This document shows, piece after piece, positions 1 through 64,000 of a stretch of 64,000 nucleotides of DNA. The notes under the pieces are model-generated. The model was not told the origin of the DNA. It did no database searches and saw only the letters and a list, made by a program, of their open reading frames with translations. The translations under genes were made by a program, and so were the position numbers. How positions within the stretch are numbered: the first letter of the stretch is position 1; each line of letters opens with the position of its first letter. This stretch comes from Gammaproteobacteria bacterium (GTDB lineage Bacteria; Pseudomonadota; Gammaproteobacteria; HK1), in NCBI GenBank assembly GCA_021773635.1, contig JAJFJV010000021.1:62001-126000 (forward strand), written 5' to 3'.

Positions 1-592
1 TGCAAGCACTCCAAAGCCCCCATCATCATTCCTGACCCCGGGGCAAACGCCTTCTAGCCCGACAGCTCCCAAGCCTGAGCTGCGCGCGCCTGTAACGCCC
101 CCGGCAACGGTGCTTGCAGGGCAGGACGTAGAGGGAGACCTCCAGCGTCTGCTGGAAGGTGCCGTGGCGCGTGTCCAGGCCAATCAGCTGGCCTCGCTAC
201 CTGGCGAAGACGGCACGTCACGTGCGTGGGTTGTAGAAATTCCCGTGCGCGAGCCACCACAAGGCAGTGTGGTCAAACTCCGTATTCAGCAGGAACCCGG
301 GCATCAGGAAGACAGTGCCCTCCCCTACTGGTCAGTGAATCTCAGCGTGGAACCGCCACGATTAGGCCCCATTCACGCAAGAATTTCCCTCGGTGGCGAA
401 AAAATTTCCACCACCCTTTGGGCGGAAAGAGAAAGCACCCTCAAACTGGTGCAACGACACTTGCAGGATCTGGACGACGGGCTGCGTAAAGCGGGCCTGA
501 AAGCCGAGCGGGTTTGTTGTCATGGAGGAGAGCCCCCAGAATTCATTAACCCGCGGCCAACCACCACCAGCCTGGTGGACATACACGTATGA
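1..592 (+). CDS. FliK-type flagellar hook-length control protein, C-terminal part (5' end outside window)
   Basis: The frame is open from base 2 with no stop, so the start lies before the window and only about 196 C-terminal residues are seen. The segment from about 95 residues before the end to the end has the Flg_hook pattern of FliK C-terminal domains: a proline-rich strand region with LxxEPPRLGPIHARI, then an amphipathic helix VQRHLQDLDDGLRKAGL. This domain talks to the FlhB tail when hook length is reached. It is followed at once (ATGA overlap) by an FlhB-tail protein, a pairing seen in many proteobacteria. A second, complete FliK is at 18247-19248 in the main cluster, so this is the accessory copy. 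Family assignment is fairly sure; the exact role of the accessory pair is not known to me. Confidence 0.8.
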   Translation, partial: ASTPKPPSSFLTPGQTPSSPTAPKPELRAPVTPPATVLAGQDVEGDLQRLLEGAVARVQANQLASLPGEDGTSRAWVVEIPVREPPQGSVVKLRIQQEPGHQEDSALPYWSVNLSVEPPRLGPIHARISLGGEKISTTLWAERESTLKLVQRHLQDLDDGLRKAGLKAERVCCHGGEPPEFINPRPTTTSLVDIHV

Positions 593-888
593 ATGGCGAT
601 CAGCCAAAGCCACCAGAAACTGCCGTTGCCCTGCGCTACAACGGCCTGGGGGCGCCGCGACTCAGCGCCAAGGGGCGCGGCGAGGTGGCACGGAAAATCC
701 TCAGCCTGGCAGAGGAAAACGGCATTCCTGTACACGAAGACGGGGATCTCGCCTACCTGCTTTCAACCATTGACCTCGACAAGGAGATCCCGCGCAACCT
801 CTATCTTGCAGTTGCCGAGGTCCTGGCCTTTGCTTATGCCCTATCGGGCAAGGCGCCGCCCGAAAAAGATGTAACCAAGGCTATTTGA
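589..888 (+). CDS. FhlB-like protein (free-standing FlhB/YscU C-terminal domain)
   Basis: A 99-residue protein corresponding only to the cytoplasmic C-terminal half of FlhB/YscU-type export switch proteins: VALRYNGLGAPRLSAKGRGEVARKI, then EDGDLAYLLSTIDLDKEIP and NLYLAVAEVLAFAYAL. The same landmarks occur in the true FlhB of this window (12491-13624). There is no NPTH-type autocleavage motif and no membrane segment. It overlaps the preceding FliK-type gene by ATGA, so the two are translationally coupled. In other bacteria such proteins can partly replace the FlhB C-terminal domain; that role here is inferred. Confidence 0.85.
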   Translation: MNGDQPKPPETAVALRYNGLGAPRLSAKGRGEVARKILSLAEENGIPVHEDGDLAYLLSTIDLDKEIPRNLYLAVAEVLAFAYALSGKAPPEKDVTKAI

Positions 889-903
889 GATAGCCCGTAA
901 CGA

Positions 904-1440
904 CTATTTTCCAGCACCGGTTTTAGCATCGATCACGCGCTGAAGTTTTCGATTCTCCGCGAGCAGCCGCGGGTTGCCTCCAGCAAGAGCCGCCGATTTA
1001 CGCGCCAGCAAACGGGCCTGATCCAGGTCGCCTTCCGCCAAACGGACCCGCGCCAGGCGATGCCAGAGCCAGGCATCTCCAGGAGCAATTTCGAGCGCCC
1101 TTTCCAGACTCGCCGCACTCAGTCCATAGTCACCCGAGCGGGCCTGCCGCTCAGCACGATAAACCAGATGTTTGACCGCCGGATTTTCACTGTCATCTCC
1201 CGCCGGTGCCGGCGCCGCCAGGGGGCGAACCAGCACTCCGGGGGCGGTCGTTCCCGCTGGCGTACGCGGCCATGAATGCGGAGTCTGCCCAGATACCGGT
1301 GCCTGACGTTCCTCGACCGGAGCGCCTGAATCAGGGCTGCTAGCACAAGCCGTGAGTAACAAGAGCAATAGTAGCCCCGACCATCCCCATGCACCTCCGG
1401 TTCTGGCCAGGCCTTTGTTGTCACCCGTTCGATAAATCAT
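904..1440 (-). CDS. lpoP: TPR outer-membrane lipoprotein, probable LpoP-type activator of PBP1b
   Basis: I take the ATG at 1440, giving 178 residues, because it overlaps the mrcB stop as ATGA and places a clean lipoprotein signal (LLLLLLLTAC, lipobox LTAC) near the N-terminus; longer starts (1449, 1545) only add a sequence out of place before the signal. After a Pro/Ala-rich spacer comes a TPR region with SGDYGLSAASLERALEIAPGD and AEGDLDQARLLARKSAAL. In Pseudomonas aeruginosa the gene directly after ponB/mrcB encodes LpoP, a TPR lipoprotein that activates PBP1b from the outer membrane. Position, signal and TPR all agree; identity rests on context plus architecture rather than an alignment. 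Confidence 0.75.
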   Translation of the reverse strand: MIYRTGDNKGLARTGGAWGWSGLLLLLLLTACASSPDSGAPVEERQAPVSGQTPHSWPRTPAGTTAPGVLVRPLAAPAPAGDDSENPAVKHLVYRAERQARSGDYGLSAASLERALEIAPGDAWLWHRLARVRLAEGDLDQARLLARKSAALAGGNPRLLAENRKLQRVIDAKTGAGK

Positions 1441-3722
1441 GAGGCACATGGCTGATACTCCGGCATGGCAGCGGCCACAAAGGGCATTCGCACGGCGCCC
1501 GGGCAGTCCGGGTCCGTACGATACCCGCCCATGCGATCCACCCAATGCCAGGCTACACCCTCGGGGGGAGGCGCGTTACTGGGCCTGGGTCGCAAGGCTG
1601 GCATCAGATCTGCCCAGACCGCAAGCGCGCCCCGGGCCCCGCTGAGGCCAGCGGGTCGATTATCGTCCCGTCCTATCCACACCACCATCAGACGGTTGCC
1701 ACTGAAACCGGCAAACCAGCTATCCCGGAGATCGTCGGTAGTACCGGTTTTACCCGCCACCGACAAAGGCAACAGGTGCGTCCGGGTGGCGCGCGCCGTA
1801 CCCTCGCGCATGACCCCCTGCAAGGCAAAACGCAATAAAAAGGTACTTTCAGCCGAGGCCGCCTGGCTGACGGACAAGGCATAGCGCTGCAGCGGTTGCC
1901 CATGGGCATCGGTCACGGCACGGATAGTCCGTAAAGGAACGCGAAATCCACTATTTGCAAGGGGTTGATAGATTCTGGATACCTCGTAAGGAGAGAGCGC
2001 TGCAGCGCCCAGAAACAGCGAAGGATAAGGCTGGAGGGGGCGTTGCAGGCCCAGCCGCTTCAAACGCCGCAGCATCGACTCAACCCCTATAGCCATCCCC
2101 AGACGTACGGTGGCCAGATTATAAGAGTGTACGAGGGCCTCGAACAGGCTGACGGTACCGTGGCTTAAACCATCCGCATTTCGCGGCCGCCACAGCTTGC
2201 CTTGCTCTCCGGCGATGGCAATGGGTGCGTCCTTCAAGGGACTCGCCAGATGATAGCCAGTTGCCCGCTCCAGAGCGGCCAGATAGAGCACAGGTTTTAG
2301 TAGCGACCCCACCGGACGACGTGCATCCAGAGCCCGATTAAAACCAGGCCAGCCCGGTTTGCGTCCACCGGCCATTGCAATGACCTCGCCGCTGTGAGGA
2401 TTGGAGACAACCACCGCACCCTCAAGATTCTTCCTGACCCCGTGCCCGCCGCTTTCCAGTTGCCCAAGTCGTCGTGCCAGTCCCTGCTCGACGTAGTATT
2501 GGCTCAGGGGTTCAAGGGTACTGAAGATACGCAATCCGGCGGTGCGCAGACGTTCTTCCGGATAATCCCGGCGCAATTGACGGCGGAGTAATTGGACGTA
2601 GGCAGGATAAGGGGTTTTTGCCTGTCGCATTTTGGCCACCACACCAAGCGGTGCGCGCTGCGCACGCCGGGCCACCTCGTCAGAGATGAGGTGGCGCTCG
2701 GCAAGGGTCGTCAGTATCTGGTTGCGCCGGGCTCTGGCACGATCGGGGTGGCGCCGCGGATTGTAATAGGAAGCCCCCTTCACCAGGGCAATCAGCAGGG
2801 CCATTTCCGGCAAGTCCAGCTCTTCCAGTGTCCGTCCAAAATAGAATTCAGCCGCCAGACCAAAGCCATGGATCGCGCGTGCGCCATCCTGCCCCAAATA
2901 GATCTCATTGAGATAGGCTTCAAGGATGGCCTCTTTGCTATAGCGGGCCTCCATAATCAACGCAAGTACGGCCTCATGAAACTTGCGGCCCCAAGAACGA
3001 CGCTGCTCCAGAAACAGGTTTTTGGCCAACTGCTGGGTCAGGGTGCTGCCCCCTTGAATCACCCCTCCGGCCTTTAAATTCACCAAGGCGGCTCGCGCAA
3101 TACCCCTGGGATCGACGCCGTAATGGCTTTCAAAGCGCCGATCCTCTACAGCAACTATCCCGATTTTGAGAATATCCGGAAACTGCCTCAGTGAAAGTGG
3201 GACCCGATCCTCCTGATGGGCTGGAAATATCTTTCCAACCAGTGGCGGATCGAGTCGCAATAGTGCGATAGCTCCCGCCGTGCCCGTTAGCCCCTGCAAA
3301 CGATCATTGGAAAAGTGCAATGAAACCCGTTGCCCGGGCTGAGCGCCATCCCAATAGGCAAAGGCACGCAGATAGATCTCGAAGCGATTGCCACGGCGTA
3401 AATAATCGCCTTCACGCCGAAGTCCTGGGGCATTCTGGTATGCCGCCGCCTTGAGCAGGTACTCCAGTTCATCCGCGCTCATACCCAAGCCTGAATATAG
3501 CGCCACGGGTGCTGCATAGATCCGCGCGGGCGCCGCCCAGCTTTTTCCCTCGAAGCGGCTACGCAGGGTGAGATCACTCCACGCGAGATAAGCAACACTC
3601 GCTACCAGAGCAAAGACGAGGAGGTGGAAAGACAGCTTGGAAAAACTGCGCCCCAGTTTGGCCAGGCCGTTTTTCAGAATGGCGGACGGAAAACCACGGA
3701 CGCGTGCCTTTTTTCGAGCCAT
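1437..3722 (-). CDS. mrcB: Bifunctional penicillin-binding protein 1b
   Basis: Class A PBP of 761 residues that polymerises and crosslinks peptidoglycan in the periplasm. A basic cytoplasmic N-terminus is followed by one membrane segment (about residues 29-48) and a UB2H-like region. The glycosyltransferase 51 domain starts with EDRRFESHYGVDPRG (catalytic Glu193) and has GGSTLTQQLAKNLF. The transpeptidase domain shows the three active-site motifs: SLLK (SxxK), SYN (SxN) and KTGT. All catalytic residues are present. The stop overlaps the start of the LpoP-like gene, so the synthase and its putative activator are co-translated. A weak sigma-70-like promoter lies at 3795-3823. Confidence 0.96.
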   Translation of the reverse strand: MARKKARVRGFPSAILKNGLAKLGRSFSKLSFHLLVFALVASVAYLAWSDLTLRSRFEGKSWAAPARIYAAPVALYSGLGMSADELEYLLKAAAYQNAPGLRREGDYLRRGNRFEIYLRAFAYWDGAQPGQRVSLHFSNDRLQGLTGTAGAIALLRLDPPLVGKIFPAHQEDRVPLSLRQFPDILKIGIVAVEDRRFESHYGVDPRGIARAALVNLKAGGVIQGGSTLTQQLAKNLFLEQRRSWGRKFHEAVLALIMEARYSKEAILEAYLNEIYLGQDGARAIHGFGLAAEFYFGRTLEELDLPEMALLIALVKGASYYNPRRHPDRARARRNQILTTLAERHLISDEVARRAQRAPLGVVAKMRQAKTPYPAYVQLLRRQLRRDYPEERLRTAGLRIFSTLEPLSQYYVEQGLARRLGQLESGGHGVRKNLEGAVVVSNPHSGEVIAMAGGRKPGWPGFNRALDARRPVGSLLKPVLYLAALERATGYHLASPLKDAPIAIAGEQGKLWRPRNADGLSHGTVSLFEALVHSYNLATVRLGMAIGVESMLRRLKRLGLQRPLQPYPSLFLGAAALSPYEVSRIYQPLANSGFRVPLRTIRAVTDAHGQPLQRYALSVSQAASAESTFLLRFALQGVMREGTARATRTHLLPLSVAGKTGTTDDLRDSWFAGFSGNRLMVVWIGRDDNRPAGLSGARGALAVWADLMPALRPRPSNAPPPEGVAWHWVDRMGGYRTDPDCPGAVRMPFVAAAMPEYQPCAS

Positions 3723-3794
3723 AACGACGAGGGTGTCGAACTTGCGCGTGAAAACGCGAGAAGAGCAGCATACGTCCGGCGCGGGACGTAATCA

Positions 3795-3823
3795 ATAATA
3801 CAGTTTATGTTATTGCCGTAACA
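3795..3823 (-). promoter_or_regulatory. Possible sigma-70 promoter of mrcB
   Basis: On the minus strand, TGTTAC and TATTAT are separated by 17 bases, about 70 bases upstream of the mrcB ATG. The -10 is good and the -35 is weak. Just downstream is a small hairpin (TACGTCC and GGGACGTA, 3773-3791). Confidence 0.35.
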
Positions 3824-3831
3824 GCATGTTT

Positions 3832-4209
3832 TTAATGGGTTGTTTCTGAGACCGCCTGCTCATCCCCATAGAGATTCCCCACCAGTTCCGCCTCTCCGCG
3901 GGCAAGTCCACAGGTCGCCATCAACTCGTCTACCGAAGCACCCTTTTTTACCAGCGCAATGGCATGGTGATAGGGTTGCTCTCGGTTGATCCCGCCTTCC
4001 AGTTGATCCTGACGGCTAACGGTTCCTTTCAAAGCCGCCTTCAGATGGCGAAGTTCATCGCCCATTTCACTGGCGGCCCCGCAAAGGGCACGCACATCAG
4101 ACTCCAAGGAGCAGATTTTTTGTTCCATTGCGGTATGGTGTTGATGCAAGCGGCGCCAGAGCAAAAACCCGCCAACACCAACGAGTAACAGGGAAAGCAA
4201 AATATAGGG
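3832..4209 (-). CDS. DUF2802 membrane-anchored protein of the flagellar/chemotaxis cluster
   Basis: One N-terminal membrane segment (PYILLSLLLVGVGGFLLW) is followed by a coiled-coil stretch (MEQKICSLESDVRAL...MGDELRHLKAAL) and a C-terminal helical domain with GASVDELMATCGLARGEAELV, typical of DUF2802. The same family closes the motCD-parC-parP-cheW block in Pseudomonas (the PA1465 region). I prefer the ATG at 4209 because GGAG stands 6 bases before it; an in-frame ATG at 4224 lacks such a site. Its function is unknown to me. Here it has kept its place although the cheW-type genes that normally precede it are missing. Confidence 0.8.
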   Translation of the reverse strand, partial: PYILLSLLLVGVGGFLLWRRLHQHHTAMEQKICSLESDVRALCGAASEMGDELRHLKAALKGTVSRQDQLEGGINREQPYHHAIALVKKGASVDELMATCGLARGEAELVGNLYGDEQAVSETTH

Positions 4210-4269
4210 CATAAGTAACTCCATCCGGGCTAGTCCGTGCAGATACCCGGATCATTGGCGGGCTGCATA

Positions 4270-4464
4270 TCAGGCATACTCATCAATATGTCCATCACTA
4301 TCCTCTTCGGATGCCCCATCCGCGGGCGGCGGCTCCTTTGAAGTAGCCTTTCCTTCTTCACCATCTTCATCCCTATCGCGCGGACGTCGGCGGGGAGCCG
4401 GCCTTTCACTGGGTGACAAGGGCCAGGTAGAGTGGATCGGGGGTATATCGCCGGGTTCAATCAT
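4270..4464 (-). CDS. Small Pro/Arg/Asp-rich protein ending in HIDEYA
   Basis: A 64-residue, disordered-looking protein: MIEPGDIPPIHSTWPLSPSERP, a basic RRRPRDRDED stretch, an acidic tail and the ending DGHIDEYA. I recall short uncharacterised proteins with the same IDE(Y/F)A ending beside cheW and DUF2802 genes in gammaproteobacterial flagellar clusters. Its start overlaps the stop of the 31-codon ORF before it (ATGA), which supports this frame over a 76-codon ORF in another frame (4230-4460). No domain is recognisable and no function can be given. Confidence 0.6.
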   Translation of the reverse strand: MIEPGDIPPIHSTWPLSPSERPAPRRRPRDRDEDGEEGKATSKEPPPADGASEEDSDGHIDEYA

Positions 4465-4556
4465 TGTTCAGTCGGTTTTGCCTTGTGAGCACCATTGACC
4501 TCCACCGCATCCGATCCAGACAGGCCGTCCAGGCTCAGTATTTTGTCGCTCTGCAT
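4461..4556 (-). CDS. 31-codon ORF between parC and the HIDEYA protein; possible tail of a deleted cheW
   Basis: The ORF reads MQSDKILSLDGLSGSDAVEV and 11 more residues, and its stop overlaps the next start (ATGA). It occupies the position where parP and cheW are expected. Directly upstream, in the next frame, the bases encode DID; one added base would join them as DIDRMQSDKIL, which resembles the LLDIDR...L end of CheW proteins. That reading is suggestive only. The ORF may equally be an unrelated short leader for the downstream gene. Confidence 0.35.
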   Translation of the reverse strand: MQSDKILSLDGLSGSDAVEVNGAHKAKPTEQ

Positions 4557-4646
4557 ACGTCAATATCCCGTCATTCACCCGTTCTGAGGGCTAAACATGC
4601 ACTGTTCATGCCATGATTTTTGTCCACACGGAATGGGAACCTCACC

Positions 4647-5441
4647 TTAACCTGCCTTCCTGTAGTGACAACCGTAACGCTCGGAGAGCGTTTCGAGTAG
4701 CTCCGCATAGGCCAGAACGCCACGACTATCGGGCAACACCTCCGGCAATGGCCTTCCGAGTTGGCTCGCGTCCCGGAACTTCGTATCAATGGGAATAACC
4801 CCGTCCCAAAGGGTATCGGTATAACGTTTTCGCAACGCAGCCAGGCTGTCGCAACCGGCACGTGTGCGCCGATCATAGAGCGTCGGAACGATAAGATGCT
4901 CCAGGGGCGCCCGACGAGAGCGCCCGACCATCTCCAGGGTATGTAACATCCGCTCCAGTCCCTTGAGCGCCAGATACTCCGTTTGCACCGGGATGAGCAG
5001 GGAGGAGCAAGCCGCCAGTGCATTTAGCATCAAGATGCCGAAAACCGGCGGGCAATCGACAAATACGTGCTGAAATTGCTTTTGGCCACGTTCCAGCGCC
5101 CGCCGCAGGACAAGCCCCATTCCCGCCTGTTCAGAAAGCTGCCGATCAAGTGTCGCGAGAGCCGTCGAGGCTGGCAATAGTGAGATGCCTTGCACCTCGG
5201 TAGGATGGACAACGCTCGCTAGTGGGCGCTCTTCTCCCTTCACCCCGGCCTGAAAAAGGCTATAGACACTATTTTCCACATCTTCCGGTATGCACCCAAA
5301 ATAGGAGCTGAGTGAACCGTGAGGGTCCATGTCCACGACCAACACAGATTCACCCTGTAGGCCAAGCAGGCTGGCAAGCGTCACTGTCGTGGTCGTTTTG
5401 CCCACCCCGCCCTTCTGATTGGCCACTGCCCACACGTACAT
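4647..5441 (-). CDS. parC: ParA-family ATPase, ParC-type polar chemotaxis-array anchor
   Basis: A 264-residue ParA/Soj-like ATPase with deviant Walker A KGGVGKTTTTV near the N-terminus, a Walker A' region VVDMDPHGSLSSYFG and VFVDCPPVFG. It begins 2 bases after the motD stop. In Pseudomonas and Vibrio the ParA homologue at this exact locus is ParC, which marks the old pole and recruits chemotaxis arrays through ParP and CheA. Here parP, cheW and cheA are not present next to it, so its partner is uncertain. No parB or parS-like neighbour is present, so plasmid or chromosome partitioning is unlikely. Confidence 0.85.
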   Translation of the reverse strand: MYVWAVANQKGGVGKTTTTVTLASLLGLQGESVLVVDMDPHGSLSSYFGCIPEDVENSVYSLFQAGVKGEERPLASVVHPTEVQGISLLPASTALATLDRQLSEQAGMGLVLRRALERGQKQFQHVFVDCPPVFGILMLNALAACSSLLIPVQTEYLALKGLERMLHTLEMVGRSRRAPLEHLIVPTLYDRRTRAGCDSLAALRKRYTDTLWDGVIPIDTKFRDASQLGRPLPEVLPDSRGVLAYAELLETLSERYGCHYRKAG

Positions 5442-5443
5442 GC

Positions 5444-6391
5444 TCAGGGTTTCCTGGACGGACCGGAAGCCCAGGGCAACTCCGGTTCCGATCCTGGCTC
5501 GATGACGGGGAGTTCTACTGGAGCGGGCAGAATTTCCACTGGCTTGCTTTGAGTTTCTATTGAGCCAGACTGCGTTTGCGTCGGTTCTACATCGCTCTGT
5601 ACTTCCGGCGGATACTCTCCATCCGGCAAGACCACGACCACACGCCGGTTTCTGGCGCGTTGCTCGGGGGTGTTATTCGGGTTGAGTGGGCGGTATTCGC
5701 CGTAACCCACCGCCGACATGCGCCGCGGCTCCACGCCTGCCTTCATGAATAGATGTACGACACTGGCTGCCCGGGCCGCCGAGAGCTCCCAGTTGGAAGG
5801 AAAGCGGGGGGAGTGGATAGGAATGTTGTCGGTAAAACCCTCGACCCGAACGAGGTTCTCCACATCCTTGAGTATCCCGGCAAACTCCGTGAGCACGGGA
5901 ATCGCCGCATCATCCAGACGGGCGCGGCCACTGGCGTAAAGAATACTGCTCTTGAACTCGACCTCCAGCTGATTATCACCCCGACGCACATTTACCAAAT
6001 CACGTTGGATAAGTGTATTCAGGGCCTCATTAACCCGGGAGGCGACACCATCAATATCTCCCTTCCGCCCCGTTCCCCCGGCCCCATCCGCTTCCCCGGA
6101 ATCGGTTGTTCCGTGCTTGGGTGCCGTTAACAAAGGTACGCTTATGGGGCTGCTCCCACTGGTTTGGGGGGAACGCAACAGCTCTCCAATCTGTATTGGA
6201 GACAGGCTTTTGGCGGGATTGGAAAAGGCCGCCATCATAGTGTCGGACAACACCCGCATCTTGCCTTCGTTAACGGATGAGGTGGAGTACATGACGACGA
6301 AAAAGGCAAACAGAAGGGTGATGAAATCCGCATAGGAAATGAGCCAACGCTCGTGGTTCACATGCTCCACTCGCCGCTTTCTTCGTCCCAT
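5444..6391 (-). CDS. motD: Flagellar stator protein MotD (MotB family)
   Basis: A 315-residue MotB-family protein. A basic N-terminus leads into a single membrane helix with the proton-binding aspartate (Asp22 in SYADFITLLFAFFVVMYS). A linker follows, then an OmpA-type peptidoglycan-binding domain (VRVEGFTDNIPI, NWELSAARAASVVHLF, GYGEYRPLNPNNTPEQRARNRRV) and a Pro/Glu-rich tail. It pairs with motC immediately upstream. All key residues are present, so the stator looks functional. This is the only stator pair in the window. Confidence 0.95.
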   Translation of the reverse strand: MGRRKRRVEHVNHERWLISYADFITLLFAFFVVMYSTSSVNEGKMRVLSDTMMAAFSNPAKSLSPIQIGELLRSPQTSGSSPISVPLLTAPKHGTTDSGEADGAGGTGRKGDIDGVASRVNEALNTLIQRDLVNVRRGDNQLEVEFKSSILYASGRARLDDAAIPVLTEFAGILKDVENLVRVEGFTDNIPIHSPRFPSNWELSAARAASVVHLFMKAGVEPRRMSAVGYGEYRPLNPNNTPEQRARNRRVVVVLPDGEYPPEVQSDVEPTQTQSGSIETQSKPVEILPAPVELPVIEPGSEPELPWASGPSRKP

Positions 6392-6403
6392 GATCGACTC
6401 CGG

Positions 6404-7144
6404 CTAACTCAGATAACCATTGAGCCTGATCTCCATATTGCGAGGATTCTCACCCTCGGCAATGGCAACCAGTCCCTCAATGGTCATTTCCCGAAATTGC
6501 GAGCCGGCACTGACGATGCTCTTGAGTTTCGAGGCGGTCGGGAGAAACAGAAGATTTGCCAGCCCCACACCATAGATGGTGGCGACAAAGGCCACTGCGA
6601 TACCACCTCCCAGGGCGCCTGGATCGGCGAGATTTCCCATCACATGAATGAGCCCCATCACCGCCCCGATAATACCGATGGTCGGGCTGTACCCACCCAG
6701 TCCTTCATAGACATTGGCCGCAGCCAGATCCATCTCTTCGGTGGTATACATCTCCACCTCCAGAATACTGCGGATGGTCTCGGGCTCACCGCCGTCTACC
6801 AGTAATTGCAGTCCCTTACGGGTAAATTCATCGGTTTCCACCTCCAGCAGGGATTCCAGCCCCAGCAAGCCCTCGCGCCGCGACGCGTCACTCCAGGCCA
6901 CCAACTTTTGAATGGTTTCCGTCACCGGCACGACGGGAGGCATCACCATCCACCATGCCATTCGCAGTGAACGCATGAAGACCTTGAGCGAGGTCTGGAC
7001 CATGACCGCACCCAGGGTGCCACCAAATACGATGAGGATAGCCGGGCCATTGAGCAGAGAGGACAAGTGCCCCCCTTCCAGGTGCTGGCCCAGAAGAATA
7101 GCCACCAGGCCGGCGGCAATCCCGAATATGGTCATTAAATCCAT
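6404..7144 (-). CDS. motC: Flagellar stator protein MotC (MotA family)
   Basis: A 246-residue MotA/ExbB-family inner-membrane protein with four membrane segments: two near the N-terminus and two near the C-terminus (TIGIIGAVMGLIHVMGNL and AVAFVATIYGVGLANLL). Between them is the cytoplasmic domain that contacts FliG. The GGYSPTIGIIGAVMGL segment is the usual MotA signature. It lies between the small CheA-motif gene and motD. In Pseudomonas, cheY-cheZ-cheA-cheB would sit just upstream. Confidence 0.95.
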   Translation of the reverse strand: MDLMTIFGIAAGLVAILLGQHLEGGHLSSLLNGPAILIVFGGTLGAVMVQTSLKVFMRSLRMAWWMVMPPVVPVTETIQKLVAWSDASRREGLLGLESLLEVETDEFTRKGLQLLVDGGEPETIRSILEVEMYTTEEMDLAAANVYEGLGGYSPTIGIIGAVMGLIHVMGNLADPGALGGGIAVAFVATIYGVGLANLLFLPTASKLKSIVSAGSQFREMTIEGLVAIAEGENPRNMEIRLNGYLS

Positions 7145-7177
7145 GCTTACACCGCGTTACCCGGACGGGGTCCGGCC

Positions 7178-7534
7178 TCACCCGGCACCGTGCAATTCAT
7201 CCAGCAAAGATTCAAATTCATCGTCGGCAATTTCTTCCGCAGAGAGATTGGCAGAGGCCGCTGATGCCTGCTTTCTTCCATGCCCCTGCAGTTCCTCCAG
7301 CACGGACTCAAATTCAGCATCGGTGATATCACCAGCGAGGGCGGCAATAGCTTCCATTGCTGCCTTCTTGGCCGCCGTTTGTTGCGAGTGGCTTTCAGAT
7401 GCTTCACTACCGTCGTGCATTTGCGCCAGCAATGAATCAAAAGCTGCCTTCCGGATCGCTTTCTCGTCACTGCCCATGGCATTAACCGCACACAGTCCGC
7501 AACGCCCAGTACTCACCGGCAGTAGCCGGGCCAT
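7178..7534 (-). CDS. Small protein with three CheA-linker-type motifs, in place of cheYZAB
   Basis: About 118 residues from the ATG at 7534, or 99 from the ATG at 7477 (MGSDEKAIRKAAF); neither start has a strong ribosome site, and the first 19 residues look unlike a domain. The protein carries three spaced copies of one motif: AFDSLLAQMHDG, EFESVLEELQGHG and EFESLLDELHGAG, joined by Ala/Ser/Gln-rich linkers. From memory this motif (EFExLLDxLHGxG) occurs in the linker after the Hpt domain of gammaproteobacterial CheA. No Hpt, kinase or CheW domain is present, and no signal or membrane segment. It sits directly between fliA and motC, where cheY, cheZ, cheA and cheB are expected. It is either a remnant of cheA or a small adaptor made from its linker; the three clean repeats favour retained function. 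Confidence 0.65.
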   Translation of the reverse strand: MARLLPVSTGRCGLCAVNAMGSDEKAIRKAAFDSLLAQMHDGSEASESHSQQTAAKKAAMEAIAALAGDITDAEFESVLEELQGHGRKQASAASANLSAEEIADDEFESLLDELHGAG

Positions 7535-7537
7535 CAA

Positions 7538-8275
7538 TCACTGGTCTTTTCTCCATTCGCTCATGCGGGCCTTCACTCGCAACAGAGCCTGACTATGAAT
7601 CTGGCATACCCGGGATTCGCTCACATTCAGCACCTCTCCCGTTTCACGCAGGTTGAGTTCCTCATCATAATAAAGCGACATCACCAGGCGTTCCCGCTCT
7701 GGCAGACTGGCGATTGCGCGCGCAAGGGCCTCACGGAATTGCGCAAACTCCAGGGCGTCGAGTGGCCCGGTGGGACCCTCGGCCCGAGCCTCCTTGACCG
7801 ACTCGCTGGTACTCGCCAGTTCATCAAAACTGAATATCTTGTGGCCAGCCGCATCGCGCAAAATGCGGTGATAGTCATCCAGGGAAATATCCAGCACATC
7901 GGAAACTTCGGAGTCCCGGGCGTCCCGGCCTTCCCGCATTTCGATACCGTGAATCGCCTGACTAACCTCGCGCATCTTGCGGTGTAGCGAACGGGGCGCC
8001 CAGTCGCTCTTGCGGATTTCGTCAAGCATCGCGCCGCGGATTCGGATGCCACCATAGGTCTCAAAACTCGCTCCCCGGCTGGGATCGTAATTCTGCGCGG
8101 CTTCCAGCAGGCCTATCATGCCCGACTGAATCAGGTCATCCGCCTGCACACTCGACGGCAAGCGGCTCACCAAATGGTAGGCGATACGCTTTACCAGTGG
8201 CGCATAACGCTCCACCACCTGCTCCTGCGTTTCGGCCTGAGCCTGCATCTCTTTGTAAGCGCCGAGCCCGGTCAT
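7538..8275 (-). CDS. fliA: Flagellar sigma factor FliA (sigma-28)
   Basis: A 245-residue sigma-70-family factor. Region 2 contains VERYAPLVKRIAYHL, DLIQSGMIGLLEAAQNYD and FETYGGIRIRGAMLDEIRKSDWAPRS. Region 4 contains LPERERLVMSLYYDEELNLRETGEVLNVSESRVCQIHSQA. It directs late flagellar genes; matching sites are seen before fliC and flgM, and its antagonist FlgM is at 45702-46022. Its start overlaps the fleN stop as ATGA. Confidence 0.96.
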   Translation of the reverse strand: MTGLGAYKEMQAQAETQEQVVERYAPLVKRIAYHLVSRLPSSVQADDLIQSGMIGLLEAAQNYDPSRGASFETYGGIRIRGAMLDEIRKSDWAPRSLHRKMREVSQAIHGIEMREGRDARDSEVSDVLDISLDDYHRILRDAAGHKIFSFDELASTSESVKEARAEGPTGPLDALEFAQFREALARAIASLPERERLVMSLYYDEELNLRETGEVLNVSESRVCQIHSQALLRVKARMSEWRKDQ

Positions 8276-9177
8276 GGCCTCGCGTCCCTCCCCCGTTGAC
8301 TCACCTGTATCAGGCGTTCGACAAAAAACTCCAACTGCCCGCTCGCCTCAGTCGGTACAGGCCAGTTATCGGCCACAACAGCCAATTTCTTGAATGCCAA
8401 GGCCGCCTGGCTACGTGGGTAGGCTTCAATGACGGCCCGCTGGCGCTGAATTGCCTTGCGCAAATACTCATCAAAGGGGATCGCTCCCATATAATCGAGC
8501 GACACATCAAGGAAACGATCGGTCACATTCAATAGCTTTATAAACAGCGCCTTACCCTCGCTTGCACTACGCGTCATATTGGCCACCACCCGGAAGCGGT
8601 GACGTCCGTGGTCGCGATGCAGGGTCTTGATCATGGCATAGGCATCAGTAATTGAGGCGGGTTCATCACAGACTACTACCACGATTTCCTGACTGGCCTT
8701 GCTGAAGTTAAGTACGTTCTCGGCAATACCTGCAGCGGTATCTACGATGAGCACCTCGGCACCGTAGCCAAACTCACTGAAGGCATGGATCAGACCTGCA
8801 GTTTCCGCAGCACCCAGTTCCGCCATCCGGCGCACGCCAGAGGCCGCCGGAATAACCTTGATCCCCCCGGAGGTTTCAATGGCCACCTCATCCAGGGTCG
8901 CCTCACCGTTGATCACGTGGGAAAGATTATGCTTTGGCCGTAGCCCCAATAACACATCAACATTGCCAAGCCCGAGATCTGCATCCATGAGCAGAACCTC
9001 CCGACCCAGAGCGGACATCGCAAGGGCCAGATTAACCGAGACATTGGTCTTGCCAACGCCACCTTTTCCACCCGTAACCGCAATCACCCGCACGCCGTCG
9101 GGGCTAACCATGCGCCGCAAACCCGCAGCTTGATCTACGCTGACTGGACTAGCGGGCACTTGCCAGCCCTTCAGCAT
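8272..9177 (-). CDS. fleN: Flagellar number regulator FleN (FlhG), MinD-like ATPase
   Basis: A ParA/MinD-family ATPase of about 300 residues that limits polar flagella to one and restrains FleQ. It has QAAGLRRM near the start, Walker A GGKGGVGKTN, DADLGLGNVDVLLGL and IPAASGVRRMAEL. I use the ATG at 9177. A GTG at 9159 has a better ribosome site (GAAGGG 8 bases before) and may be the real start; the frame also extends to 9234 inside flhF. It overlaps flhF, consistent with the conserved flhF-fleN-fliA order. Confidence 0.93.
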   Translation of the reverse strand: MLKGWQVPASPVSVDQAAGLRRMVSPDGVRVIAVTGGKGGVGKTNVSVNLALAMSALGREVLLMDADLGLGNVDVLLGLRPKHNLSHVINGEATLDEVAIETSGGIKVIPAASGVRRMAELGAAETAGLIHAFSEFGYGAEVLIVDTAAGIAENVLNFSKASQEIVVVVCDEPASITDAYAMIKTLHRDHGRHRFRVVANMTRSASEGKALFIKLLNVTDRFLDVSLDYMGAIPFDEYLRKAIQRQRAVIEAYPRSQAALAFKKLAVVADNWPVPTEASGQLEFFVERLIQVSQRGRDARP

Positions 9178-10300
9178 AGGCCGGCTCAATGCCGGTACGG
9201 TTGAGCGGCTGTTTTTGCTGCTTGCCCAGCGCAACTGCCCGACTTAACAACGACTGAGCCCGGGCCGGGGCAATATCCTCCGGAACCCGTTGCCCTTCAG
9301 TGACGTAGGCAACCGGTAAATGGTTCAGGATAATGCTCGAAATCACGCCACCAAGACATGCTGACTCATCCAGCTTGGTAACCACGGTCCCGTCAATAGC
9401 TACTTTCTGGAAGGCGCGCACCGTCTCCTCCAACACCTGGGATTGCGAGGTGGCGGAAAGCACCAGATAGCATTTCACCCGGGGGGAACTGGCGCTAATC
9501 ATCGCCACCTGCTGTGACAAGCGGATATCTCTCTGACTCATACCTGCGGTATCTATAAGTACCAGCCTCCGCTCACGAAATTGTTCCAATGCATCGGTAA
9601 GCGCTTCGCGCCCCTCCACCACCTGCATGGGAATCCCCATGATACGTGCAAAGGTGCTGAGTTGCTGATGGGCACCCACCCGAAAGTTGTCGGTGGTCAA
9701 CAGGGCAACATTTTCGGCGCCATGACGCAAGGCAAAACGTGCAGCCAGTTTGGCAATGGTGGTGGTTTTCCCAACCCCGGTAGGCCCGAGCAGGGCGTAG
9801 ACCCCGCCATCACCCAGCAGATCGTGGCTGGCAGGACAAATATCCCGGGACAAGGTATGAAGTGCTTCCTTCCAGGCGCTCCGGGCATCAAGCTTTTCCG
9901 GGATCTGATCCGCCACTCGCTGGGCGAGTCGATGGCTGATGCCAAGCTCCGCAAGTTGCCGGAATACCCCGGCACGCAGCGGATGCTGCCGCTCCTGCTC
10001 ACCCCAGACCAGGCCCGAAAGCTGATGTTCAAGTAATCCGCGCAGGTATTTCAGCTCTTCCCCGACGGCCGCGATGGAGGCCGCTTGATCAGACGGGTGA
10101 ACGTGGCTTTCATCGGCATCAAACTCAACTGATTCCTGATGCTCCTGCCAGTTTTCATCGTAGTCAGTGGCCGCTGAAATCTCGATCCCGTCATCCAGTT
10201 TACGATTGGATAGAATGACCGCATCGGGGCCAAGGTCCTCGCGCACCCGTTGAATCGCTGCGCGCATATCAGATGCAAAATAGCGTTTGATTTTCATCAT
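9149..10300 (-). CDS. flhF: SRP-like GTPase FlhF, flagellar polar placement
   Basis: 383 residues. The N-terminal MKIKRYFASDMRAAIQRVREDLGPDAVILSN is the FlhF B-domain start. The NG GTPase domain has LLGPTGVGKTTTIAKLAARFAL (P-loop), TTDNFRVGAHQQLSTFARIMGIP, LIDTAGMSQRD and VVTKLDESACLGG. It marks the pole for flagellar assembly and is checked by FleN, encoded next. It is on the short side for the family because the B-domain linker is compact. Confidence 0.95.
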   Translation of the reverse strand: MMKIKRYFASDMRAAIQRVREDLGPDAVILSNRKLDDGIEISAATDYDENWQEHQESVEFDADESHVHPSDQAASIAAVGEELKYLRGLLEHQLSGLVWGEQERQHPLRAGVFRQLAELGISHRLAQRVADQIPEKLDARSAWKEALHTLSRDICPASHDLLGDGGVYALLGPTGVGKTTTIAKLAARFALRHGAENVALLTTDNFRVGAHQQLSTFARIMGIPMQVVEGREALTDALEQFRERRLVLIDTAGMSQRDIRLSQQVAMISASSPRVKCYLVLSATSQSQVLEETVRAFQKVAIDGTVVTKLDESACLGGVISSIILNHLPVAYVTEGQRVPEDIAPARAQSLLSRAVALGKQQKQPLNRTGIEPAYAEGLASAR

Positions 10301-10353
10301 CTAGTCCTGTTTCAGTTTGCCGCCGCCACGCCGAAATGCTGCATCCCGGGTGG

Positions 10354-12459
10354 TTAGTGAACCGCTGCTGCCGCAAGCCCGGGCTCACCACCCACCGCCG
10401 CGATCACCCGTACCTGAACCTCATCCGGAACCTCTCCATAGGAGAGTACCCGCAAGCCACCACTCCCCGTACGTGCAAAACGTGCCAGCAACAAACGCAG
10501 GGGGTCCGGAACCAAAAGCACTGCCGGGTCCCCGCTGTTCTCTTGTTTCTGGGTCGCCTCCTGTAGTGCCCACTGCAGGCGTTCCGATAAGCCCGGCTCC
10601 AGCATGGCGCCCTCACCACCACCGGCCTGCAGTGAATCCTGCAATAAACGATCCAATCCAGGATCTATAGTAATCACTGAAAGTTCACTTCTCAAGTCAT
10701 TGATATTTTGCACGATTAGACGCCCCAAACTCCGGCGAACTGCAGCAGTCAATACGTCAGGATCCTGACTACGTGAGGCATGGTCCGCCAATGTTTCGGC
10801 GATGGTGCGGGTATCCCGTATCGGCACGCCTTCCCGCAATAAATTCTGCAGTACTCTCACCAGACTGGCCGGTGGTAATTTCTCCGGCTCCAGCTGCTCC
10901 ACCAGCTTGGGGGTGCGCTCCTGCAAACGATCGAGTAGCTGCTGCACTTCCTCGTGACCCAGTAGTTCGTGAGCATGTTCCTGAATGGCATGGCTCAGAT
11001 GGGTGGCAATAACGGTGCTCGCATCCACCACCGTATAACCAAAAGTCTGTGCCTGGTCCCGCTGCCCCGGATCTATCCATACCGCCTCCAGGCCAAACAC
11101 CGGGTCCTCACCGGCCTCTCCATTGAGCTCACCAAAAACCTGCCCGGGATTGATGGCCAGCTCCCGCTCCGGTTGAATCCGCCCTTCCCCCACGGTGACG
11201 CCCTTCAGGCTGAGCCGGTAGCTGTCTGGCGATAATTCCAGGTTATCGCGAATGTGAACCGCCGGTACCAGAAAGCCCAACTCGCGGGAAAGCTTCTTTC
11301 GTACCCCCTTGATGCGCCCCATCAACTGTCCATTCTGGGCAGTATCCACCAGTGGAATCAGCCGATAACCTACTTCAAGCCCCAGCGGATCAATGATGGG
11401 GACATCCTCCCAGCTGAGTTCCTTGGGGGTGGTGGTCGTCGGGGGCGGCGTATGATCAACGGCGGCTTCCCCCTCGCTTCGCCGGTGCATCAAATAAAAT
11501 CCGCTTCCCCCCGCCAGTGCCGCAAGGCTCAGAAAGGCCAGATTGGGCATTCCTGGCACCAATCCCATAGCACCCACGATACCGGCGGCAATCAGCAGTG
11601 TTCTGGGATCGTCGAAGAGCTGCTGGATTATCTGCCCGCCCACATCCTGGGCGGAGGAGACCCGGGTTACCATCAGGGCGGCGGAAGATGACAGCAGCAA
11701 CGACGGAATCTGCGCCACCAGGCCGTCACCGATAGTGAGCAGAGCATAGTTTTGCAGGGCCGTTTCAAAAGACAAGCCATGTTGCAGCATGCCGATAAAC
11801 AGGCCGCCGATAATATTGATAAACAGGATGAGGATACCGGCTACAGCATCACCACGAACAAATTTACTGGCGCCATCCATGGCACCATAGAAATCTGCCT
11901 CTTCCGCTACATCCCGGCGCCGTGCGCGGGCCTCGTCCTGGCTAAGCAGACCAGAATTCAGATCGGCATCGATGGCCATTTGCTTGCCCGGCATGGCATC
12001 CAGGGTAAAGCGTGCACTGACCTCGGCAATGCGCCCCGCGCCCTTGGTGACCACCACAAAATTGATGATCACCAGGATCGAAAAGACCACCAGACCAACC
12101 GCATAGTTACCGCCGATGACAAAGGCACCAAAGGCCTCGATTACCTGCCCCGCTGCATCGGTACCGGTATGGCCCTCCAGCAACACCACCCGCGTAGAGG
12201 CAATGTTGAGTGCCAGACGCAATAGCGTGGTAACCAGCAACACGATGGGGAAAACCGCGAAGTCCAGCGGACGGCGGGAGTAAATCGCGGCCAGAATGAC
12301 CACCATGGAGAGTGAGATATTGAAGGTGAACAACACATCCAGTACGAAGGGCGCCAGCGGCACCACCATCATCGCAAGCAAGGCGAGCAACAGCAGAGGC
12401 ACACCCAGGCCACTCGCCTGCAGACCACGAACATTTGCCAGCACTGCTTGCGGGCTCAT
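10354..12459 (-). CDS. flhA: Flagellar export gate protein FlhA
   Basis: A 701-residue export-gate protein. The N-terminal half has about eight membrane segments and the FHIPEP-type region (ARFTLDAMPGKQMAIDADLNSGLL and EADFYGAMDGASKFVRGDAVAGI). The C-terminal cytoplasmic half binds chaperone-substrate complexes. An AAGGAAGGA ribosome site precedes the ATG. It lies between flhB and flhF, as in Pseudomonas. Confidence 0.96.
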   Translation of the reverse strand: MSPQAVLANVRGLQASGLGVPLLLLALLAMMVVPLAPFVLDVLFTFNISLSMVVILAAIYSRRPLDFAVFPIVLLVTTLLRLALNIASTRVVLLEGHTGTDAAGQVIEAFGAFVIGGNYAVGLVVFSILVIINFVVVTKGAGRIAEVSARFTLDAMPGKQMAIDADLNSGLLSQDEARARRRDVAEEADFYGAMDGASKFVRGDAVAGILILFINIIGGLFIGMLQHGLSFETALQNYALLTIGDGLVAQIPSLLLSSSAALMVTRVSSAQDVGGQIIQQLFDDPRTLLIAAGIVGAMGLVPGMPNLAFLSLAALAGGSGFYLMHRRSEGEAAVDHTPPPTTTTPKELSWEDVPIIDPLGLEVGYRLIPLVDTAQNGQLMGRIKGVRKKLSRELGFLVPAVHIRDNLELSPDSYRLSLKGVTVGEGRIQPERELAINPGQVFGELNGEAGEDPVFGLEAVWIDPGQRDQAQTFGYTVVDASTVIATHLSHAIQEHAHELLGHEEVQQLLDRLQERTPKLVEQLEPEKLPPASLVRVLQNLLREGVPIRDTRTIAETLADHASRSQDPDVLTAAVRRSLGRLIVQNINDLRSELSVITIDPGLDRLLQDSLQAGGGEGAMLEPGLSERLQWALQEATQKQENSGDPAVLLVPDPLRLLLARFARTGSGGLRVLSYGEVPDEVQVRVIAAVGGEPGLAAAAVH

Positions 12460-12490
12460 TTGTCCTTCCTTATGCCGTTAATGATCACGA

Positions 12491-13624
12491 TTAATCCTTG
12501 CGCAGTTCTTCGGGTATGGGCAGGTCCCGGAACGAAGGTGCCTTGACCGGGCCGGCATTCATTTCCCGCAGCCGGAACACGTAGGCCAGGACGTTGGCCA
12601 CTGCCAGATACAATCCCCCGGGAATTTCCTGCTCCAGCGCAGTACTGAAATACAGCGCCCGCGCCAGCGGCGGGGCCTCTACCAGCACCACCTTGTGAGC
12701 CCGTGCCGCCTCACGTATACGCTGGGCCACCAAATCAGCGCCCTTGGCCACTACCCGTGGCGCCTGCGCGTGGTCAACGTCATAACGTAATGCCACCGCA
12801 TAGTGTTCCGGGTTGGTAATCACCACATCAGCCTTCGGCACTTGCTCCATCATCCGCCGTTGGGCAAGTTCCTGTTGCAGGCTGCGGATCTTGGTTTTCA
12901 CCTCGGGCTTACCCTCAGTTTCCTTGAATTCCTCCTTCACTTCCTGCCGGCTCATACGCTGTTTCTTGCCGTGGTCCCATAGCTGAAACGGCACATCCGC
13001 AAGGGCGATAACTATCATTGCCGTACACAGCAGCGCGAAGCTCCATGAGAGATAACTGCCCACATGTATCAGGGCCAGACCCAACGGCTCGGTAGCAAGT
13101 CCCAGCGCCTCTTCGGTACGATTCCACAGCAGCAGAATCGCCACCCCGAGGATGAGCAGAAATTTTGCCAGGGCCTTGAACAGCTCCATCAGCCCGCTCC
13201 ACGAGATCACTCGCTTGATACCCTTAATCGGGTCGAGTTTTTCCCATTTAACGGCGAGAGACTTGGTACTAAAAACCCAGCCCCCCAAGGCGGTGGGGGC
13301 CAGCAATGCCACCATCAATGCCAGCAACATAAAGGGTGTGAGGGCAAACACCGCATCCATCATGGCATTCACCAGAAAGGCAACAATTTCCCGCCCCCCC
13401 TGGAAATCACGCGCCTGAGCGAGGAAGCCGCGGCGCATAATAGCGAGCAGGTCACCCACCAGCGCCGGACCCATGGCGATCAGGCCGAAAGAGGAGGCCA
13501 GCAACAGCAGTGTCGTATTGAGTTCCCGGGAGCGGGCAACCTGTCCTTCTTCCCGCGATTGTTGCAGGCGGCGTGGTGTTGCCTCTTCTGTTTTCTCCTG
13601 CCCGCTATCCTGTCCTTCCGGCAT
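12491..13624 (-). CDS. flhB: Flagellar export switch protein FlhB
   Basis: 377 residues with the usual start MPEGQDSGQEKTEEATPRRL, four membrane segments, and a cytoplasmic domain holding the autocleavage site as NPEH (VVITNPEHYAVALRYD) where Salmonella has NPTH; Asn and Pro, which drive cleavage, are kept. The C-terminal domain is the counterpart of the separate FhlB-like protein at 589-888. The start overlaps the fliR stop by one base (TGATG). Confidence 0.96.
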   Translation of the reverse strand: MPEGQDSGQEKTEEATPRRLQQSREEGQVARSRELNTTLLLLASSFGLIAMGPALVGDLLAIMRRGFLAQARDFQGGREIVAFLVNAMMDAVFALTPFMLLALMVALLAPTALGGWVFSTKSLAVKWEKLDPIKGIKRVISWSGLMELFKALAKFLLILGVAILLLWNRTEEALGLATEPLGLALIHVGSYLSWSFALLCTAMIVIALADVPFQLWDHGKKQRMSRQEVKEEFKETEGKPEVKTKIRSLQQELAQRRMMEQVPKADVVITNPEHYAVALRYDVDHAQAPRVVAKGADLVAQRIREAARAHKVVLVEAPPLARALYFSTALEQEIPGGLYLAVANVLAYVFRLREMNAGPVKAPSFRDLPIPEELRKD

Positions 13625-14403
13625 CAGCTTCCCCCCGCAATCAGGCCGCGCAGACCAACGAAAGCGAAATCAATCAAACCGGATGTCTGGGCAACGATGG
13701 TTGGCAAGGTATACAGCATCACCGCAAAGCCAAAGATGATGGCGACGGGAAAGCCAATTACAAAAATATTGAGTTGCGGGGCCGCGCGGGTCATGACTCC
13801 AAAGGCCATATTGACCGTCAGCAGGGTGGCCATCGCCGGTAGCGCCAACAGGGTTGCGGTCGCAAATACCCATCCGGTTTGACCGGTAATTCCCCACAGG
13901 CCGGCGCGGCTCAGACCCTCGAAACCCACCGGCAAAATTCTAAAGCTGTCGGCAAGCACCGTAATGGCCAGCAAGTGGCCGTCCAGAGCCAGGAAAACCA
14001 GTGTCACTACGATGATATAAAACTGGCTCAGCACCGGTACATTGATACCATTCGCCGGATCAACCATTGAGGCAAAGCCCAGGCCCATCAGGTGGGCGAC
14101 TATCTGTCCCATGAGCTCCATCACCATAAACATCAGCCGCAGGGCGAAGCCCATTCCCAGGCCGATCACCACCTGCTGCACGGTAATCAGCAAGCCTTTC
14201 ATTGAGGCCGGCTCCACCACCGGCATGGGGGCAAGTACCGGGGAAATCGCCAGACTCAACATCAGCGCCACTACCAACGTGACCCGCGGGGGTGTCCCAC
14301 GACGGCCAAAAACCGGGGCGGCGCTGACAAAGGCAGAAATACGCACAAAGGGCCAGAACCATGACGACAGCATCGCAGCGACTTCCAGGCTTGTAATGCT
14401 CAT
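13624..14403 (-). CDS. fliR: Flagellar export protein FliR
   Basis: A 259-residue, highly hydrophobic protein with the FliR start (MSITSLEVAAMLSSWFWPFVRISAFV), the family segment FGRRGTPPRVTLVVAL and the central LRLMFMVMELMGQIVAHLMGLGFASMVDP. It is part of the FliPQR export channel and is encoded between fliQ and flhB in one run. Confidence 0.95.
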   Translation of the reverse strand: MSITSLEVAAMLSSWFWPFVRISAFVSAAPVFGRRGTPPRVTLVVALMLSLAISPVLAPMPVVEPASMKGLLITVQQVVIGLGMGFALRLMFMVMELMGQIVAHLMGLGFASMVDPANGINVPVLSQFYIIVVTLVFLALDGHLLAITVLADSFRILPVGFEGLSRAGLWGITGQTGWVFATATLLALPAMATLLTVNMAFGVMTRAAPQLNIFVIGFPVAIIFGFAVMLYTLPTIVAQTSGLIDFAFVGLRGLIAGGS

Positions 14404-14438
14404 GTTTACATCCTCGCCACTTGCGCGCCGTAGCAGAC

Positions 14439-14708
14439 CTAGCCAATAAGGTAGGGAATGCTTTCCACCAGACCCTGGGTGTAGTCGATCATGAGTGACA
14501 GCATCCAGGGACCCGCCAGCACCACCACAATCAGAGTGACGATGAGCTTGGGAATGAAGCTCAAGGTCATCTCGTTAATCTGGGTGGCAGCCTGAAACAT
14601 GCTGACCAGCACACCCACCGTCAGCGCCGGCACCAGCAAGACCAGAATCAGCACCAGGGTGATCTCCAGCCCCTGGTGTATAGCCGTCATCGCCGTCTCG
14701 GCATTCAT
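14439..14708 (-). CDS. fliQ: Flagellar export protein FliQ
   Basis: An 89-residue protein with two membrane helices: ITLVLILVLLVPALTVGVLVSMFQAATQINE and PKLIVTLIVVVLAGPWMLSLM. The length and the AATQINEMTLSFIPK turn are standard for FliQ. It lies between fliP and fliR. Confidence 0.95.
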   Translation of the reverse strand: MNAETAMTAIHQGLEITLVLILVLLVPALTVGVLVSMFQAATQINEMTLSFIPKLIVTLIVVVLAGPWMLSLMIDYTQGLVESIPYLIG

Positions 14709-14718
14709 TGCGATCTGT

Positions 14719-15456
14719 TCACACGTAGAAGCTCGATGCCAGGGTGCCGAGAATCAGGGTCCAGCCATCCACCAGGACAAACAGCAGGATCTTGAAGGGA
14801 AAGGAGATAATCAGTGGCGACAACATCATCATGCCCATGGACATCAGCACACTGGCCACCACCAGATCGATGATCAGAAAGGGAATGAAAATAAGGAAGC
14901 CAAACTGGAAGGCGGTCTTGAGCTCGCTGGTAACAAAGGCGGGCATCAGGTAGACAAAACCCACATCCTGCGCATTTTCCGGGGCCTCCTTGCCCGCAAT
15001 CTCCAGAAACAGGGCCAGGTCGGTTTCCCGAGTGTGTTGCAGCATGAAGCCATGCAATGGCGTCTGAGCCCGCCCGACCGCTTCCTGGAAGCCCAACTCC
15101 TCATTCAGATAAGGCTGTAGCGCCTCGGCATTAATACGCTCCAGTACCGGATGCATGATGAACAGGGTTAAAAACAGGGTTAGCCCCAGCAGCACCTGGT
15201 TAGAAGGAGTCTGCGCCGTTCCCAGAGCCTGCCGCAATATGGCCAGCACCACTACGATGCGGGTGAAAGAGGTCATCATCACCAGAAAGGCGGGCAACAG
15301 GGTCAGCCCCGTCATCAACGCCAGCAATTGCAGGGACAAGGTATAGCTCTGGCTACCATCCCCCGTGGTGTTGACCGAAAAAGCGGGCACGCCAGGCTCT
15401 GCCAGCGCCAGTAACGGGGCGGTAAAGAGCAGGATAAAGATCACTGTCCGGCGCAT
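14719..15456 (-). CDS. fliP: Flagellar export protein FliP
   Basis: A 245-residue protein with a cleavable signal peptide ([21 protein letters not shown]), [37 protein letters not shown] and the C-terminal [31 protein letters not shown]. These are the FliP family signatures. It forms the core of the FliPQR pore. Confidence 0.96.
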
Positions 15457-15457
15457 G

Positions 15458-15901
15458 CTAGCTCACGTCCTGGCCGCGCAGTTTGCCGAGTGCATCACCC
15501 AGTTGTTTGGAAAAACCCTCATGAGTCTTGAGTTCGGCCACCTGAATCGGCTGCTCCAGCACATGCAGGGTCTCAATGCGCCCGGGAGCAACACCCAACA
15601 GTAATTGGGTTTCGCCCACCTCCAGCAACACGACTCGTTCCCGGGTACCCATGGACAAACCACCCAGAATCCGCATTTGACCATTGGCGCCAGGCTGGAT
15701 GCGCAACAATCGGCGCATCAGCCAGGCACAAAACACCACGGCCACCAATACCAGACCCAGGCCCATCAACACCTGCAGGATAGTCTCGCCACCCAGGGGC
15801 GATGGCGGGACTGGAGGGCCCTCGGTTACCGCGGCCCACAAGGGTGACTGCCATAACAACAGTCCGAAAAACAGGCTTCTCTGTATCGCCAAGGTTTTCA
15901 T
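15458..15901 (-). CDS. fliO: Flagellar protein FliO
   Basis: 147 residues: a signal or first hydrophobic segment, one membrane helix ([22 protein letters not shown]), then a small cytoplasmic domain with [30 protein letters not shown], the FliO hallmark. It assists FliP assembly. It is one base from fliP and just after fliN. Confidence 0.93.
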
Positions 15902-15917
15902 AACCGCTCCCCGGCCA

Positions 15918-16385
15918 CTAACTGAGTTTCTTCACCCGGTCTTGCGGGCTGATAACATCGGTCATGCGAATACCGAACTTTTCATTGACCACCACCACCT
16001 CGCCATGTGCCACCAGGGTTCCATTGGCATACACATCCAGTGGTTCTCCCGCCAGGCGTTCCAGCTCCACAACAGAACCCTGATTAAGCTGCAACAGATT
16101 GCGGATACTGATAGAGGTCCGGCCAAGTTCCATGGACAAGGTCACGGGAATATCCAGAATGGTCTCAAGATCCGGAGACTCCCCCCCACCCCCTGATTTT
16201 TCCGTCAACTTCGGCGTCGGTGCCGGCGCATAGTCCTGTTCCGCGGCCGATTCGGGCGCATCAGCAGTATCGTTGCCCGCATCATCGGCCTCGCCCTGCT
16301 CCTCCTCCACCTCTATCAAATCATCGTCCGCAGCTGCATCACCAAGTTCATCGACAGCCTCATCAGGCTTTGTTTCTTCAGCCAT
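15918..16385 (-). CDS. fliN: Flagellar motor switch protein FliN
   Basis: I take the ATG at 16385 because GGAGG stands 7 bases before it; in-frame ATGs at 16391 and 16418 fit worse. The protein has 155 residues: a long acidic N-terminal region, then the SpoA/C-ring domain ETILDIPVTLSMELGRTSISIRNLLQLNQGSVVELERLAGEPLDVYANGTLVAHGEVVVV. It overlaps the fliM stop by 8 bases. The C-ring domain is complete. Confidence 0.94.
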   Translation of the reverse strand: MAEETKPDEAVDELGDAAADDDLIEVEEEQGEADDAGNDTADAPESAAEQDYAPAPTPKLTEKSGGGGESPDLETILDIPVTLSMELGRTSISIRNLLQLNQGSVVELERLAGEPLDVYANGTLVAHGEVVVVNEKFGIRMTDVISPQDRVKKLS

Positions 16386-17223
16386 TGCCATTCCCTCCCG
16401 GGGCCTTTGCTCTACCACCCGTTCTATTCATGTGCTCCACCACCTGCAGGGCAACATTGCCCCCGGATACGCCCACCTGGGCACGAAACATCGGCACGCT
16501 CTCAGCGGTTGCGAGTACCGTATCGGGGATCTCCACGGGCACGATATCGCCCTTCTTGAGCCTTGCCAGTTGCCTCAGGGAAATCGTGGTCTCGGTCAAG
16601 GTGCTTGCCAAATTCACCTCGGCGGCCTCAATCTCCTCTCGCAGGGCCACACGCCAACGATCGTCCTTATCCGAACGATCGCTTTGCATCCCGGCATCCA
16701 GGAGATCCCGTATGGGCTCGATCATTGAATAGGGCATAGCAACATGCAGATCTCCACCGCCGCCCTCAAAATCCACGTGAAATACGGTGATCACCACGAC
16801 TTCCGTCGGAGTAACGATATTGGCGAAATGGGGATTGACCTCGGAACCTACATGTTCAAACCCCAGATCCATCACTGGCGTCCACGCTTCCTTCAGATCC
16901 TTGAGGACAAATCCCAGCACGCGTTCAATGATGCGGGTCTCTGTCGGGGTAAAATCCCGCCCCTCGATTTTTGCCTGGAAGCGTCCCTCACCGCCAAAAT
17001 AATTGTCGACGATAGAGAACACGAGATTGGGATCGAAGGTAAAAAGAGCGGTTCCCCGAAGCGGCGGAATTTTCACCAGATTCATACTGGCTGGCATAAA
17101 CAAGCCGTGCACATACTCCGCAAACTTGAGCATCTGCACCGTGCCAACCGATATCTCCGGGGGGCGTCGTAACAAATTAAACAGGCTGAGGTGAAAATGG
17201 CGCGCAAAACGCTCGTTAATCAT
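16378..17223 (-). CDS. fliM: Flagellar motor switch protein FliM, core part (middle and C-ring domains) after an in-frame stop
   Basis: 281 residues from the ATG at 17223: MINERFARHFHLSLFNLLRR, the FliG-binding middle domain (NLVKIPPLRGTALFTFDPNLVF, VDNYFGGEGRF) and a C-terminal SpoA domain (LKKGDIVPVEIPDTVLATAESVPMFRAQVG). A normal FliM has about 330 residues. The missing start is found in the same frame directly upstream (17236-17394), cut off by one TAA at 17236-17238 that replaces the residue between RGR and PTLEMINERFA. The ATG used here is 12 bases past that stop; GGAG touches it, so spacing is poor and restart would depend on coupling. If made, this core can build the C-ring but lacks the CheY-P docking peptide. 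A sequencing error cannot be excluded. Confidence 0.85.
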   Translation of the reverse strand: MINERFARHFHLSLFNLLRRPPEISVGTVQMLKFAEYVHGLFMPASMNLVKIPPLRGTALFTFDPNLVFSIVDNYFGGEGRFQAKIEGRDFTPTETRIIERVLGFVLKDLKEAWTPVMDLGFEHVGSEVNPHFANIVTPTEVVVITVFHVDFEGGGGDLHVAMPYSMIEPIRDLLDAGMQSDRSDKDDRWRVALREEIEAAEVNLASTLTETTISLRQLARLKKGDIVPVEIPDTVLATAESVPMFRAQVGVSGGNVALQVVEHMNRTGGRAKAPGGNGNG

Positions 17224-17235
17224 CTCCAGGGTCGG

Positions 17236-17394
17236 TTAACGCCCGCGTACGATGCGATCCTGGGTATTAAAGTCGTAGCTGGTAGCTACGCCAGAATCTG
17301 CCCCCGACTCATCCTCCGTTCCTACATCCCCACTATCCACTCCGTGGAGCAGCGCATCGATTTCATCCTGGGAAAGTATGTCGTCGGCGGCCAT
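17236..17394 (-). pseudogene. fliM: FliM N-terminal segment (CheY-P-binding peptide) ended by an in-frame TAA
   Basis: Starting at the ATG at 17394, 5 bases after the fliL stop, the frame encodes 52 residues: MAADDILSQDEIDALLHGVD, an acidic linker, then SYDFNTQDRIVRGR, followed by TAA. LSQDEIDALL is the conserved FliM peptide that binds phosphorylated CheY. Reading on past the stop without any shift gives PTLEMINERFARH, so the break is a single nonsense codon and not an indel. Full-length fliM would be 16378-17394, 338 codons. It may be translated as a free peptide, read through, or be dead. Confidence 0.85.
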
Positions 17395-17399
17395 CAGGC

Positions 17400-17903
17400 T
17401 TACTGCATGACAAAGCTGGTGAAGTAGACATTCTCAATACCCGTATTGCCGGTCTCCCGCTTGAGAATTTCCTGAATAGCAGCCAATACCTCGGACTGTA
17501 ATTTCAGCTTGCCCTCTCGCTGCGAGAGTTCCTGAGAGGTTTTGCTGCTGAACAGCATCACCAGGCTGTCACGAACTACCGGCATATGCTGCTGCAACTG
17601 CTTCTCGACATCTTCATCGCGGGTCATTGCCTGCAACTCCACCTGCAAAAAACGGGCACCGCTACCAGACTGGAAATTGACGGTAAAACTGGGTGTCAGG
17701 GAGATATAAATGGCCTCTTTAGGCTCCTCCTCCTTTTCGACCTCGACCACCACCTCGGTATCAGCCTGCTTCCCGCCAAGAAAAAAAATGGTGCCACCGA
17801 TCCCCGCTCCCAAAATTAACAAAGCTGCGAGTCCGAGCAGGATGATATTTTTCTTCCCCGATTTCGGTGCTTCCTCCGAAAGTTCGATCTCTTCCTCTGC
17901 CAT
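17400..17903 (-). CDS. fliL: Flagellar basal body-associated protein FliL
   Basis: 167 residues from the ATG at 17903, chosen because AGGGG stands 8 bases before it; the frame extends to 17939 without support. A short acidic cytoplasmic N-terminus is followed by one membrane helix (NIILLGLAALLILGAGIGGTIFFLGG), an acidic spacer and a periplasmic SPFH-like domain ending SFVMQ. FliL surrounds the stator. It heads the long operon and has a sigma-54 promoter 32 bases upstream. Confidence 0.93.
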   Translation of the reverse strand: MAEEEIELSEEAPKSGKKNIILLGLAALLILGAGIGGTIFFLGGKQADTEVVVEVEKEEEPKEAIYISLTPSFTVNFQSGSGARFLQVELQAMTRDEDVEKQLQQHMPVVRDSLVMLFSSKTSQELSQREGKLKLQSEVLAAIQEILKRETGNTGIENVYFTSFVMQ

Positions 17904-17934
17904 TCGCTGTCCCCTTATCGTTAATATATTCGTT

Positions 17935-17951
17935 AGCAAAGCGCGTGCCAG
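17935..17951 (-). promoter_or_regulatory. Sigma-54 promoter of the fliL operon
   Basis: The minus strand reads CTGGCACGCGCTTTGCTA: a perfect match to TGGCACG-N4-TTGCW with GG and GC 10 bases apart. The predicted start near 17923 gives a leader of about 20 bases before fliL. Confidence 0.9.
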
Positions 17952-17956
17952 AACTA

Positions 17957-17985
17957 TTACCGCTTATTATTCAATGCGTTATAAT
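17957..17985 (+). promoter_or_regulatory. Possible sigma-70 promoter pointing away from fliL
   Basis: TTACCG and a perfect TATAAT are separated by 17 bases on the plus strand, against the direction of all neighbouring flagellar genes. It overlaps no gene and lies 83 bases before the small ORF at 18068. Confidence 0.45.
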
Positions 17986-18067
17986 ATCAACGCCCTGCTA
18001 CCGACAGAATTTTGACGGCATAGACTGGCGCCTGATCGGCAACAAAAGGATATTGCGGGGAGGGAGG

Positions 18068-18232
18068 ATGCAGCAAGGCCCGATCGTGGAGTCGGCTCTC
18101 ACTGCGGGCGTTACAAAATCTGGCAGCCCCTGGGCGGTGCGTGAGGTACAGAATCAGGTGTCAGGGGAAAAAATCGCAGGAAACATCAACAATGGTATGC
18201 CCCGCTACGGGGAGGATGCTGTCAGATTGTGA
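18068..18232 (+). CDS. Possible 54-residue protein, unknown
   Basis: ATG at 18068 is preceded by a purine-rich GGGGAGGGAGG, an unusually strong ribosome site with short spacing. The product begins MQQGPIVESALTAGVTKSGS and has no membrane segment or recognisable motif. It is alone on the plus strand between fliL and fliK and has a TATAAT box upstream. The region could instead encode a small RNA or only a transcribed leader. I do not recognise it. Confidence 0.4.
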   Translation: MQQGPIVESALTAGVTKSGSPWAVREVQNQVSGEKIAGNINNGMPRYGEDAVRL

Positions 18233-18246
18233 AGTTCAGGCTCTGG

Positions 18247-19248
18247 TCAAACATACTTATCCACCAAGCCTTGTTGCGTAGCAACGACCCCATGTTTAGA
18301 GGATGAGTCCTCTTCGAGGTGAAAAAAATTGTCTTCGGCCACGATATCCGCCTCAGGTCCATTATCAAAACCACCCGTCTGGCCATTCCCAATATCCACG
18401 TTCACCGTGGAAAATCCACTTTCCATTAACGACTCTCGAAGACGGAAGCTGGCTTGCTCCAGCAATTCACGACTCTGGGCATGCTGCGCGGAAAAATGGA
18501 TCTGGGTCTCACCACCATCCACGGAAATCTTGACCGCGATGGGCCCCAGTTCGGGTGGATTGAGGCGAATTTCCGCCGATGAAACATTCTGTTTCACCAG
18601 CCAACTCACCCGGGTCCCGAATTCCTGGCTCCATCCGGGTGCGCTCACCGGGGTCTGGATAGTCTGTACAACTTCTCCCCTGAAACTGATCTCGCCGGGA
18701 ATCGCTGGACTCACTGCCTGTGCCAGAGCTGCCGTGGGTTGAGTGCTTTGGGAATGCACCAGCGGGACTTCCATGGTCTTGAGTTGAGTCCCACTCTCGG
18801 ATGCCAAGGCATGCGTCACGCGGGCCAAAGCACCTGTTTGCTCTGATGTCGCCTTTGCTCCGATAGTTAATTCCGGTTCCATCGGACCTGAAGCGGAGTC
18901 GGGGAGAGAGCCGGCATCAACCGCGGCCACAATCCTGGGGCCCAACTGTTTCACCGTGGATAAAAGCTCGCCCGCAAGGGGCTTGAATTCTGTGGCCTCA
19001 GGGACCGCTAGTTCAAGGAGGGGCGGCAAAGTATTGCCATGAGGCAAGTCGGGGAGAGCGGTACCGAAGGTTGCCGCGACCGCCTCCGGAAGCGTGGACA
19101 AGGCGAGAATCTGCTCGTTCAGAAGTCCGGAAAAAGGCTCTTCCTGATTTACGTGCAAGCCTTCAGGTCCACGGGATTCCGGGCCCGTCCCGAGCTTTGC
19201 CACACCCGGCCCCAACAATCCCAACCCTCCGGTGCTTTGCTCCGACAT
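18247..19248 (-). CDS. fliK: Flagellar hook-length control protein FliK
   Basis: 333 residues from the ATG at 19248, chosen for GGAG 7 bases upstream; the frame extends to 19296 without support. A long low-complexity N-terminal region, rich in Leu, Pro and Ala, serves as the ruler. The C-terminal Flg_hook domain has WSQEFGTRVSWLVKQNVSSAEIRLNPPELGPIAVKISVDG, then HFSAQHAQSRELLEQASFRLRESLMESG. A sigma-54 site at 19292-19308 gives it its own transcript. Confidence 0.93.
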   Translation of the reverse strand: MSEQSTGGLGLLGPGVAKLGTGPESRGPEGLHVNQEEPFSGLLNEQILALSTLPEAVAATFGTALPDLPHGNTLPPLLELAVPEATEFKPLAGELLSTVKQLGPRIVAAVDAGSLPDSASGPMEPELTIGAKATSEQTGALARVTHALASESGTQLKTMEVPLVHSQSTQPTAALAQAVSPAIPGEISFRGEVVQTIQTPVSAPGWSQEFGTRVSWLVKQNVSSAEIRLNPPELGPIAVKISVDGGETQIHFSAQHAQSRELLEQASFRLRESLMESGFSTVNVDIGNGQTGGFDNGPEADIVAEDNFFHLEEDSSSKHGVVATQQGLVDKYV

Positions 19249-19291
19249 CGATGTTCTCCTGCTTCGCGTTAGCCGATCCTGGCTATTAGCA

Positions 19292-19308
19292 AGCAAACAA
19301 CGTACCAG
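19292..19308 (-). promoter_or_regulatory. Sigma-54 promoter of fliK
   Basis: The minus strand reads CTGGTACGTTGTTTGCT, one mismatch from consensus, with GG and GC 10 bases apart. The predicted start is near 19281, about 33 bases before fliK. It lies after the fliJ stop. Confidence 0.8.
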
Positions 19309-19371
19309 AATCCCGGATACCGAAACTGAAGGATCATCTATTCAGCCGGTGGGAGAGAGAAAAAACAGGCG

Positions 19372-19815
19372 CTAAGAGTTCTTGTTGGAGGAAAGACCTT
19401 GTTGCCGATCCTCCAGGTCCCCCTGCTCACGACCTGCAACACGGCGTTCCTCATCATTCTGACAACGGCTAATGACCTTGTCTACCACGCGATTCCGGGT
19501 ACGTTGGGCAACCCAGTTATCGATGTCGGCCTGACACTGATGATGGGCTTCATCAATCTGCCCCCTTAATACGGCCATAACCTCATCTATTTTATTTATA
19601 AACGAATGTATCTCTCTGATTTTATTTATTGTTACACCGGAAGAAGAGAGCTCGTCCAGACGTTTTTGATATTCGGCACGGTAGCCTGAAAGTTCCGCCA
19701 ACTGTTGCTCAAAATGGGCCACGACGTCGCGACTGGAGCGTAATTCACGCGCAGCACCTTGCTGCCGGCGATCCATTAGCCTGGAGACTGCTTGCAAACG
19801 TCGGGAACGCCTCAT
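19372..19815 (-). CDS. fliJ: Flagellar export protein FliJ
   Basis: A 147-residue, wholly helical, charged coiled-coil protein ([29 protein letters not shown]...). Its start overlaps the fliI stop as ATGA. FliJ is the stalk-like subunit of the FliHI export ATPase. Sequence conservation is low in this family; assignment rests on coiled coil, length and position. Confidence 0.88.
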
Positions 19816-21206
19816 ATCTCGCTCTCCGGCTGCCCTGCAGGATCAATACGCTGCGGCATCCTGTCAGCCAATAATTGCTCAAGGTTGTCGAGGCTTTGGC
19901 CAAACGAAACCGGCTGGTCCATTTCCTGACGGAGGAAATCCAATAGTTCCGGATACACCTGGATAGCTTCATCAAGCTGTTCATTGCTGCCCGGGGTATA
20001 GGCACCCACGTTAACCAAATCGTAATTCTCCTGAAAAGTAGAGTAGAGCTGACGGAAACGCCGTGCCTGTTGCTGATGTGGGCCCGCTGTAATATTGGGC
20101 ATAACCCGGCTGATGGAGGCCTCGACATCGATCGCCGGATAGCAGCCTTGCTCCGCGAGTCTACGTGATAACACGATGTGTCCGTCAAGAATGGCCCGGG
20201 CCGCCTCTGCCAGGGGGTCTCCCTGATCATCCGACTCCGTCAGTATCGTATAGAAAGCGGTGATACTGCCCCCTTGTACGCCACCATTTCCCGCGCGCTC
20301 GACCAGTTGTGGCATCCGCGCAAACACAGAAGGAGGGTAGCCCCGGGTGGCGGGTGGCTCGCCAATGGCCAAGGCAATTTCCCGTTGCGCCTGGGCAAAA
20401 CGGGTGAGTGAATCCATCAGCAGTAATACCCGGCAACCCCGGTCACGAAAATATTCGGCGATACTGGTGGCCAATATCGCCCCGTGCAAACGTACCAGTG
20501 GTGGCTCGTCCGCGGGGGCCGCCACAACCACCGCCCGGGCCATTCCCTCGTCACCAAGAATATCGGTGATAAACTCCTTGACCTCGCGGCCACGCTCACC
20601 AATCAGACCCACCACCACAACATCCGCACTGGTAAAACGGGTCATCATGCCAAGCAACACGCTCTTGCCTACGCCACTGCCGGCAAATAAGCCCATCCGT
20701 TGCCCTTCACCCACGCTAAACAGGGCATTGATGGCACGCACCCCCACATCCAGGGGTTGGTGAACCGGACGCCGGTCCATGGGATTGATCGAATGCCCGG
20801 ACATGGGAAAATGCTCACTAGCGGCTAATGGGCCCTTACCGTCGAGCGGCACCCCGGTACCATCAAGCACCCGCCCCAGCAAGCCGTCACCGACCCTGAT
20901 CTGGCCACCGCGCCCCACCGGAATCACGCGTGCATTCGGGGCCAGACCGCGCACATCGCCGATAGGCATCAGCAACAGCTTGTCACCCGAGAAACCCACC
21001 ACCTCAGCCTCTACCGGCACACCGCCCGAGCGCATTACCCTGCATTGATCACCGATAGCCGCCTGGCAACCCACCGATTCCAGGGTCAGGCCAACCATGC
21101 GTTTTAATTTCCCTTCCACCACCAACGGCCGGGGATTACGTGCCCGCTGCAAATACGGTTCGAGCCGCTCCCGGTTCATCGCCCGTGGCAGGGCATCAGC
21201 GCTCAC
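19812..21206 (-). CDS. fliI: Flagellum-specific export ATPase FliI
   Basis: I take a GTG at 21206, with GGAGG about 6 bases upstream, giving 464 residues and an 11-base overlap with fliH. The F1-type ATPase fold has Walker [18 protein letters not shown], Walker [38 protein letters not shown] and the FliI end region [24 protein letters not shown]. The longer frame to 21236 and an ATG at 21179 are alternatives. Confidence 0.95.
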
Positions 21207-21870
21207 TCTCGCCCTCCTGCTGCCCACCCAACACATCGCTGATGATGGCGGACATGCGGCTCTTCAGACTGGCATCGATATGCGAACTATCCGTTTCGAT
21301 ACGACACCCTCCCCGCTCCAGCGAGGCGTCCTCACTAATTTCCCAAGGTTGTTTACTCTCATTTTCAGACATGGCCTCACGCATCAGCAAAGCATCCTGA
21401 GGATGGAGATAGAGGCGGACGTCACGCGCCGAAACCGGCAATACGGCAATCGCTCCGCGCACAGCGTGTAACACCACTTCCGGATCGGCTGCGATCTCGC
21501 GATAGACCATTTGCTCGGCAACCGCCATTGCCAGTTCTACAAGAATAGCCTCTGTTTCCTGCTCAAGCGCTTTCAGGGGCCCACTCATGTCCTCAAGTAA
21601 CTGCTGTGCCTGTGTCGCCAAGGGCTCCAACTCCAGGGCTGCCGCCTGGCGCCCCTCCGCCAAACCCTGTGCAAAGCCTGCCGCTCGCCCCTCGCGACGG
21701 GCTTCCTCCGAAGCCTGCTTCTGCAAACTTTCCATTTGTGCCGCGGTCAGTGCAGACAGATGATGGCTTCCTGTTGCAACGCTGCTCGCCCCGCCCACCG
21801 CGGGAAGCTCCCAGCGTTCATAAGCACTGAGGGTACCCTTCTCATCCTTTGTTGCTGTGCTTTTCGGCAT
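21196..21870 (-). CDS. fliH: Flagellar assembly protein FliH
   Basis: 224 residues: a variable N-terminus, a central Ala/Glu/Gly-rich helix with GxxxG-like repeats ([23 protein letters not shown]) and a C-terminal domain with [47 protein letters not shown]. It is the regulator and stalk of FliI, which overlaps its end. Confidence 0.93.
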
Positions 21871-21913
21871 ATCCGGCTACGCGCAAGCTATCGGACAGTG
21901 CGAAGACAACACG

Positions 21914-22924
21914 CTACACAAAGTCATCACCGCCCTGCCCTCCAAGCATAATCTCACCATCGTCCGCCAGGCGGCGCGCGATGGTAACGATTTCCTTTTG
22001 CGCCTCCTCAACCTCACTCAGGCGCACCGGTCCCTTGGCGTCCAGATCATCACGCATCATCTCTGCCGCGCGCTTGGACATGTTGCTGAAGAATTTCTCC
22101 TTCATTTCCTCATCCGCACCCTTCATCGCCAACAACAGGTTCTCAGAGGCGACTTCACGCAACAGCGTCTGGATCCCGGCATCGTCCACCTCGCCCAGAT
22201 TCTCGAAGACGAACATTTGGTCCTGAATTAACTGACTCAGATCGGCATCGACCTCTCCCATCTTCTCCATCAGGGTACTGCTTACCGTGGCATCGACAAA
22301 ATTCAATAATTCGGCAGCCTGTTGAACGCCACCCACCGATGCGGACTGAATATTGCCGGCACTGGAAATCTGCTTCTCAAGCATCTTATTGAGTTCCTGC
22401 AGAGCCCCCGGCTGCACCGAATCCAGCGTGGCGATACGCATCATGATGTCCACCCGCATTTCTTCGGGTAACAAGGACAGGATTTGGCCGGCCTGATCGC
22501 CATCCAGATAGGAAAGCACGATAGCGATAATCTGTGGATGCTCGTTACGTATGAGCTCGACCACCGCCCGCGGTTCCATCCATTTCAGGGATTCGAGTCC
22601 CTGGGCATTTCCGCCCAGTAAAATCCGGTCGATAACATTGCCGGCCTTGGTCTCGCCCAAGGCATCTATGAGGACCGTTCGAACGTAGCTATCCGAGTCC
22701 ATAGCAAGGGCCGTGTGACGTCCAACGGATTCCAGTAAATTGACCAGCACCCCGTCCATTTGCTCTTGGGAAACGTCACTCAGGGAAGCCATGGCCCCAC
22801 CCAGTTTCTGTACCTCCTTCGGCCCCATGTGCTTCAGGATCTCCACCGCGTGCGCCTCTCCCAGAGAGAGCAGCAGGATGGCCGCGCGATCCAGCCCGGA
22901 AATTGCTGTCGTTGCCTCAGCCAC
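21914..22924 (-). CDS. fliG: Flagellar motor switch protein FliG
   Basis: 336 residues with all three domains: the N-terminal FliF-binding part (GLDRAAILLLSLGEAHAVEILKHMGPKEVQKLG), the middle EHPQIIAIVLSYLDGDQAGQILSLLPEEMR (EHPQ motif) and the C-terminal stator-facing domain (MFVFENLGEVDDAGIQTLLREV). Torque residues look intact. It overlaps the fliF stop by 8 bases. Confidence 0.96.
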   Translation of the reverse strand: MAEATTAISGLDRAAILLLSLGEAHAVEILKHMGPKEVQKLGGAMASLSDVSQEQMDGVLVNLLESVGRHTALAMDSDSYVRTVLIDALGETKAGNVIDRILLGGNAQGLESLKWMEPRAVVELIRNEHPQIIAIVLSYLDGDQAGQILSLLPEEMRVDIMMRIATLDSVQPGALQELNKMLEKQISSAGNIQSASVGGVQQAAELLNFVDATVSSTLMEKMGEVDADLSQLIQDQMFVFENLGEVDDAGIQTLLREVASENLLLAMKGADEEMKEKFFSNMSKRAAEMMRDDLDAKGPVRLSEVEEAQKEIVTIARRLADDGEIMLGGQGGDDFV

Positions 22925-24551
22925 CTTCAGATACCCATGTTTTGACTACGCTGGCAGCCCGTTTTGGATCCTCGGATACGGCCGCCTTTGCCGCGTCCAG
23001 CGTCTGCCGCCCACCACCAGGCCCGGGTAGTGCCTGAACCCCGCCAGCCGCCGGAGCCCCGCCCTCAGCTCCCGGCTCTCCGGTGCCCGTGGCATCATCC
23101 CCGACCACCGCTACAGAGGTTGTCGCCCGTGTACTGAGATTACGCATCATCGGCCGCAACACCCCGAACACCAGGAACAATACGAAAATCACACCACTAA
23201 TCTGCTTTCCCAGATCCCACACCCAGGGTTGTTTCCAGATGGGAATATCCGGCAGTGGCTCCGCCACGGGTGGCTGGATAAAACGGTTGTTGATTACATT
23301 AATGCTGTCGCCGCGGGAGGCATCAAAGCCGATGGCGTCCTGTACCAACCCCACCACACGCTGCAATTCCTCTTCGCTCCAGGCCTTGCGCTCTACTTTC
23401 CCTCCATCAGCGGTAATTTTTTGATCATCAAGCACCACCGCCACCGAAACACGACGTACTAGACCCGCCGCGGCCCGCGTATGGCTGATGGTCCTGTCGA
23501 GACGATGGTTGACGATTTCCTCGCGCCGAAAATTCTTTGAAGCAGCCGTGCTCTCACTGGCCTCGGCACCGCCTGCCTGCTCCGGTGCTGCACCCGCACC
23601 TGGCGGCTGATTGCTCAGTGCCCCGGGAACACCTGCGATAGCGCCACCCCCGTCGCGTTGTTCAACGACTTGTCGACTCTCCACTGCGGGTAAATCCGGA
23701 TTGAAACTCTCACGCGTACGCTCGCTGCGAGTGAAATCCATATCCAGCGCGACTTGTGCCCGAAAACCATCCAGCCCCACGAAGGGATTCAATATATCGC
23801 TGATTTTTTTCAGATAGCTTTTCTCCACCCGTTGCCGATAAGCCAACTCCTGATTATTGGGTGCCAGCGCGTCATCACTGCCCGGGGCATTCAACAAATG
23901 CCCCTTGTCATTGATGACCCGAATATCGCCTACCTCCATCCCGGGCATGGCCGCTGCAATGAGATGCGCAATGGTCCAGGCCTGTCCTTCTTCCATACGT
24001 CGGCCCGGATGAAGCTTGACCACTACCGAGGCGCTGCCCCTGTTACCACCACGGATAAAGGCGCTTCGGGGAGGGCTCGCCAGATGCACCCGGGCACTCG
24101 CAATATTGTTCATCGTGGCAATGGAACGCCCCAGCTCCACCTCGCGGGCACGTTGGAAACGCGCCTGTTCCAGAAAACGGCTGGTGCCAAAACCCGGGGT
24201 CTCATTGAGGATCTCATAGCCTGAACTGCTACTTTTGGGTAACCCGGCCGCCGCCAGCTTGATGCGTGCCTCATCCACCCTGGAGGATGGAACCAATACC
24301 GCACCGGATGAATCATCGACGCGAAAGGAGATACCCGACTGCTGCAGGGCGCTCATGACTTCAGTGGCATCTTTACCACCGAGATTGCCATACAACAGGC
24401 TGTAATTCGGGGTCCACGACCACATGGCCCCCACCACCCCCAGGGCAACACTCGCCGCAAGGGCCAGCATCAACATGATCTGTCGCCCCGCGGCCATAAG
24501 CTGCAACCCTCCGGTTGCAGTAGATTCAGCGGGTAAATTTACAGTTGCCAT
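22917..24551 (-). CDS. fliF: Flagellar MS-ring protein FliF
   Basis: 544 residues with an N-terminal membrane helix (IMLMLALAASVALGVVGAMWSW), the ring-building motifs (YGNLGGKDATEVMSALQQSGI and GFGTSRFLEQARFQRAREVELGRSI), a second membrane helix near residue 440 and a cytoplasmic tail for FliG. It is preceded by fliE. Confidence 0.96.
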   Translation of the reverse strand: MATVNLPAESTATGGLQLMAAGRQIMLMLALAASVALGVVGAMWSWTPNYSLLYGNLGGKDATEVMSALQQSGISFRVDDSSGAVLVPSSRVDEARIKLAAAGLPKSSSSGYEILNETPGFGTSRFLEQARFQRAREVELGRSIATMNNIASARVHLASPPRSAFIRGGNRGSASVVVKLHPGRRMEEGQAWTIAHLIAAAMPGMEVGDIRVINDKGHLLNAPGSDDALAPNNQELAYRQRVEKSYLKKISDILNPFVGLDGFRAQVALDMDFTRSERTRESFNPDLPAVESRQVVEQRDGGGAIAGVPGALSNQPPGAGAAPEQAGGAEASESTAASKNFRREEIVNHRLDRTISHTRAAAGLVRRVSVAVVLDDQKITADGGKVERKAWSEEELQRVVGLVQDAIGFDASRGDSINVINNRFIQPPVAEPLPDIPIWKQPWVWDLGKQISGVIFVLFLVFGVLRPMMRNLSTRATTSVAVVGDDATGTGEPGAEGGAPAAGGVQALPGPGGGRQTLDAAKAAVSEDPKRAASVVKTWVSEGG

Positions 24552-24619
24552 ATTTGAACCTCAGGCGCCCCTGGTTTATTGCGGGCGATGTGCAGACAGG
24601 GAGTCATAAACAGGAATGC

Positions 24620-24940
24620 CTAAATCGGCATATTCATAATGTCCTGATAGGCGGTAATCAGGCGATTGCGCACCTGGGTAACCGCCTGAAAGGACAGGTT
24701 CGCCTTTTGTGCCGCCAGCATCACTTCCGCGATGGCTACACCGGGATCTCCCCGTTCGAAGGCCTCCGCTTTATGAGCGGCATCTTGCTGCAGACCGTTC
24801 ACCTGATTAAGCGAGGCCGTCAAGACACTGGAAAAGCCGCCTTTTTCCCCGGTTTTTTCTGGTGCAGCGGGGATTCCCTGGGCCTGTGCGGTCAGCGCAC
24901 GCATCTGTGCCAATAATTGATTGACGTCGTTGGTCTTCAT
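24620..24940 (-). CDS. fliE: Flagellar MS-ring/rod junction protein FliE
   Basis: 106 residues with the FliE C-terminal pattern GVAIAEVMLAAQKANLSFQAVTQVRNRLITAYQDIMNMPI. It joins rod to MS ring. Only 34 bases separate it from fleR, and I find no convincing promoter in that gap, so it is probably read from the fleSR promoter. Confidence 0.95.
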   Translation of the reverse strand: MKTNDVNQLLAQMRALTAQAQGIPAAPEKTGEKGGFSSVLTASLNQVNGLQQDAAHKAEAFERGDPGVAIAEVMLAAQKANLSFQAVTQVRNRLITAYQDIMNMPI

Positions 24941-24974
24941 GCTATCTCCCCTCTTGCTATAGTCCCGGAACCTT

Positions 24975-26312
24975 TCAGGCTGGCACCTCGATACCCGCTG
25001 TCCGCATGCGTGCCAGCTTGTAACGCAGGGTTCGTGGGCTGATGCCCAGATTTTTTGCCACCACGCTACGATTGCCCGCAGCCTCGTTCAACGCCGTCAG
25101 AATGACCCCGTATTCGCGCTCCTTGAGCTTGTCCTCCAGCGCCTCTCCAACCGCCGGCGCGGGCACCAGAATGCTTTCTGACGACTTTGCGATGCCTTCC
25201 GTTTCCAGGCAAAGATCGGCCACGTCAATGCAATCACCCACCTGCAGCACCATGGCCCGCTGTATCACATTGTCCAGTTCTCGAATATTTCCTGGCCAAG
25301 GCTGGCTGCACAGACTCGCTACCGCCGCCTCACTGAACCCGGGACGAACCGCCGGATTATCACCAAAACGTGTAACCAGAAAATCGGCCAGGGCCGGTAT
25401 ATCGCCACGGCGCTCACGCAATGGCGGTACAGCCAGGGGAAACACGTTCAGGCGGTAGTAGAGATCTTCCCGAAAACGCCCCGCCTCCACCTCCTTCTTC
25501 AAATCCCGGTTAGTGGTGGCCAGCACCCGCACATCCAGTGCAATGAGCTTGCTGGAACCCAGACGCTCCACCTCACGCTCCTGCAGTACGCGTAGCAGCT
25601 TGGCCTGCAGGCCAAGGTCCATTTCCGATATTTCATCCAGCAACAGGGTGCCATTACCCGCCTGTTCGAACTTGCCCGGGCAAGCCTTGTAGGCCCCTGT
25701 GAAGGCGCCTTTTTCATAACCAAACAGTACGGCTTCCAGCATATTGTCCGGAATCGCCGCACAATTAATGGCGACAAAAGGTCCCTCGGCACGTGCTGAC
25801 TGATCGTGGACAAAGCGCGCCAGCACCTCTTTTCCGGTTCCGCTTTCACCACTAATCATTACCGTGACATCGCTGCCCGCGACTCGCCGTGCAAGCTCCA
25901 CTACCGCCTTCGAACGCGGGTCTTCGGCCACCATGGCGCTATTGGCTGGCGGCACCTCCAGATAACGGCTGACCTTGCTAACCAGCACCTCTGCCTCAAA
26001 AGGCTTCACCAGATAATCCGCAGCACCCTCGCGCATGGCATCCACGGCCTGGCGAATAGTGCCGTAGGCGGTCATAAAGAGAACCGGAATCGACGGATAG
26101 TGGGGCCGCATGCTTTTTAGCAGGGCCAAGCCATCCATCGGCTCCATCTTGATATCGCTCAACACCAGTCCGGGCGCCTCGTCGGCCAGTAGCTTCATCG
26201 CCGCTTGGCCATCGCCTGCGGAAAAAGTGCTAAAGCCAGCCATGCCCAGAATGTCGCATAACGCGGTACGCAACTCCGGGTCATCCTCAACCACCAAAAC
26301 AGATGCGCTCAC
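24975..26312 (-). CDS. fleR: Sigma-54-dependent response regulator FleR
   Basis: 445 residues from a GTG at 26312 with GGGAG 8 bases upstream (a GTG at 26354 is the longer option). It has a receiver domain with phosphoacceptor Asp53 ([13 protein letters not shown]), an AAA+ domain with GESGTGKE (Walker A) and GAFTGA (sigma-54 contact), and a C-terminal Fis-type helix-turn-helix ([22 protein letters not shown]). It turns on class III flagellar genes with sigma-54; candidate targets in this window are the flg, fliK and fliL promoters. Confidence 0.95.
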
Positions 26313-26361
26313 CTTTGCTCTCCCGTTAATACCTGCTTTGCCGTACTCCACCACGGGCCCG

Positions 26362-27513
26362 TCATGATCTCGCTCCGGCGTCCGTTCCGAGTACGGGTAA
26401 CTCCATCACCAGGCGGGTCCCGTTTGCTGTGGAAGAAGCCAGATTTAACTCACCGCCATGGGCTTCAAAAATAGCCTTGGCCACCGCAAGCCCCAGCCCG
26501 GTGCCATTGGCCCGGGTGGTGTAAAAGGCTTCGAATATCCGGGACTGATTTTCAGCTGATACGCCGGGCCCATCATCTTTCAGGGTGATACGCACATACC
26601 CATTGCCAGACAATTCGGCACGTAAATCCAGCTGTGCGGCCTCCCCACACGCCTCCAGCGCATTGTTAACCAGATTTTGCAGGGCGCTTTGCAAGGACTC
26701 CCAGCTGCCGGAAATCATTACATCCTCTTCCAGCGCATGAAAATCGAGGTTGGCTCCCTGTCGCCTTAATTCACTTTGCAGGCCGTTGACAAACTCATCC
26801 AGCTGCGGCTTAAGTGCGATGGGTGCCACCGGGAAATCTCCAGCCCCGGCAAAGGCCAGCATGTCCTCCACCAGCTTTTCCAGTTTTCCCAGCCGCCCGA
26901 TGATGACCTCGCGCGCCCTTCCCCGTTCAAGTGAGGAGGCATAGAGAAGCGCTGAAGACAGCGGGGTACGAATCTGGTGGGCAAGTACTGCAGCAGTCCG
27001 TCCCAAGGCCGATAATCGCTCCAGACGGGATACCCGAGCCTGCAGGGTACGGGTCTCGGTAACGTCATTAATCAGGATCAATTGCCCCGGCTCATCACCG
27101 AGGGAGCGAGTGGCGATGTGGACTCGCCGGCCATCCTGGAGCGATATTTCATGGCCATCGTCGGCTCGTGGTGCAAACACCCTGGTCACCACATCCCGCC
27201 ACGCCTCGCCCAACAGGGCCCGGCCCAGCAGATCGATGGCAGCCGGATTGCAGTGACTGATAACACCCGCCGCGTCCAGCACGATGACCCCGGCAGGCAA
27301 GGCATCCAGCAAGTGCTCCAGGCGATGTGCCAGACGCTCTTTTTCCTGCAGGCGTATGGCACTTTGGTCGTGAGCATGGCTGAGCGCCTTGTTTAAGCCC
27401 TCAACCCGGTGCTCAAGATCGCGATAGGCAGACTCCAGATTACGAGAAAACTGGTTAAAGGCCTGAAAGGCTCCTTCCAATTCAGCGGCGGGAGTCGCAC
27501 TGGAGATACTCAT
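26362..27513 (-). CDS. fleS: Flagellar sensor histidine kinase FleS
   Basis: 383 residues, cytoplasmic (no membrane segment). A PAS-like domain (LLDALPAGVIVLDAAGVISHCNPAAIDLLG) is followed by a HisKA domain with phospho-acceptor His179 in LAHQIRTPLSSALL and an ATPase domain (NLVNNALEA, DDGPGV, GTGLGLAVAKAI). It pairs with FleR. Confidence 0.95.
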   Translation of the reverse strand: MSISSATPAAELEGAFQAFNQFSRNLESAYRDLEHRVEGLNKALSHAHDQSAIRLQEKERLAHRLEHLLDALPAGVIVLDAAGVISHCNPAAIDLLGRALLGEAWRDVVTRVFAPRADDGHEISLQDGRRVHIATRSLGDEPGQLILINDVTETRTLQARVSRLERLSALGRTAAVLAHQIRTPLSSALLYASSLERGRAREVIIGRLGKLEKLVEDMLAFAGAGDFPVAPIALKPQLDEFVNGLQSELRRQGANLDFHALEEDVMISGSWESLQSALQNLVNNALEACGEAAQLDLRAELSGNGYVRITLKDDGPGVSAENQSRIFEAFYTTRANGTGLGLAVAKAIFEAHGGELNLASSTANGTRLVMELPVLGTDAGARS

Positions 27514-27574
27514 AACTTAGGGCATCCTCTACGGGGGAGTGCTCAAGCTGATGAGCACCGCTTGCGAGGATATA

Positions 27575-27591
27575 AGCAAAGAGCATGCCTA
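27575..27591 (-). promoter_or_regulatory. Sigma-54 promoter of fleSR
   Basis: The minus strand reads AGGCATGCTCTTTGCTT with GG and GC 10 bases apart; the -24 box differs from TGGCAC at two positions and the -12 box is perfect. The predicted start is about 50 bases before fleS and immediately after the fleQ terminator. Confidence 0.7.
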
Positions 27592-27620
27592 AAACAAAAA
27601 ACCCCTTATAAACAGGGGCC
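27591..27620 (-). terminator. Rho-independent terminator of fleQ
   Basis: On the minus strand a hairpin CCCCTGTTTATAAGGGG is followed by a run of six T, about 35 bases after the fleQ stop. It separates the fleQ transcript from fleSR. Confidence 0.85.
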
Positions 27621-27654
27621 TATGAAGGTTAATTGTGGCGGATGCCGTAAAGCG

Positions 27655-29067
27655 TCAAAAACTGGACGCGCTTTCCTCACGCTGCAGGCCAAATTTCCGC
27701 ATCTTTTCCACCAAGGTAGTGCGCCCCATCTTCAAACGCTTGGCGGCATGGGCAACCACCCAGTCGGCCTCGTGCAAGGCCTGGCGAATGAGCATGCATT
27801 CCAGTGAGCTCAGGTGTTCCTTAAGATCCATGCCTTCATTGGGCAGAGTCCGGGTGGCTACCACGAAATTGGAAAGGTCCGAGTCCGGGTCCAGCTCAGG
27901 TGAAGCCTGACCACCACGGTACTTGTCTGGCAGGTCAGAGCTATCCACCACGCCATAGGGGAAGAGGATAATCAAACGCTCGATGAGATTGGCCAACTCA
28001 CGCACATTCCCGGGCCAGGCATAACCACATAGGGCACGAACCGCCTCTGGTGTAAGGCGAATGGAACCACGTTTCTCGTGCTCCATGCGGCTAATCAAAT
28101 CGTTGATCAGCAGCGGAAGATCCTCCACCCGCTTGCGTAGCGGTGGCATCTCCATGGGAAAGACGTTGAGCCGGTAATAGAGGTCCTCACGAAAGCGCCC
28201 GCTGGAAATCCCCTCCTCCAGATCATTGTGAGTGGCCGCAAGTATGCGTACATCAGTGGATATACTGCGCGCACCACCGACTCGCTCGAAGGTACGCTCC
28301 TGTAGAACCCGCAGCAGTTTGACCTGCATGGCCAACGGCATATCCCCGATTTCATCGAGGAACAGGGTACCGCCATCCGCCAGTTCGAAACGCCCGCGAC
28401 GAGCACTGATGGCCCCAGTAAAGGCCCCCTTCTCATGGCCAAACAGCTCGCTTTCCAGCAGATCCGGCGGGATCGCTCCACAATTGACCGGCACAAAGGG
28501 CCCTTGGCGCCGCTTGGAGTGAAAGTGGATATTGCGCGCCACCACCTCTTTGCCAGTACCCGACTCACCCAGGATAAGTACATTGGAATCACTATCCGCC
28601 ACCTGGTCGATCATCTTGCGGATACGACGTATACCCTTGCTACTACCCACCAGATTACGGAATAGCTCCAGAGAACGGCTGTTGTCAGTATCTTTTCGAT
28701 GTTGGTGGTAGAGATAAACCTTCCGCAGTGCTTCCTCGACCTCGGTGTACTTTAACGGCAGGGCCAGTTGAGCAATGCACCCCTCATTAAGCTTGGTATC
28801 GGCAATCTCCGCGGCCGGGGCCATGAAAATTATGGGCAGGTGAGGGGCAGCTTTCCTGATATCCCTGATCTGCGTCTCCAAGCCATCGCCTACACCTGAA
28901 GCCGCCAGTAGCAGAAGCGCAATATCATTCTCCTCGGCCAACAGACCGAGCGCGTCCTGGCTATCGCCCACTACTCTCGGGTGATGTTCCAGAAACTCGA
29001 AAAGACCACACACCGGTTCGTGGCGATGCTGGTCTTTATCGACAATCAGAATTTGCAACGCGTTCAT
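27655..29067 (-). CDS. fleQ: Master flagellar regulator FleQ (FlrA), sigma-54 activator
   Basis: 470 residues: a receiver-like FleQ domain ([20 protein letters not shown]) without an evident phosphorylatable aspartate motif, an AAA+ domain with GESGTGKE and [10 protein letters not shown], and a C-terminal helix-turn-helix ([24 protein letters not shown]). In Pseudomonas it starts the flagellar cascade and binds c-di-GMP and FleN; FleN is encoded at 8272-9177. It has a sigma-70-like promoter upstream and a terminator downstream, so it is a single-gene transcript. Confidence 0.95.
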
Positions 29068-29162
29068 GAACAGGGGGCCCGGCCTTTTCCCTTAGCCCAT
29101 CTAATATTCTGAAGGGACGAGCTAAAGATCTGGAGACGATCGCAAGCAGCGAAACGGTGGCT

Positions 29163-29192
29163 AGGGTAAACGTGAAAGCGGCCAGATGTCAA
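29163..29192 (-). promoter_or_regulatory. Probable sigma-70 promoter of fleQ
   Basis: On the minus strand a perfect TTGACA is followed after 18 bases by TACCCT, about 100 bases before the fleQ ATG. A housekeeping promoter for the top regulator matches the usual hierarchy. Confidence 0.55.
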
Positions 29193-29265
29193 AAAATTGG
29201 CACGCGGCAGGATTTATAGTTATTTTACTTTAACAATAGAATATAAATAATTGTTATTTATTATA

Positions 29266-29622
29266 TTATACGTTTGAGTCCTGTTCGCGCATTGTGCTGT
29301 CGTAGGCTGTTTTTGCACGTCGTCCCTGACGAATTTTACGTAGCTCCTTGCGGCTGGATTCGCGCTGCAATGCGGCCTCCACGCTGATGGACTCATTCAG
29401 TGCCAGCAGTGCCTCCCGGAGCGCAATATCTTCAGGATCGGAGCGTGGCGAAACTGATTTCAGAAGGTTCAAATGGGGTTCACGACGTTTCAACAAATCT
29501 GCGAAGGCCACCCACCGTTTCTCGCGGGCACTGACTAGCATTTTTTCGCTCAGTTCAAGGGCCTCCCGGAGGGCCTCCAGAGGTGAGGCTGACGCCCGTC
29601 GTTTTGGGGCTCGTTCACGCAC
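29266..29622 (-). CDS. fliT: FliT-like flagellar chaperone
   Basis: 118 residues from a GTG at 29622 that overlaps the fliS stop by 8 bases; the frame extends to 29661 deep inside fliS. The product is small, charged and helical (LEALREALELSEKMLVSAREKRWVAFADLLKRREPHL), as in FliT-type chaperones encoded after fliS. Conservation in this family is poor, so the name rests mainly on position, size and helix pattern. Confidence 0.65.
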   Translation of the reverse strand: MRERAPKRRASASPLEALREALELSEKMLVSAREKRWVAFADLLKRREPHLNLLKSVSPRSDPEDIALREALLALNESISVEAALQRESSRKELRKIRQGRRAKTAYDSTMREQDSNV

Positions 29623-30034
29623 TGGCCTTTTGTGCCTCTTCCAGCGATGTGGGCAAGGCATCCCAGCCAGATTTTATCTCCTGCAACAAGCCATACACCT
29701 CGGTCAAAACTTTTACATCATTATTGAAATTGGCCTCCACCAGCTTGCGACCCATGTACTCGTACAGGTTCTCAAGATTAGCGGCAATTTCACCCCCTTG
29801 CTGCATATCCAGGCTGGCACGCAGACCTTCGATAATAGAGATTGCACGGCCCAGATGCTCACCCTTCTTATCAAGATTACCGCGCATCATGTGGCCACGC
29901 GCCGACGCGATACGCGCCAGTGCACCGTCCAGCAACATCTGAATGAGGCGATGCGGACTAGCCTCCTCAACGCCAGACTGTACTCCAACCGCACTGTATT
30001 CAGACAAACCTTGTTTTGATTGACCGAAACTCAT
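29615..30034 (-). CDS. fliS: Flagellin export chaperone FliS
   Basis: 139 residues with the FliS pattern: YSAVGVQSGVEEASPHRLIQMLLDGALARIASARGHM, then KGEHLGRAISIIEGLRASLDMQQGGEIAANLENLYEYMGRKLVEAN. It binds the flagellin C-terminus and prevents polymerisation in the cytoplasm. It lies between fliD and fliT. Confidence 0.96.
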   Translation of the reverse strand: MSFGQSKQGLSEYSAVGVQSGVEEASPHRLIQMLLDGALARIASARGHMMRGNLDKKGEHLGRAISIIEGLRASLDMQQGGEIAANLENLYEYMGRKLVEANFNNDVKVLTEVYGLLQEIKSGWDALPTSLEEAQKASA

Positions 30035-30057
30035 TATCTCTCTCCAATATCTGTGCG

Positions 30058-31500
30058 CTATTGATTATTCTGGTTGATGGTCAGACCCTGCAATGCAGTG
30101 AGCTGCTGATTCAGAAAAGTGGTCGTACTTTGCAATTGATTAACGAGGGCATCCATAGCATTGAATTGTGCGAGCAGCCTGCTCTCCCGACGCAGCAAGC
30201 GCTGATCCAGCAACTCCCGCTGACGGGTAATCTCATCTATACGGTCGCTAAGCCCTGCATTGCGGCTGTCGAGCGCACCGTCAAACTTGAGAAAGCCATC
30301 GAGGACCGAGTCGAGCCGGGTGGCGATGCCATCGTTGCTGGCAAACAGATCGCCCACCGCGTCGAAATCAGTGTCCAGTGCCGTGTTGAGTACACTGCTA
30401 TCAAGCTTCAAAGAACCGTCCGCCTGGGTGGTGATGCCAATTTCCACCAGACTGTTGAAAGCCAAGTTAATCCCACTGACCTCTGACCCCAGTTCCCGCT
30501 GTATCTGGCTGCTGATTCCACGCAAGGTAGCATCTCCCAGGAGAATGCCACGGGCACCCGACTGCGCATCAAATACGGACAAATCATTGATGGTTGAGCG
30601 CAAACTGTTATAGCTGGAGACAAAGCTCTGAACGGCGCTGCTAACGGCCGCGCTATCAAGGCTGACACTCAACTCCGTCGTCGCCCCGGGGGCGGCGGAG
30701 ACCTTGAGCAGGTCTATAGTCACGCCCTCAATGGCATCACCAATGCTGTTGGTGGAACGGGTAATGGTCTGCGTATCTACCTTAATCTGGGCATCTACCG
30801 CGGCACTGAGCTGCGTCAAATTAGTGGTGCCGCTGCCAAGTGGCAATGGATCGTAGACCAGTTGAGACAGACCGCTGCTATCCGTGTGATTGCCGTCATC
30901 ATCCACCACCGTTAGCCGCAAACTGTTGTCCGTGCCCGAACCATTGGCGCTCAGCACCAAACGGCTCTCATTCCCGCCCGAGCCATCATCCACGGTGACA
31001 ATGGTGGCAGACACACTGGTATTGCCCGACGCATCGTTAATGGCACTGCGGATATCCGCCAGGGTCTTGGCGGAGGATGGGATGCTGACACTGAAATTCT
31101 CGCTTCCCGAGGTGATATTGAGGGTGCCTGAACCCACCACATCACTGGAACTGCTAAAACCGGTAGCCGCCAGCTTGTGGGCGCTGGCCAGGGTGACTAC
31201 CTCCACATCGTATGTCGCCGGCGCCGCACTGCTGGTGGCACTGACGGTAAATAGATCCGTATCCGCCGACTGGGCGGAGCGGAGTTGAAAATCGCTAAGA
31301 TCCTTGAGACTTGCCAGAGATGAGTTAAAACCGGAAAGAGCGCTCTTGAGGGAACCATTGGCCGAGATCTGGGCCTGAAAACGCGCCTCCTGGCCATTCA
31401 AACGCAGCAGGGTCGGCTCAGCCTCAGCATTCAGGATCTGGCTGACCAGTCCACTGATATCAATGCCTGATCCGGTCCCCGGTGAACTGATTGTGGCCAT
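30058..31500 (-). CDS. fliD: Flagellar filament cap protein FliD
   Basis: 480 residues from the ATG at 31500 (a GTG at 31518 is possible). The N-terminus ATISSPGTGSGIDISGLVSQILNAEAEP and the C-terminal coiled coil (ITRQRELLDQRLLRRESRLLAQFNAMDALVNQLQSTTTFLNQQL) are standard for FliD, with a variable central domain. It caps the filament and helps flagellin fold. Confidence 0.95.
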   Translation of the reverse strand: MATISSPGTGSGIDISGLVSQILNAEAEPTLLRLNGQEARFQAQISANGSLKSALSGFNSSLASLKDLSDFQLRSAQSADTDLFTVSATSSAAPATYDVEVVTLASAHKLAATGFSSSSDVVGSGTLNITSGSENFSVSIPSSAKTLADIRSAINDASGNTSVSATIVTVDDGSGGNESRLVLSANGSGTDNSLRLTVVDDDGNHTDSSGLSQLVYDPLPLGSGTTNLTQLSAAVDAQIKVDTQTITRSTNSIGDAIEGVTIDLLKVSAAPGATTELSVSLDSAAVSSAVQSFVSSYNSLRSTINDLSVFDAQSGARGILLGDATLRGISSQIQRELGSEVSGINLAFNSLVEIGITTQADGSLKLDSSVLNTALDTDFDAVGDLFASNDGIATRLDSVLDGFLKFDGALDSRNAGLSDRIDEITRQRELLDQRLLRRESRLLAQFNAMDALVNQLQSTTTFLNQQLTALQGLTINQNNQ

Positions 31501-31569
31501 TCCCGCCTTTCTCCTCACAGCGCCGGTAACTTGGGCTCCAGCGCCACCCTCTCACTTAGAACCTGAAAT

Positions 31570-31591
31570 GTTTCCCCCTCTCGGGGGAAAC
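31570..31591. other. Perfect hairpin between flaG and fliD
   Basis: GTTTCCCCC and GGGGGAAAC form a 9-bp stem with a 4-base loop. No T-run follows on the minus strand, so it looks like an RNA processing or stability element rather than a full terminator. Confidence 0.5.
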
Positions 31592-31643
31592 AACAACAAA
31601 ACACAGGCCATCCAGGCCCCACTGTGCCTGCCTGTTTGTCAGG

Positions 31644-32087
31644 CTAGGCCCTGATACCCGCTAGCAAACCACCATCCAGGTTCTCCAGATGCTCAAGTAC
31701 CTGTAGTACTTCATCTGGTGGAATCTGCCGGACAATCTCTTCCGTTTCCTTGTTTATCACCGTGATAATCGTACGTCCCGAATCCTCCGAGACACTAAAC
31801 TGCAACTCACGGTGAAGACTCTGAACAATATCGTTCAACTGCTCCACAGCCGCCGACAGACTCTGCTTATCCAGATTTTGCTCATTTAAGCGCTGTTCAT
31901 CAGTGACTTGAGATTGGTTACTCACAGGTCTTGTTTCCAATACCGCAACCACACTACCTCCCGCGGGAGGGCTCTCTGCGGCACTGGAAGCTACAATCCT
32001 GGAGCTTTCCGTCTGGCCAGTGGGCACATCAGCAGGTTTGGCAGTCACACGCCCGGCGATTTGTGTTGATAAATCGATGGAAATCAT
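31644..32087 (-). CDS. flaG: FlaG family protein
   Basis: 147 residues from the ATG at 32087 (GGTGAG upstream). A Ser/Thr-rich N-terminal half is followed by the FlaG domain: AVEQLNDIVQSLHRELQFSVSEDSGRTIITVINKETEEIVRQIPPDEVL. FlaG proteins influence filament length; it sits between flagellin and fliD as in Pseudomonas and Vibrio. Confidence 0.93.
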   Translation of the reverse strand: MISIDLSTQIAGRVTAKPADVPTGQTESSRIVASSAAESPPAGGSVVAVLETRPVSNQSQVTDEQRLNEQNLDKQSLSAAVEQLNDIVQSLHRELQFSVSEDSGRTIITVINKETEEIVRQIPPDEVLQVLEHLENLDGGLLAGIRA

Positions 32088-32122
32088 GATGCTCACCACC
32101 CTACGCACTTAGTGTACGGATG

Positions 32123-32153
32123 ATGCCCGGAACCCCCGACGGGTCCCGGGCAT
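32123..32153 (-). terminator. GC-rich hairpin after flagellin gene (partial terminator or 3' stabiliser)
   Basis: About 20 bases after the fliC stop, ATGCCCGG...CCC pairs with GGG...CCGGGCAT. There is no T-run. It probably lets fliC mRNA outnumber the downstream flaG-fliDST message. Confidence 0.55.
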
Positions 32154-32172
32154 GTCTCCGCCAAATGGCCTC

Positions 32173-33729
32173 TTACTGCAACAGCGCCAGCACGTTCTGC
32201 GGCAAGGAATTGGCCTGGGACAGAATCGACAGACCTGCCTGCTGCAGAATCTGGGCGCGGGCCAGTGCCGCAGTTTCCTGGGCAAAGTCCGCATCCGTGA
32301 TTCGTGACCGGGCAGCACTGATGTTCTCCGCCGAGGTTTCGAGGTTGGCAATGGTGGATTCAAACCGACTCTGTACCGCACCAAAAGTACCGCGCAGTAC
32401 GTCGATATCCGTAATCGCCTGGTCGATACGGTTGATAGAAGCATCAATGGCCGTATTGGTCAGAATGTTGGACTGACTCAGGGTCGAGGCATTACTGGTT
32501 GCCGTACCAGCATCCGCAATACCGGTGAAGATAACCTCATTACCCACATCATCGGTAGTGACAGTGATATTGGCATTAGAAGACAAGGTCACGGTGCCCT
32601 TGAAGATATTCAGCTCCTGCTCCGTTCCTACTGCTCCGCTACCCACCAGGGTATTGCCAAAAAACCCGACAACCTGGTCAGTCACATCGGAGCCCGCGGT
32701 ACCGAGATTCTCATTTATCTCGATGTTACGGCCATCTGAGGCAGTGAGGACCAGATCTCCACCCGAAGTGGCATTGGCAGTCACGCCGGTGATGGTTTGC
32801 TGGGCATTGATCACCGAGACCAGATCCGCAGCGGTTGAAACGGTTTGTGCCCCTTCAGTCTGCTGGGTAATCTGCTGGCCGTTGATGCCCAGTGTGTAGG
32901 TGAGCGTATCGTCCGTACCCACATTGTCGGTAAAGGCGAAAGCGGCAATTTGCGCCGCGGTGAAGGTGGTCGTAGCCGCCCCGACGGTTGCGCTAACATT
33001 ATGATTGTCCGTCGATGCATTGATGGCGGCTCCGATAGCAAAGGCACTGCCATCACCCCGCCCCGATGTACCGTCAGTCGCTGCTGCGACATCAAAGCCA
33101 TTGATGTTGATCTCACCGGTAGCATCCACATCCAGCGTATCGACGATGCTGGCTGCCGCGGCACCCTGCGCCAGAGTTGTAAGATCCGGCACCTGGTAGA
33201 CCACCGTGGCGAAGTTGCCAATGGCGTTGGTGCGCATACTGGAACTGACGTTGACATCAATGGTCTCGCCGACGTTGGCACCTACCTGGAAGACACTGGT
33301 ACCGAGAGTACCGTCCAGCACCTTGCGGCCGTTGAATGCAGTGGTCTGGGCCACTCGATCATTCTCCGAAAGCAGTTGCTGGAATTCCGCGTCGAGAGAG
33401 GCGCGGTCAGCCGCGGTATTGGTGGCGTTACGTGACTGCACCGAGAGCTCACGCATCCGCTGCAGGTTGTTGGTCATCTGCTGCAAGGCGCCCTCACCAG
33501 TCTGCGCCAGGGAGATGGCGTCTGCCGCGTTCCGACCGGCCTGATTCATGCCTCGAATCTGAGCGGTCATACGGTCTGAAATTGCCAGTCCCGCAGCGTC
33601 GTCCTTGGCTGAGTTAATACGAAGACCGGAAGAAATCCGCTGCAGGGAGGTTGCCAGGTCTCCCGCGGTACGGTTCAAGTTCCGCTGTGCATTCAAGGAT
33701 GCAATATTTGTGTTGATGATTTGTGCCAT
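32173..33729 (-). CDS. fliC: Flagellin
   Basis: 518 residues. The N-terminal D0/D1 segment MAQIINTNIASLNAQRNLNRTAGDLATSLQRISSGLRINSAKDDAAGLAISDRM and the C-terminal RIDQAITDIDVLRGTFGAVQSRFESTIANLETSAENISAARSRITDADFAQETA...LLQ are conserved; the centre (about 170-400) is a variable surface domain. It is the only flagellin in the window. A sigma-28 promoter and a 5' stem-loop precede it. Confidence 0.97.
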   Translation of the reverse strand: MAQIINTNIASLNAQRNLNRTAGDLATSLQRISSGLRINSAKDDAAGLAISDRMTAQIRGMNQAGRNAADAISLAQTGEGALQQMTNNLQRMRELSVQSRNATNTAADRASLDAEFQQLLSENDRVAQTTAFNGRKVLDGTLGTSVFQVGANVGETIDVNVSSSMRTNAIGNFATVVYQVPDLTTLAQGAAAASIVDTLDVDATGEININGFDVAAATDGTSGRGDGSAFAIGAAINASTDNHNVSATVGAATTTFTAAQIAAFAFTDNVGTDDTLTYTLGINGQQITQQTEGAQTVSTAADLVSVINAQQTITGVTANATSGGDLVLTASDGRNIEINENLGTAGSDVTDQVVGFFGNTLVGSGAVGTEQELNIFKGTVTLSSNANITVTTDDVGNEVIFTGIADAGTATSNASTLSQSNILTNTAIDASINRIDQAITDIDVLRGTFGAVQSRFESTIANLETSAENISAARSRITDADFAQETAALARAQILQQAGLSILSQANSLPQNVLALLQ

Positions 33730-33797
33730 CAGAGTGACTCCTCTACGCGCCCTGGACGGTGCTTAATCTTTGACCACACCAGAGCGGTTACGAACAT

Positions 33798-33830
33798 GGC
33801 GGATATATTCAACATTGAATATTTACCGCC
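33798..33830 (-). other. Stem-loop at the 5' end of the flagellin mRNA
   Basis: GGCGG and CCGCC close a stem that continues as ATATTCAA with TTGAATAT around a 2-base loop. It begins about 4 bases from the transcription start predicted from the sigma-28 promoter, so it would form the very 5' end of the message. Confidence 0.65.
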
Positions 33831-33840
33831 TCCGCATACG

Positions 33841-33867
33841 CTAACGGCCCGGTAGAGAGGAACTTTA
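33841..33867 (-). promoter_or_regulatory. Sigma-28 (FliA) promoter of fliC
   Basis: The minus strand has TAAAGTTC, 11 bases, then GCCGTTAG, a near-perfect FliA promoter. The predicted start is near 33834, giving a leader of about 105 bases. It lies in the gap after flgL. Confidence 0.92.
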
Positions 33868-33888
33868 GGCTTATTTTAAAATTAATTT

Positions 33889-35088
33889 TCACAGGAAATT
33901 AAACAGGGACAAGCCCTCCACACGGGAGAAAGAAAGCTGTGCTGCCTCCAGTATGTTGGCCTGCTGATTGAAACGGGTGATGGCCTCGGCAAGATCGATA
34001 TCTTCCACAGCGGAACGTACCCCGCGAAGGTGCACCTCAAAACTTTCGTTAACCGCCTTTTCACTATCGACGGCATTGAGCTTGGCCCCCACCCCGGCTC
34101 GTACTCGCAGCAGGTTCTCCATTCCCTGATCCACGTCCGACAGAAAACGGTTGAGGGCATTGATTCGGCGGGTGCTGGGAGCGGTGCCATCCCCCTTAAT
34201 TCCCAGGGCATTAACCAGGTTATTCACCGTAGTGAAGAGGTCCTGGTGGGTGCTGGGGCTCACCTGAAAACTGTCCCCGATCGCAGGCGTACCACTGATA
34301 GCGGTCTGAACCCCATTAAAGCTGATGGCTACCCCATCTTCATAGGGTGCAGGGCCACTTACCAGGGTCCCGCCACTGTCGCGCACCTCGTAGCTGGTAG
34401 CACTCAAAAAACTAATGGTGTAAGTATCTGGAATCCAGGCTGAAGGATTGGGGACAGCGCCCGGATCGATGACCCCGGAGCCAGTATTGGCCGGATTCTC
34501 CGCGGTAACAAAGGTCCCGTTGCCGTTGCGGATAAACTGGAAAACACTGCTGCCAGAATCATCCACTGTGATGCGGTAATCCGGGCTCAGATCCAGTTCC
34601 CGCTGGCCCTGGTCACCGTTGTAAACGAAGGCCCCGCCGGCAGTGCGCACAAAAGGTTTGGTCTGCGTGGCATGCCCGGCAAACAGGTACTCATTGTTAC
34701 CATCCTTGGTATTGGCAAGCCCCACTAGCTCGCCCAGGCGGGCACTCACCTCTCCCGCAATAGCAGCGCGATCCGCATCGGTCAGGGGCGCATTGTTGGC
34801 CTGGAGAGCCAGCTCCCGGACCCGCTGCAACAAGTTGGTTACCGCCCCCAGGGTGCTGTCCTCCAACCCCAGGCGAGCGTTCGCGGTGTCTGCGTTACGC
34901 TGGAACTGCTGGGTTGCAGCCACCGCCTGATTCAGATCCAGTACCCGCTTGGCACCGGCGGGATCATCAGCCGGACTGAGTATGCGTTTACCCGATGCAA
35001 CCTGCTGCTGTGCTCGAGCCATTTTGCCCTGGCTCTCGAGCATTGCCTCAAGGCTGCGGGTAAAGGTCTGGGCTGTGGATATACGCAC
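33889..35088 (-). CDS. flgL: Hook-filament junction protein FlgL
   Basis: 399 residues with flagellin-like ends: MRISTAQTFTRSLEAMLESQGKMARAQQQVASGKRILSPADDPAGAKRVLDL at the start and VRSAVEDIDLAEAITRFNQQANILEAAQLSFSRVEGLSLFNFL at the end. It follows flgK after 3 bases and is the last gene of the flg operon. Confidence 0.96.
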   Translation of the reverse strand: MRISTAQTFTRSLEAMLESQGKMARAQQQVASGKRILSPADDPAGAKRVLDLNQAVAATQQFQRNADTANARLGLEDSTLGAVTNLLQRVRELALQANNAPLTDADRAAIAGEVSARLGELVGLANTKDGNNEYLFAGHATQTKPFVRTAGGAFVYNGDQGQRELDLSPDYRITVDDSGSSVFQFIRNGNGTFVTAENPANTGSGVIDPGAVPNPSAWIPDTYTISFLSATSYEVRDSGGTLVSGPAPYEDGVAISFNGVQTAISGTPAIGDSFQVSPSTHQDLFTTVNNLVNALGIKGDGTAPSTRRINALNRFLSDVDQGMENLLRVRAGVGAKLNAVDSEKAVNESFEVHLRGVRSAVEDIDLAEAITRFNQQANILEAAQLSFSRVEGLSLFNFL

Positions 35089-35091
35089 GGC

Positions 35092-37053
35092 TTATCTCCC
35101 GACGGCGTTGATTAGATCGGCGAACAGTTGGTTGGCAGTGGAAATCACCTGGGCACTGGCCTGATAGGCCTGCTGAAAGCGCAGCAGGTTTGCCGCCTCT
35201 TCGTCCAGATTGACACCGGAACTCGCTTCCCGACGTTCGGTGACCTGGCTTAGCAGCGTGTCCTGAACCGCCACACTGATTTCAGCCTGGCGGGTGAGCG
35301 TGCCGACCTCCGTTACCAATTGCCCATAACCCTCTTCCAGGGTGCTGCTACCACCAGTCAGCACATTCGTCGTCTGGATTGCAGCGAGTAACAGCGCGTT
35401 ACGATTGTCTCCCACGCCGTTGCTGTTATCGCCGATGCTAAAAGTATCTCCGCTCCGGGGAACACCACTTACATTAAAACTGACGCCACCAAAACCGGCA
35501 AAGGTAAAGCTCTTGCCACCACTCTCGGTCGCGGGGTCATAAGCAAGCGTACCTCCCGGGCCGTTGGTGACGGTAAATCCGGGGATGCCGACGCCCAGTG
35601 CATCGGGATCGAAGCTCAGTGTGATGGTTCCACCAGAGCCGGAAAGCGGCAGATTGGTGGTATTGGTCACCGATTCTCCACCGATAGTGCCGGTACCGAG
35701 ATTCGCCACTGCAACCGCGGTACGCAGGGGAGCAGCGGCGGCAACGGTGCGTGGATCACTAACGGCAAGATTAAAAGTCCTTGCCGCTCCACGCGTAGGC
35801 TGGATGACAAAACTGTCCCCTGGCGCAATGGTCCCTGCCGTGAGCGCTCCCAGGGTGATTCCATCTACCGTCTCGGAGCCCCCTGGAAAGGTAGCGAGTG
35901 TGGTCACGCTGTTATCGGATAGCCGGGTCAAGGTGTGTGTCGCGCCATCGAAATCGAGCCGGTAATCACTGGTTGTAAGTGCGCCAATGTCGGTCACCGT
36001 GGCGGTGAACTGGGGGGGAGGAGCACCCGTGTTTTGTTGATTCGAGAGTATATTTGGAGCGGTGGCATCGATTGGCTGAAAAAAGTCACCCCCCGCCACC
36101 GCGTTCAGATCCACGCCCAGCCGATGCTGGAGATTTATCTCCACCGCCAGACCGATTGCGACCCGACCTATGGAATTTTCGGTCTGATTGAGTATCTGGT
36201 CGCGAAAATTCAGAATTCCGGCCATCTCTCCGCCAGTCAGAAAATCGCTGATGGGTATGCTGGTGCCACCGGTAGTGAGTGCCACCTCTTCACGACCCGG
36301 ATCAAAGGCGTTGCGAACCACACCGAGAGTACCCACGGTAGTACCCACCACCAGCGATTGCCCCGAACCGACGCTGACATTTAATGCGCCATCGTCTTGC
36401 ACGAGCGTGTTTACATTGAGCCGCTCCGAAAGCTGCCGCACCAATTCATCACGCTGGTCCAGCAGATCATTGGCTGGCTGACCACCGGTCGCCCCCTGGG
36501 CAACCACGATTTGCTGGTTCAAATCAGCAATCCCCTGGGCAATCGCATTTGCCTCCGCTACCACTCCGCGCAAGCGCTCATTGGTCTCTGCGCGCAGATC
36601 ACCCAACCGCGCCGCAATGGAATGGAAGCGCTGGGCAAGATTTTCTGCGTTGCCAATGAGAACCTGTCGGGAGGCCAGGGAGCTCGGGTCAGAGCCCAAT
36701 TCCTGCAGCGAGGAGAAATAGTCCTGGAGCGCCGGACTTAAACCGCCATCCGGATCCGCGAGGAGATTATCCACCTGAGCCGTGAGCTCCTGAAATACCT
36801 TGATCTGCTCACTGCCAGATGTACTTGCGCGCAGCTGCTCAGTGATGAAGCTGTCAAAGACACGACGGATGCCGACAACTTCAACGCCCTTGCCGATAAA
36901 ACCATTGCCCTGCGCCTGCGGGGTCCGGGGAGCAAAATCTACCCGTTGACGGCTGAAACCCGGGGTATTGGCATTGGAAATATTGTGCCCGGCGGTAGTC
37001 AGCCCCCTCTGGGCTGCCAGCAAACCGGATACTCCATTATCAAGAATCGACAT
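35092..37053 (-). CDS. flgK: Hook-associated protein FlgK
   Basis: 653 residues. MSILDNGVSGLLAAQRGLTTAGHNISNANTPGFSRQRVDF is the standard N-terminus; SGVNLDEEAANLLRFQQAYQASAQVISTANQLFADLINAVGR is the standard C-terminus. It joins hook and filament with FlgL. Confidence 0.96.
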   Translation of the reverse strand: MSILDNGVSGLLAAQRGLTTAGHNISNANTPGFSRQRVDFAPRTPQAQGNGFIGKGVEVVGIRRVFDSFITEQLRASTSGSEQIKVFQELTAQVDNLLADPDGGLSPALQDYFSSLQELGSDPSSLASRQVLIGNAENLAQRFHSIAARLGDLRAETNERLRGVVAEANAIAQGIADLNQQIVVAQGATGGQPANDLLDQRDELVRQLSERLNVNTLVQDDGALNVSVGSGQSLVVGTTVGTLGVVRNAFDPGREEVALTTGGTSIPISDFLTGGEMAGILNFRDQILNQTENSIGRVAIGLAVEINLQHRLGVDLNAVAGGDFFQPIDATAPNILSNQQNTGAPPPQFTATVTDIGALTTSDYRLDFDGATHTLTRLSDNSVTTLATFPGGSETVDGITLGALTAGTIAPGDSFVIQPTRGAARTFNLAVSDPRTVAAAAPLRTAVAVANLGTGTIGGESVTNTTNLPLSGSGGTITLSFDPDALGVGIPGFTVTNGPGGTLAYDPATESGGKSFTFAGFGGVSFNVSGVPRSGDTFSIGDNSNGVGDNRNALLLAAIQTTNVLTGGSSTLEEGYGQLVTEVGTLTRQAEISVAVQDTLLSQVTERREASSGVNLDEEAANLLRFQQAYQASAQVISTANQLFADLINAVGR

Positions 37054-37087
37054 GGGTGCTTCCTCGATAAAGCATTTTTAACAGACC

Positions 37088-37996
37088 CTAGTTCAGGGCC
37101 ACGCTATCGGAATACTTAATTTCAGCTATGGGCCCAGCTCCCGTGAGCGCCAGGATTTTTGCTCCGTAGGCCGGGTCGGTCGCGTATCCCGCCTGCTGCA
37201 AACCGTTGAGGTAGGCCGAGTCATCTTTGGCTCCCGCGACCACAGGCTGGTAGCGGGAAGAACCAAGAATGAAGCGGGCGTAATCATCAAAGCCCTGCGC
37301 AATAGATTCGTAGGCCCGAAAATGGCCCCGGATTTTACTGAACACACCTTGTTCATATTCCACCGTTGGCACTCCCACACGATCACCCTGCCAACGGCTG
37401 TCGGCCTTGATGCCGAAGAAGTTAAAACTGGGTCGCCCCGTGGCATCGTGGATAACGGCCTTTCCCCAGCCGGTCTCCAACGCCGCCTGGGCCACGAGCA
37501 CCCGTGGCTCGACGCCAATAGCACGGGCCGCGCGCTCCGCGTGGGGCAAGACGGCACTGACAAAGGACTCCGGGGTAGCAAACAGTGCTGCATGCCGCCC
37601 GACCAACCCTGGCTGTTCACTTGGTGGCGGCGTGGATGATCTGGCTACAGGCCCATTAGCTGCCTCGCTACCAGGCGTTACCGGCATGCGGATACCCGAG
37701 GCATCCTGCAATTGCCGCTCCAGGATCTGGCTGAGCCCAATCCCCTTGCCCGCTGCCATTTGCAGACTGATCTGGTTGTCGAAGAGGTCGCGATACAACG
37801 CGCCCTGGTCACCGCCAAAAATCGGGTCGCCCGGGGTAGCGGCACGCATACTCTTTAGCATCATCTGCAGGAACAGAGCCTCGAACTGGCGAGCAACCTC
37901 TTTCACTGCCTGTGGAGATTGCGCCCGCGCATCGGCCCGCAAGCTGGCGAAGGCCGAGAAATCCGTATAGCTATCAAGGGCGGCTGGAGTACTCAT
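37088..37996 (-). CDS. flgJ: Flagellar rod-cap and muramidase FlgJ
   Basis: 302 residues from the ATG at 37996 (GGGG 5 bases before; the frame runs to 38023). The N-terminal rod-cap domain has VARQFEALFLQMMLKSMRAATPGDPIFGG; the C-terminal glucosaminidase domain has VLVAQAALETGWGKAV with the likely catalytic Glu. This is the two-domain form that drills the cell wall for the rod. Confidence 0.95.
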   Translation of the reverse strand: MSTPAALDSYTDFSAFASLRADARAQSPQAVKEVARQFEALFLQMMLKSMRAATPGDPIFGGDQGALYRDLFDNQISLQMAAGKGIGLSQILERQLQDASGIRMPVTPGSEAANGPVARSSTPPPSEQPGLVGRHAALFATPESFVSAVLPHAERAARAIGVEPRVLVAQAALETGWGKAVIHDATGRPSFNFFGIKADSRWQGDRVGVPTVEYEQGVFSKIRGHFRAYESIAQGFDDYARFILGSSRYQPVVAGAKDDSAYLNGLQQAGYATDPAYGAKILALTGAGPIAEIKYSDSVALN

Positions 37997-38074
37997 AAGC
38001 GCCCCGCCAATACGTGAATACACAGGATGCCCACAGCTAATGTATTTTCTATATATTCTCTATATAACATTGTT

Positions 38075-39190
38075 TTATATCACTATTAGCTGGGCCTGTA
38101 GTGCGCCGGCCTCCTTTAGCGCCTCCAGGATTGCCACCAGATCACCCGGCGCCGCACCCACCTGATTGATGGCCCTGACGATCTCGTCGAGGGCAATCCC
38201 CGGGGTGAACAGGAACATGCGATTATTCTCTTCACTGACCTCAATGCGGGAGTTCGGCACGACCACCGTCTGTCCGCCCGCCAGGGGCGCGGGCTGACTC
38301 ACCCCGGTGACATTACTGATGGTGACTGACAGGCTACCGTGGGTCACCGCCGCCGCCGTTACCCGTACATGGCGTCCGATCACCACCGTCCCGGTACGGG
38401 AATTAACAATCACCTTGGCAGATCCTTCTCCGGGTTCCAGCGATACATTTTCCACCAGTGAAACAAAGCCGACGCGCTGCCCCAAATTACGCGGGGCGTT
38501 GACCCGCACGGAAATGGCATCGGTGGCCAAGGCAGCGCCCTCACCGATGGCCAGGTTGATTGCGTCTGCCAGACGTTTGGAGGTGGTGAAATCCGGGCGA
38601 TGCAGATTCCACACCAGATAATCACCCTGACCAAAAAGAGTCGGCGCAGGACGTTCCACGCTGGCACCGTTGGGAATACGACCCACGGTAGGGATGTTGA
38701 CCGTGATGCGGTTGCCATCCTCCGTGGCGGCACCAAAGCCACCGACCACCAAATTACCCTGGGCAATGGCATAGACACGCCCATCGGCGCCCTTGAGCGG
38801 TGACATGATGAGGGTGCCACCACGCAGGCTTTTGGCGTTGCCGATGGTAGAGACAGTAACGTCGATGTTCTGCCCGGTTTTCGCAAAGGGCGGCAAGGTG
38901 GCATGGAGGGTAACGGCGGCAACATTTTTCAGCTGGGGGCTGACATTTGCCGGCAAGCTGATGCCGTAGCGATTAAGCATGCTCTTCAGGCTTTGCACCG
39001 TGAACGGGGTCTGGCCGGTCTGGTCACCGGTGCCGTTGAGCCCAACCACAAGCCCGTAGCCCGCCAACTGGTTGTCGCGCACGCCAGCTATAGCGGCAAT
39101 ATCCTTGACTCGCTCGGCCTGCGCCGTGCCCGTCGCCAGCAGAAGAAAAATTGCGGTGGCGGTACTAAGAATTTTGACCCTGGTCATCAT
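38075..39190 (-). CDS. flgI: Flagellar P-ring protein FlgI
   Basis: 371 residues with a Sec signal peptide ([19 protein letters not shown]) and the family run [32 protein letters not shown]. The C-terminus [23 protein letters not shown] is also typical. It starts after a 322-bp gap that contains a palindrome array and its own sigma-54 promoter. Confidence 0.96.
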
Positions 39191-39225
39191 GTTGCGCTCT
39201 CACAAGAGGATTTACCCATCTTCAC

Positions 39226-39242
39226 TGCAACTATCGGGCCAA
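39226..39242 (-). promoter_or_regulatory. Sigma-54 promoter of flgI
   Basis: The minus strand reads TTGGCCCGATAGTTGCA, one base from the consensus TTGGCACG-N4-TTGCA, with GG and GC 10 bases apart. The predicted start leaves a leader of about 25 bases. It suggests flgIJKL can be transcribed apart from flgB-H. Confidence 0.8.
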
Positions 39243-39262
39243 GCGCCGCTCCCGCATATTTT

Positions 39263-39346
39263 GTGCATGGATGCACTTATGCTGCGGGGGCATGGATGCC
39301 CAGGAGCAGCGCTTGTACATGGATATACTTTTATCCACGGATGGAT
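39263..39346. repeat. Tandem array of four short palindromes (core CATGGATG)
   Basis: GTGCATGGATGCAC at 39263, GGGCATGGATGCCC at 39288, GTACATGGATATAC at 39315 and ATCCACGGATGGAT at 39333 each fold on themselves; the arms change but the ATGGAT core is kept in the first three. Spacing is 18-27 bases. It resembles REP/BIME-like arrays seen in other gammaproteobacteria. Confidence 0.75.
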
Positions 39347-39406
39347 TTATGTCGCGAAGGGCAGGACGCCCGGGAGCGGCCCGGGTTTGGAATGGATTTT
39401 GCGTAG

Positions 39407-39423
39407 GGCGGACCGTGTCCGCC
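39407..39423. repeat. Inverted repeat, REP-like
   Basis: GGCGGAC and GTCCGCC form a perfect 7-bp stem with a 3-base loop, in the context GTAGGGCGGACCGTGTCC, a form common in dispersed intergenic repeats. It lies between flgH and the palindrome array. Confidence 0.6.
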
Positions 39424-39512
39424 TTGGTGCCTCGCCCCACGGAGAGTCCGGGGTAAAGCGTGTACCCAGTGCTAAAGGTGGGCACGACCCGCACCGATTG
39501 GGAACAAAGCGA

Positions 39513-40226
39513 CTAGAACGGCATCAGTGCCCCGATGAAGAACTTGGCCAACCAGCCAACTGCATTGCTGTCGGCCAGCGCGCCCTCCCCCGCGTAGATG
39601 ATACGGGCATTGGCAACCCGTGGAGAGGCCACGCTGTTGTTGGCATCGATATCAGCGGCCCGCACGATGCCGGAAAAACGAATGTGCTCGTGGCCCTGAT
39701 TCAGGGTCAGGATCTTTTCCCCCTGAACCACCAGGTTGCCATTGGGCAGCACCTCGGCCACGGTGACGGTAATTTCGCCGGTCAATGCATTGCTCTGCAC
39801 ACTCTCGGCCTCCCCGTCAAAGGCATGGTTGGAACTCAGACTGGAGCTCAGATTATTTTTTTTGGTGCTGGCAAGCGGCACAACACCCGGCAGATCGAAT
39901 TCCGGACTGGAACCCAGAATGGTGGGGTTAGTCACCGTGGTAGTGTTGGTTTTGGTGAAATCCGTCTCCGCCGTCTTGGAGGCATCGGTGCTCTCATTGA
40001 GGATGATAGTCAGCATATCCCCCACCAATCTGGCCCGTTGATCCTCAAATAACGGAGCCGAGTAGCCAGCCTGATAAATGGCCCCATTGCGTGACTCCAA
40101 TGGTGGCATGGCGCTGGGACGCACAACGGAAAAGGCGGGATCCCGCGTCGGAGCAGACTGACATCCCACAAGTCCAACGAGGCATAGCGGCAGTAACAAT
40201 GCCTTTGTTTTAGCTAAATAAGACAT
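39513..40226 (-). CDS. flgH: Flagellar L-ring lipoprotein FlgH
   Basis: 237 residues with a lipoprotein signal ending LVGLVGC (lipobox). It has the FlgH body GAIYQAGYSAPLFEDQRARLVGDMLTIILNESTDASKTAETDFTK and NSVASPRVANARIIYAGEGALADSNAVGWLAKFF. It is the outer-membrane bushing of the rod. Confidence 0.96.
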   Translation of the reverse strand: MSYLAKTKALLLPLCLVGLVGCQSAPTRDPAFSVVRPSAMPPLESRNGAIYQAGYSAPLFEDQRARLVGDMLTIILNESTDASKTAETDFTKTNTTTVTNPTILGSSPEFDLPGVVPLASTKKNNLSSSLSSNHAFDGEAESVQSNALTGEITVTVAEVLPNGNLVVQGEKILTLNQGHEHIRFSGIVRAADIDANNSVASPRVANARIIYAGEGALADSNAVGWLAKFFIGALMPF

Positions 40227-40252
40227 CTCATTAACCCCGGTTATTCATAGAC

Positions 40253-41038
40253 TTACAAGTTATTACTTACAAACTGCAACATCTGATCGGTGGTGGCGAT
40301 TGCCTTGGAGTTCATCTCGTAGGCACGCTGGGTCTCAATCATGTTGACCAGCTCCTCCACCACGTTGACATTGGAACTCTCCAGGGCACCCTGGACCAGG
40401 GTGCCAATGCCCGTTTGTCCGGGCGTACCGGTTTGCGGGGAACCACTGGCGGCGGTCTCTACAAACAGATTATTGCCACGTGGCTCGAGCCCGGTGGGAT
40501 TGATGAAGTCCGCAAGTTGGAGCGTGCCGATCTGGGTGGGTGCCGTACTGCCCGCCACCAGCGCCGATACCACGCCATCAGAGCCAACTGTCAAGCTCAG
40601 GGTATTGGCTGGCACAGTGATACTCGGGGTCAGACTCAGCCCCTCGGAATTAACAATGCCGCCGGCATTATCCAGTTGAAAACTTCCATCCCGGGTATAG
40701 GCAAAGGTGCCGTCGGTCTGAAGGATTTGGAAGAACCCGCGCCCCTGAATTGCAAGATCCAGGGAATTTTCCGTTTGCGTGATGTTGCCCTGACTGAAAA
40801 GTTTCTCGGTAGCCACCGTGCGCACCCCCGTACCGAGCATCAACCCGGAGGGGAGTTGTGAATTCTGGGTGGATTGGGCGCCTGGCTGACGGATATTCTG
40901 GTAGAGCAGGTCGGCAAACACGCCGCGATCCCGCTTGAAACCCATGGTGTTTACATTGGCCAGATTATTGGCCACCAGCGCCATGCGTGTCTGCTGAGCG
41001 TCCAGTCCGGTTTTTGCTATCGAAAGTGCTCGGTCCAT
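40253..41038 (-). CDS. flgG: Flagellar distal rod protein FlgG
   Basis: 261 residues from the ATG at 41038 (AGGGGAT upstream); the frame extends to 41119 through the end of flgF without support. It has [47 protein letters not shown] and the C-terminal [26 protein letters not shown]. The family length is 260-262, which supports this start. Confidence 0.96.
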
Positions 41039-41069
41039 TTTTTCTATCCCCTGTCTCAGTACTTGCCGG

Positions 41070-41810
41070 CTACGAGATCCGCATAATCTGGGTGGTGACT
41101 TCGGCGTTTTCCTCGGCAATGCGCATCATCTTGACCTGTAACTCGAATTTCCGCGCCAGGTCGATCATTTTGACCATGGCCTCAACACCGTTGACATTAC
41201 TGGCCTCCAGGGCGCCAGAAACCAGGCGCACCTCGGCATCGGGCTCCAGTGGTTTTGCATCCGGGATGTGAAGCAGCCCATCCACCCCTTTGACGAGTTG
41301 TTCCAGTGGCGGCCGTACCAACTTAATCCGATCGACCTCCGCCAGGGCCTTTGCCGCTTGTCCCAGGGGACGCACGCTGATGGTGCCATCAGCACCCACT
41401 TCCACCTTTTCTGCAGGTGGAATAGCGATAGGACCCCCATTGCCCAGCACCAGCTGACCGGCTCCAGTCTCCAGCAAGCCACTACTGGTCAGGCGAAAAT
41501 TGCCGGCGCGGGTATAGGCCTCACCACCATCAGGAGTCTGAATGGCGATAAAGCCATCGCCTTTGACGGCCATGTCCAAATCCCGCCCGGTGATCTGGAT
41601 AGCGCCAGGACTCAGGTTCACGCCCGGCCGCTCGCTCATGGCATAGACTCGGGATGGCAAACCCTGGCCAAACAGCGGCTGGCTGCGAAACTGATTAAGG
41701 TCCGCACGAAAACCTGTGGTGCTGACATTGGCCAGGTTATGACTGTTCGCCGCCTGTGCAACCATCACCTGTTGGGCGCCGGTCATTGCGACATAGAGCA
41801 TGTGATCCAT
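41070..41810 (-). CDS. flgF: Flagellar proximal rod protein FlgF
   Basis: 246 residues: [43 protein letters not shown] at the start and [28 protein letters not shown] near the end. It is a standard proximal rod protein between flgE and flgG. Confidence 0.95.
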
Positions 41811-41861
41811 GGCTATCTTCCTGCTGTCTTTATTTCCGGAACCCGTACACCATCATTCCGG

Positions 41862-43070
41862 TTAGCGGATATTGATGATGGTCTGGGTGACCTCATCCTC
41901 GGCACGAATCATCTGCGCATTGGCCTGAAAGTTACGCTGGGCGACGATCATATTGACCAGTTGCTCGGCGAGATCGACGTTCGATTCCTCCAAGGCACCA
42001 GACTGCAATACCCCTAGGCTGGCCGTTCCTGGCGCGCCCACCAGCGCGGTACCAGAGCCATTGGTTTCTGCCCACGCGGAGTCGCCAAGCGCCTGTAGCC
42101 CCTGGGGATTACTGAAATTCGCGAGCACCACCTGTCCCTGAGCCGTAGCCTGACCATTGGTAAAACGGGCTAACACAATCCCGTTCTCATCGATATCGAT
42201 ACCACTCAGCCGACCCGTGGTAAAACCATCCTGCACCAGCGCATTAATGCCGAACTCAGCGCCAAACTGGGTACTGCCGGCATAGTCAAAAGACAAGCTA
42301 AAGGCCGCCGCTCCGGTGGTCGGCGTATAGGCGCCATGGGTAGTGGGAGAGCCGCCCGTCAGCACACCGGCATTACTGAAGGTAAGGGTTTGGGCCGCAA
42401 GGGTCTGGGTATTGTCTCCATCGACACGCAGATGAGTGTCCCAGGTGTTTACGCCGGTTTTCCTGTAAAACAGCGTGGCCAGATGCTCCTGTCCCAGTGA
42501 ATCAAACACTGTGGTGGAAACCGAGTTATTGAAAGTATTGGGGTCGGCAGGATTAAAAGCGCCCGCAGGAATGCTCGCCCCGGCATCCAGGTTGATGCCT
42601 ACCTGGGCCGTGGTGCTGGCCTGAGGCGGAATATTTGCGGAATTAAATTGCAGAGGTCCCAGGGCCCCGGTAATCACACCCGCGCTGGCTCCAAAGGCCA
42701 AAAGACGCTGTCCCGAGGCATTCACCACGGAGCCATTTTTATCCACGCCAAAGGTCCCTGCGCGGGAGTAGAGGCGACTGCCCGCCGGATCTTCCAGGGC
42801 AAAAAAACCCTGCCCATTGATAGCAAGGTCCAGACTGTTGTCGGTAAAGGCCACGTTGCCCTGATTAAATTGTTGGGAAACGGCAGCAATTTGCACACCC
42901 TGGCCAATGGCATTCTGACTGGTGCCGAGGCTTGAAGCGGCAAAGAGATCGGAAAACTGTGCCCGCGATGCCTTGAATCCGGTGGTGTTTGCATTGGCAA
43001 TATTGTTGCCGGTTGCGTCCAGATCCGCGGTTGCGGCACGAATTCCACTCACTGCTATTCTGAAAGCCAT
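41862..43070 (-). CDS. flgE: Flagellar hook protein FlgE
   Basis: 402 residues with the rod/hook N-terminus (AFRIAVSGIRAATADLDATGNNIANANTTGFKASRAQFSDLFA), a central surface domain and the C-terminal ESNVDLAEQLVNMIVAQRNFQANAQMIRAEDEVTQTIINIR. It is preceded by flgD. Confidence 0.96.
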   Translation of the reverse strand: MAFRIAVSGIRAATADLDATGNNIANANTTGFKASRAQFSDLFAASSLGTSQNAIGQGVQIAAVSQQFNQGNVAFTDNSLDLAINGQGFFALEDPAGSRLYSRAGTFGVDKNGSVVNASGQRLLAFGASAGVITGALGPLQFNSANIPPQASTTAQVGINLDAGASIPAGAFNPADPNTFNNSVSTTVFDSLGQEHLATLFYRKTGVNTWDTHLRVDGDNTQTLAAQTLTFSNAGVLTGGSPTTHGAYTPTTGAAAFSLSFDYAGSTQFGAEFGINALVQDGFTTGRLSGIDIDENGIVLARFTNGQATAQGQVVLANFSNPQGLQALGDSAWAETNGSGTALVGAPGTASLGVLQSGALEESNVDLAEQLVNMIVAQRNFQANAQMIRAEDEVTQTIINIR

Positions 43071-43096
43071 GGTCTATTCTCCTCGTTTAGTCGTAC

Positions 43097-43777
43097 TTAC
43101 AGCAGTTCCCGCACTTGATTCATAGCGACAGTACCCAAACCCTGCAGATTGAGGCTCACGCCCTCAGCACCACTCCCCAGAGTGACGCTTTCTACCCGTG
43201 ACACCATCAATGCCGGTAATGCCTGTATTTCGTCGTCGATGACGGCCTGGGCCTGAACACGATAGCTCCCAGCTGGTGCCGAGGCCCCCTGTTCATCCAG
43301 ACCATCCCAGCTGAAATGACTCAATCCGGCCGGCTGCGGACCCAGGTCGAGACGCCGCACCAATTGCCCTGCGGTATTAAATATGCTGACGCTGAGTTGC
43401 CCGGTCGCGCTCGCAAGTTCCGTTGCACCACGCAGGCTCCTGCCCGTCTCCAGCACCCCCTGGTTCCCTGCAACGAGGATCTCCCGTCCTACCAGCGTCG
43501 AAGCCTGCAAGGCCTGGCTGGACTGCCACGAGTTCGCGAGACCATTGAGCGACTGTTCCATGCGCTGGATGCCATCCACGGTAGAGAATTGGGCCACCTG
43601 ACTCATAAATTCATTGCTCTCCAGGGGTTTCAGAGGGTCCTGGTTTTGCAACTGGGCCACCATCAATGCAAAAAATTCGTTCTGGCCGAGCTCTGTATTG
43701 CGAGCCTTGCTGGTTTCCGGCTGCTGAATTCCGATACCTTCAAAGCCCGGGGGCAATACTTTGGGTAATTCGCTCAT
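43097..43777 (-). CDS. flgD: Flagellar hook cap protein FlgD
   Basis: 226 residues: LGQNEFFALMVAQLQNQDPLKPLESNEFMSQVAQFSTVDGIQRMEQSL at the N-terminus and a FlgD Ig-like domain with FSWDGLDEQGASAPAGSYRVQAQA. It caps the growing hook. Confidence 0.96.
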   Translation of the reverse strand: MSELPKVLPPGFEGIGIQQPETSKARNTELGQNEFFALMVAQLQNQDPLKPLESNEFMSQVAQFSTVDGIQRMEQSLNGLANSWQSSQALQASTLVGREILVAGNQGVLETGRSLRGATELASATGQLSVSIFNTAGQLVRRLDLGPQPAGLSHFSWDGLDEQGASAPAGSYRVQAQAVIDDEIQALPALMVSRVESVTLGSGAEGVSLNLQGLGTVAMNQVRELL

Positions 43778-43786
43778 CTCAAACTC

Positions 43787-44203
43787 CTAGCGCCCCATGG
43801 ACAGGGTGCGCAGCAACATCTGCTTCGACGCATTGATGACTTCCACATTGCTCTGGTAGCTGCGTGAAGCAGAAATCATATTGGCCATTTCCTCCACCAC
43901 ATTAACGTTGGAGCGGAAGATGTAGCCCTCGGCATCCGCCGATGGATGGGCGGGCTGGTATTCCTTTGGCAAGGGCGCCTGACTTTCCACGATGCCCTTG
44001 ACCTGCACGCCCACAGTAGCCGTCGAAGCACTGCGAGCCCCCGCAAGGGCGGCAGCAAATACCGGATGCCGTGCCCGATACGTAGTCCCGACGCTACTAC
44101 TGACGCTATCGGCATTTGCGAGATTACTGGCGGTTACATTGAGCCGCAGAGCCTGGGCACTGAGCCCGGAACCGGCGATATCAAACACGCTGAACAGTGA
44201 CAT
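43787..44203 (-). CDS. flgC: Flagellar proximal rod protein FlgC
   Basis: 138 residues: FDIAGSGLSAQALRLNVTASNLANADSVSS at the start, [45 protein letters not shown] at the end. It starts 2 bases after the flgB stop. Confidence 0.96.
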   Translation of the reverse strand: MSLFSVFDIAGSGLSAQALRLNVTASNLANADSVSSSVGTTYRARHPVFAAALAGARSASTATVGVQVKGIVESQAPLPKEYQPAHPSADAEGYIFRSNVNVVEEMANMISASRSYQSNVEVINASKQMLLRTLSMGR

Positions 44204-44205
44204 CT

Positions 44206-44613
44206 CTACTCACCCCTGATTGCAGTTAACAAGGTTCTGGCACGGCCCTCAACGAAACGCAGGCTGGCCTGGTAACGCAGGGCATTGTCGGTAAAGGCCG
44301 CTTGCTCCACCTGAGTCTCCACGGTGTTGCCATCAAGAGAGGGCTGCATCGGATTGCGATAGCGAAGCGGAAAGCCCCCGGCACCACTCTCGAGCGACTT
44401 AAGGTGACCGGCGGAACTACGCTTTAGCTGCACTGGTGGCAAACCCCGACGTCCCTGCTCGGTGGCCAGAACCTGCGAAAAATCGATATCCCGCGCCTTG
44501 TATCCCGGGGTATCCGCATTGGCAAGATTGGCGGCGAGCACCTCGGCACGCTGGCTTCTCAGCATCATTGCCTGAGCGTGTACTCCATATAATTTGTCTG
44601 TTGCGAGTGGCAC
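44206..44613 (-). CDS. flgB: Flagellar proximal rod protein FlgB
   Basis: I take a GTG at 44613 with GGAGG 8 bases upstream, giving 135 residues that start with PLATDKLYGVHAQAMMLRSQRAEVLAANLANADTPGYKARDIDF, the normal FlgB N-terminus. The frame extends to 44679, but that stretch contains the sigma-54 promoter and would add non-family sequence. First gene of the flgB-L operon. Confidence 0.95.
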   Translation of the reverse strand: MPLATDKLYGVHAQAMMLRSQRAEVLAANLANADTPGYKARDIDFSQVLATEQGRRGLPPVQLKRSSAGHLKSLESGAGGFPLRYRNPMQPSLDGNTVETQVEQAAFTDNALRYQASLRFVEGRARTLLTAIRGE

Positions 44614-44648
44614 CGATACAGCCTCCAGATATTTCCTGGAGATGTAAT

Positions 44649-44665
44649 AGCAGAAATCGTGCCAA
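44649..44665 (-). promoter_or_regulatory. Sigma-54 promoter of flgB operon
   Basis: The minus strand reads TTGGCACGATTTCTGCTA; the -24 box is perfect and GG and GC are 10 bases apart. The predicted start is about 25 bases before the flgB GTG. Confidence 0.88.
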
Positions 44666-44852
44666 TAGCAAAAGCCCAACTAAAAGGCCGTTGTCGGGGC
44701 TGACCGGGTGGAGGGATGCAAAAAATGGGGGCAAGCTCCTGCCCCGGGCGGCAAACGGCTGCCACGTTGCATGGACGCCAAATGGTGCCCCGAATCCGGG
44801 TAAAGCCAGGATATTCCTCACCAGCTTATGTAGCCGCTGTAGAGAACACCGC
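44666..44852. other. Core of the flgB/flgA divergent control region
   Basis: It lies between the two back-to-back sigma-54 promoters. It holds a GC-rich hairpin (GGGGGCAAGCTCCTGCCCC at 44725-44743 approximately) and must contain any FleR or FleQ binding site. In Vibrio and Shewanella cheV and cheR lie at this junction; no trace of either is seen. Confidence 0.6.
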
Positions 44853-44868
44853 TGGCACGTCTCGTGCA
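44853..44868 (+). promoter_or_regulatory. Sigma-54 promoter of flgA
   Basis: The plus strand reads CTGGCACGTCTCGTGCA with GG and GC 10 bases apart; one mismatch in the -12 box. The predicted start near 44879 is 25 bases before flgA. Confidence 0.82.
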
Positions 44869-44903
44869 TTGGTTTCGCCAACGCCTTAAGGAGAAAGCAG
44901 CCA

Positions 44904-45593
44904 ATGCGTGTACTTCTTGCCTTGATACTTACCCTGTTGATGCCGGTGAGCGAGGCCGTGGCCAAACAGTCACTTGATCAGATTAGCCGTGCGGTGGAAG
45001 ACTTTCTCACCCAGGCTTCGCACCCCTCATCAGGAGAACGCCAGGTGGACGTCACTACGCCTGACCGACGACTCCAGCTGGACGCCTGCAGCCATCGCCT
45101 GAAATTGTTTCTGCCTCCGGGCAGCCGGGAATATGGCAATATAATCGTTGGTGTACGTTGCCTGCAGCCAAAGCCCTGGAAACTCTATGTTGCCGCTAAT
45201 GTCCGGCAGTACCGCAAGGTGGTTGTTCTGAACAAATCCATAGCACGTGGGGAACCCGTCACCAAAGAGCATATACGGCTTGAAAAACATGATATCAGCA
45301 CCCTGGGCGCCGCCTATGCAGAGGAGACAGGCCCCCTGCTCGGCATGCGCGCGCAACGCAATCTGCCATCAGGGTTTATGCTCCACAAGGGCGTATTAAA
45401 AGCCCTGCAATTGATAAGCCGCGGTGATCAAATCGATCTGCTTGCATCCCTGGGTGGCATCAGGGTGCGGATGAAAGGCACTGCGCTTGCCAATGGCACG
45501 TTGGGAGAACGCATCACTGCAAAAAACAAAAGTTCGGGCCGCATAGTGGAAGGTGTTGTAAGCCAACGCGGTACCTTGCGGATAAACATGTAG
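44904..45593 (+). CDS. flgA: Flagellar P-ring chaperone FlgA
   Basis: 229 residues from the ATG at 44904 (AAGGAG upstream; the longer frame from 44436 runs over the promoter region). A Sec signal (LLALILTLLMPVSEAVA) is followed by the SAF-type body with VVVLNKSIARGEPVTKEHIRLEKHDIS and a C-terminal GERITAKNKSSGRIVEGVVSQRGTLRI. It helps P-ring assembly in the periplasm. Confidence 0.95.
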   Translation: MRVLLALILTLLMPVSEAVAKQSLDQISRAVEDFLTQASHPSSGERQVDVTTPDRRLQLDACSHRLKLFLPPGSREYGNIIVGVRCLQPKPWKLYVAANVRQYRKVVVLNKSIARGEPVTKEHIRLEKHDISTLGAAYAEETGPLLGMRAQRNLPSGFMLHKGVLKALQLISRGDQIDLLASLGGIRVRMKGTALANGTLGERITAKNKSSGRIVEGVVSQRGTLRINM

Positions 45594-45612
45594 GGCCCAT
45601 GCAGCGCAAGCT

Positions 45613-45640
45613 TAAAGTTTCACCCGTTAAATGCCGCTAA
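45613..45640 (+). promoter_or_regulatory. Sigma-28 (FliA) promoter of flgM
   Basis: TAAAGTTT, then 12 bases, then GCCGCTAA: both boxes are nearly perfect, with the spacer one base longer than the common 11. It gives flgMN-flgZ late expression beside read-through from flgA. Confidence 0.85.
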
Positions 45641-45701
45641 GGCTCATAAGTATGTACTCATACTGGATTGACCCGGTTGCATATCCGGCTCAGAGGTAAA
45701 T

Positions 45702-46022
45702 ATGTCAAATGAAATCAAAGGGATAGGTGGTCGCCGCATCCCCGCCTCGAATACTCGTGGGCCGGCCGCGTCGACGGGAAGCAGTGCCACTGGAGGAAAA
45801 AGTGTCACTGCCGGGAACTCTGGCTCCCCGGATACCCTCAGCCTCACCACGACCGCAGCGAAACTCCAGCAGCTAGAGGAGAGTCTGCGCAGTATTCCCG
45901 TGGTTGATACAGCACATGTTGCGGAAACCCGACAAGCCATTGTGGAGGGACGCTACGAAGTCGACCCCCAACAATTGGCGGACCATCTCATCCAGTTCGA
46001 GACCCGACTCCATGGCGCTTAA
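45702..46022 (+). CDS. flgM: Anti-sigma-28 factor FlgM
   Basis: 106 residues: MSNEIKGIGGRR, a Ser/Gly-rich unfolded half, and the sigma-binding C-terminus (AAKLQQLEESLRSIPVVDTAHVAETRQAIVEGRYEVDPQQLADHLIQFE). GAGG stands 6 bases before the ATG. It holds FliA until the hook is finished. Confidence 0.95.
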   Translation: MSNEIKGIGGRRIPASNTRGPAASTGSSATGGKSVTAGNSGSPDTLSLTTTAAKLQQLEESLRSIPVVDTAHVAETRQAIVEGRYEVDPQQLADHLIQFETRLHGA

Positions 46023-46509
46023 CCAGAACACCCTGCATCCGGCCCTGGTACAACTGGGCGATATCCTTGCCCGGGAGATAAGTGGTGCGGACAATATGCT
46101 TCGTATGCTTCGAGCGGAACATCAACTCCTGCAGCACAATGATTTTTCCGAGCTTGCGGAAATGGCTGCAGGAAAGGAACGGGAGATTGCCAGCCTCAAC
46201 GCCCTTGCCCAATCCCAGGGCAGTTTGCTTCGGGAACTCGGCATTCAGGACAATCGGGATAACACGGTCCGGCAACTTTTCGCACCACCCGGCATGCGCG
46301 AATTGCGACTGAAATGGGAGACATTGCTGGATCTGCTTCACAGCTGTCAGCAGCAAAATCAGATCAATGGCCAGGCACTGGAACTGGCACGCCAACACAA
46401 TGGCCGAGCCCTCTCCCTGCTATTCGGGGGTAACGATCGAGACGGCACCTACTCCCGCGACGGGGCCCGCACTCCAGTTTCTCCCAGTCGTTACACTGCT
46501 CTGGCTTGA
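46012..46509 (+). CDS. flgN: Flagellar chaperone FlgN
   Basis: 165 residues, helical (ALVQLGDILAREISGADNMLRMLRAEHQLLQHNDFSELAEMAAGKEREIASLNAL). The ATG at 46012 overlaps the flgM end by 11 bases; the frame to 45904 lies inside flgM. It is the export chaperone for FlgK and FlgL. Confidence 0.92.
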   Translation: MALNQNTLHPALVQLGDILAREISGADNMLRMLRAEHQLLQHNDFSELAEMAAGKEREIASLNALAQSQGSLLRELGIQDNRDNTVRQLFAPPGMRELRLKWETLLDLLHSCQQQNQINGQALELARQHNGRALSLLFGGNDRDGTYSRDGARTPVSPSRYTALA

Positions 46510-46546
46510 TGCCAGTCGCCCCTCTCAGCTCCATCGCTTTCCGTTA

Positions 46547-47308
46547 ATGCCCATGTCACCAGCAAAGTCCGAATATCTTAGTGACGATCCCCACAAAATT
46601 ACCGAACGGAGCCAGATTTTCTTACTGCTCGAACGCCTGAGTAATGATCATTCCCTGGTGAATGTGGCCCTTCCGGAAACCACGGAATGCCATATAAATA
46701 GCATCCTCGCAGTGGATGAAAAGCAGGGTAGATTTGAGCTAGACGAATTTCGCTCCCGCACCGCTCATCAGGTGGTAACAAAGGGTGCCAAGCTGGTAAT
46801 ACAGGCGAAAATTGACGAAATTCCCTTCATCCTCTCGGCCGAGGTCCTGGAAATAAAAAGGCGTGGCCGCTTTGCAGTTTACGTAATGGCGGTACCTGAA
46901 ACTGCCCACTTTGAGCAGCGCCGGCAACAATACCGTTTTCATATCACCCATGACACACGGATAAGGGTGGAACTGGAGGATCTGGAGGGGGAACTCTATC
47001 AGGGTGAACTCACGGATATTTCGGTCTCTGGGCTACGTATCTACCTGCCCGATTCCACCCTGCCGGAACTCGCTCCCGGCAGTCAATTAACACGCTGCAC
47101 CCTGTCCTTGCCCGAAAATATTTCTCTAAGCAGCCGTCTTGAGCTTCGATACACAGGAGATCCTTCGGCTTCTTTCCAGGCTGTCGGCGGACGTTTCGTT
47201 GATCTTGATCCGGCAGCCCGCAGGGTTTTGCGCCGTTTCACGGCAGGATTGGCGCGAGAACAGGCGCGCCGCAAAGCACGAATCGCCGATCGCAGCACAA
47301 AAAAGTAG
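46547..47308 (+). CDS. flgZ: c-di-GMP-binding flagellar brake protein (YcgR/FlgZ type)
   Basis: 253 residues from the ATG at 46547 (46553 is also possible). An N-terminal YcgR domain (residues about 20-110) is followed by a PilZ domain with both c-di-GMP motifs: RQQYR (RxxxR) and DISVSG (DxSxxG). The cytoplasmic protein slows the stator when c-di-GMP is high. It sits right after flgN, as FlgZ does in Pseudomonas. With chemotaxis genes missing, this is the one visible route for signal input to the motor. Confidence 0.92.
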   Translation: MPMSPAKSEYLSDDPHKITERSQIFLLLERLSNDHSLVNVALPETTECHINSILAVDEKQGRFELDEFRSRTAHQVVTKGAKLVIQAKIDEIPFILSAEVLEIKRRGRFAVYVMAVPETAHFEQRRQQYRFHITHDTRIRVELEDLEGELYQGELTDISVSGLRIYLPDSTLPELAPGSQLTRCTLSLPENISLSSRLELRYTGDPSASFQAVGGRFVDLDPAARRVLRRFTAGLAREQARRKARIADRSTKK

Positions 47309-47337
47309 TTCTTCCATCGAGCTCAGCCCGTGCTTTT

Positions 47338-47991
47338 TCAGGCATCTGAACTACTGAGCGGATGTTCAGGCCAGCTCCGGGGCAGAGCCACCAGATCTTC
47401 CGGGCGATCGATGTCCCGCTTTACCGCCAGCTCAACCCAGCGCAGTTCTGACTCACGCATCCTTTTGCGGGTTTTGGCCAGCACCGTCTCCTGACCCCAG
47501 CATATCTGCTCAAATATTCGGCTTGCCGGTTTTTTGCCAAGGCCAATAAGACAGTATCCCCCATCCACGGTCGGCCCAAGCACGGCATCATCTGCCCCCT
47601 CGTGAATTATCCGCGCCGCCTGCCGCAGGTCCGCAACACTTATCCCGGGACAATCGCTTCCAATCAGAACCGCCCCCGGATATGCAGCCAAGACAGATTC
47701 AAAGGCCGCCGCCATACGCTCGCCGAGATCGACTCCCTGTTGCAGCCGTACTTCCAGCTCATTCCGCCTGGCAAGTGCAGCAAAGCTTTCGTGCTCTACC
47801 GTGGGGGTGACATACAGCAATACCGGTCCTGTTCCGGCACGGCACGCGCTATCGACCATGTGCTCAAGCATGCGCGTGTGGAGCTTTGCTGCACCGGCAG
47901 GACCCAGGGCCGGAATCAGCCGCCGCTTGGACTTTCCGGCAATCGGGGCCCGGGCAAAAATAATGATCGGGATGGCCTCAGCACTAGCCAT
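47338..47991 (-). CDS. TIGR04282-type (DUF2064) glycosyltransferase, arsenosugar-associated
   Basis: 217 residues from the ATG at 47991, which overlaps the upstream gene by 8 bases. A GT-A nucleotide-sugar fold: IIIFARAPIAGKSKRRLIPALG, AVLIGSDCPGIS and VLGPTVDGGYCLIGL. This family is commonly found with ArsS and the TIGR04283 enzyme, both upstream here. The exact sugar substrate is unknown. Confidence 0.85.
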   Translation of the reverse strand: MASAEAIPIIIFARAPIAGKSKRRLIPALGPAGAAKLHTRMLEHMVDSACRAGTGPVLLYVTPTVEHESFAALARRNELEVRLQQGVDLGERMAAAFESVLAAYPGAVLIGSDCPGISVADLRQAARIIHEGADDAVLGPTVDGGYCLIGLGKKPASRIFEQICWGQETVLAKTRKRMRESELRWVELAVKRDIDRPEDLVALPRSWPEHPLSSSDA

Positions 47992-48682
47992 AACGACGCG
48001 CCAACCCCGCCGGGTCTCCACCCAGGGCATAGGACAGACGCAACCACCACATAAGCAATACGGTACGCAAAATACCCTTCTCCTCCCAGCGTCTGCTGGA
48101 GGTCGTCACCCTCTCGCCCAAACACAGGGGAGATGAACGATGCTTCAGCGCCCGACTTATGGCGATGTCTTCCATTAGCGGGATATCAGGAAAACCACCC
48201 ACTGCAAGAAATGCCTGGCGCGTCATGAAGATCGCCTGATCGCCGGTAGCAATACCGCTCAGCCGCGAACGCAGATTGATGAAGAACTCCACAACCCGCA
48301 ACAAGCGCTGGTGTCCGGAGAGTCTCACATCGAAGCGCCCCCAGCAGTGCCCGGGAGGGCGCAGGCCATTTCTTAGCAGGGCCAGGGCATCCATGGGGAG
48401 GCAGGTATCCGCGTGGAGAAAAAGGAAGACATCGCCGCGGGCTATCGCAGCCCCTGCATTCATCTGACGACCCCGCCCGCATCCGGACTCCACCACCCGG
48501 TCGGCACCCATGTTGGCCAGCATCAGGGTGGCATCAGCACTGCCACCGTCACAGACAATGAGTTCCACCCCCTGCACCTTCAACCCCTGCAGGCTTTCCA
48601 GGGTATCGGCAATGGTCGTGGCCTCGTTGAGAACCGGAATGACAATCGAACACCAGACTTCCCGACGTGGCCTTTCACTCAA
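47984..48682 (-). CDS. TIGR04283-type GT2 glycosyltransferase, arsenosugar-associated
   Basis: 232 residues from a TTG at 48682 that overlaps the arsS stop (TTGA) and has GGAG 7 bases upstream; a TTG at 48700 is the longer option. The GT2 fold has CSIVIPVLNEATTIADTLESL, LIVCDGGSADAT and FLFLHADTCLP (DxD-like), and a C-terminal hydrophobic helix (TVLLMWWLRLSYALGG). It probably adds or transfers the ribose-derived group in arsenosugar formation; that role is from family association. Confidence 0.85.
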   Translation of the reverse strand: MSERPRREVWCSIVIPVLNEATTIADTLESLQGLKVQGVELIVCDGGSADATLMLANMGADRVVESGCGRGRQMNAGAAIARGDVFLFLHADTCLPMDALALLRNGLRPPGHCWGRFDVRLSGHQRLLRVVEFFINLRSRLSGIATGDQAIFMTRQAFLAVGGFPDIPLMEDIAISRALKHRSSPLCLGERVTTSSRRWEEKGILRTVLLMWWLRLSYALGGDPAGLARRYG

Positions 48683-49641
48683 GTCAGTGCTCCACCACAA
48701 CTACTGCCCTGCCCGGCGGTGCATCCGTAACAATGGTTGTAGACCTGAATCGGCAGGCCCAGGAGTTTTGCATCCAGAAGTTCCGAGAGATGGGGGCGAG
48801 AGCTACCGTTGTAGCGCAAGGGCACACCGAGCATCTGATTGAAATCACAATCGTAGACATGGCCTTGCCAGTCCACGCTCAGCTGATTCAGGCACATCAC
48901 GCTTTTCAGATTCTCGGGTTGATGAGCATCCCGCAATAGTGAAACATATTCCTGCAACTTTCCCTTTGAAATCAGCGTGCTACCAAAACGGCCGACCGGC
49001 AGATTTGCCAGCGCATAAAGGGCATTAAAGCGGATGCCATAGCGCTCATCCAGAATCCGCTTGTAGTCCGCCTCCAACTCATTCTGAGCGGGCGGCAAGG
49101 TGGCACCCTGGGGGTTATAGATGAGATCGAGTTCGAGTCCGCTATCGGCTTTCCCGTAGCCCAGCGAATTCAGTCGCTGCAACATGCGGATGCTGGAATC
49201 AAAGACCCCGTCACCACGCTGGGCATCGACATTTTCCTCCAGGTAGCAGGGCAAAGAGGCCACGATATCCACCTGCTGATCCGCAAGAAATTCAGCAAGG
49301 TCCTCGTAGCCGGGCTCTTCGAGAATAGTGAGGTTGCAGCGATCGATAACCCGCACTCCCATCTCCCGGGCACTTGCCACCAGATAGCGAAAATTGGCAT
49401 TCATCTCCGGTGCACCCCCGGTCAAATCGATGGCGCCGGCCCCCGACAGCTTTAGGAAACGAAGTACCAAGTTAACCGTCTCTCGATTCATCTGCTCCTT
49501 GCGTCGTGGGCTGGCAGCCACGTGACAATGCAGGCAGGAGAGATTGCAGCGGTAACCCAGATTGATCTGGAGCGTATCCAGCTCTCTGCGACGAATCGGT
49601 GGAAAATCGGTTTTTGCAATATGGGGCAAAACGTCGTGCAT
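48679..49641 (-). CDS. arsS: Arsenosugar biosynthesis radical SAM protein ArsS
   Basis: 320 residues with the radical SAM cluster motif CNLSCLHC (CxxxCxxC), IDLTGGAPEMN, and a C-terminal DUF3641 region with extra cysteines (CLNQLSVDWQGHVYDCDFNQML and YNHCYGCTAGQGSSCGG). ArsS makes a 5'-deoxyadenosyl-arsenic compound from dimethylarsenite and SAM. The arsenite methyltransferase arsM that would supply its substrate is not in this window. Confidence 0.92.
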   Translation of the reverse strand: MHDVLPHIAKTDFPPIRRRELDTLQINLGYRCNLSCLHCHVAASPRRKEQMNRETVNLVLRFLKLSGAGAIDLTGGAPEMNANFRYLVASAREMGVRVIDRCNLTILEEPGYEDLAEFLADQQVDIVASLPCYLEENVDAQRGDGVFDSSIRMLQRLNSLGYGKADSGLELDLIYNPQGATLPPAQNELEADYKRILDERYGIRFNALYALANLPVGRFGSTLISKGKLQEYVSLLRDAHQPENLKSVMCLNQLSVDWQGHVYDCDFNQMLGVPLRYNGSSRPHLSELLDAKLLGLPIQVYNHCYGCTAGQGSSCGGALT

Positions 49642-49771
49642 CGGTGTTCCTCTGAGTGAACCGCGGATAATAACGGGAGTTAGAGAAGCACGCTATGTGG
49701 AAGGTTCCCTGTTTGCTTGGCGAGAATCCTGTGGCAGCGTTGATAAGCGCACGGTAGAATAGCGCGCCTGT

Positions 49772-49847
<76 letters not shown>

Positions 49848-49901
49848 ATTTCCCCTTCTTAGCTTCCCTGTACAGGACCCCGGCAACCGGCCCGGCAACG
49901 C

Positions 49902-50420
49902 TTAGCCCAATTTTCGCGGGGTCACAAAGTGTTCCAGCTTCCACTCCGCAGTCCCAGTTTGCCGCCAGGATGGTAAGCGGGCTGTCAGTACCGCCAGGCC
50001 CGCGGTGGGATATTTTCTGCCCAACTCGGCACGTAAGCGTGAGTCCCCTCCCTGAGCCAGCTGTTCAGCCAGCTGCTGCATCCCTGGATTGTGGGCGATG
50101 ATCGTCAGTGAGCGGGGAGACGATTCGATCTGACCGATACTTTTCAGGATGGTTGCGGGACTGGCGAGATAAAGTGCCTCGTCAAAGTGCACCAGGGGCG
50201 ATTGCGGCAACTCTGCCAATATTTCGCTCAGGGTTTCACGGGCGCGGGCGGCGGGAGAGCACAGGACCTGCTCCGGCATCAGTTGCTGTTGGCGGAGAAA
50301 ACACCCTATACGCTGCGCACCTTCACGACCCCGTTCGTTGAGAGGTCGGTCGAAATCCGGACAGGCCGGATCCCCCCAGTCGGACTTGGCGTGACGCAAT
50401 AGATACAGTCGGGCATTCAC
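49902..50420 (-). CDS. sixA: SixA-type phosphohistidine phosphatase
   Basis: 172 residues of the histidine phosphatase family: LLRHAKSDWGDPACPDFDRPLNERGREGAQRIG with the catalytic RHA, then CSPAARARETL and IIAHNPGMQQLAEQL with the second His. It is last in a four-gene polyphosphate operon. In E. coli SixA dephosphorylates phosphohistidine proteins; a role linked to polyphosphate here is inferred from position. Confidence 0.9.
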   Translation of the reverse strand: MNARLYLLRHAKSDWGDPACPDFDRPLNERGREGAQRIGCFLRQQQLMPEQVLCSPAARARETLSEILAELPQSPLVHFDEALYLASPATILKSIGQIESSPRSLTIIAHNPGMQQLAEQLAQGGDSRLRAELGRKYPTAGLAVLTARLPSWRQTGTAEWKLEHFVTPRKLG

Positions 50421-50453
50421 TGGTTCACAAGCAGCCCTGGTTCAGCTAGTCCG

Positions 50454-52763
50454 CTAGCGGCGCCCATCTCCCCCGCGGCGGCGTGCAACTCCCTTGGGTT
50501 TTCTTTTGCGCAAGCGAGTGGCAGAAAAATACTGCCGCTGGGCCACCTCAATGAATTTTTGCTGGGCCGAGAAAGTTTCATTCCCCCGCCCCGGCCGTCG
50601 CTGCCGGTAACTGCCGTCAGATTGCATATCCCAGGCGGTACGATTGTCATTTAACTGACTCGTAAGGATAAAGTCCAGGTCCTCTTGTAACGCGACTTCC
50701 TCCACCGGAATGACCAACTCTACCCGGCTCTCCAGATTCCGTTTCATCAGATCCGCCGAACCAATGAAATATTCATCCGCCCCACCATTACGAAAGTGGA
50801 AGATCCGCGCATGCTCGAGAAACTGGCCAACGATACTGATGACCCGGATATTGTCTGAAATGCCGGCGAGCCCCGGTCGCAAACGACAGGTATCACGAAC
50901 CACCAGTTCTACCCGAACCCCGGCTTGCGAAGCCTCGTAGAGCGCACGGGTGATGTCCGGGTCCTCCAGGGCATTGGTTTTAAGCCGGATAAGTCCGCTT
51001 TGTTCCTCGGAGTGGAGTTCGATTTCCCGCTTAATCTTATCCAGTAGCGACTGTTTGAGCACCTTGGGTGCTGGCAATAACTTCCCGTAATTACGCTTTG
51101 GCTTGTATCCCGTGGTCAAGTAGTTGAATAGCTCGGTCAACCCTTCACCAATCTCCGCATCACAGGTGAGAACTCCAAGGTCGGAGTACAAACGTGCGGT
51201 ACCGGCATGATAGTTACCAGTACCCACATGAGCGTAGCGCCGTAAACCTTCATAGTCCCTGCGCACCACCAGACAGACCTTGGAATGAGTCTTGAGACCC
51301 ACCACACCGTAGGTCACATTGATGCCAACCGTTTCCAGTCGATTCGCCCATCTGATATTAGCGGCCTCATCAAAGCGCGCCTTCAACTCTACTACCACCG
51401 AAACATGCTTGCCGTTGCGTGCCGCATCCACCAGATAGTCGATGATTCGCGTAGCCGCCGAGGTTCGGTAAAGAGTGAGTTTTATCGCCAGTACCTTTGG
51501 ATCAGTGCTGGCCTCTTTGACGAAGCGTTCCACCGAGGTGGCAAAGGATTCGTAGGGGTGTTGTAAAAGAATGGGACCAACGTCACGAATGATATGAAAA
51601 ATATTTCGGGAATCGTGCAACTTGGCATTTTCCACCGGGTGATGCTCAGCATCGTGGAGCTCCGGCCCACCCAAGCTTGCGAGGCTCATCAGGTCCCCCA
51701 TCCCGAGCAGGGTATCCTCAAAATAAACGTCCGCTTCCTCATCCAGGCCCAGTTCGGAAGCCAGCATTCCCCGGTGCAACGCACTCATATTGCCGGTGAC
51801 TTCAAGACGCACCATGGGCGAGAATTTACGATCTCGCAGCTCCGTTTCGATCATGTCGAGCAAATCATCTGCAAGCTCTTCATCCTGCTCGGTATTGGCA
51901 TTCCGTGTAACCCGAAACAATTCACAGGAGACCACTTCCATCCCCGGAAACAGGAAATCAAGATTGTGCCCCATGACCTCTTCCACCGGGATGAAACAAT
52001 CGCGCTCGCCCACACGCAGAAAACGCGGGATACCATTGCCCTGCGGCACCTTCAGTCGTGCCAGTAGCAGCTCTTCCTCACCCGGATGCCTCAGGGTCAC
52101 CAGCAGGTTGAGGGAAAGATTGGAAAGGAACGGGAAGGGATGCGCCGGATCCATCGCCTGCGGGGTGATTAGCGGAAATATATCGGTACGGAAATGCTCC
52201 CGCATGACGGCCTGCTCTTCCTCATTCAACTCACTGTAGCAGGCGGGCAACTGGATGCCTTCCTTCTCCAGCATTCGACGCAGTTGCAAGAAAGTCTGGT
52301 GCTTGCCCTTTTGCAATTCCAGCACCACCGCACGGCACTCGTCAATCTGCTGTTGTGGGGTACGCCCGTCGATGGTGGGCTCGTGGGCGCCGGCGGCAAC
52401 CAGATGCTTGAGACCGCCGATACGTTTCATGAAGAATTCGTCAAGATTGGAGTCGACGATGGAAAGGAATTTCACCCGTTCACCCAGGAGCGTACGCCGG
52501 TCCTGAGCCTCGTGTAGCACCCGCTTGTTAAAATTCAGCCAGGTCAGCTCGCGATTCAGATAAAGCTGAGGACTATCCAGGTCGATATCGGACGCGGCCT
52601 TATCGGCCACCTCGGCAACACCCTTCTCTTTGACGGGTAAAAGTTCAGCCTTTCCAGGCTCGGATTTTTTTGCTCGCGTGGACGCCTCCTCTTCCTTGGC
52701 TGAGGAAATGATGCTGTCCAGGATTTCCGTTACGCTTGCTACGGGTTTTTCTTCGGCTGCCAT
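50454..52763 (-). CDS. ppk1: Polyphosphate kinase 1
   Basis: 769 residues, longer than E. coli PPK by an N-terminal Lys/Glu-rich stretch (about 65 residues) and a basic tail ending ARRRGGDGRR. The body starts LYLNRELTWLNFNKRVLHEA; the catalytic region has GLKTHSKVCLVVRR (the autophosphorylated His) and FLEHARIFHFRNGG. It makes polyphosphate from ATP. It follows ppk2 after 52 bases. Confidence 0.95.
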   Translation of the reverse strand: MAAEEKPVASVTEILDSIISSAKEEEASTRAKKSEPGKAELLPVKEKGVAEVADKAASDIDLDSPQLYLNRELTWLNFNKRVLHEAQDRRTLLGERVKFLSIVDSNLDEFFMKRIGGLKHLVAAGAHEPTIDGRTPQQQIDECRAVVLELQKGKHQTFLQLRRMLEKEGIQLPACYSELNEEEQAVMREHFRTDIFPLITPQAMDPAHPFPFLSNLSLNLLVTLRHPGEEELLLARLKVPQGNGIPRFLRVGERDCFIPVEEVMGHNLDFLFPGMEVVSCELFRVTRNANTEQDEELADDLLDMIETELRDRKFSPMVRLEVTGNMSALHRGMLASELGLDEEADVYFEDTLLGMGDLMSLASLGGPELHDAEHHPVENAKLHDSRNIFHIIRDVGPILLQHPYESFATSVERFVKEASTDPKVLAIKLTLYRTSAATRIIDYLVDAARNGKHVSVVVELKARFDEAANIRWANRLETVGINVTYGVVGLKTHSKVCLVVRRDYEGLRRYAHVGTGNYHAGTARLYSDLGVLTCDAEIGEGLTELFNYLTTGYKPKRNYGKLLPAPKVLKQSLLDKIKREIELHSEEQSGLIRLKTNALEDPDITRALYEASQAGVRVELVVRDTCRLRPGLAGISDNIRVISIVGQFLEHARIFHFRNGGADEYFIGSADLMKRNLESRVELVIPVEEVALQEDLDFILTSQLNDNRTAWDMQSDGSYRQRRPGRGNETFSAQQKFIEVAQRQYFSATRLRKRKPKGVARRRGGDGRR

Positions 52764-52815
52764 TTTAGCTTCTCTCTTTTCCTGTAGTAGGACGCACCAG
52801 GCTGATCATTCGTAA

Positions 52816-53703
52816 TCAGTAGGCGTCAGGAACAAAACTCTGGTCACTCATGGGCGGGCGCACATAGCCGGCATCCCCTTGCCGTGGTGGTAGTTTTATC
52901 TGCTTGGGTGTCAGGTCCTCGTAGGGAATCATGCTCAGCAGGTGCCGAATACAATTGAGTCGGGCGCGCTTTTTTACGTCGGCATCCACTACATACCAGG
53001 GTGCCTGCTTGATATCAGTGTGGGCAAAAAGGTCATCCTTCGCCCGGGAGTACTCGGCCCATCTGGAACGGGATTCCAGATCCATCGGGCTCAGTTTCCA
53101 GTGCTTGGTGGGATCACCAATGCGTGACTGGAAACGTCGCTCCTGCTCCTCATCGCTGACTGAAAACCAGTATTTAATCAGGATGGTTCCCGAGCGCACT
53201 AACATGCGCTCAAATTCAGGACAGGCGCGCAGGAATTCCCAGTATTCCTCATCCGAGCAAAATCCCATCACCCGCTCCACGCCACCGCGGTTGTACCAGC
53301 TACGGTCAAACAGAACCATCTCGCCCGCGGCTGGAAGATGGGGAACATAACGCTGGAAATACCATTGGCTCTTTTCCCGCTCCGTAGGCGTTCCCAAAGC
53401 GACCACTCGACAAACGCGTGGATTCAGGCTTTGGGTGATGCGCTTTATTACTCCACCCTTCCCGGCCGCGTCCCGACCCTCAAAGATAACCACCGCCTTC
53501 AGACCCGAGTGCTTGATCCATTCCTGCAGTTTGACCAGCTCAATCTGGAGCTTGAGTAACTCTTTCTCGTAGAGCTTGTTTTGAATCTTCTTATTTTTTC
53601 TGGCCAGGACAGCCTCGGTCTTGATCTCGCTGTTGGGTGCCACGCGGACCTGGTTTGGTGCCTTAGTGCGCATACCTTTTGCTCTTTCCTTTGACTTGGC
53701 CAT
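52816..53703 (-). CDS. ppk2: Polyphosphate kinase 2
   Basis: 295 residues: a basic N-terminal coiled stretch, then Walker A FEGRDAAGKGGVIKRI, Walker B VLFDRSWYNRGGVERVMGFC and the lid RFQSRIGDPTKHWKLSPMD. One-domain PPK2 enzymes use polyphosphate to phosphorylate nucleoside (di)phosphates. It lies directly between the CHAD gene and ppk1. Confidence 0.95.
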   Translation of the reverse strand: MAKSKERAKGMRTKAPNQVRVAPNSEIKTEAVLARKNKKIQNKLYEKELLKLQIELVKLQEWIKHSGLKAVVIFEGRDAAGKGGVIKRITQSLNPRVCRVVALGTPTEREKSQWYFQRYVPHLPAAGEMVLFDRSWYNRGGVERVMGFCSDEEYWEFLRACPEFERMLVRSGTILIKYWFSVSDEEQERRFQSRIGDPTKHWKLSPMDLESRSRWAEYSRAKDDLFAHTDIKQAPWYVVDADVKKRARLNCIRHLLSMIPYEDLTPKQIKLPPRQGDAGYVRPPMSDQSFVPDAY

Positions 53704-53878
53704 AGATCTTTAACCCCATATAAATGGTTACTCCACAGGCAGTGGATGAAAGGCAGACATGTTCCGGGCAGAAAATATCTCTTAAACAATAAGAGTTATC
53801 ATATATCCATCTTATATGGAATACCCTCATGCCAAATGGGAGTATATCCCCGGGACAGACGAGCCAGGCCCCCTACTT

Positions 53879-55435
53879 TTACCAGAACGGTTTGCACTGG
53901 CCGAATTTATTGAGCGCAAGCTCGGCCTGGCGAAGCAGCCGGGTCCTTTTACGCATATGCCACCCCAAAACGACGCCTGCGGAAAAGTGAAGCTCCGCTT
54001 CCGGGCTATCCGACGCCTCATCACCCAAATCGGACAATAATTTGCGCGCATTTGCCACATCGTTCAGGTGGCCCAAGGCATCCTGCAAACGCCCGGCGGC
54101 GGCAAGAAAAGGTTTTGCCCGTTTTGCCGGATACAATGACTGGAACCCCTGGGCTGCATAACGCAATTTTTTTAGCTCAATGCGAAAACGGTGACGCCCT
54201 TCATCCGTTTTCGACTGAAAATTCTTCGCTCTTCGAGTCACGCGCAAAAAATGCCTGGCCAACACCTTTTGTGCAAAAACCCTGGCTGGTTTAACAAGCG
54301 CCCTTTCCTGCCGTTCGGGAGAAGTGCTCTGCTCTCCCAGCCTAAAGAGCCATAGCCCGAAGGCAAGCAGAAATCGGGTGCAGCGTGGCGACCGAAAAAC
54401 GTTTGCCACCGCTATAGCGTTGGCCCTCCTTAAAACCTCCAAATGCGCAACCAGGGGTTCCAGTGACGGCTCTTGCTCCAAACCACACTTGACCTCCTCA
54501 ACCAGCTCCGATTTCAGTACCGCCCAGTCCCTGAGCGGGGCAAAAGCATGGTGCAACCATCTCAATTCAGTCCGCAACCACTGTGTATTGTTGTTGGGAA
54601 ATTGCTTGCGAAAGAGGCCTTCAAAAGTACGCAGGCGACGCAGGGCCACCCGCGCCTGATGAACGGCTTCATTTTCTGCCCCGTGCAGCAGACCGGTCTC
54701 ATTACTGACAAGATGTTCAAGTCCGTTCTGCATAATCTGCATCAGGGCCATGCCAGTATTGGCATCGGCAGGAAGCTGTACGGGCTTACCCTTAACCGCA
54801 TCCAGCGGCTGCCCCGTCAACCGGGCATAACCGCGCTCGGCCTTACTCAGTGTGGAAAGCTGAAGGGGCACCTGCTGGTGAATTTCAAGCGCCAGTTCAA
54901 AGAGTTCCGCCGGATCACCGTGTACTAATTCAAGTTCCAGTTCACACAGGGCCTCACACTGCTCTCCGACACAAATTTCCCCACGATCGAGGTCCAGGCG
55001 AAGCCGCGTGCCTTGAGAGGTTAACAAAGGCCAACTGGTACGCTGAAACCGGGTTTCAAAGAGCGGGGCAAAACCTGCCTTGCCTAACCGCCTGAGCCGG
55101 CGCCGCACCTTGGAATCAGGAATTGTAGCGAGATCCGGCACGGGCTCCGTCAGCCTTGATTCATATTCACCACGGAATTCCAGCCCGCCCACGCGTCCCT
55201 TGCGGGATTTAACGCACTGGATGATCCCGTCTTCATCGTACCGAAGCCGAAGGCTCAAGCCCCGCTGACGTAAATCGTGAGTGGCCGTATCAAAGTAGCA
55301 GGTACGGAGATGAGTGGTTGTGGCCGCTGCCGTCGCCAAACGCTGAATTGCGGGCAGTTCCCGTAACCCATCGTAAGCCGCCGGAGTGCACAGCAGCTTA
55401 AGCTCAATCTCTTGTCCACTGGTATTTGCGTCCAT
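53879..55435 (-). CDS. CYTH and CHAD domain protein
   Basis: 518 residues. The N-terminal CYTH (triphosphate tunnel) domain has the EIELK signature at residues 10-14 and paired acidic and basic strands. The C-terminal CHAD domain (from about residue 235) is His/Arg/Lys-rich and helical, with HQARVALRRLRTFEGLFR and RHRFRIELKKLRYAAQGF. CHAD domains bind polyphosphate and CYTH enzymes cleave triphosphates. It is the first gene of the polyphosphate operon. Confidence 0.93.
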   Translation of the reverse strand: MDANTSGQEIELKLLCTPAAYDGLRELPAIQRLATAAATTTHLRTCYFDTATHDLRQRGLSLRLRYDEDGIIQCVKSRKGRVGGLEFRGEYESRLTEPVPDLATIPDSKVRRRLRRLGKAGFAPLFETRFQRTSWPLLTSQGTRLRLDLDRGEICVGEQCEALCELELELVHGDPAELFELALEIHQQVPLQLSTLSKAERGYARLTGQPLDAVKGKPVQLPADANTGMALMQIMQNGLEHLVSNETGLLHGAENEAVHQARVALRRLRTFEGLFRKQFPNNNTQWLRTELRWLHHAFAPLRDWAVLKSELVEEVKCGLEQEPSLEPLVAHLEVLRRANAIAVANVFRSPRCTRFLLAFGLWLFRLGEQSTSPERQERALVKPARVFAQKVLARHFLRVTRRAKNFQSKTDEGRHRFRIELKKLRYAAQGFQSLYPAKRAKPFLAAAGRLQDALGHLNDVANARKLLSDLGDEASDSPEAELHFSAGVVLGWHMRKRTRLLRQAELALNKFGQCKPFW

Positions 55436-55544
55436 AGCCAGAGAATAACCTATAGTCGGGAGCTGCTAAACGCTCCTATCTGCCAACACACTACATCGCT
55501 TTCAAACAGGTCAGCAGGGCCCTCCTTAAGCCTTGGGCATCACT

Positions 55545-55573
55545 TTGTCTGCGTTCAACACAGCGTGTACTAT
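55545..55573 (+). promoter_or_regulatory. Sigma-70 promoter of tRNA-Arg
   Basis: TTGTCT, 17 bases, TACTAT, then a GC-rich discriminator (GCGCCCGG). The predicted start is about 12 bases before the mature tRNA. Confidence 0.7.
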
Positions 55574-55592
55574 GCGCCCGGTTCCACCTTGC

Positions 55593-55669
55593 GCCCCGGT
55601 AGCTCAGTTGGATAGAGCGTCCCCCTCCTAAGGGGAAGGCCGGGGGTTCGAATCCTCCCCGGGGCGCCA
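55593..55669 (+). tRNA. tRNA-Arg (anticodon CCT)
   Basis: 77 bases. The acceptor stem GCCCCGG/CCGGGGC is perfect, the anticodon stem TCCCC/GGGGA encloses CTCCTAA with anticodon CCT (codon AGG), the T-loop is TTCGAAT, and G73 plus CCA is encoded. Confidence 0.97.
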
Positions 55670-55758
55670 TTTATATTCACTTGGAAATACCCATACAGTC
55701 GTCTGTCGATAGCCGGTCTCGTGACCTGTCGATGGAAGCGCCAGAGGAAACGACAGCG

Positions 55759-56670
55759 ATGAGAGAAGGACCGAAGCCCGCCCGTGCCGATGCCGGCGGT
55801 GCCAGCTGCCTCGATCTTGCCTGCGGCTGGGTACAATATCTGTGTCCACAACACTGGTTATCACGACAGGTGTTGCGTGCCACGCGGGTCCGCGCTCCCT
55901 GGTTCAAAACGCGCCAAATCAAGTGGTTCAGTCATCAATTCGGGGTGGACCTCGATACCGCCGCCAACCCTGATCTATCGACGTACCCCGACTTCAACAG
56001 TTTCTTCACCCGCGCCCTGCGTCCCGAGCTACTCCCGCAGTCCGCGGAAGACGACCGTCTCCTTTCCCCGGTAGAGGGAACCGTCAGTCAGCTGGGCCAA
56101 ATTGAGAAAGGCCGGATATTTCAGGCCAAGGGGCGAAGCTACAGTGCCTGCGAGTTGCTCGGGGATGACCGAGAGCGTGCCAAACCATTTCACAATGGAC
56201 GCTTCAGTACCATTTACCTGGCACCACGTAACTATCACCGGATTCATATGCCTATTTCCAGCCAGCTCCGGGAGATGATCCATATTCCCGGCGGCCTGTT
56301 TAGTGTTAACGGGCGTACCGCACGTGCCATTCCCCGCCTCTTCGCCCGCAATGAGCGCGTCGTCGCCATCTTTGATACACCGCATGGAGCCATGGCAATG
56401 GTGCTGGTGGGAGCGCTCTGCGTTGGCGGCATCGAGATGGTGTGGGCCGGATCGGTGACCCCGCCCAGAGGCAAGGCGATCTCGGTTTCCACTTATCCCG
56501 CAAAGGGAGAAGGCAGCGTCTATCTGTCCCAGGGGGCCGAGATGGGACGTTTCAATATGGGTTCGACGGTAATTTTGCTGTTCCCCAAAAATGCCATCGA
56601 GTGGAGGCAGAATTTGTTAGCTGACGAACCGCTCAGGCTTGGGGAGACTATTGGGAGAACCGTAGCCTAG
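55759..56670 (+). CDS. psd: Phosphatidylserine decarboxylase proenzyme
   Basis: 303 residues from the ATG at 55759 (ATGs at 55732 and 55681 are alternatives; the last is only 12 bases after the tRNA). It has YPDFNSFFTRALRPELLP, the YHRIHMP histidines and the self-cleavage site MGST (Gly268-Ser269), which creates the pyruvoyl group. The E. coli triad Asp in PADG is Glu106 here (PVEG), a conservative change at a catalytic position. It makes phosphatidylethanolamine. Confidence 0.94.
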   Translation: MREGPKPARADAGGASCLDLACGWVQYLCPQHWLSRQVLRATRVRAPWFKTRQIKWFSHQFGVDLDTAANPDLSTYPDFNSFFTRALRPELLPQSAEDDRLLSPVEGTVSQLGQIEKGRIFQAKGRSYSACELLGDDRERAKPFHNGRFSTIYLAPRNYHRIHMPISSQLREMIHIPGGLFSVNGRTARAIPRLFARNERVVAIFDTPHGAMAMVLVGALCVGGIEMVWAGSVTPPRGKAISVSTYPAKGEGSVYLSQGAEMGRFNMGSTVILLFPKNAIEWRQNLLADEPLRLGETIGRTVA

Positions 56671-56687
56671 GAAAAACGGCGACGCGT

Positions 56688-56722
56688 GGGGCCTGCTTGC
56701 CCCGAGGCGGTATTTAGCCGCC
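56688..56722. terminator. Two hairpins between convergent psd and nuoN
   Basis: GGGGC with GCCCC (56688-56703) and GGCGG with CCGCC (56706-56722) form adjacent stem-loops in the 77-bp gap between the two stops. They probably end transcription from both sides, though neither has a long T-run. Confidence 0.5.
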
Positions 56723-56747
56723 ATTCTGAAGTGGAATATCTGGATAT

Positions 56748-58190
56748 CTAGACTGCAAAGGCGCTGATGCAAACGGCCATCAGGGCGCCGGGATAGAGGC
56801 CAAGGGCGAGGATCGCCAACCCATTGGTACTGATCATCACCCGCATGTCTGCGGGCGCAGCCACGGTTGAATGATCCGCAGGCTTCTCGAAATACATCAG
56901 GCGTACGATGCGGATGTAGTAGAACAACCCGATCAGCGAGAATACCACCGAGACCACCGCCAGCCATACCATGTCCACGGCAACCAGTTCACGCAATACC
57001 GACCACTTGGCCCAGAATCCCAGGAAAGGCGGCAAGCCACCCATGGACATCATCAACACCAGCATCAGGAAGGCGTACCAGGGACTGCGCTCGTTGAGGC
57101 CACGGAAGTCATCCAGACGGTCCGACTCGAAACCGGCACGGCTGAGCAGGATGATCATGCCAAAACCACCCATCGCCATCAGCGCATAGACGATGATATA
57201 GAACATCGAAGCGGCATAACCCGCCGTAGTACCAGCGATCATGCCCAGGAACATATAACCCATGTGCGCAATGGTGGAATATCCCAACATACGCTTGAGG
57301 TTCGTTTGAGCGATGGCGACGATATTGCCGACGGCGAGCGAAAGGATCGCAAGTATTACCAGCATATCGCTCCAATCGCCCCGTAGCCCACCCATGCCAT
57401 CCACCAGGAAACGCATGAGCATGGCAAAACCCGCCAGTTTCGGAGCGGTACCGATAAACAGGGTGACCGGGGTCGGGGCGCCCTGATAAAGATCGGGAAC
57501 CCACATGTGAAATGGCACGGCACCCAGCTTGAATGCAATACCCACCACCACAAAAACCAGGCCCAGCATCAGAACAACATTACGCCCCTCGCCTTCCGCG
57601 CCGATAGCACTCCGTAACTCAGCTAGATCCAGGGTCCCGGTCGCCCCATAGAGCAGGGATATCCCGTAAAGCAGGATGCCCGAGGCCAGGGAGGCAAGGA
57701 TGAAGTATTTCATGGCCGCTTCAGAAGCCGCGGTGGAATCACGATGCAGGGCCACCATGGCGTAGAGTGACAGTGAGAGCAATTCCAGGCCGAGATAGAG
57801 GGTAAGGAAGCTGTGGCCGGAAATCAGCACCATCATGCCCAGCACCGCGAACAGGCCCAACAGATAGAACTCGCCCTTGAACAGGTTGCGAGCCCGCAAG
57901 TATTCCTTCGAGTAGAAGAAGGCGAAATAACTCATCAGCAATACGAAGACCTTAAGCACACTGCCCATGCGATCCAGCACGAAGCTATCACTGAAGGTGA
58001 GTACTGGTTCGACCGGATAAAGGAGGACCACCAAAACGGTAGTCGCCACCAAAGTGGCTTGCGAGAGCTGGTAGGTCACCAGTCGGTAGCGCTCTGGCAG
58101 ATAGACATCGATCACCAGAATCAGCGAAACCATGGCTAGGAGAAATATCTCGGGTGCCGCGGGCAGAAAGTCGTTTAGCATAAGGCTCAT
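56748..58190 (-). CDS. nuoN: NADH-quinone oxidoreductase subunit N
   Basis: 480 residues with about 14 membrane helices. It has the antiporter-like motifs MKYFILASLASGILLYGISLLYG, GIAFKLGAVPFHMWVPDLYQGAPTPVTLFI and LKRMLGYSTIAHMGYMFLG. It is the last of the nuo operon and a proton-pumping subunit of complex I. Confidence 0.96.
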   Translation of the reverse strand: MSLMLNDFLPAAPEIFLLAMVSLILVIDVYLPERYRLVTYQLSQATLVATTVLVVLLYPVEPVLTFSDSFVLDRMGSVLKVFVLLMSYFAFFYSKEYLRARNLFKGEFYLLGLFAVLGMMVLISGHSFLTLYLGLELLSLSLYAMVALHRDSTAASEAAMKYFILASLASGILLYGISLLYGATGTLDLAELRSAIGAEGEGRNVVLMLGLVFVVVGIAFKLGAVPFHMWVPDLYQGAPTPVTLFIGTAPKLAGFAMLMRFLVDGMGGLRGDWSDMLVILAILSLAVGNIVAIAQTNLKRMLGYSTIAHMGYMFLGMIAGTTAGYAASMFYIIVYALMAMGGFGMIILLSRAGFESDRLDDFRGLNERSPWYAFLMLVLMMSMGGLPPFLGFWAKWSVLRELVAVDMVWLAVVSVVFSLIGLFYYIRIVRLMYFEKPADHSTVAAPADMRVMISTNGLAILALGLYPGALMAVCISAFAV

Positions 58191-58226
58191 GTTTTGTCCG
58201 ACTCGGTACTGGCTAAAAACCAGTGG

Positions 58227-59744
58227 CTAGAGTTTGGATACAGCAACGTGTTGCAGCAGGTTATCAACACTGGGCTGCAGAATTTCAAGTAATGGGGCCG
58301 GCCACAGGCCAAGCCACAGTACGGGCAGAGCAAGCAGCACCAGAAAAACAATTTCACGCCCGTTAACATCCTTCAGGCCGGCAACCCCATCATTGCCCAC
58401 CGGGCCAAAGATCACCCGTTTGTACATCCACAGGGTGTAGGCGGCTCCCAGAACCAGCGTCAGGCCCGCGAGGAAAGCGATCCAGAAGTTGGCCTTGAAG
58501 CTACCCATAATGACCATGAACTCGCCGACAAAACCGGAGGTTCCGGGCAGGCCACTGTTGGCCAGCGCAAACAGCATCATGAAGGCGGCGAAGATCGGCA
58601 TGGTATTCACTACCCCGCCATAATCCTTGATTTCGCGACTGTGAAGACGGTCATACATCACCCCGACACACAGGAACATCGCGGCCGAAATAAAGCCATG
58701 GGAAATCATCTGCACCAGACTGCCTTGCACCCCCATCCCGGCACCGGCCATGCTGCCCGTATCATCAAAAATACGGAAGGCGATAAACAGGCCAAGGGTG
58801 GCGAAGCCCATGTGTGAAATGGAGGAATAGGCAATGAGCTTCTTCATGTCGGGCTGAACTATGGCCACGAAGCCGATGTAAACGATGGCGATAAGGGACA
58901 GTCCAATCATCAGCCATGCCAATTCCTGACTCGCATCCGGGGTGATGGGCAGGCTGAAACGCACTAGCCCGTAACCACCGAGTTTCAACATAATCGCCGC
59001 CAGGATAACCGAACCACCGGTAGGTGCCTCAACGTGCGCATCCGGCAGCCAGGTATGGACCGGCCACATCGGCACCTTGACCGCGAAGGCCGCCAGAAAC
59101 GCGAGGAATATCAAGATCTGCTCGGTCATGCCCAGTGGCAAGCGGTACAGATCGTGGATTGCAAAGCTGCCACCCTGGGCGTAGAGATAAAGCAGCGCCA
59201 CCAACATCAGGACTGAGCCAAAAAAGGTGAAGAGGAAAAACTTGATGGTGGCGTACACCCGCCGCGGGCCACCCCAAATTCCGATAATCAGGAACATGGG
59301 AATCAGCAGAGCCTCCCAGAAAACATAAAACAGGATGGAATCCAGCGCTGCAAAGGCGCCCACCATAAGGCCTTCGAGCACCAGAAATGCCGCCAGATAC
59401 TGGGCCGCACGCTGCTTGATCACCGACCAGCTGGAGATAATGACCACCACCGTGATAAAGGTGGTAAGAATGATCAGCGGCATGGAGATACCATCAACAC
59501 CAAGATGGTAATGAATGTCGAAGGTTGAAATCCAAGGCATCCGCTCGACGAACTGCATATCGGAGCTGCCCAGATCAAAGCGCGTATAGAGCGGCAAGGA
59601 CAGCAAAAAGGTGAGGATTGATGTCGCCAACGCGATGACTCGCGCGGTGGGCACATTACGCTCACCACCAGCAACCAGTACCCAGATGCCCCCAAGGATT
59701 GGGGCCCAGATGATGAGACTCAGAAGTGGGATATCCGCCAGCAT
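58227..59744 (-). CDS. nuoM: NADH-quinone oxidoreductase subunit M
   Basis: 505 residues: HLGVDGISMPLIILTTFITVVVIISSW, FYVFWEALLIPMFLIIGIWGGPRR, VPMWPVHTWLPDAHVEAPTGGSVILAAIMLKLGGYG and MKKLIAYSSISHMGFATLGLF. These are the conserved membrane helices of the second antiporter-like subunit. Confidence 0.97.
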   Translation of the reverse strand: MLADIPLLSLIIWAPILGGIWVLVAGGERNVPTARVIALATSILTFLLSLPLYTRFDLGSSDMQFVERMPWISTFDIHYHLGVDGISMPLIILTTFITVVVIISSWSVIKQRAAQYLAAFLVLEGLMVGAFAALDSILFYVFWEALLIPMFLIIGIWGGPRRVYATIKFFLFTFFGSVLMLVALLYLYAQGGSFAIHDLYRLPLGMTEQILIFLAFLAAFAVKVPMWPVHTWLPDAHVEAPTGGSVILAAIMLKLGGYGLVRFSLPITPDASQELAWLMIGLSLIAIVYIGFVAIVQPDMKKLIAYSSISHMGFATLGLFIAFRIFDDTGSMAGAGMGVQGSLVQMISHGFISAAMFLCVGVMYDRLHSREIKDYGGVVNTMPIFAAFMMLFALANSGLPGTSGFVGEFMVIMGSFKANFWIAFLAGLTLVLGAAYTLWMYKRVIFGPVGNDGVAGLKDVNGREIVFLVLLALPVLWLGLWPAPLLEILQPSVDNLLQHVAVSKL

Positions 59745-59765
59745 ACGCTCAGCCCTAAGGCTTCC

Positions 59766-61730
59766 TTAGAGAGTTACAAACCAGGTGATCATTAGGAGCA
59801 GGCCCAAAATCATGGCCAGCGCGTAATGGAAGAGAAAGCCGCTCTGAATGTGTCGCACTACAGAAGCGAGCCAGGCTACGGTACGGGCTGATCCGTTAAC
59901 CACCAAACCATCGATGATCGCCGCATCACCACCGCGCCACAGCAAGGTACCGATTCCGCGCGCACCGCCCGCGAAAAAGAATTCATTGAACCGGTCAAAG
60001 CCGTATTTCTGATCGAGCACATTGTAGAGCAGCCCGAAACTTTGCTTGATACGCCCGGGTAATTCTGGCCGGGCAAGATACAGATACCAGGCCACCGCCA
60101 CCCCGGCCATGGCCAGCACGAAGGGCGCGCCCGTTACGCCATGGAGTACGAAACCGCCCGCGCCGTGAAAATCAGCCGCGATCGCCCCGAGTACGTCGTG
60201 CCCCGGTAACACCAGCAGGGAACCACCAAACAACTCCCCGTTGAGGACTGCTTCCACCCCAAGCCAGCCAATAATTACCGACGGGATCGCCAGCAAAATC
60301 AGCGGCACGGTCACCACAGCGGGCGTTTCACGAAGGCCCGAGCGTACACTTGCACTCATGCGTTCCTTGCCGTGGAACACCAGGAAATACATGCGGAAGC
60401 TGTAAAGGGCGGTAATAAACACCCCGGCCAGCACACTGAAGTAGGCAAAACCGGAACCAGCCAGTTCGGAGTGATGGACTGCCTCGATGATCAAATCCTT
60501 GGAGAAAAATCCGGAGAACCCCGGGAAGCCGATCAGGGCAATGGAGCCAATCAGCGCGGTCAGCCAGGTAATGGGCATGTACTTGCGCAGGCCACCCATG
60601 TTGCGGATATCCTGATCGTGATGCATGGCGATAATCACCGAGCCCGCGCCCAGGAACAACAGCGCCTTGAAGAAGGCATGGGTTGCCAGATGGAAGATCG
60701 CTCCGGCGTAAGCCGAGGCCCCCAGCGCCACCGTCATGTAGCCCAGCTGAGATAGCGTGGAATAGGCAATGACCCGCTTGATGTCATTCTGAACGATGCC
60801 CACCAGGCCCATGGCGAGGGCGGTTATTGCGCCGATGACCATAACCACGCTCAGCGCGGTCTCCGACAATTCAAACAACGGCGACATACGCGCCACCATG
60901 AAGATGCCGGCGGTCACCATGGTTGCCGCGTGGATCAGCGCGGAGATAGGTGTAGGGCCTTCCATGGAATCTGGCAGCCATACATGCAGCGGCATCTGTG
61001 CGGATTTACCCATCGCGCCAATGAATAGCAAGATGCAGATAACGCTCATCAGCGACCAGTTAACTCCGGGGAACACCTGGATGGTGAGGTCCCGAAGCAA
61101 CGGAGCTGTCTCGAAAACGGTGGCGTAATGCAGGCTACCGAAATACATCAGCACCGCGGCAATACCCAGCAGAAAACCAAAATCCCCCACCCGATTGACC
61201 AGGAAGGCCTTGAGGTTGGCGTAAATGGCCGATTCACGCTGATACCAGAATCCGATGAGCAGATAGGACATCACACCGACGGCTTCCCAGCCGAAGAACA
61301 GCTGCAGGAAGTTGTTGGACATCACCAGAGCGAGCATGGCAAAGGTAAATAGCGAGATATAACTAAAAAAGCGCTGGTAACCCGGGTCATCATGCATATA
61401 ACCAATGGTGTAGATATGCACCATCAGCGAGATGAAGGTCACCACGGTCATCATCAGGCTGCTCAGCTCATCAATGCGAAAGCCAACCTCCAGATGCACA
61501 CCTTCAATTACTCCCCAAGTGTAAACCGTAGCGTCGTAGATTGGGCCGCCGTCGAGGACGATGCCCTTGAAGGTGAGCGCGGAAAGGCCAAAGGCGATGG
61601 CCACGCCGATGATGGTCACCATGTGAGCGCCAATGCGCCCGATAATCTTGCCGAAAAATCCTGCCAGCAGAGCCCCTAATAGCGGAGCAAGGATAATTGC
61701 CAGGTACATGGTTTGTGAATTTTGCGCCAC
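59766..61730 (-). CDS. nuoL: NADH-quinone oxidoreductase subunit L
   Basis: 654 residues: FRIDELSSLMMTVVTFISLMVHIYTIGYM, FFGWEAVGVMSYLLIGFW, AQMPLHVWLPDSMEGPTPISALIHAATMVTAGIFMVARMSP and IKRVIAYSTLSQLGYM. The C-terminal extension forms the lateral helix of complex I. It starts 3 bases after nuoK. Confidence 0.97.
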   Translation of the reverse strand: MAQNSQTMYLAIILAPLLGALLAGFFGKIIGRIGAHMVTIIGVAIAFGLSALTFKGIVLDGGPIYDATVYTWGVIEGVHLEVGFRIDELSSLMMTVVTFISLMVHIYTIGYMHDDPGYQRFFSYISLFTFAMLALVMSNNFLQLFFGWEAVGVMSYLLIGFWYQRESAIYANLKAFLVNRVGDFGFLLGIAAVLMYFGSLHYATVFETAPLLRDLTIQVFPGVNWSLMSVICILLFIGAMGKSAQMPLHVWLPDSMEGPTPISALIHAATMVTAGIFMVARMSPLFELSETALSVVMVIGAITALAMGLVGIVQNDIKRVIAYSTLSQLGYMTVALGASAYAGAIFHLATHAFFKALLFLGAGSVIIAMHHDQDIRNMGGLRKYMPITWLTALIGSIALIGFPGFSGFFSKDLIIEAVHHSELAGSGFAYFSVLAGVFITALYSFRMYFLVFHGKERMSASVRSGLRETPAVVTVPLILLAIPSVIIGWLGVEAVLNGELFGGSLLVLPGHDVLGAIAADFHGAGGFVLHGVTGAPFVLAMAGVAVAWYLYLARPELPGRIKQSFGLLYNVLDQKYGFDRFNEFFFAGGARGIGTLLWRGGDAAIIDGLVVNGSARTVAWLASVVRHIQSGFLFHYALAMILGLLLMITWFVTL

Positions 61731-61733
61731 GTC

Positions 61734-62039
61734 TTAACCCTTCAGGGAGTCGAGTTCGGCGACGTTAATGGTCTGGCGGTTACGGAATAACACCACCAGA
61801 ATCGCCAGGCCGATAGCCGCCTCCGCCGCGGCCACGGTGAGGATGAAGAAGACAAAGATCTGCCCCGCAACATCCCCGAGAAAATGAGAAAAAGCCACAA
61901 AATTGATATTTACCGCTAGCAAAATCAGTTCCAGCGACATCATCAGGATGATCAAATTCTTGCGATTGATATAAATGCCGGCCACACCGAGGCAGAACAT
62001 TATGGCCCCGAGGATAAGAAAGTCTGATAAGGCAATCAT
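61734..62039 (-). CDS. nuoK: NADH-quinone oxidoreductase subunit K
   Basis: 101 residues with three membrane helices, including the conserved Glu pair region [23 protein letters not shown] and [23 protein letters not shown]. It is the normal length for NuoK. Confidence 0.97.
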
Positions 62040-62052
62040 GATATTCAGCCCC

Positions 62053-62670
62053 TTAAGGTGTTTCCGAGTCCGGCCGTTCGGCCGCCATCTTCACCAGGCG
62101 CACCCGCTCCCGCGGATTAACCACCACCTGCTCTTCCGGCCGTTGCCCCCGGCGTTTCTTGACGCGCCCGCTCAGGCTCAGCGCAATAGCGGCAACGATA
62201 GCTACCAGCAAGATTACCGCGGCTATCTCGAAGGGATAGACATAAACGGTGTACAGCACGCCGCCAAGCTCTTCGATATTGCTATAGGCGGGGCCGTGAT
62301 GTGCCGGTGCCGGCACAATGTCCAGCCCAAACTGACTGGGCCCGAGCACCATGACGATTTCCAGCCCCAACAGCACCGCGATGAGAATCCCCACGGGAAG
62401 ATAACGACTAAAACCCTCGCGCAGCACCACCAGATTGATATCGAGCATCATGATGATGAACAGGAACAAAACCATGACCGCGCCGACGTACACCAGCACC
62501 AGGGTCATGGCCAGGAATTCCGCGTCCAGTAACAGCCAGATTCCGGCGGTGGTGAAAAATGCCAGCACCAAAAAGAGCGCCGCATGGATCGGATTACGCA
62601 CCGTAACCACCATGCTTCCGGCAAAAACCAGAATACCGGACAGCGCATAGAAGACGAGTTGTTCCACCAT
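62053..62670 (-). CDS. nuoJ: NADH-quinone oxidoreductase subunit J
   Basis: 205 residues with five membrane helices ([50 protein letters not shown]) and a basic cytoplasmic tail ([26 protein letters not shown]). It follows nuoI after a 117-bp gap that contains two hairpins. Confidence 0.96.
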
Positions 62671-62706
62671 AAAAAACGACCGACAGTCTGTTTTGTTTAA
62701 ATCACA

Positions 62707-62786
62707 TTGAAAAAGCCACCAGGGTCTTTTTCAACCTCAAACCGGAAGGAATTATCCCACCGGGCTTCAGCTAATTATCTTTCCGG
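62707..62786. repeat. Two adjacent stem-loops between nuoI and nuoJ
   Basis: TTGAAAAAG and CTTTTTCAA (62707-62734) pair perfectly over 9 bases. CCGGAAGGAATTAT and TAATTATCTTTCCGG (62742-62786) form a longer imperfect stem. They fill most of the 117-bp gap within the operon. Confidence 0.6.
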
Positions 62787-62787
62787 C

Positions 62788-63276
62788 TTAGCGATACTTC
62801 GCGTCCGCCGCCCGATCCTCGGCGATGCGCCCTTCTTCGTCCGCACCTACCGCCAATAACTTCACCTTATTCATCAGCAAATCACTGCGTTTTTCGCCGT
62901 GGTATTCATAGATCCGGGTCTCGACAATAGAATCCACCGGGCAGGCCTCTTCACAAAAACCACAGAAAATACATTTACTTAAATCAATGTCATAGCGTGT
63001 GGTACGACGCGATCCATCATCGCGAGGTTCTACATCAATCGTAATGGCCAACGCCGGGCAAACCGCCTCACACAACTTGCAGGCAATGCACCGCTCCTCG
63101 CCATTTTCATAGCGACGCAGCGCATGCAGGCCACGAAAACGCGGTGACTGAGGGGTCTTCTCCTCGGGGTAGCGAATCGTAAACTTCTTCGCAAACAAAT
63201 ATCGCCCGGTCAGAAACAGGCCCTTCCACAGCTCCCACAGCAGAAAAGTCTTGATAAGGTGTTGAGCAGATTTCAT
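62788..63276 (-). CDS. nuoI: NADH-quinone oxidoreductase subunit I
   Basis: 162 residues with two complete 4Fe-4S motifs: [16 protein letters not shown] and [18 protein letters not shown]. It carries clusters N6a and N6b of complex I. It starts 13 bases after nuoH. Confidence 0.97.
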
Positions 63277-63289
63277 GGCGTTTTCCTAA

Positions 63290-64000
63290 CTAGTCGAACC
63301 AGGGGCCAATGCCAGCAGCAATCGCCACGCCAATTACCAGGATCCATACCAGGGTAACGGGAATAAATACCTTCCACCCCAGACGCATGATCTGGTCATA
63401 ACGGTAACGCGGGAAGGTTGCGCGGAACCAGAGATAGAAAAATAGAAACAGCGCGACCTTAAACACGAACCAGTGGAAGCCGGAATCCAATAGCGAACCC
63501 AGCGGACTCGCCAGGGTCTCTGCCGATGCCATGCCCTCAAAGGGAGACAACCAGCCACCCAGAAACATGACCGAGGAGAGCACGCTAATCAGGATCATAT
63601 TGGCGTATTCGGCCATGAAGAATACCGAGAAACTCATGCCTGAATATTCCACGTGGAAGCCGGCAACGATCTCTGACTCACCCTCTGAAACGTCAAAGGG
63701 AGCACGATTGGTCTCGGCCACGCCCGAAATGAAATAGACCACAAAAAGGGGCAACAAGGGCCACACAAACCAGTGACCAAAACCACCGGCCTGGGCATTT
63801 ACGATTTCACCCAGATTGAGACTACCCGCCGCCATAAGCACCCCGACGAGCGCAAACCCCATGGCAATTTCGTAGGAAACCATCTGCGCCGCCGAACGCA
63901 TGGCACCAAGCAAGGCATATTTGGAGTTGGAGGCCCAACCGGCGATGATCACACCGTAAATACCCATCGAGGTCATTGCGAGGATATAGAGCAAACCTGC
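63290..64000 (-). CDS. nuoH: NADH-quinone oxidoreductase subunit H (5' end outside window)
   Basis: The minus-strand frame is open to the window edge, so the N-terminal part of roughly 100 residues is missing. It contains the NuoH signatures GIIYG-like [67 protein letters not shown] and [22 protein letters not shown]. It helps form the quinone-binding site. Confidence 0.96.

Follow-up and report, generated by a model that had tools for sequence, protein, structure and literature searches.

The che locus and its remnant

The window, a 64-kb stretch of DNA, belongs to a genome (G000) of 2.55 Mb, 99.6% complete and divided into 46 contigs. In two other genomes of the genus, G001 and G002, the intact gene order is fliA-cheY-cheZ-cheA-cheB-motC-motD-parC-cheW. 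In the window, a single short ORF stands between fliA and motC, as the initial annotation had placed it, and a ParC-like ATPase is encoded by the third gene downstream. The expectation that cheY-cheZ-cheA-cheB should lie at this place agrees with both same-genus genomes and with dozens of other loci. The features discussed below are the following.

7178..7534, minus strand: stand-alone ORF of 118 aa, a cheA remnant by homology to same-genus CheA
7469..7534, minus strand: residues 1-22, of no recognisable origin (no match in the che interval of the relatives)
7181..7468, minus strand: residues 23-118, the CheA-linker-homologous part (57-63% identity with same-genus linkers)
7409..7444, minus strand: motif 1, AFDSLLAQMHDG, residues 31-42 (matching motif in the CheA of G001 and G002; modelled helix)
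7277..7315, minus strand: motif 2, EFESVLEELQGHG, residues 74-86, the most altered copy (alignment with relatives)
7181..7219, minus strand: motif 3, EFESLLDELHGAG, residues 106-118, with the stop codon immediately after (alignment with relatives)
4647..5441, minus strand: parC (ParA-like ATPase), retained, relaxed yet still constrained (domain and codon evidence)
4465..4646, minus strand: site of cheW loss (occupied by cheW in G001 and G002)
17236..17394, minus strand: N-terminal piece of fliM (CheY-binding peptide), severed by an in-frame TAA (comparison with G002)
44204..44903, minus strand: site of cheR-cheV loss (G002 has both genes here, with the same flanking genes)

The ORF runs from an ATG, which sits three bases past the fliA stop codon, to a TGA. 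The three peptides that had been quoted from it are all found as stated, the F residues of successive motifs being 43 and then 32 residues apart. The protein has no Pfam or NCBIfam match above cut-off; Pex19, TAC_15 and SHOCT identities were considered and rejected, their matches all being below cut-off (14.3 bits for SHOCT, PF09851, against a gathering cut-off of 27). No significant relative was found among solved structures. AlphaFold2 places a helix at each motif and one more in the stretch that separates motifs 1 and 2; the connecting linkers are modelled with low confidence (pTM 0.24). As modelled, the protein is a set of short helices on a string, without a fold.

Descent from the CheA linker

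The ORF matches the CheA proteins of its genus-mates with E values of 8.5e-28 and 1.9e-25, so that the likeness is not due to chance. Over the three-motif stretch it is 63% and 57% identical to the CheA linkers of these two genomes, and the homology spans 96 residues. In the parent CheA the Hpt domain ends near residue 108, the motifs lie at about 160-250 and P3 begins at about 301, which places the parental motif segment between P1 and P3 and bears out the earlier assignment of the motifs to the segment following Hpt. The same-genus CheAs contain the same three motifs in identical order and with similar spacing, G002 carrying AAFDSLLSQMHDG, ITDDEFESLLDELHG and again ITDDEFESLLDELHG at the corresponding places. 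The remaining CheA domains are gone from the ORF, as had been claimed: the Hpt (P1) domain present in the parent CheAs is absent from it, as are H-kinase_dim, HATPase_c and CheW domains. Judged by this homology, what survives in the ORF is a middle section of CheA, the chemotaxis kinase. Compared with the CheA of ParC-encoding gammaproteobacteria, it shares with the P1-P3 linker the 96-residue homology, the three motifs and the locus, but lacks the catalytic and coupling domains and is encoded alone.

The initial annotation had proposed an amplification to three copies of a motif known once per CheA. This must be abandoned, because the parental linkers already carry three copies and because linkers across the class carry from one to seven (mostly two to four, at fliA-adjacent or same-class loci).

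Loss of the chemotaxis genes

Genome-wide, we found in G000 no CheA dimerisation domain (H-kinase_dim), no MCP, no flagellar CheW or CheV and no CheY ortholog. The best CheY match, at 34% identity, lies inside a larger protein, and a CheY relocated elsewhere in the genome was rejected. Within the 64-kb window the CheZ, CheB, CheW and CheR-CheV of G002 have no match, and the places of cheZ, cheB and cheR no longer hold these genes. The chemotaxis genes are cleanly gone from three places, and at the che locus only the linker piece and parC survive of the chemotaxis set. The remaining flagellar cluster is collinear with that of G002 and apparently intact except for fliM. A single in-frame TAA, where G002 has TTA, divides this gene on the minus strand into 17236-17394 and 16378-17223; its CheY-binding N-terminus (DDILSQDEIDALL) survives whole as an ORF of 52 codons. 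An ATG (MINERFAR) offers the FliM core a possible restart.

Some minor observations belong here. Contig C23 of G000 (about 27500-33000, L131) encodes three CheW-domain proteins of 230, 808 and 140 aa next to a response regulator frame of 268 aa; the CheW domains left in the genome are confined to this separate cluster, its proteins show no kinase domain, and size-matched CheW-domain proteins are also grouped in G001 and G002. Between the lost cheW and a DUF2802 gene lies an ORF of 64 aa (MIEPGDIPPIHSTWPLSP..., 4270-4464, minus strand), with 66% identity in G002. In Methylobacter tundripaludum (L103) and Methylovulum (L112), fliA is followed directly by motC-motD, with no che genes, ParC or linker remnant.

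The motif and ParC across the class

We surveyed 369 genomes of the class with a linker profile, ParC being called at E <= 1e-50. The profile matches 142 genomes and ParC is found in 134. A CheA dimerisation domain is present in 193 genomes; of these, motif and ParC occur together in 129, the motif alone in 12, ParC alone in 3 and neither in 49 (Fisher p about 1e-30, phylogeny being ignored). The inspected ParC-only cases lie on truncated contigs; G229, a candidate for ParC without CheA, was set aside as a contig end, CheA being present. Among the matches listed, the ORF described here is the only stand-alone match established outside cheA, and the other short frames inspected, in five regions, turned out to be contig ends or N gaps.

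No P2 or CheY-binding Pfam family was detected in 27 CheAs from fliA-adjacent or same-class loci, nor in the ORF, and the motifs of such P2-less CheAs occupy the place where P2 would be. SHOCT matches are given by 20 of the 27, presumably owing to the motif. When the motif matrix was run against 1,549 ORFs, the FliM N-terminus (SQDEIDALL) was the best-resembling recurrent family other than CheA. Both are short acidic-hydrophobic helices of the form E-phi-D/E-x-L-L, but the FliM score is weak, at 7-12 bits where true copies reach about 40, and its protein context is different; the two are likened by motif score, homology aside. A literature search for docking motifs of P2-less CheAs or for a comparable loss of chemotaxis returned nothing.

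It had also been suggested that the motif segment may correspond to the LID (localization and inheritance domain) of Vibrio CheA, a region placed before P3, which is exclusive to ParC/ParP carriers and binds ParP (PMC5706961, PMC7534058). The pre-P3 position in the parent, together with the co-occurrence with ParC, circumstantially supports this identification. The reported partner of the Vibrio LID is ParP, not ParC (PMC5706961), and we found no ParP in G000, G001 or G002. The likeness is one of position and co-occurrence, and the ORF differs from the LID in being detached from CheA and in belonging to a genus without ParP. At its loci L129 and L130 this genus has ParC and a motif-bearing CheA without ParP; most loci of the same gene order differ in this respect.

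Selection on the retained pieces

A three-branch codon model was applied to the linker, FliM and parC. For the linker, omega is 0.35 on the G000 branch and 0.18 in the relatives. Neither equality with the relatives (p=0.27) nor neutrality (p=0.08) is rejected, and parC, with an omega of 0.148 against 0.048 on the other branches (p=0.002), is relaxed but far from neutral. The earlier statement that the ORF is not the product of simple decay therefore receives a divided answer. The N-terminal peptide of FliM shows an omega of 0.49 on the G000 branch against 0.17 elsewhere, while the FliM core is strongly constrained (0.08).

If the rises in omega reflect time spent under neutrality, each codon would have taken up about 0.2-0.4 neutral substitutions since the genes were lost. 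In neutral simulations with 0.3-0.5 substitutions per codon and assumed indel rates, the frame stayed open in about 1-18% of the runs. Changed positions amount to 5 of 40 in the motifs against 8 of 23 in the spacers. Motifs 1 and 3 have hardly changed. Motif 2 carries four changes, of which three fall on residues that do not vary among nine CheAs. The retained piece begins shortly before motif 1 and ends directly after motif 3. A recent relic would account for the parallel relaxation of the linker, the FliM peptide and ParC, whereas a kept adaptor would explain why the piece is trimmed so exactly and why its frame is still open, and the evidence from selection is balanced between the two.

Discussion

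The most likely reading, in our view, is that the ORF is a decaying leftover of cheA in a flagellated lineage that has lost chemotaxis. This lineage dismantled chemotaxis while keeping its flagellum: the comparison with the two same-genus genomes shows deletions on both sides that removed cheY, cheZ, the Hpt and P3-P4-P5 parts of CheA, and cheB. A flexible linker with three short helical motifs was left open beside the fliA stop codon. Because they sit in place of the P2 domain, we infer that the ParC system, which positions the arrays, probably docked on the parental motifs, and that CheY possibly did so too. The fragment would now be without an essential job and, as the codon rates suggest, its frame would be open mainly because the loss on this branch is recent. 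The disappearance of the CheA dimerisation domain, the MCPs, flagellar CheW and CheV, and CheY favours this reading, as do homology and synteny with the relatives, the ancestral state of the three motifs, the raised omega of the linker, the FliM peptide and parC, the nonsense codon that detaches the CheY-binding peptide from the motor, and the alteration of motif 2 at conserved residues. It is opposed by the trimming of the piece to its motifs, by the low fraction of neutral runs that remain open, by an omega suggested to be below 1, and by motif positions that are less changed than the spacers. Moreover, the clean loss of che genes from three places does not look very recent, which also counts against a relic.

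The trimming and the survival of just the linker and parC from the chemotaxis set at the locus could instead mean that selection has kept the linker as a free adaptor. As the genus lacks ParP, its three helices would bind ParC directly, tethering a polar client or the flagellar pole. The class-wide pairing of motif and ParC, whose inspected ParC-only exceptions lie on truncated contigs, and the reported position of the ParP/ParC-linked LID before P3 (PMC5706961, PMC7534058) lend themselves to this idea. We nevertheless judge it unlikely, as the LID partner known from Vibrio is the missing ParP, ParC is itself relaxed threefold in G000, one motif is degrading, and the co-occurrence may stem from the shared ancestry of the entire flagellar-chemotaxis cluster. 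Were it true, the linker and ParC would act at the pole of a cell that has no chemotaxis, in a role that does not depend on chemosensory arrays.

The 27 CheAs without a detectable P2 family and the resemblance of the motif to the FliM N-terminus raise the further idea that the motifs are CheY-docking peptides replacing P2, the remnant now binding another receiver domain or acting as a sink. This appears improbable: no CheY ortholog is left in G000, the resemblance is far below the score of true copies, V. cholerae CheA is reported with both P2 and LID (PMC7534058), and CheY docking does not predict the association with ParC. An assembly artefact, in which the remainder of cheYZAB exists but is absent from the contig, could be imagined for a genome in 46 contigs. 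It is very hard to reconcile with losses that are genome-wide and with the absence of cheW and cheR-cheV at two other places on the same contig, where the flanks are intact, and we regard it as highly improbable.

If the ORF is indeed a relic, the window would record a clean loss of chemotaxis in a flagellated gammaproteobacterium, with leftovers (CheA linker, ParC and FliM peptide) that can still be read. Beyond this genome, ParC-encoding gammaproteobacteria have between P1 and P3 of CheA a linker without detectable P2, with one to seven copies of a ITDDEFEALLDQLHG-like motif and a tight co-occurrence with ParC. This motif offers a short, testable peptide for candidate docking of ParC/ParP or CheY. 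P2-less CheAs with a ITDDEFEALLDQLHG-like motif are encoded, for example, at L006, L070, L073 and L079; the CheA frame at L006, from a MAG, is 1073 aa long and holds seven copies.
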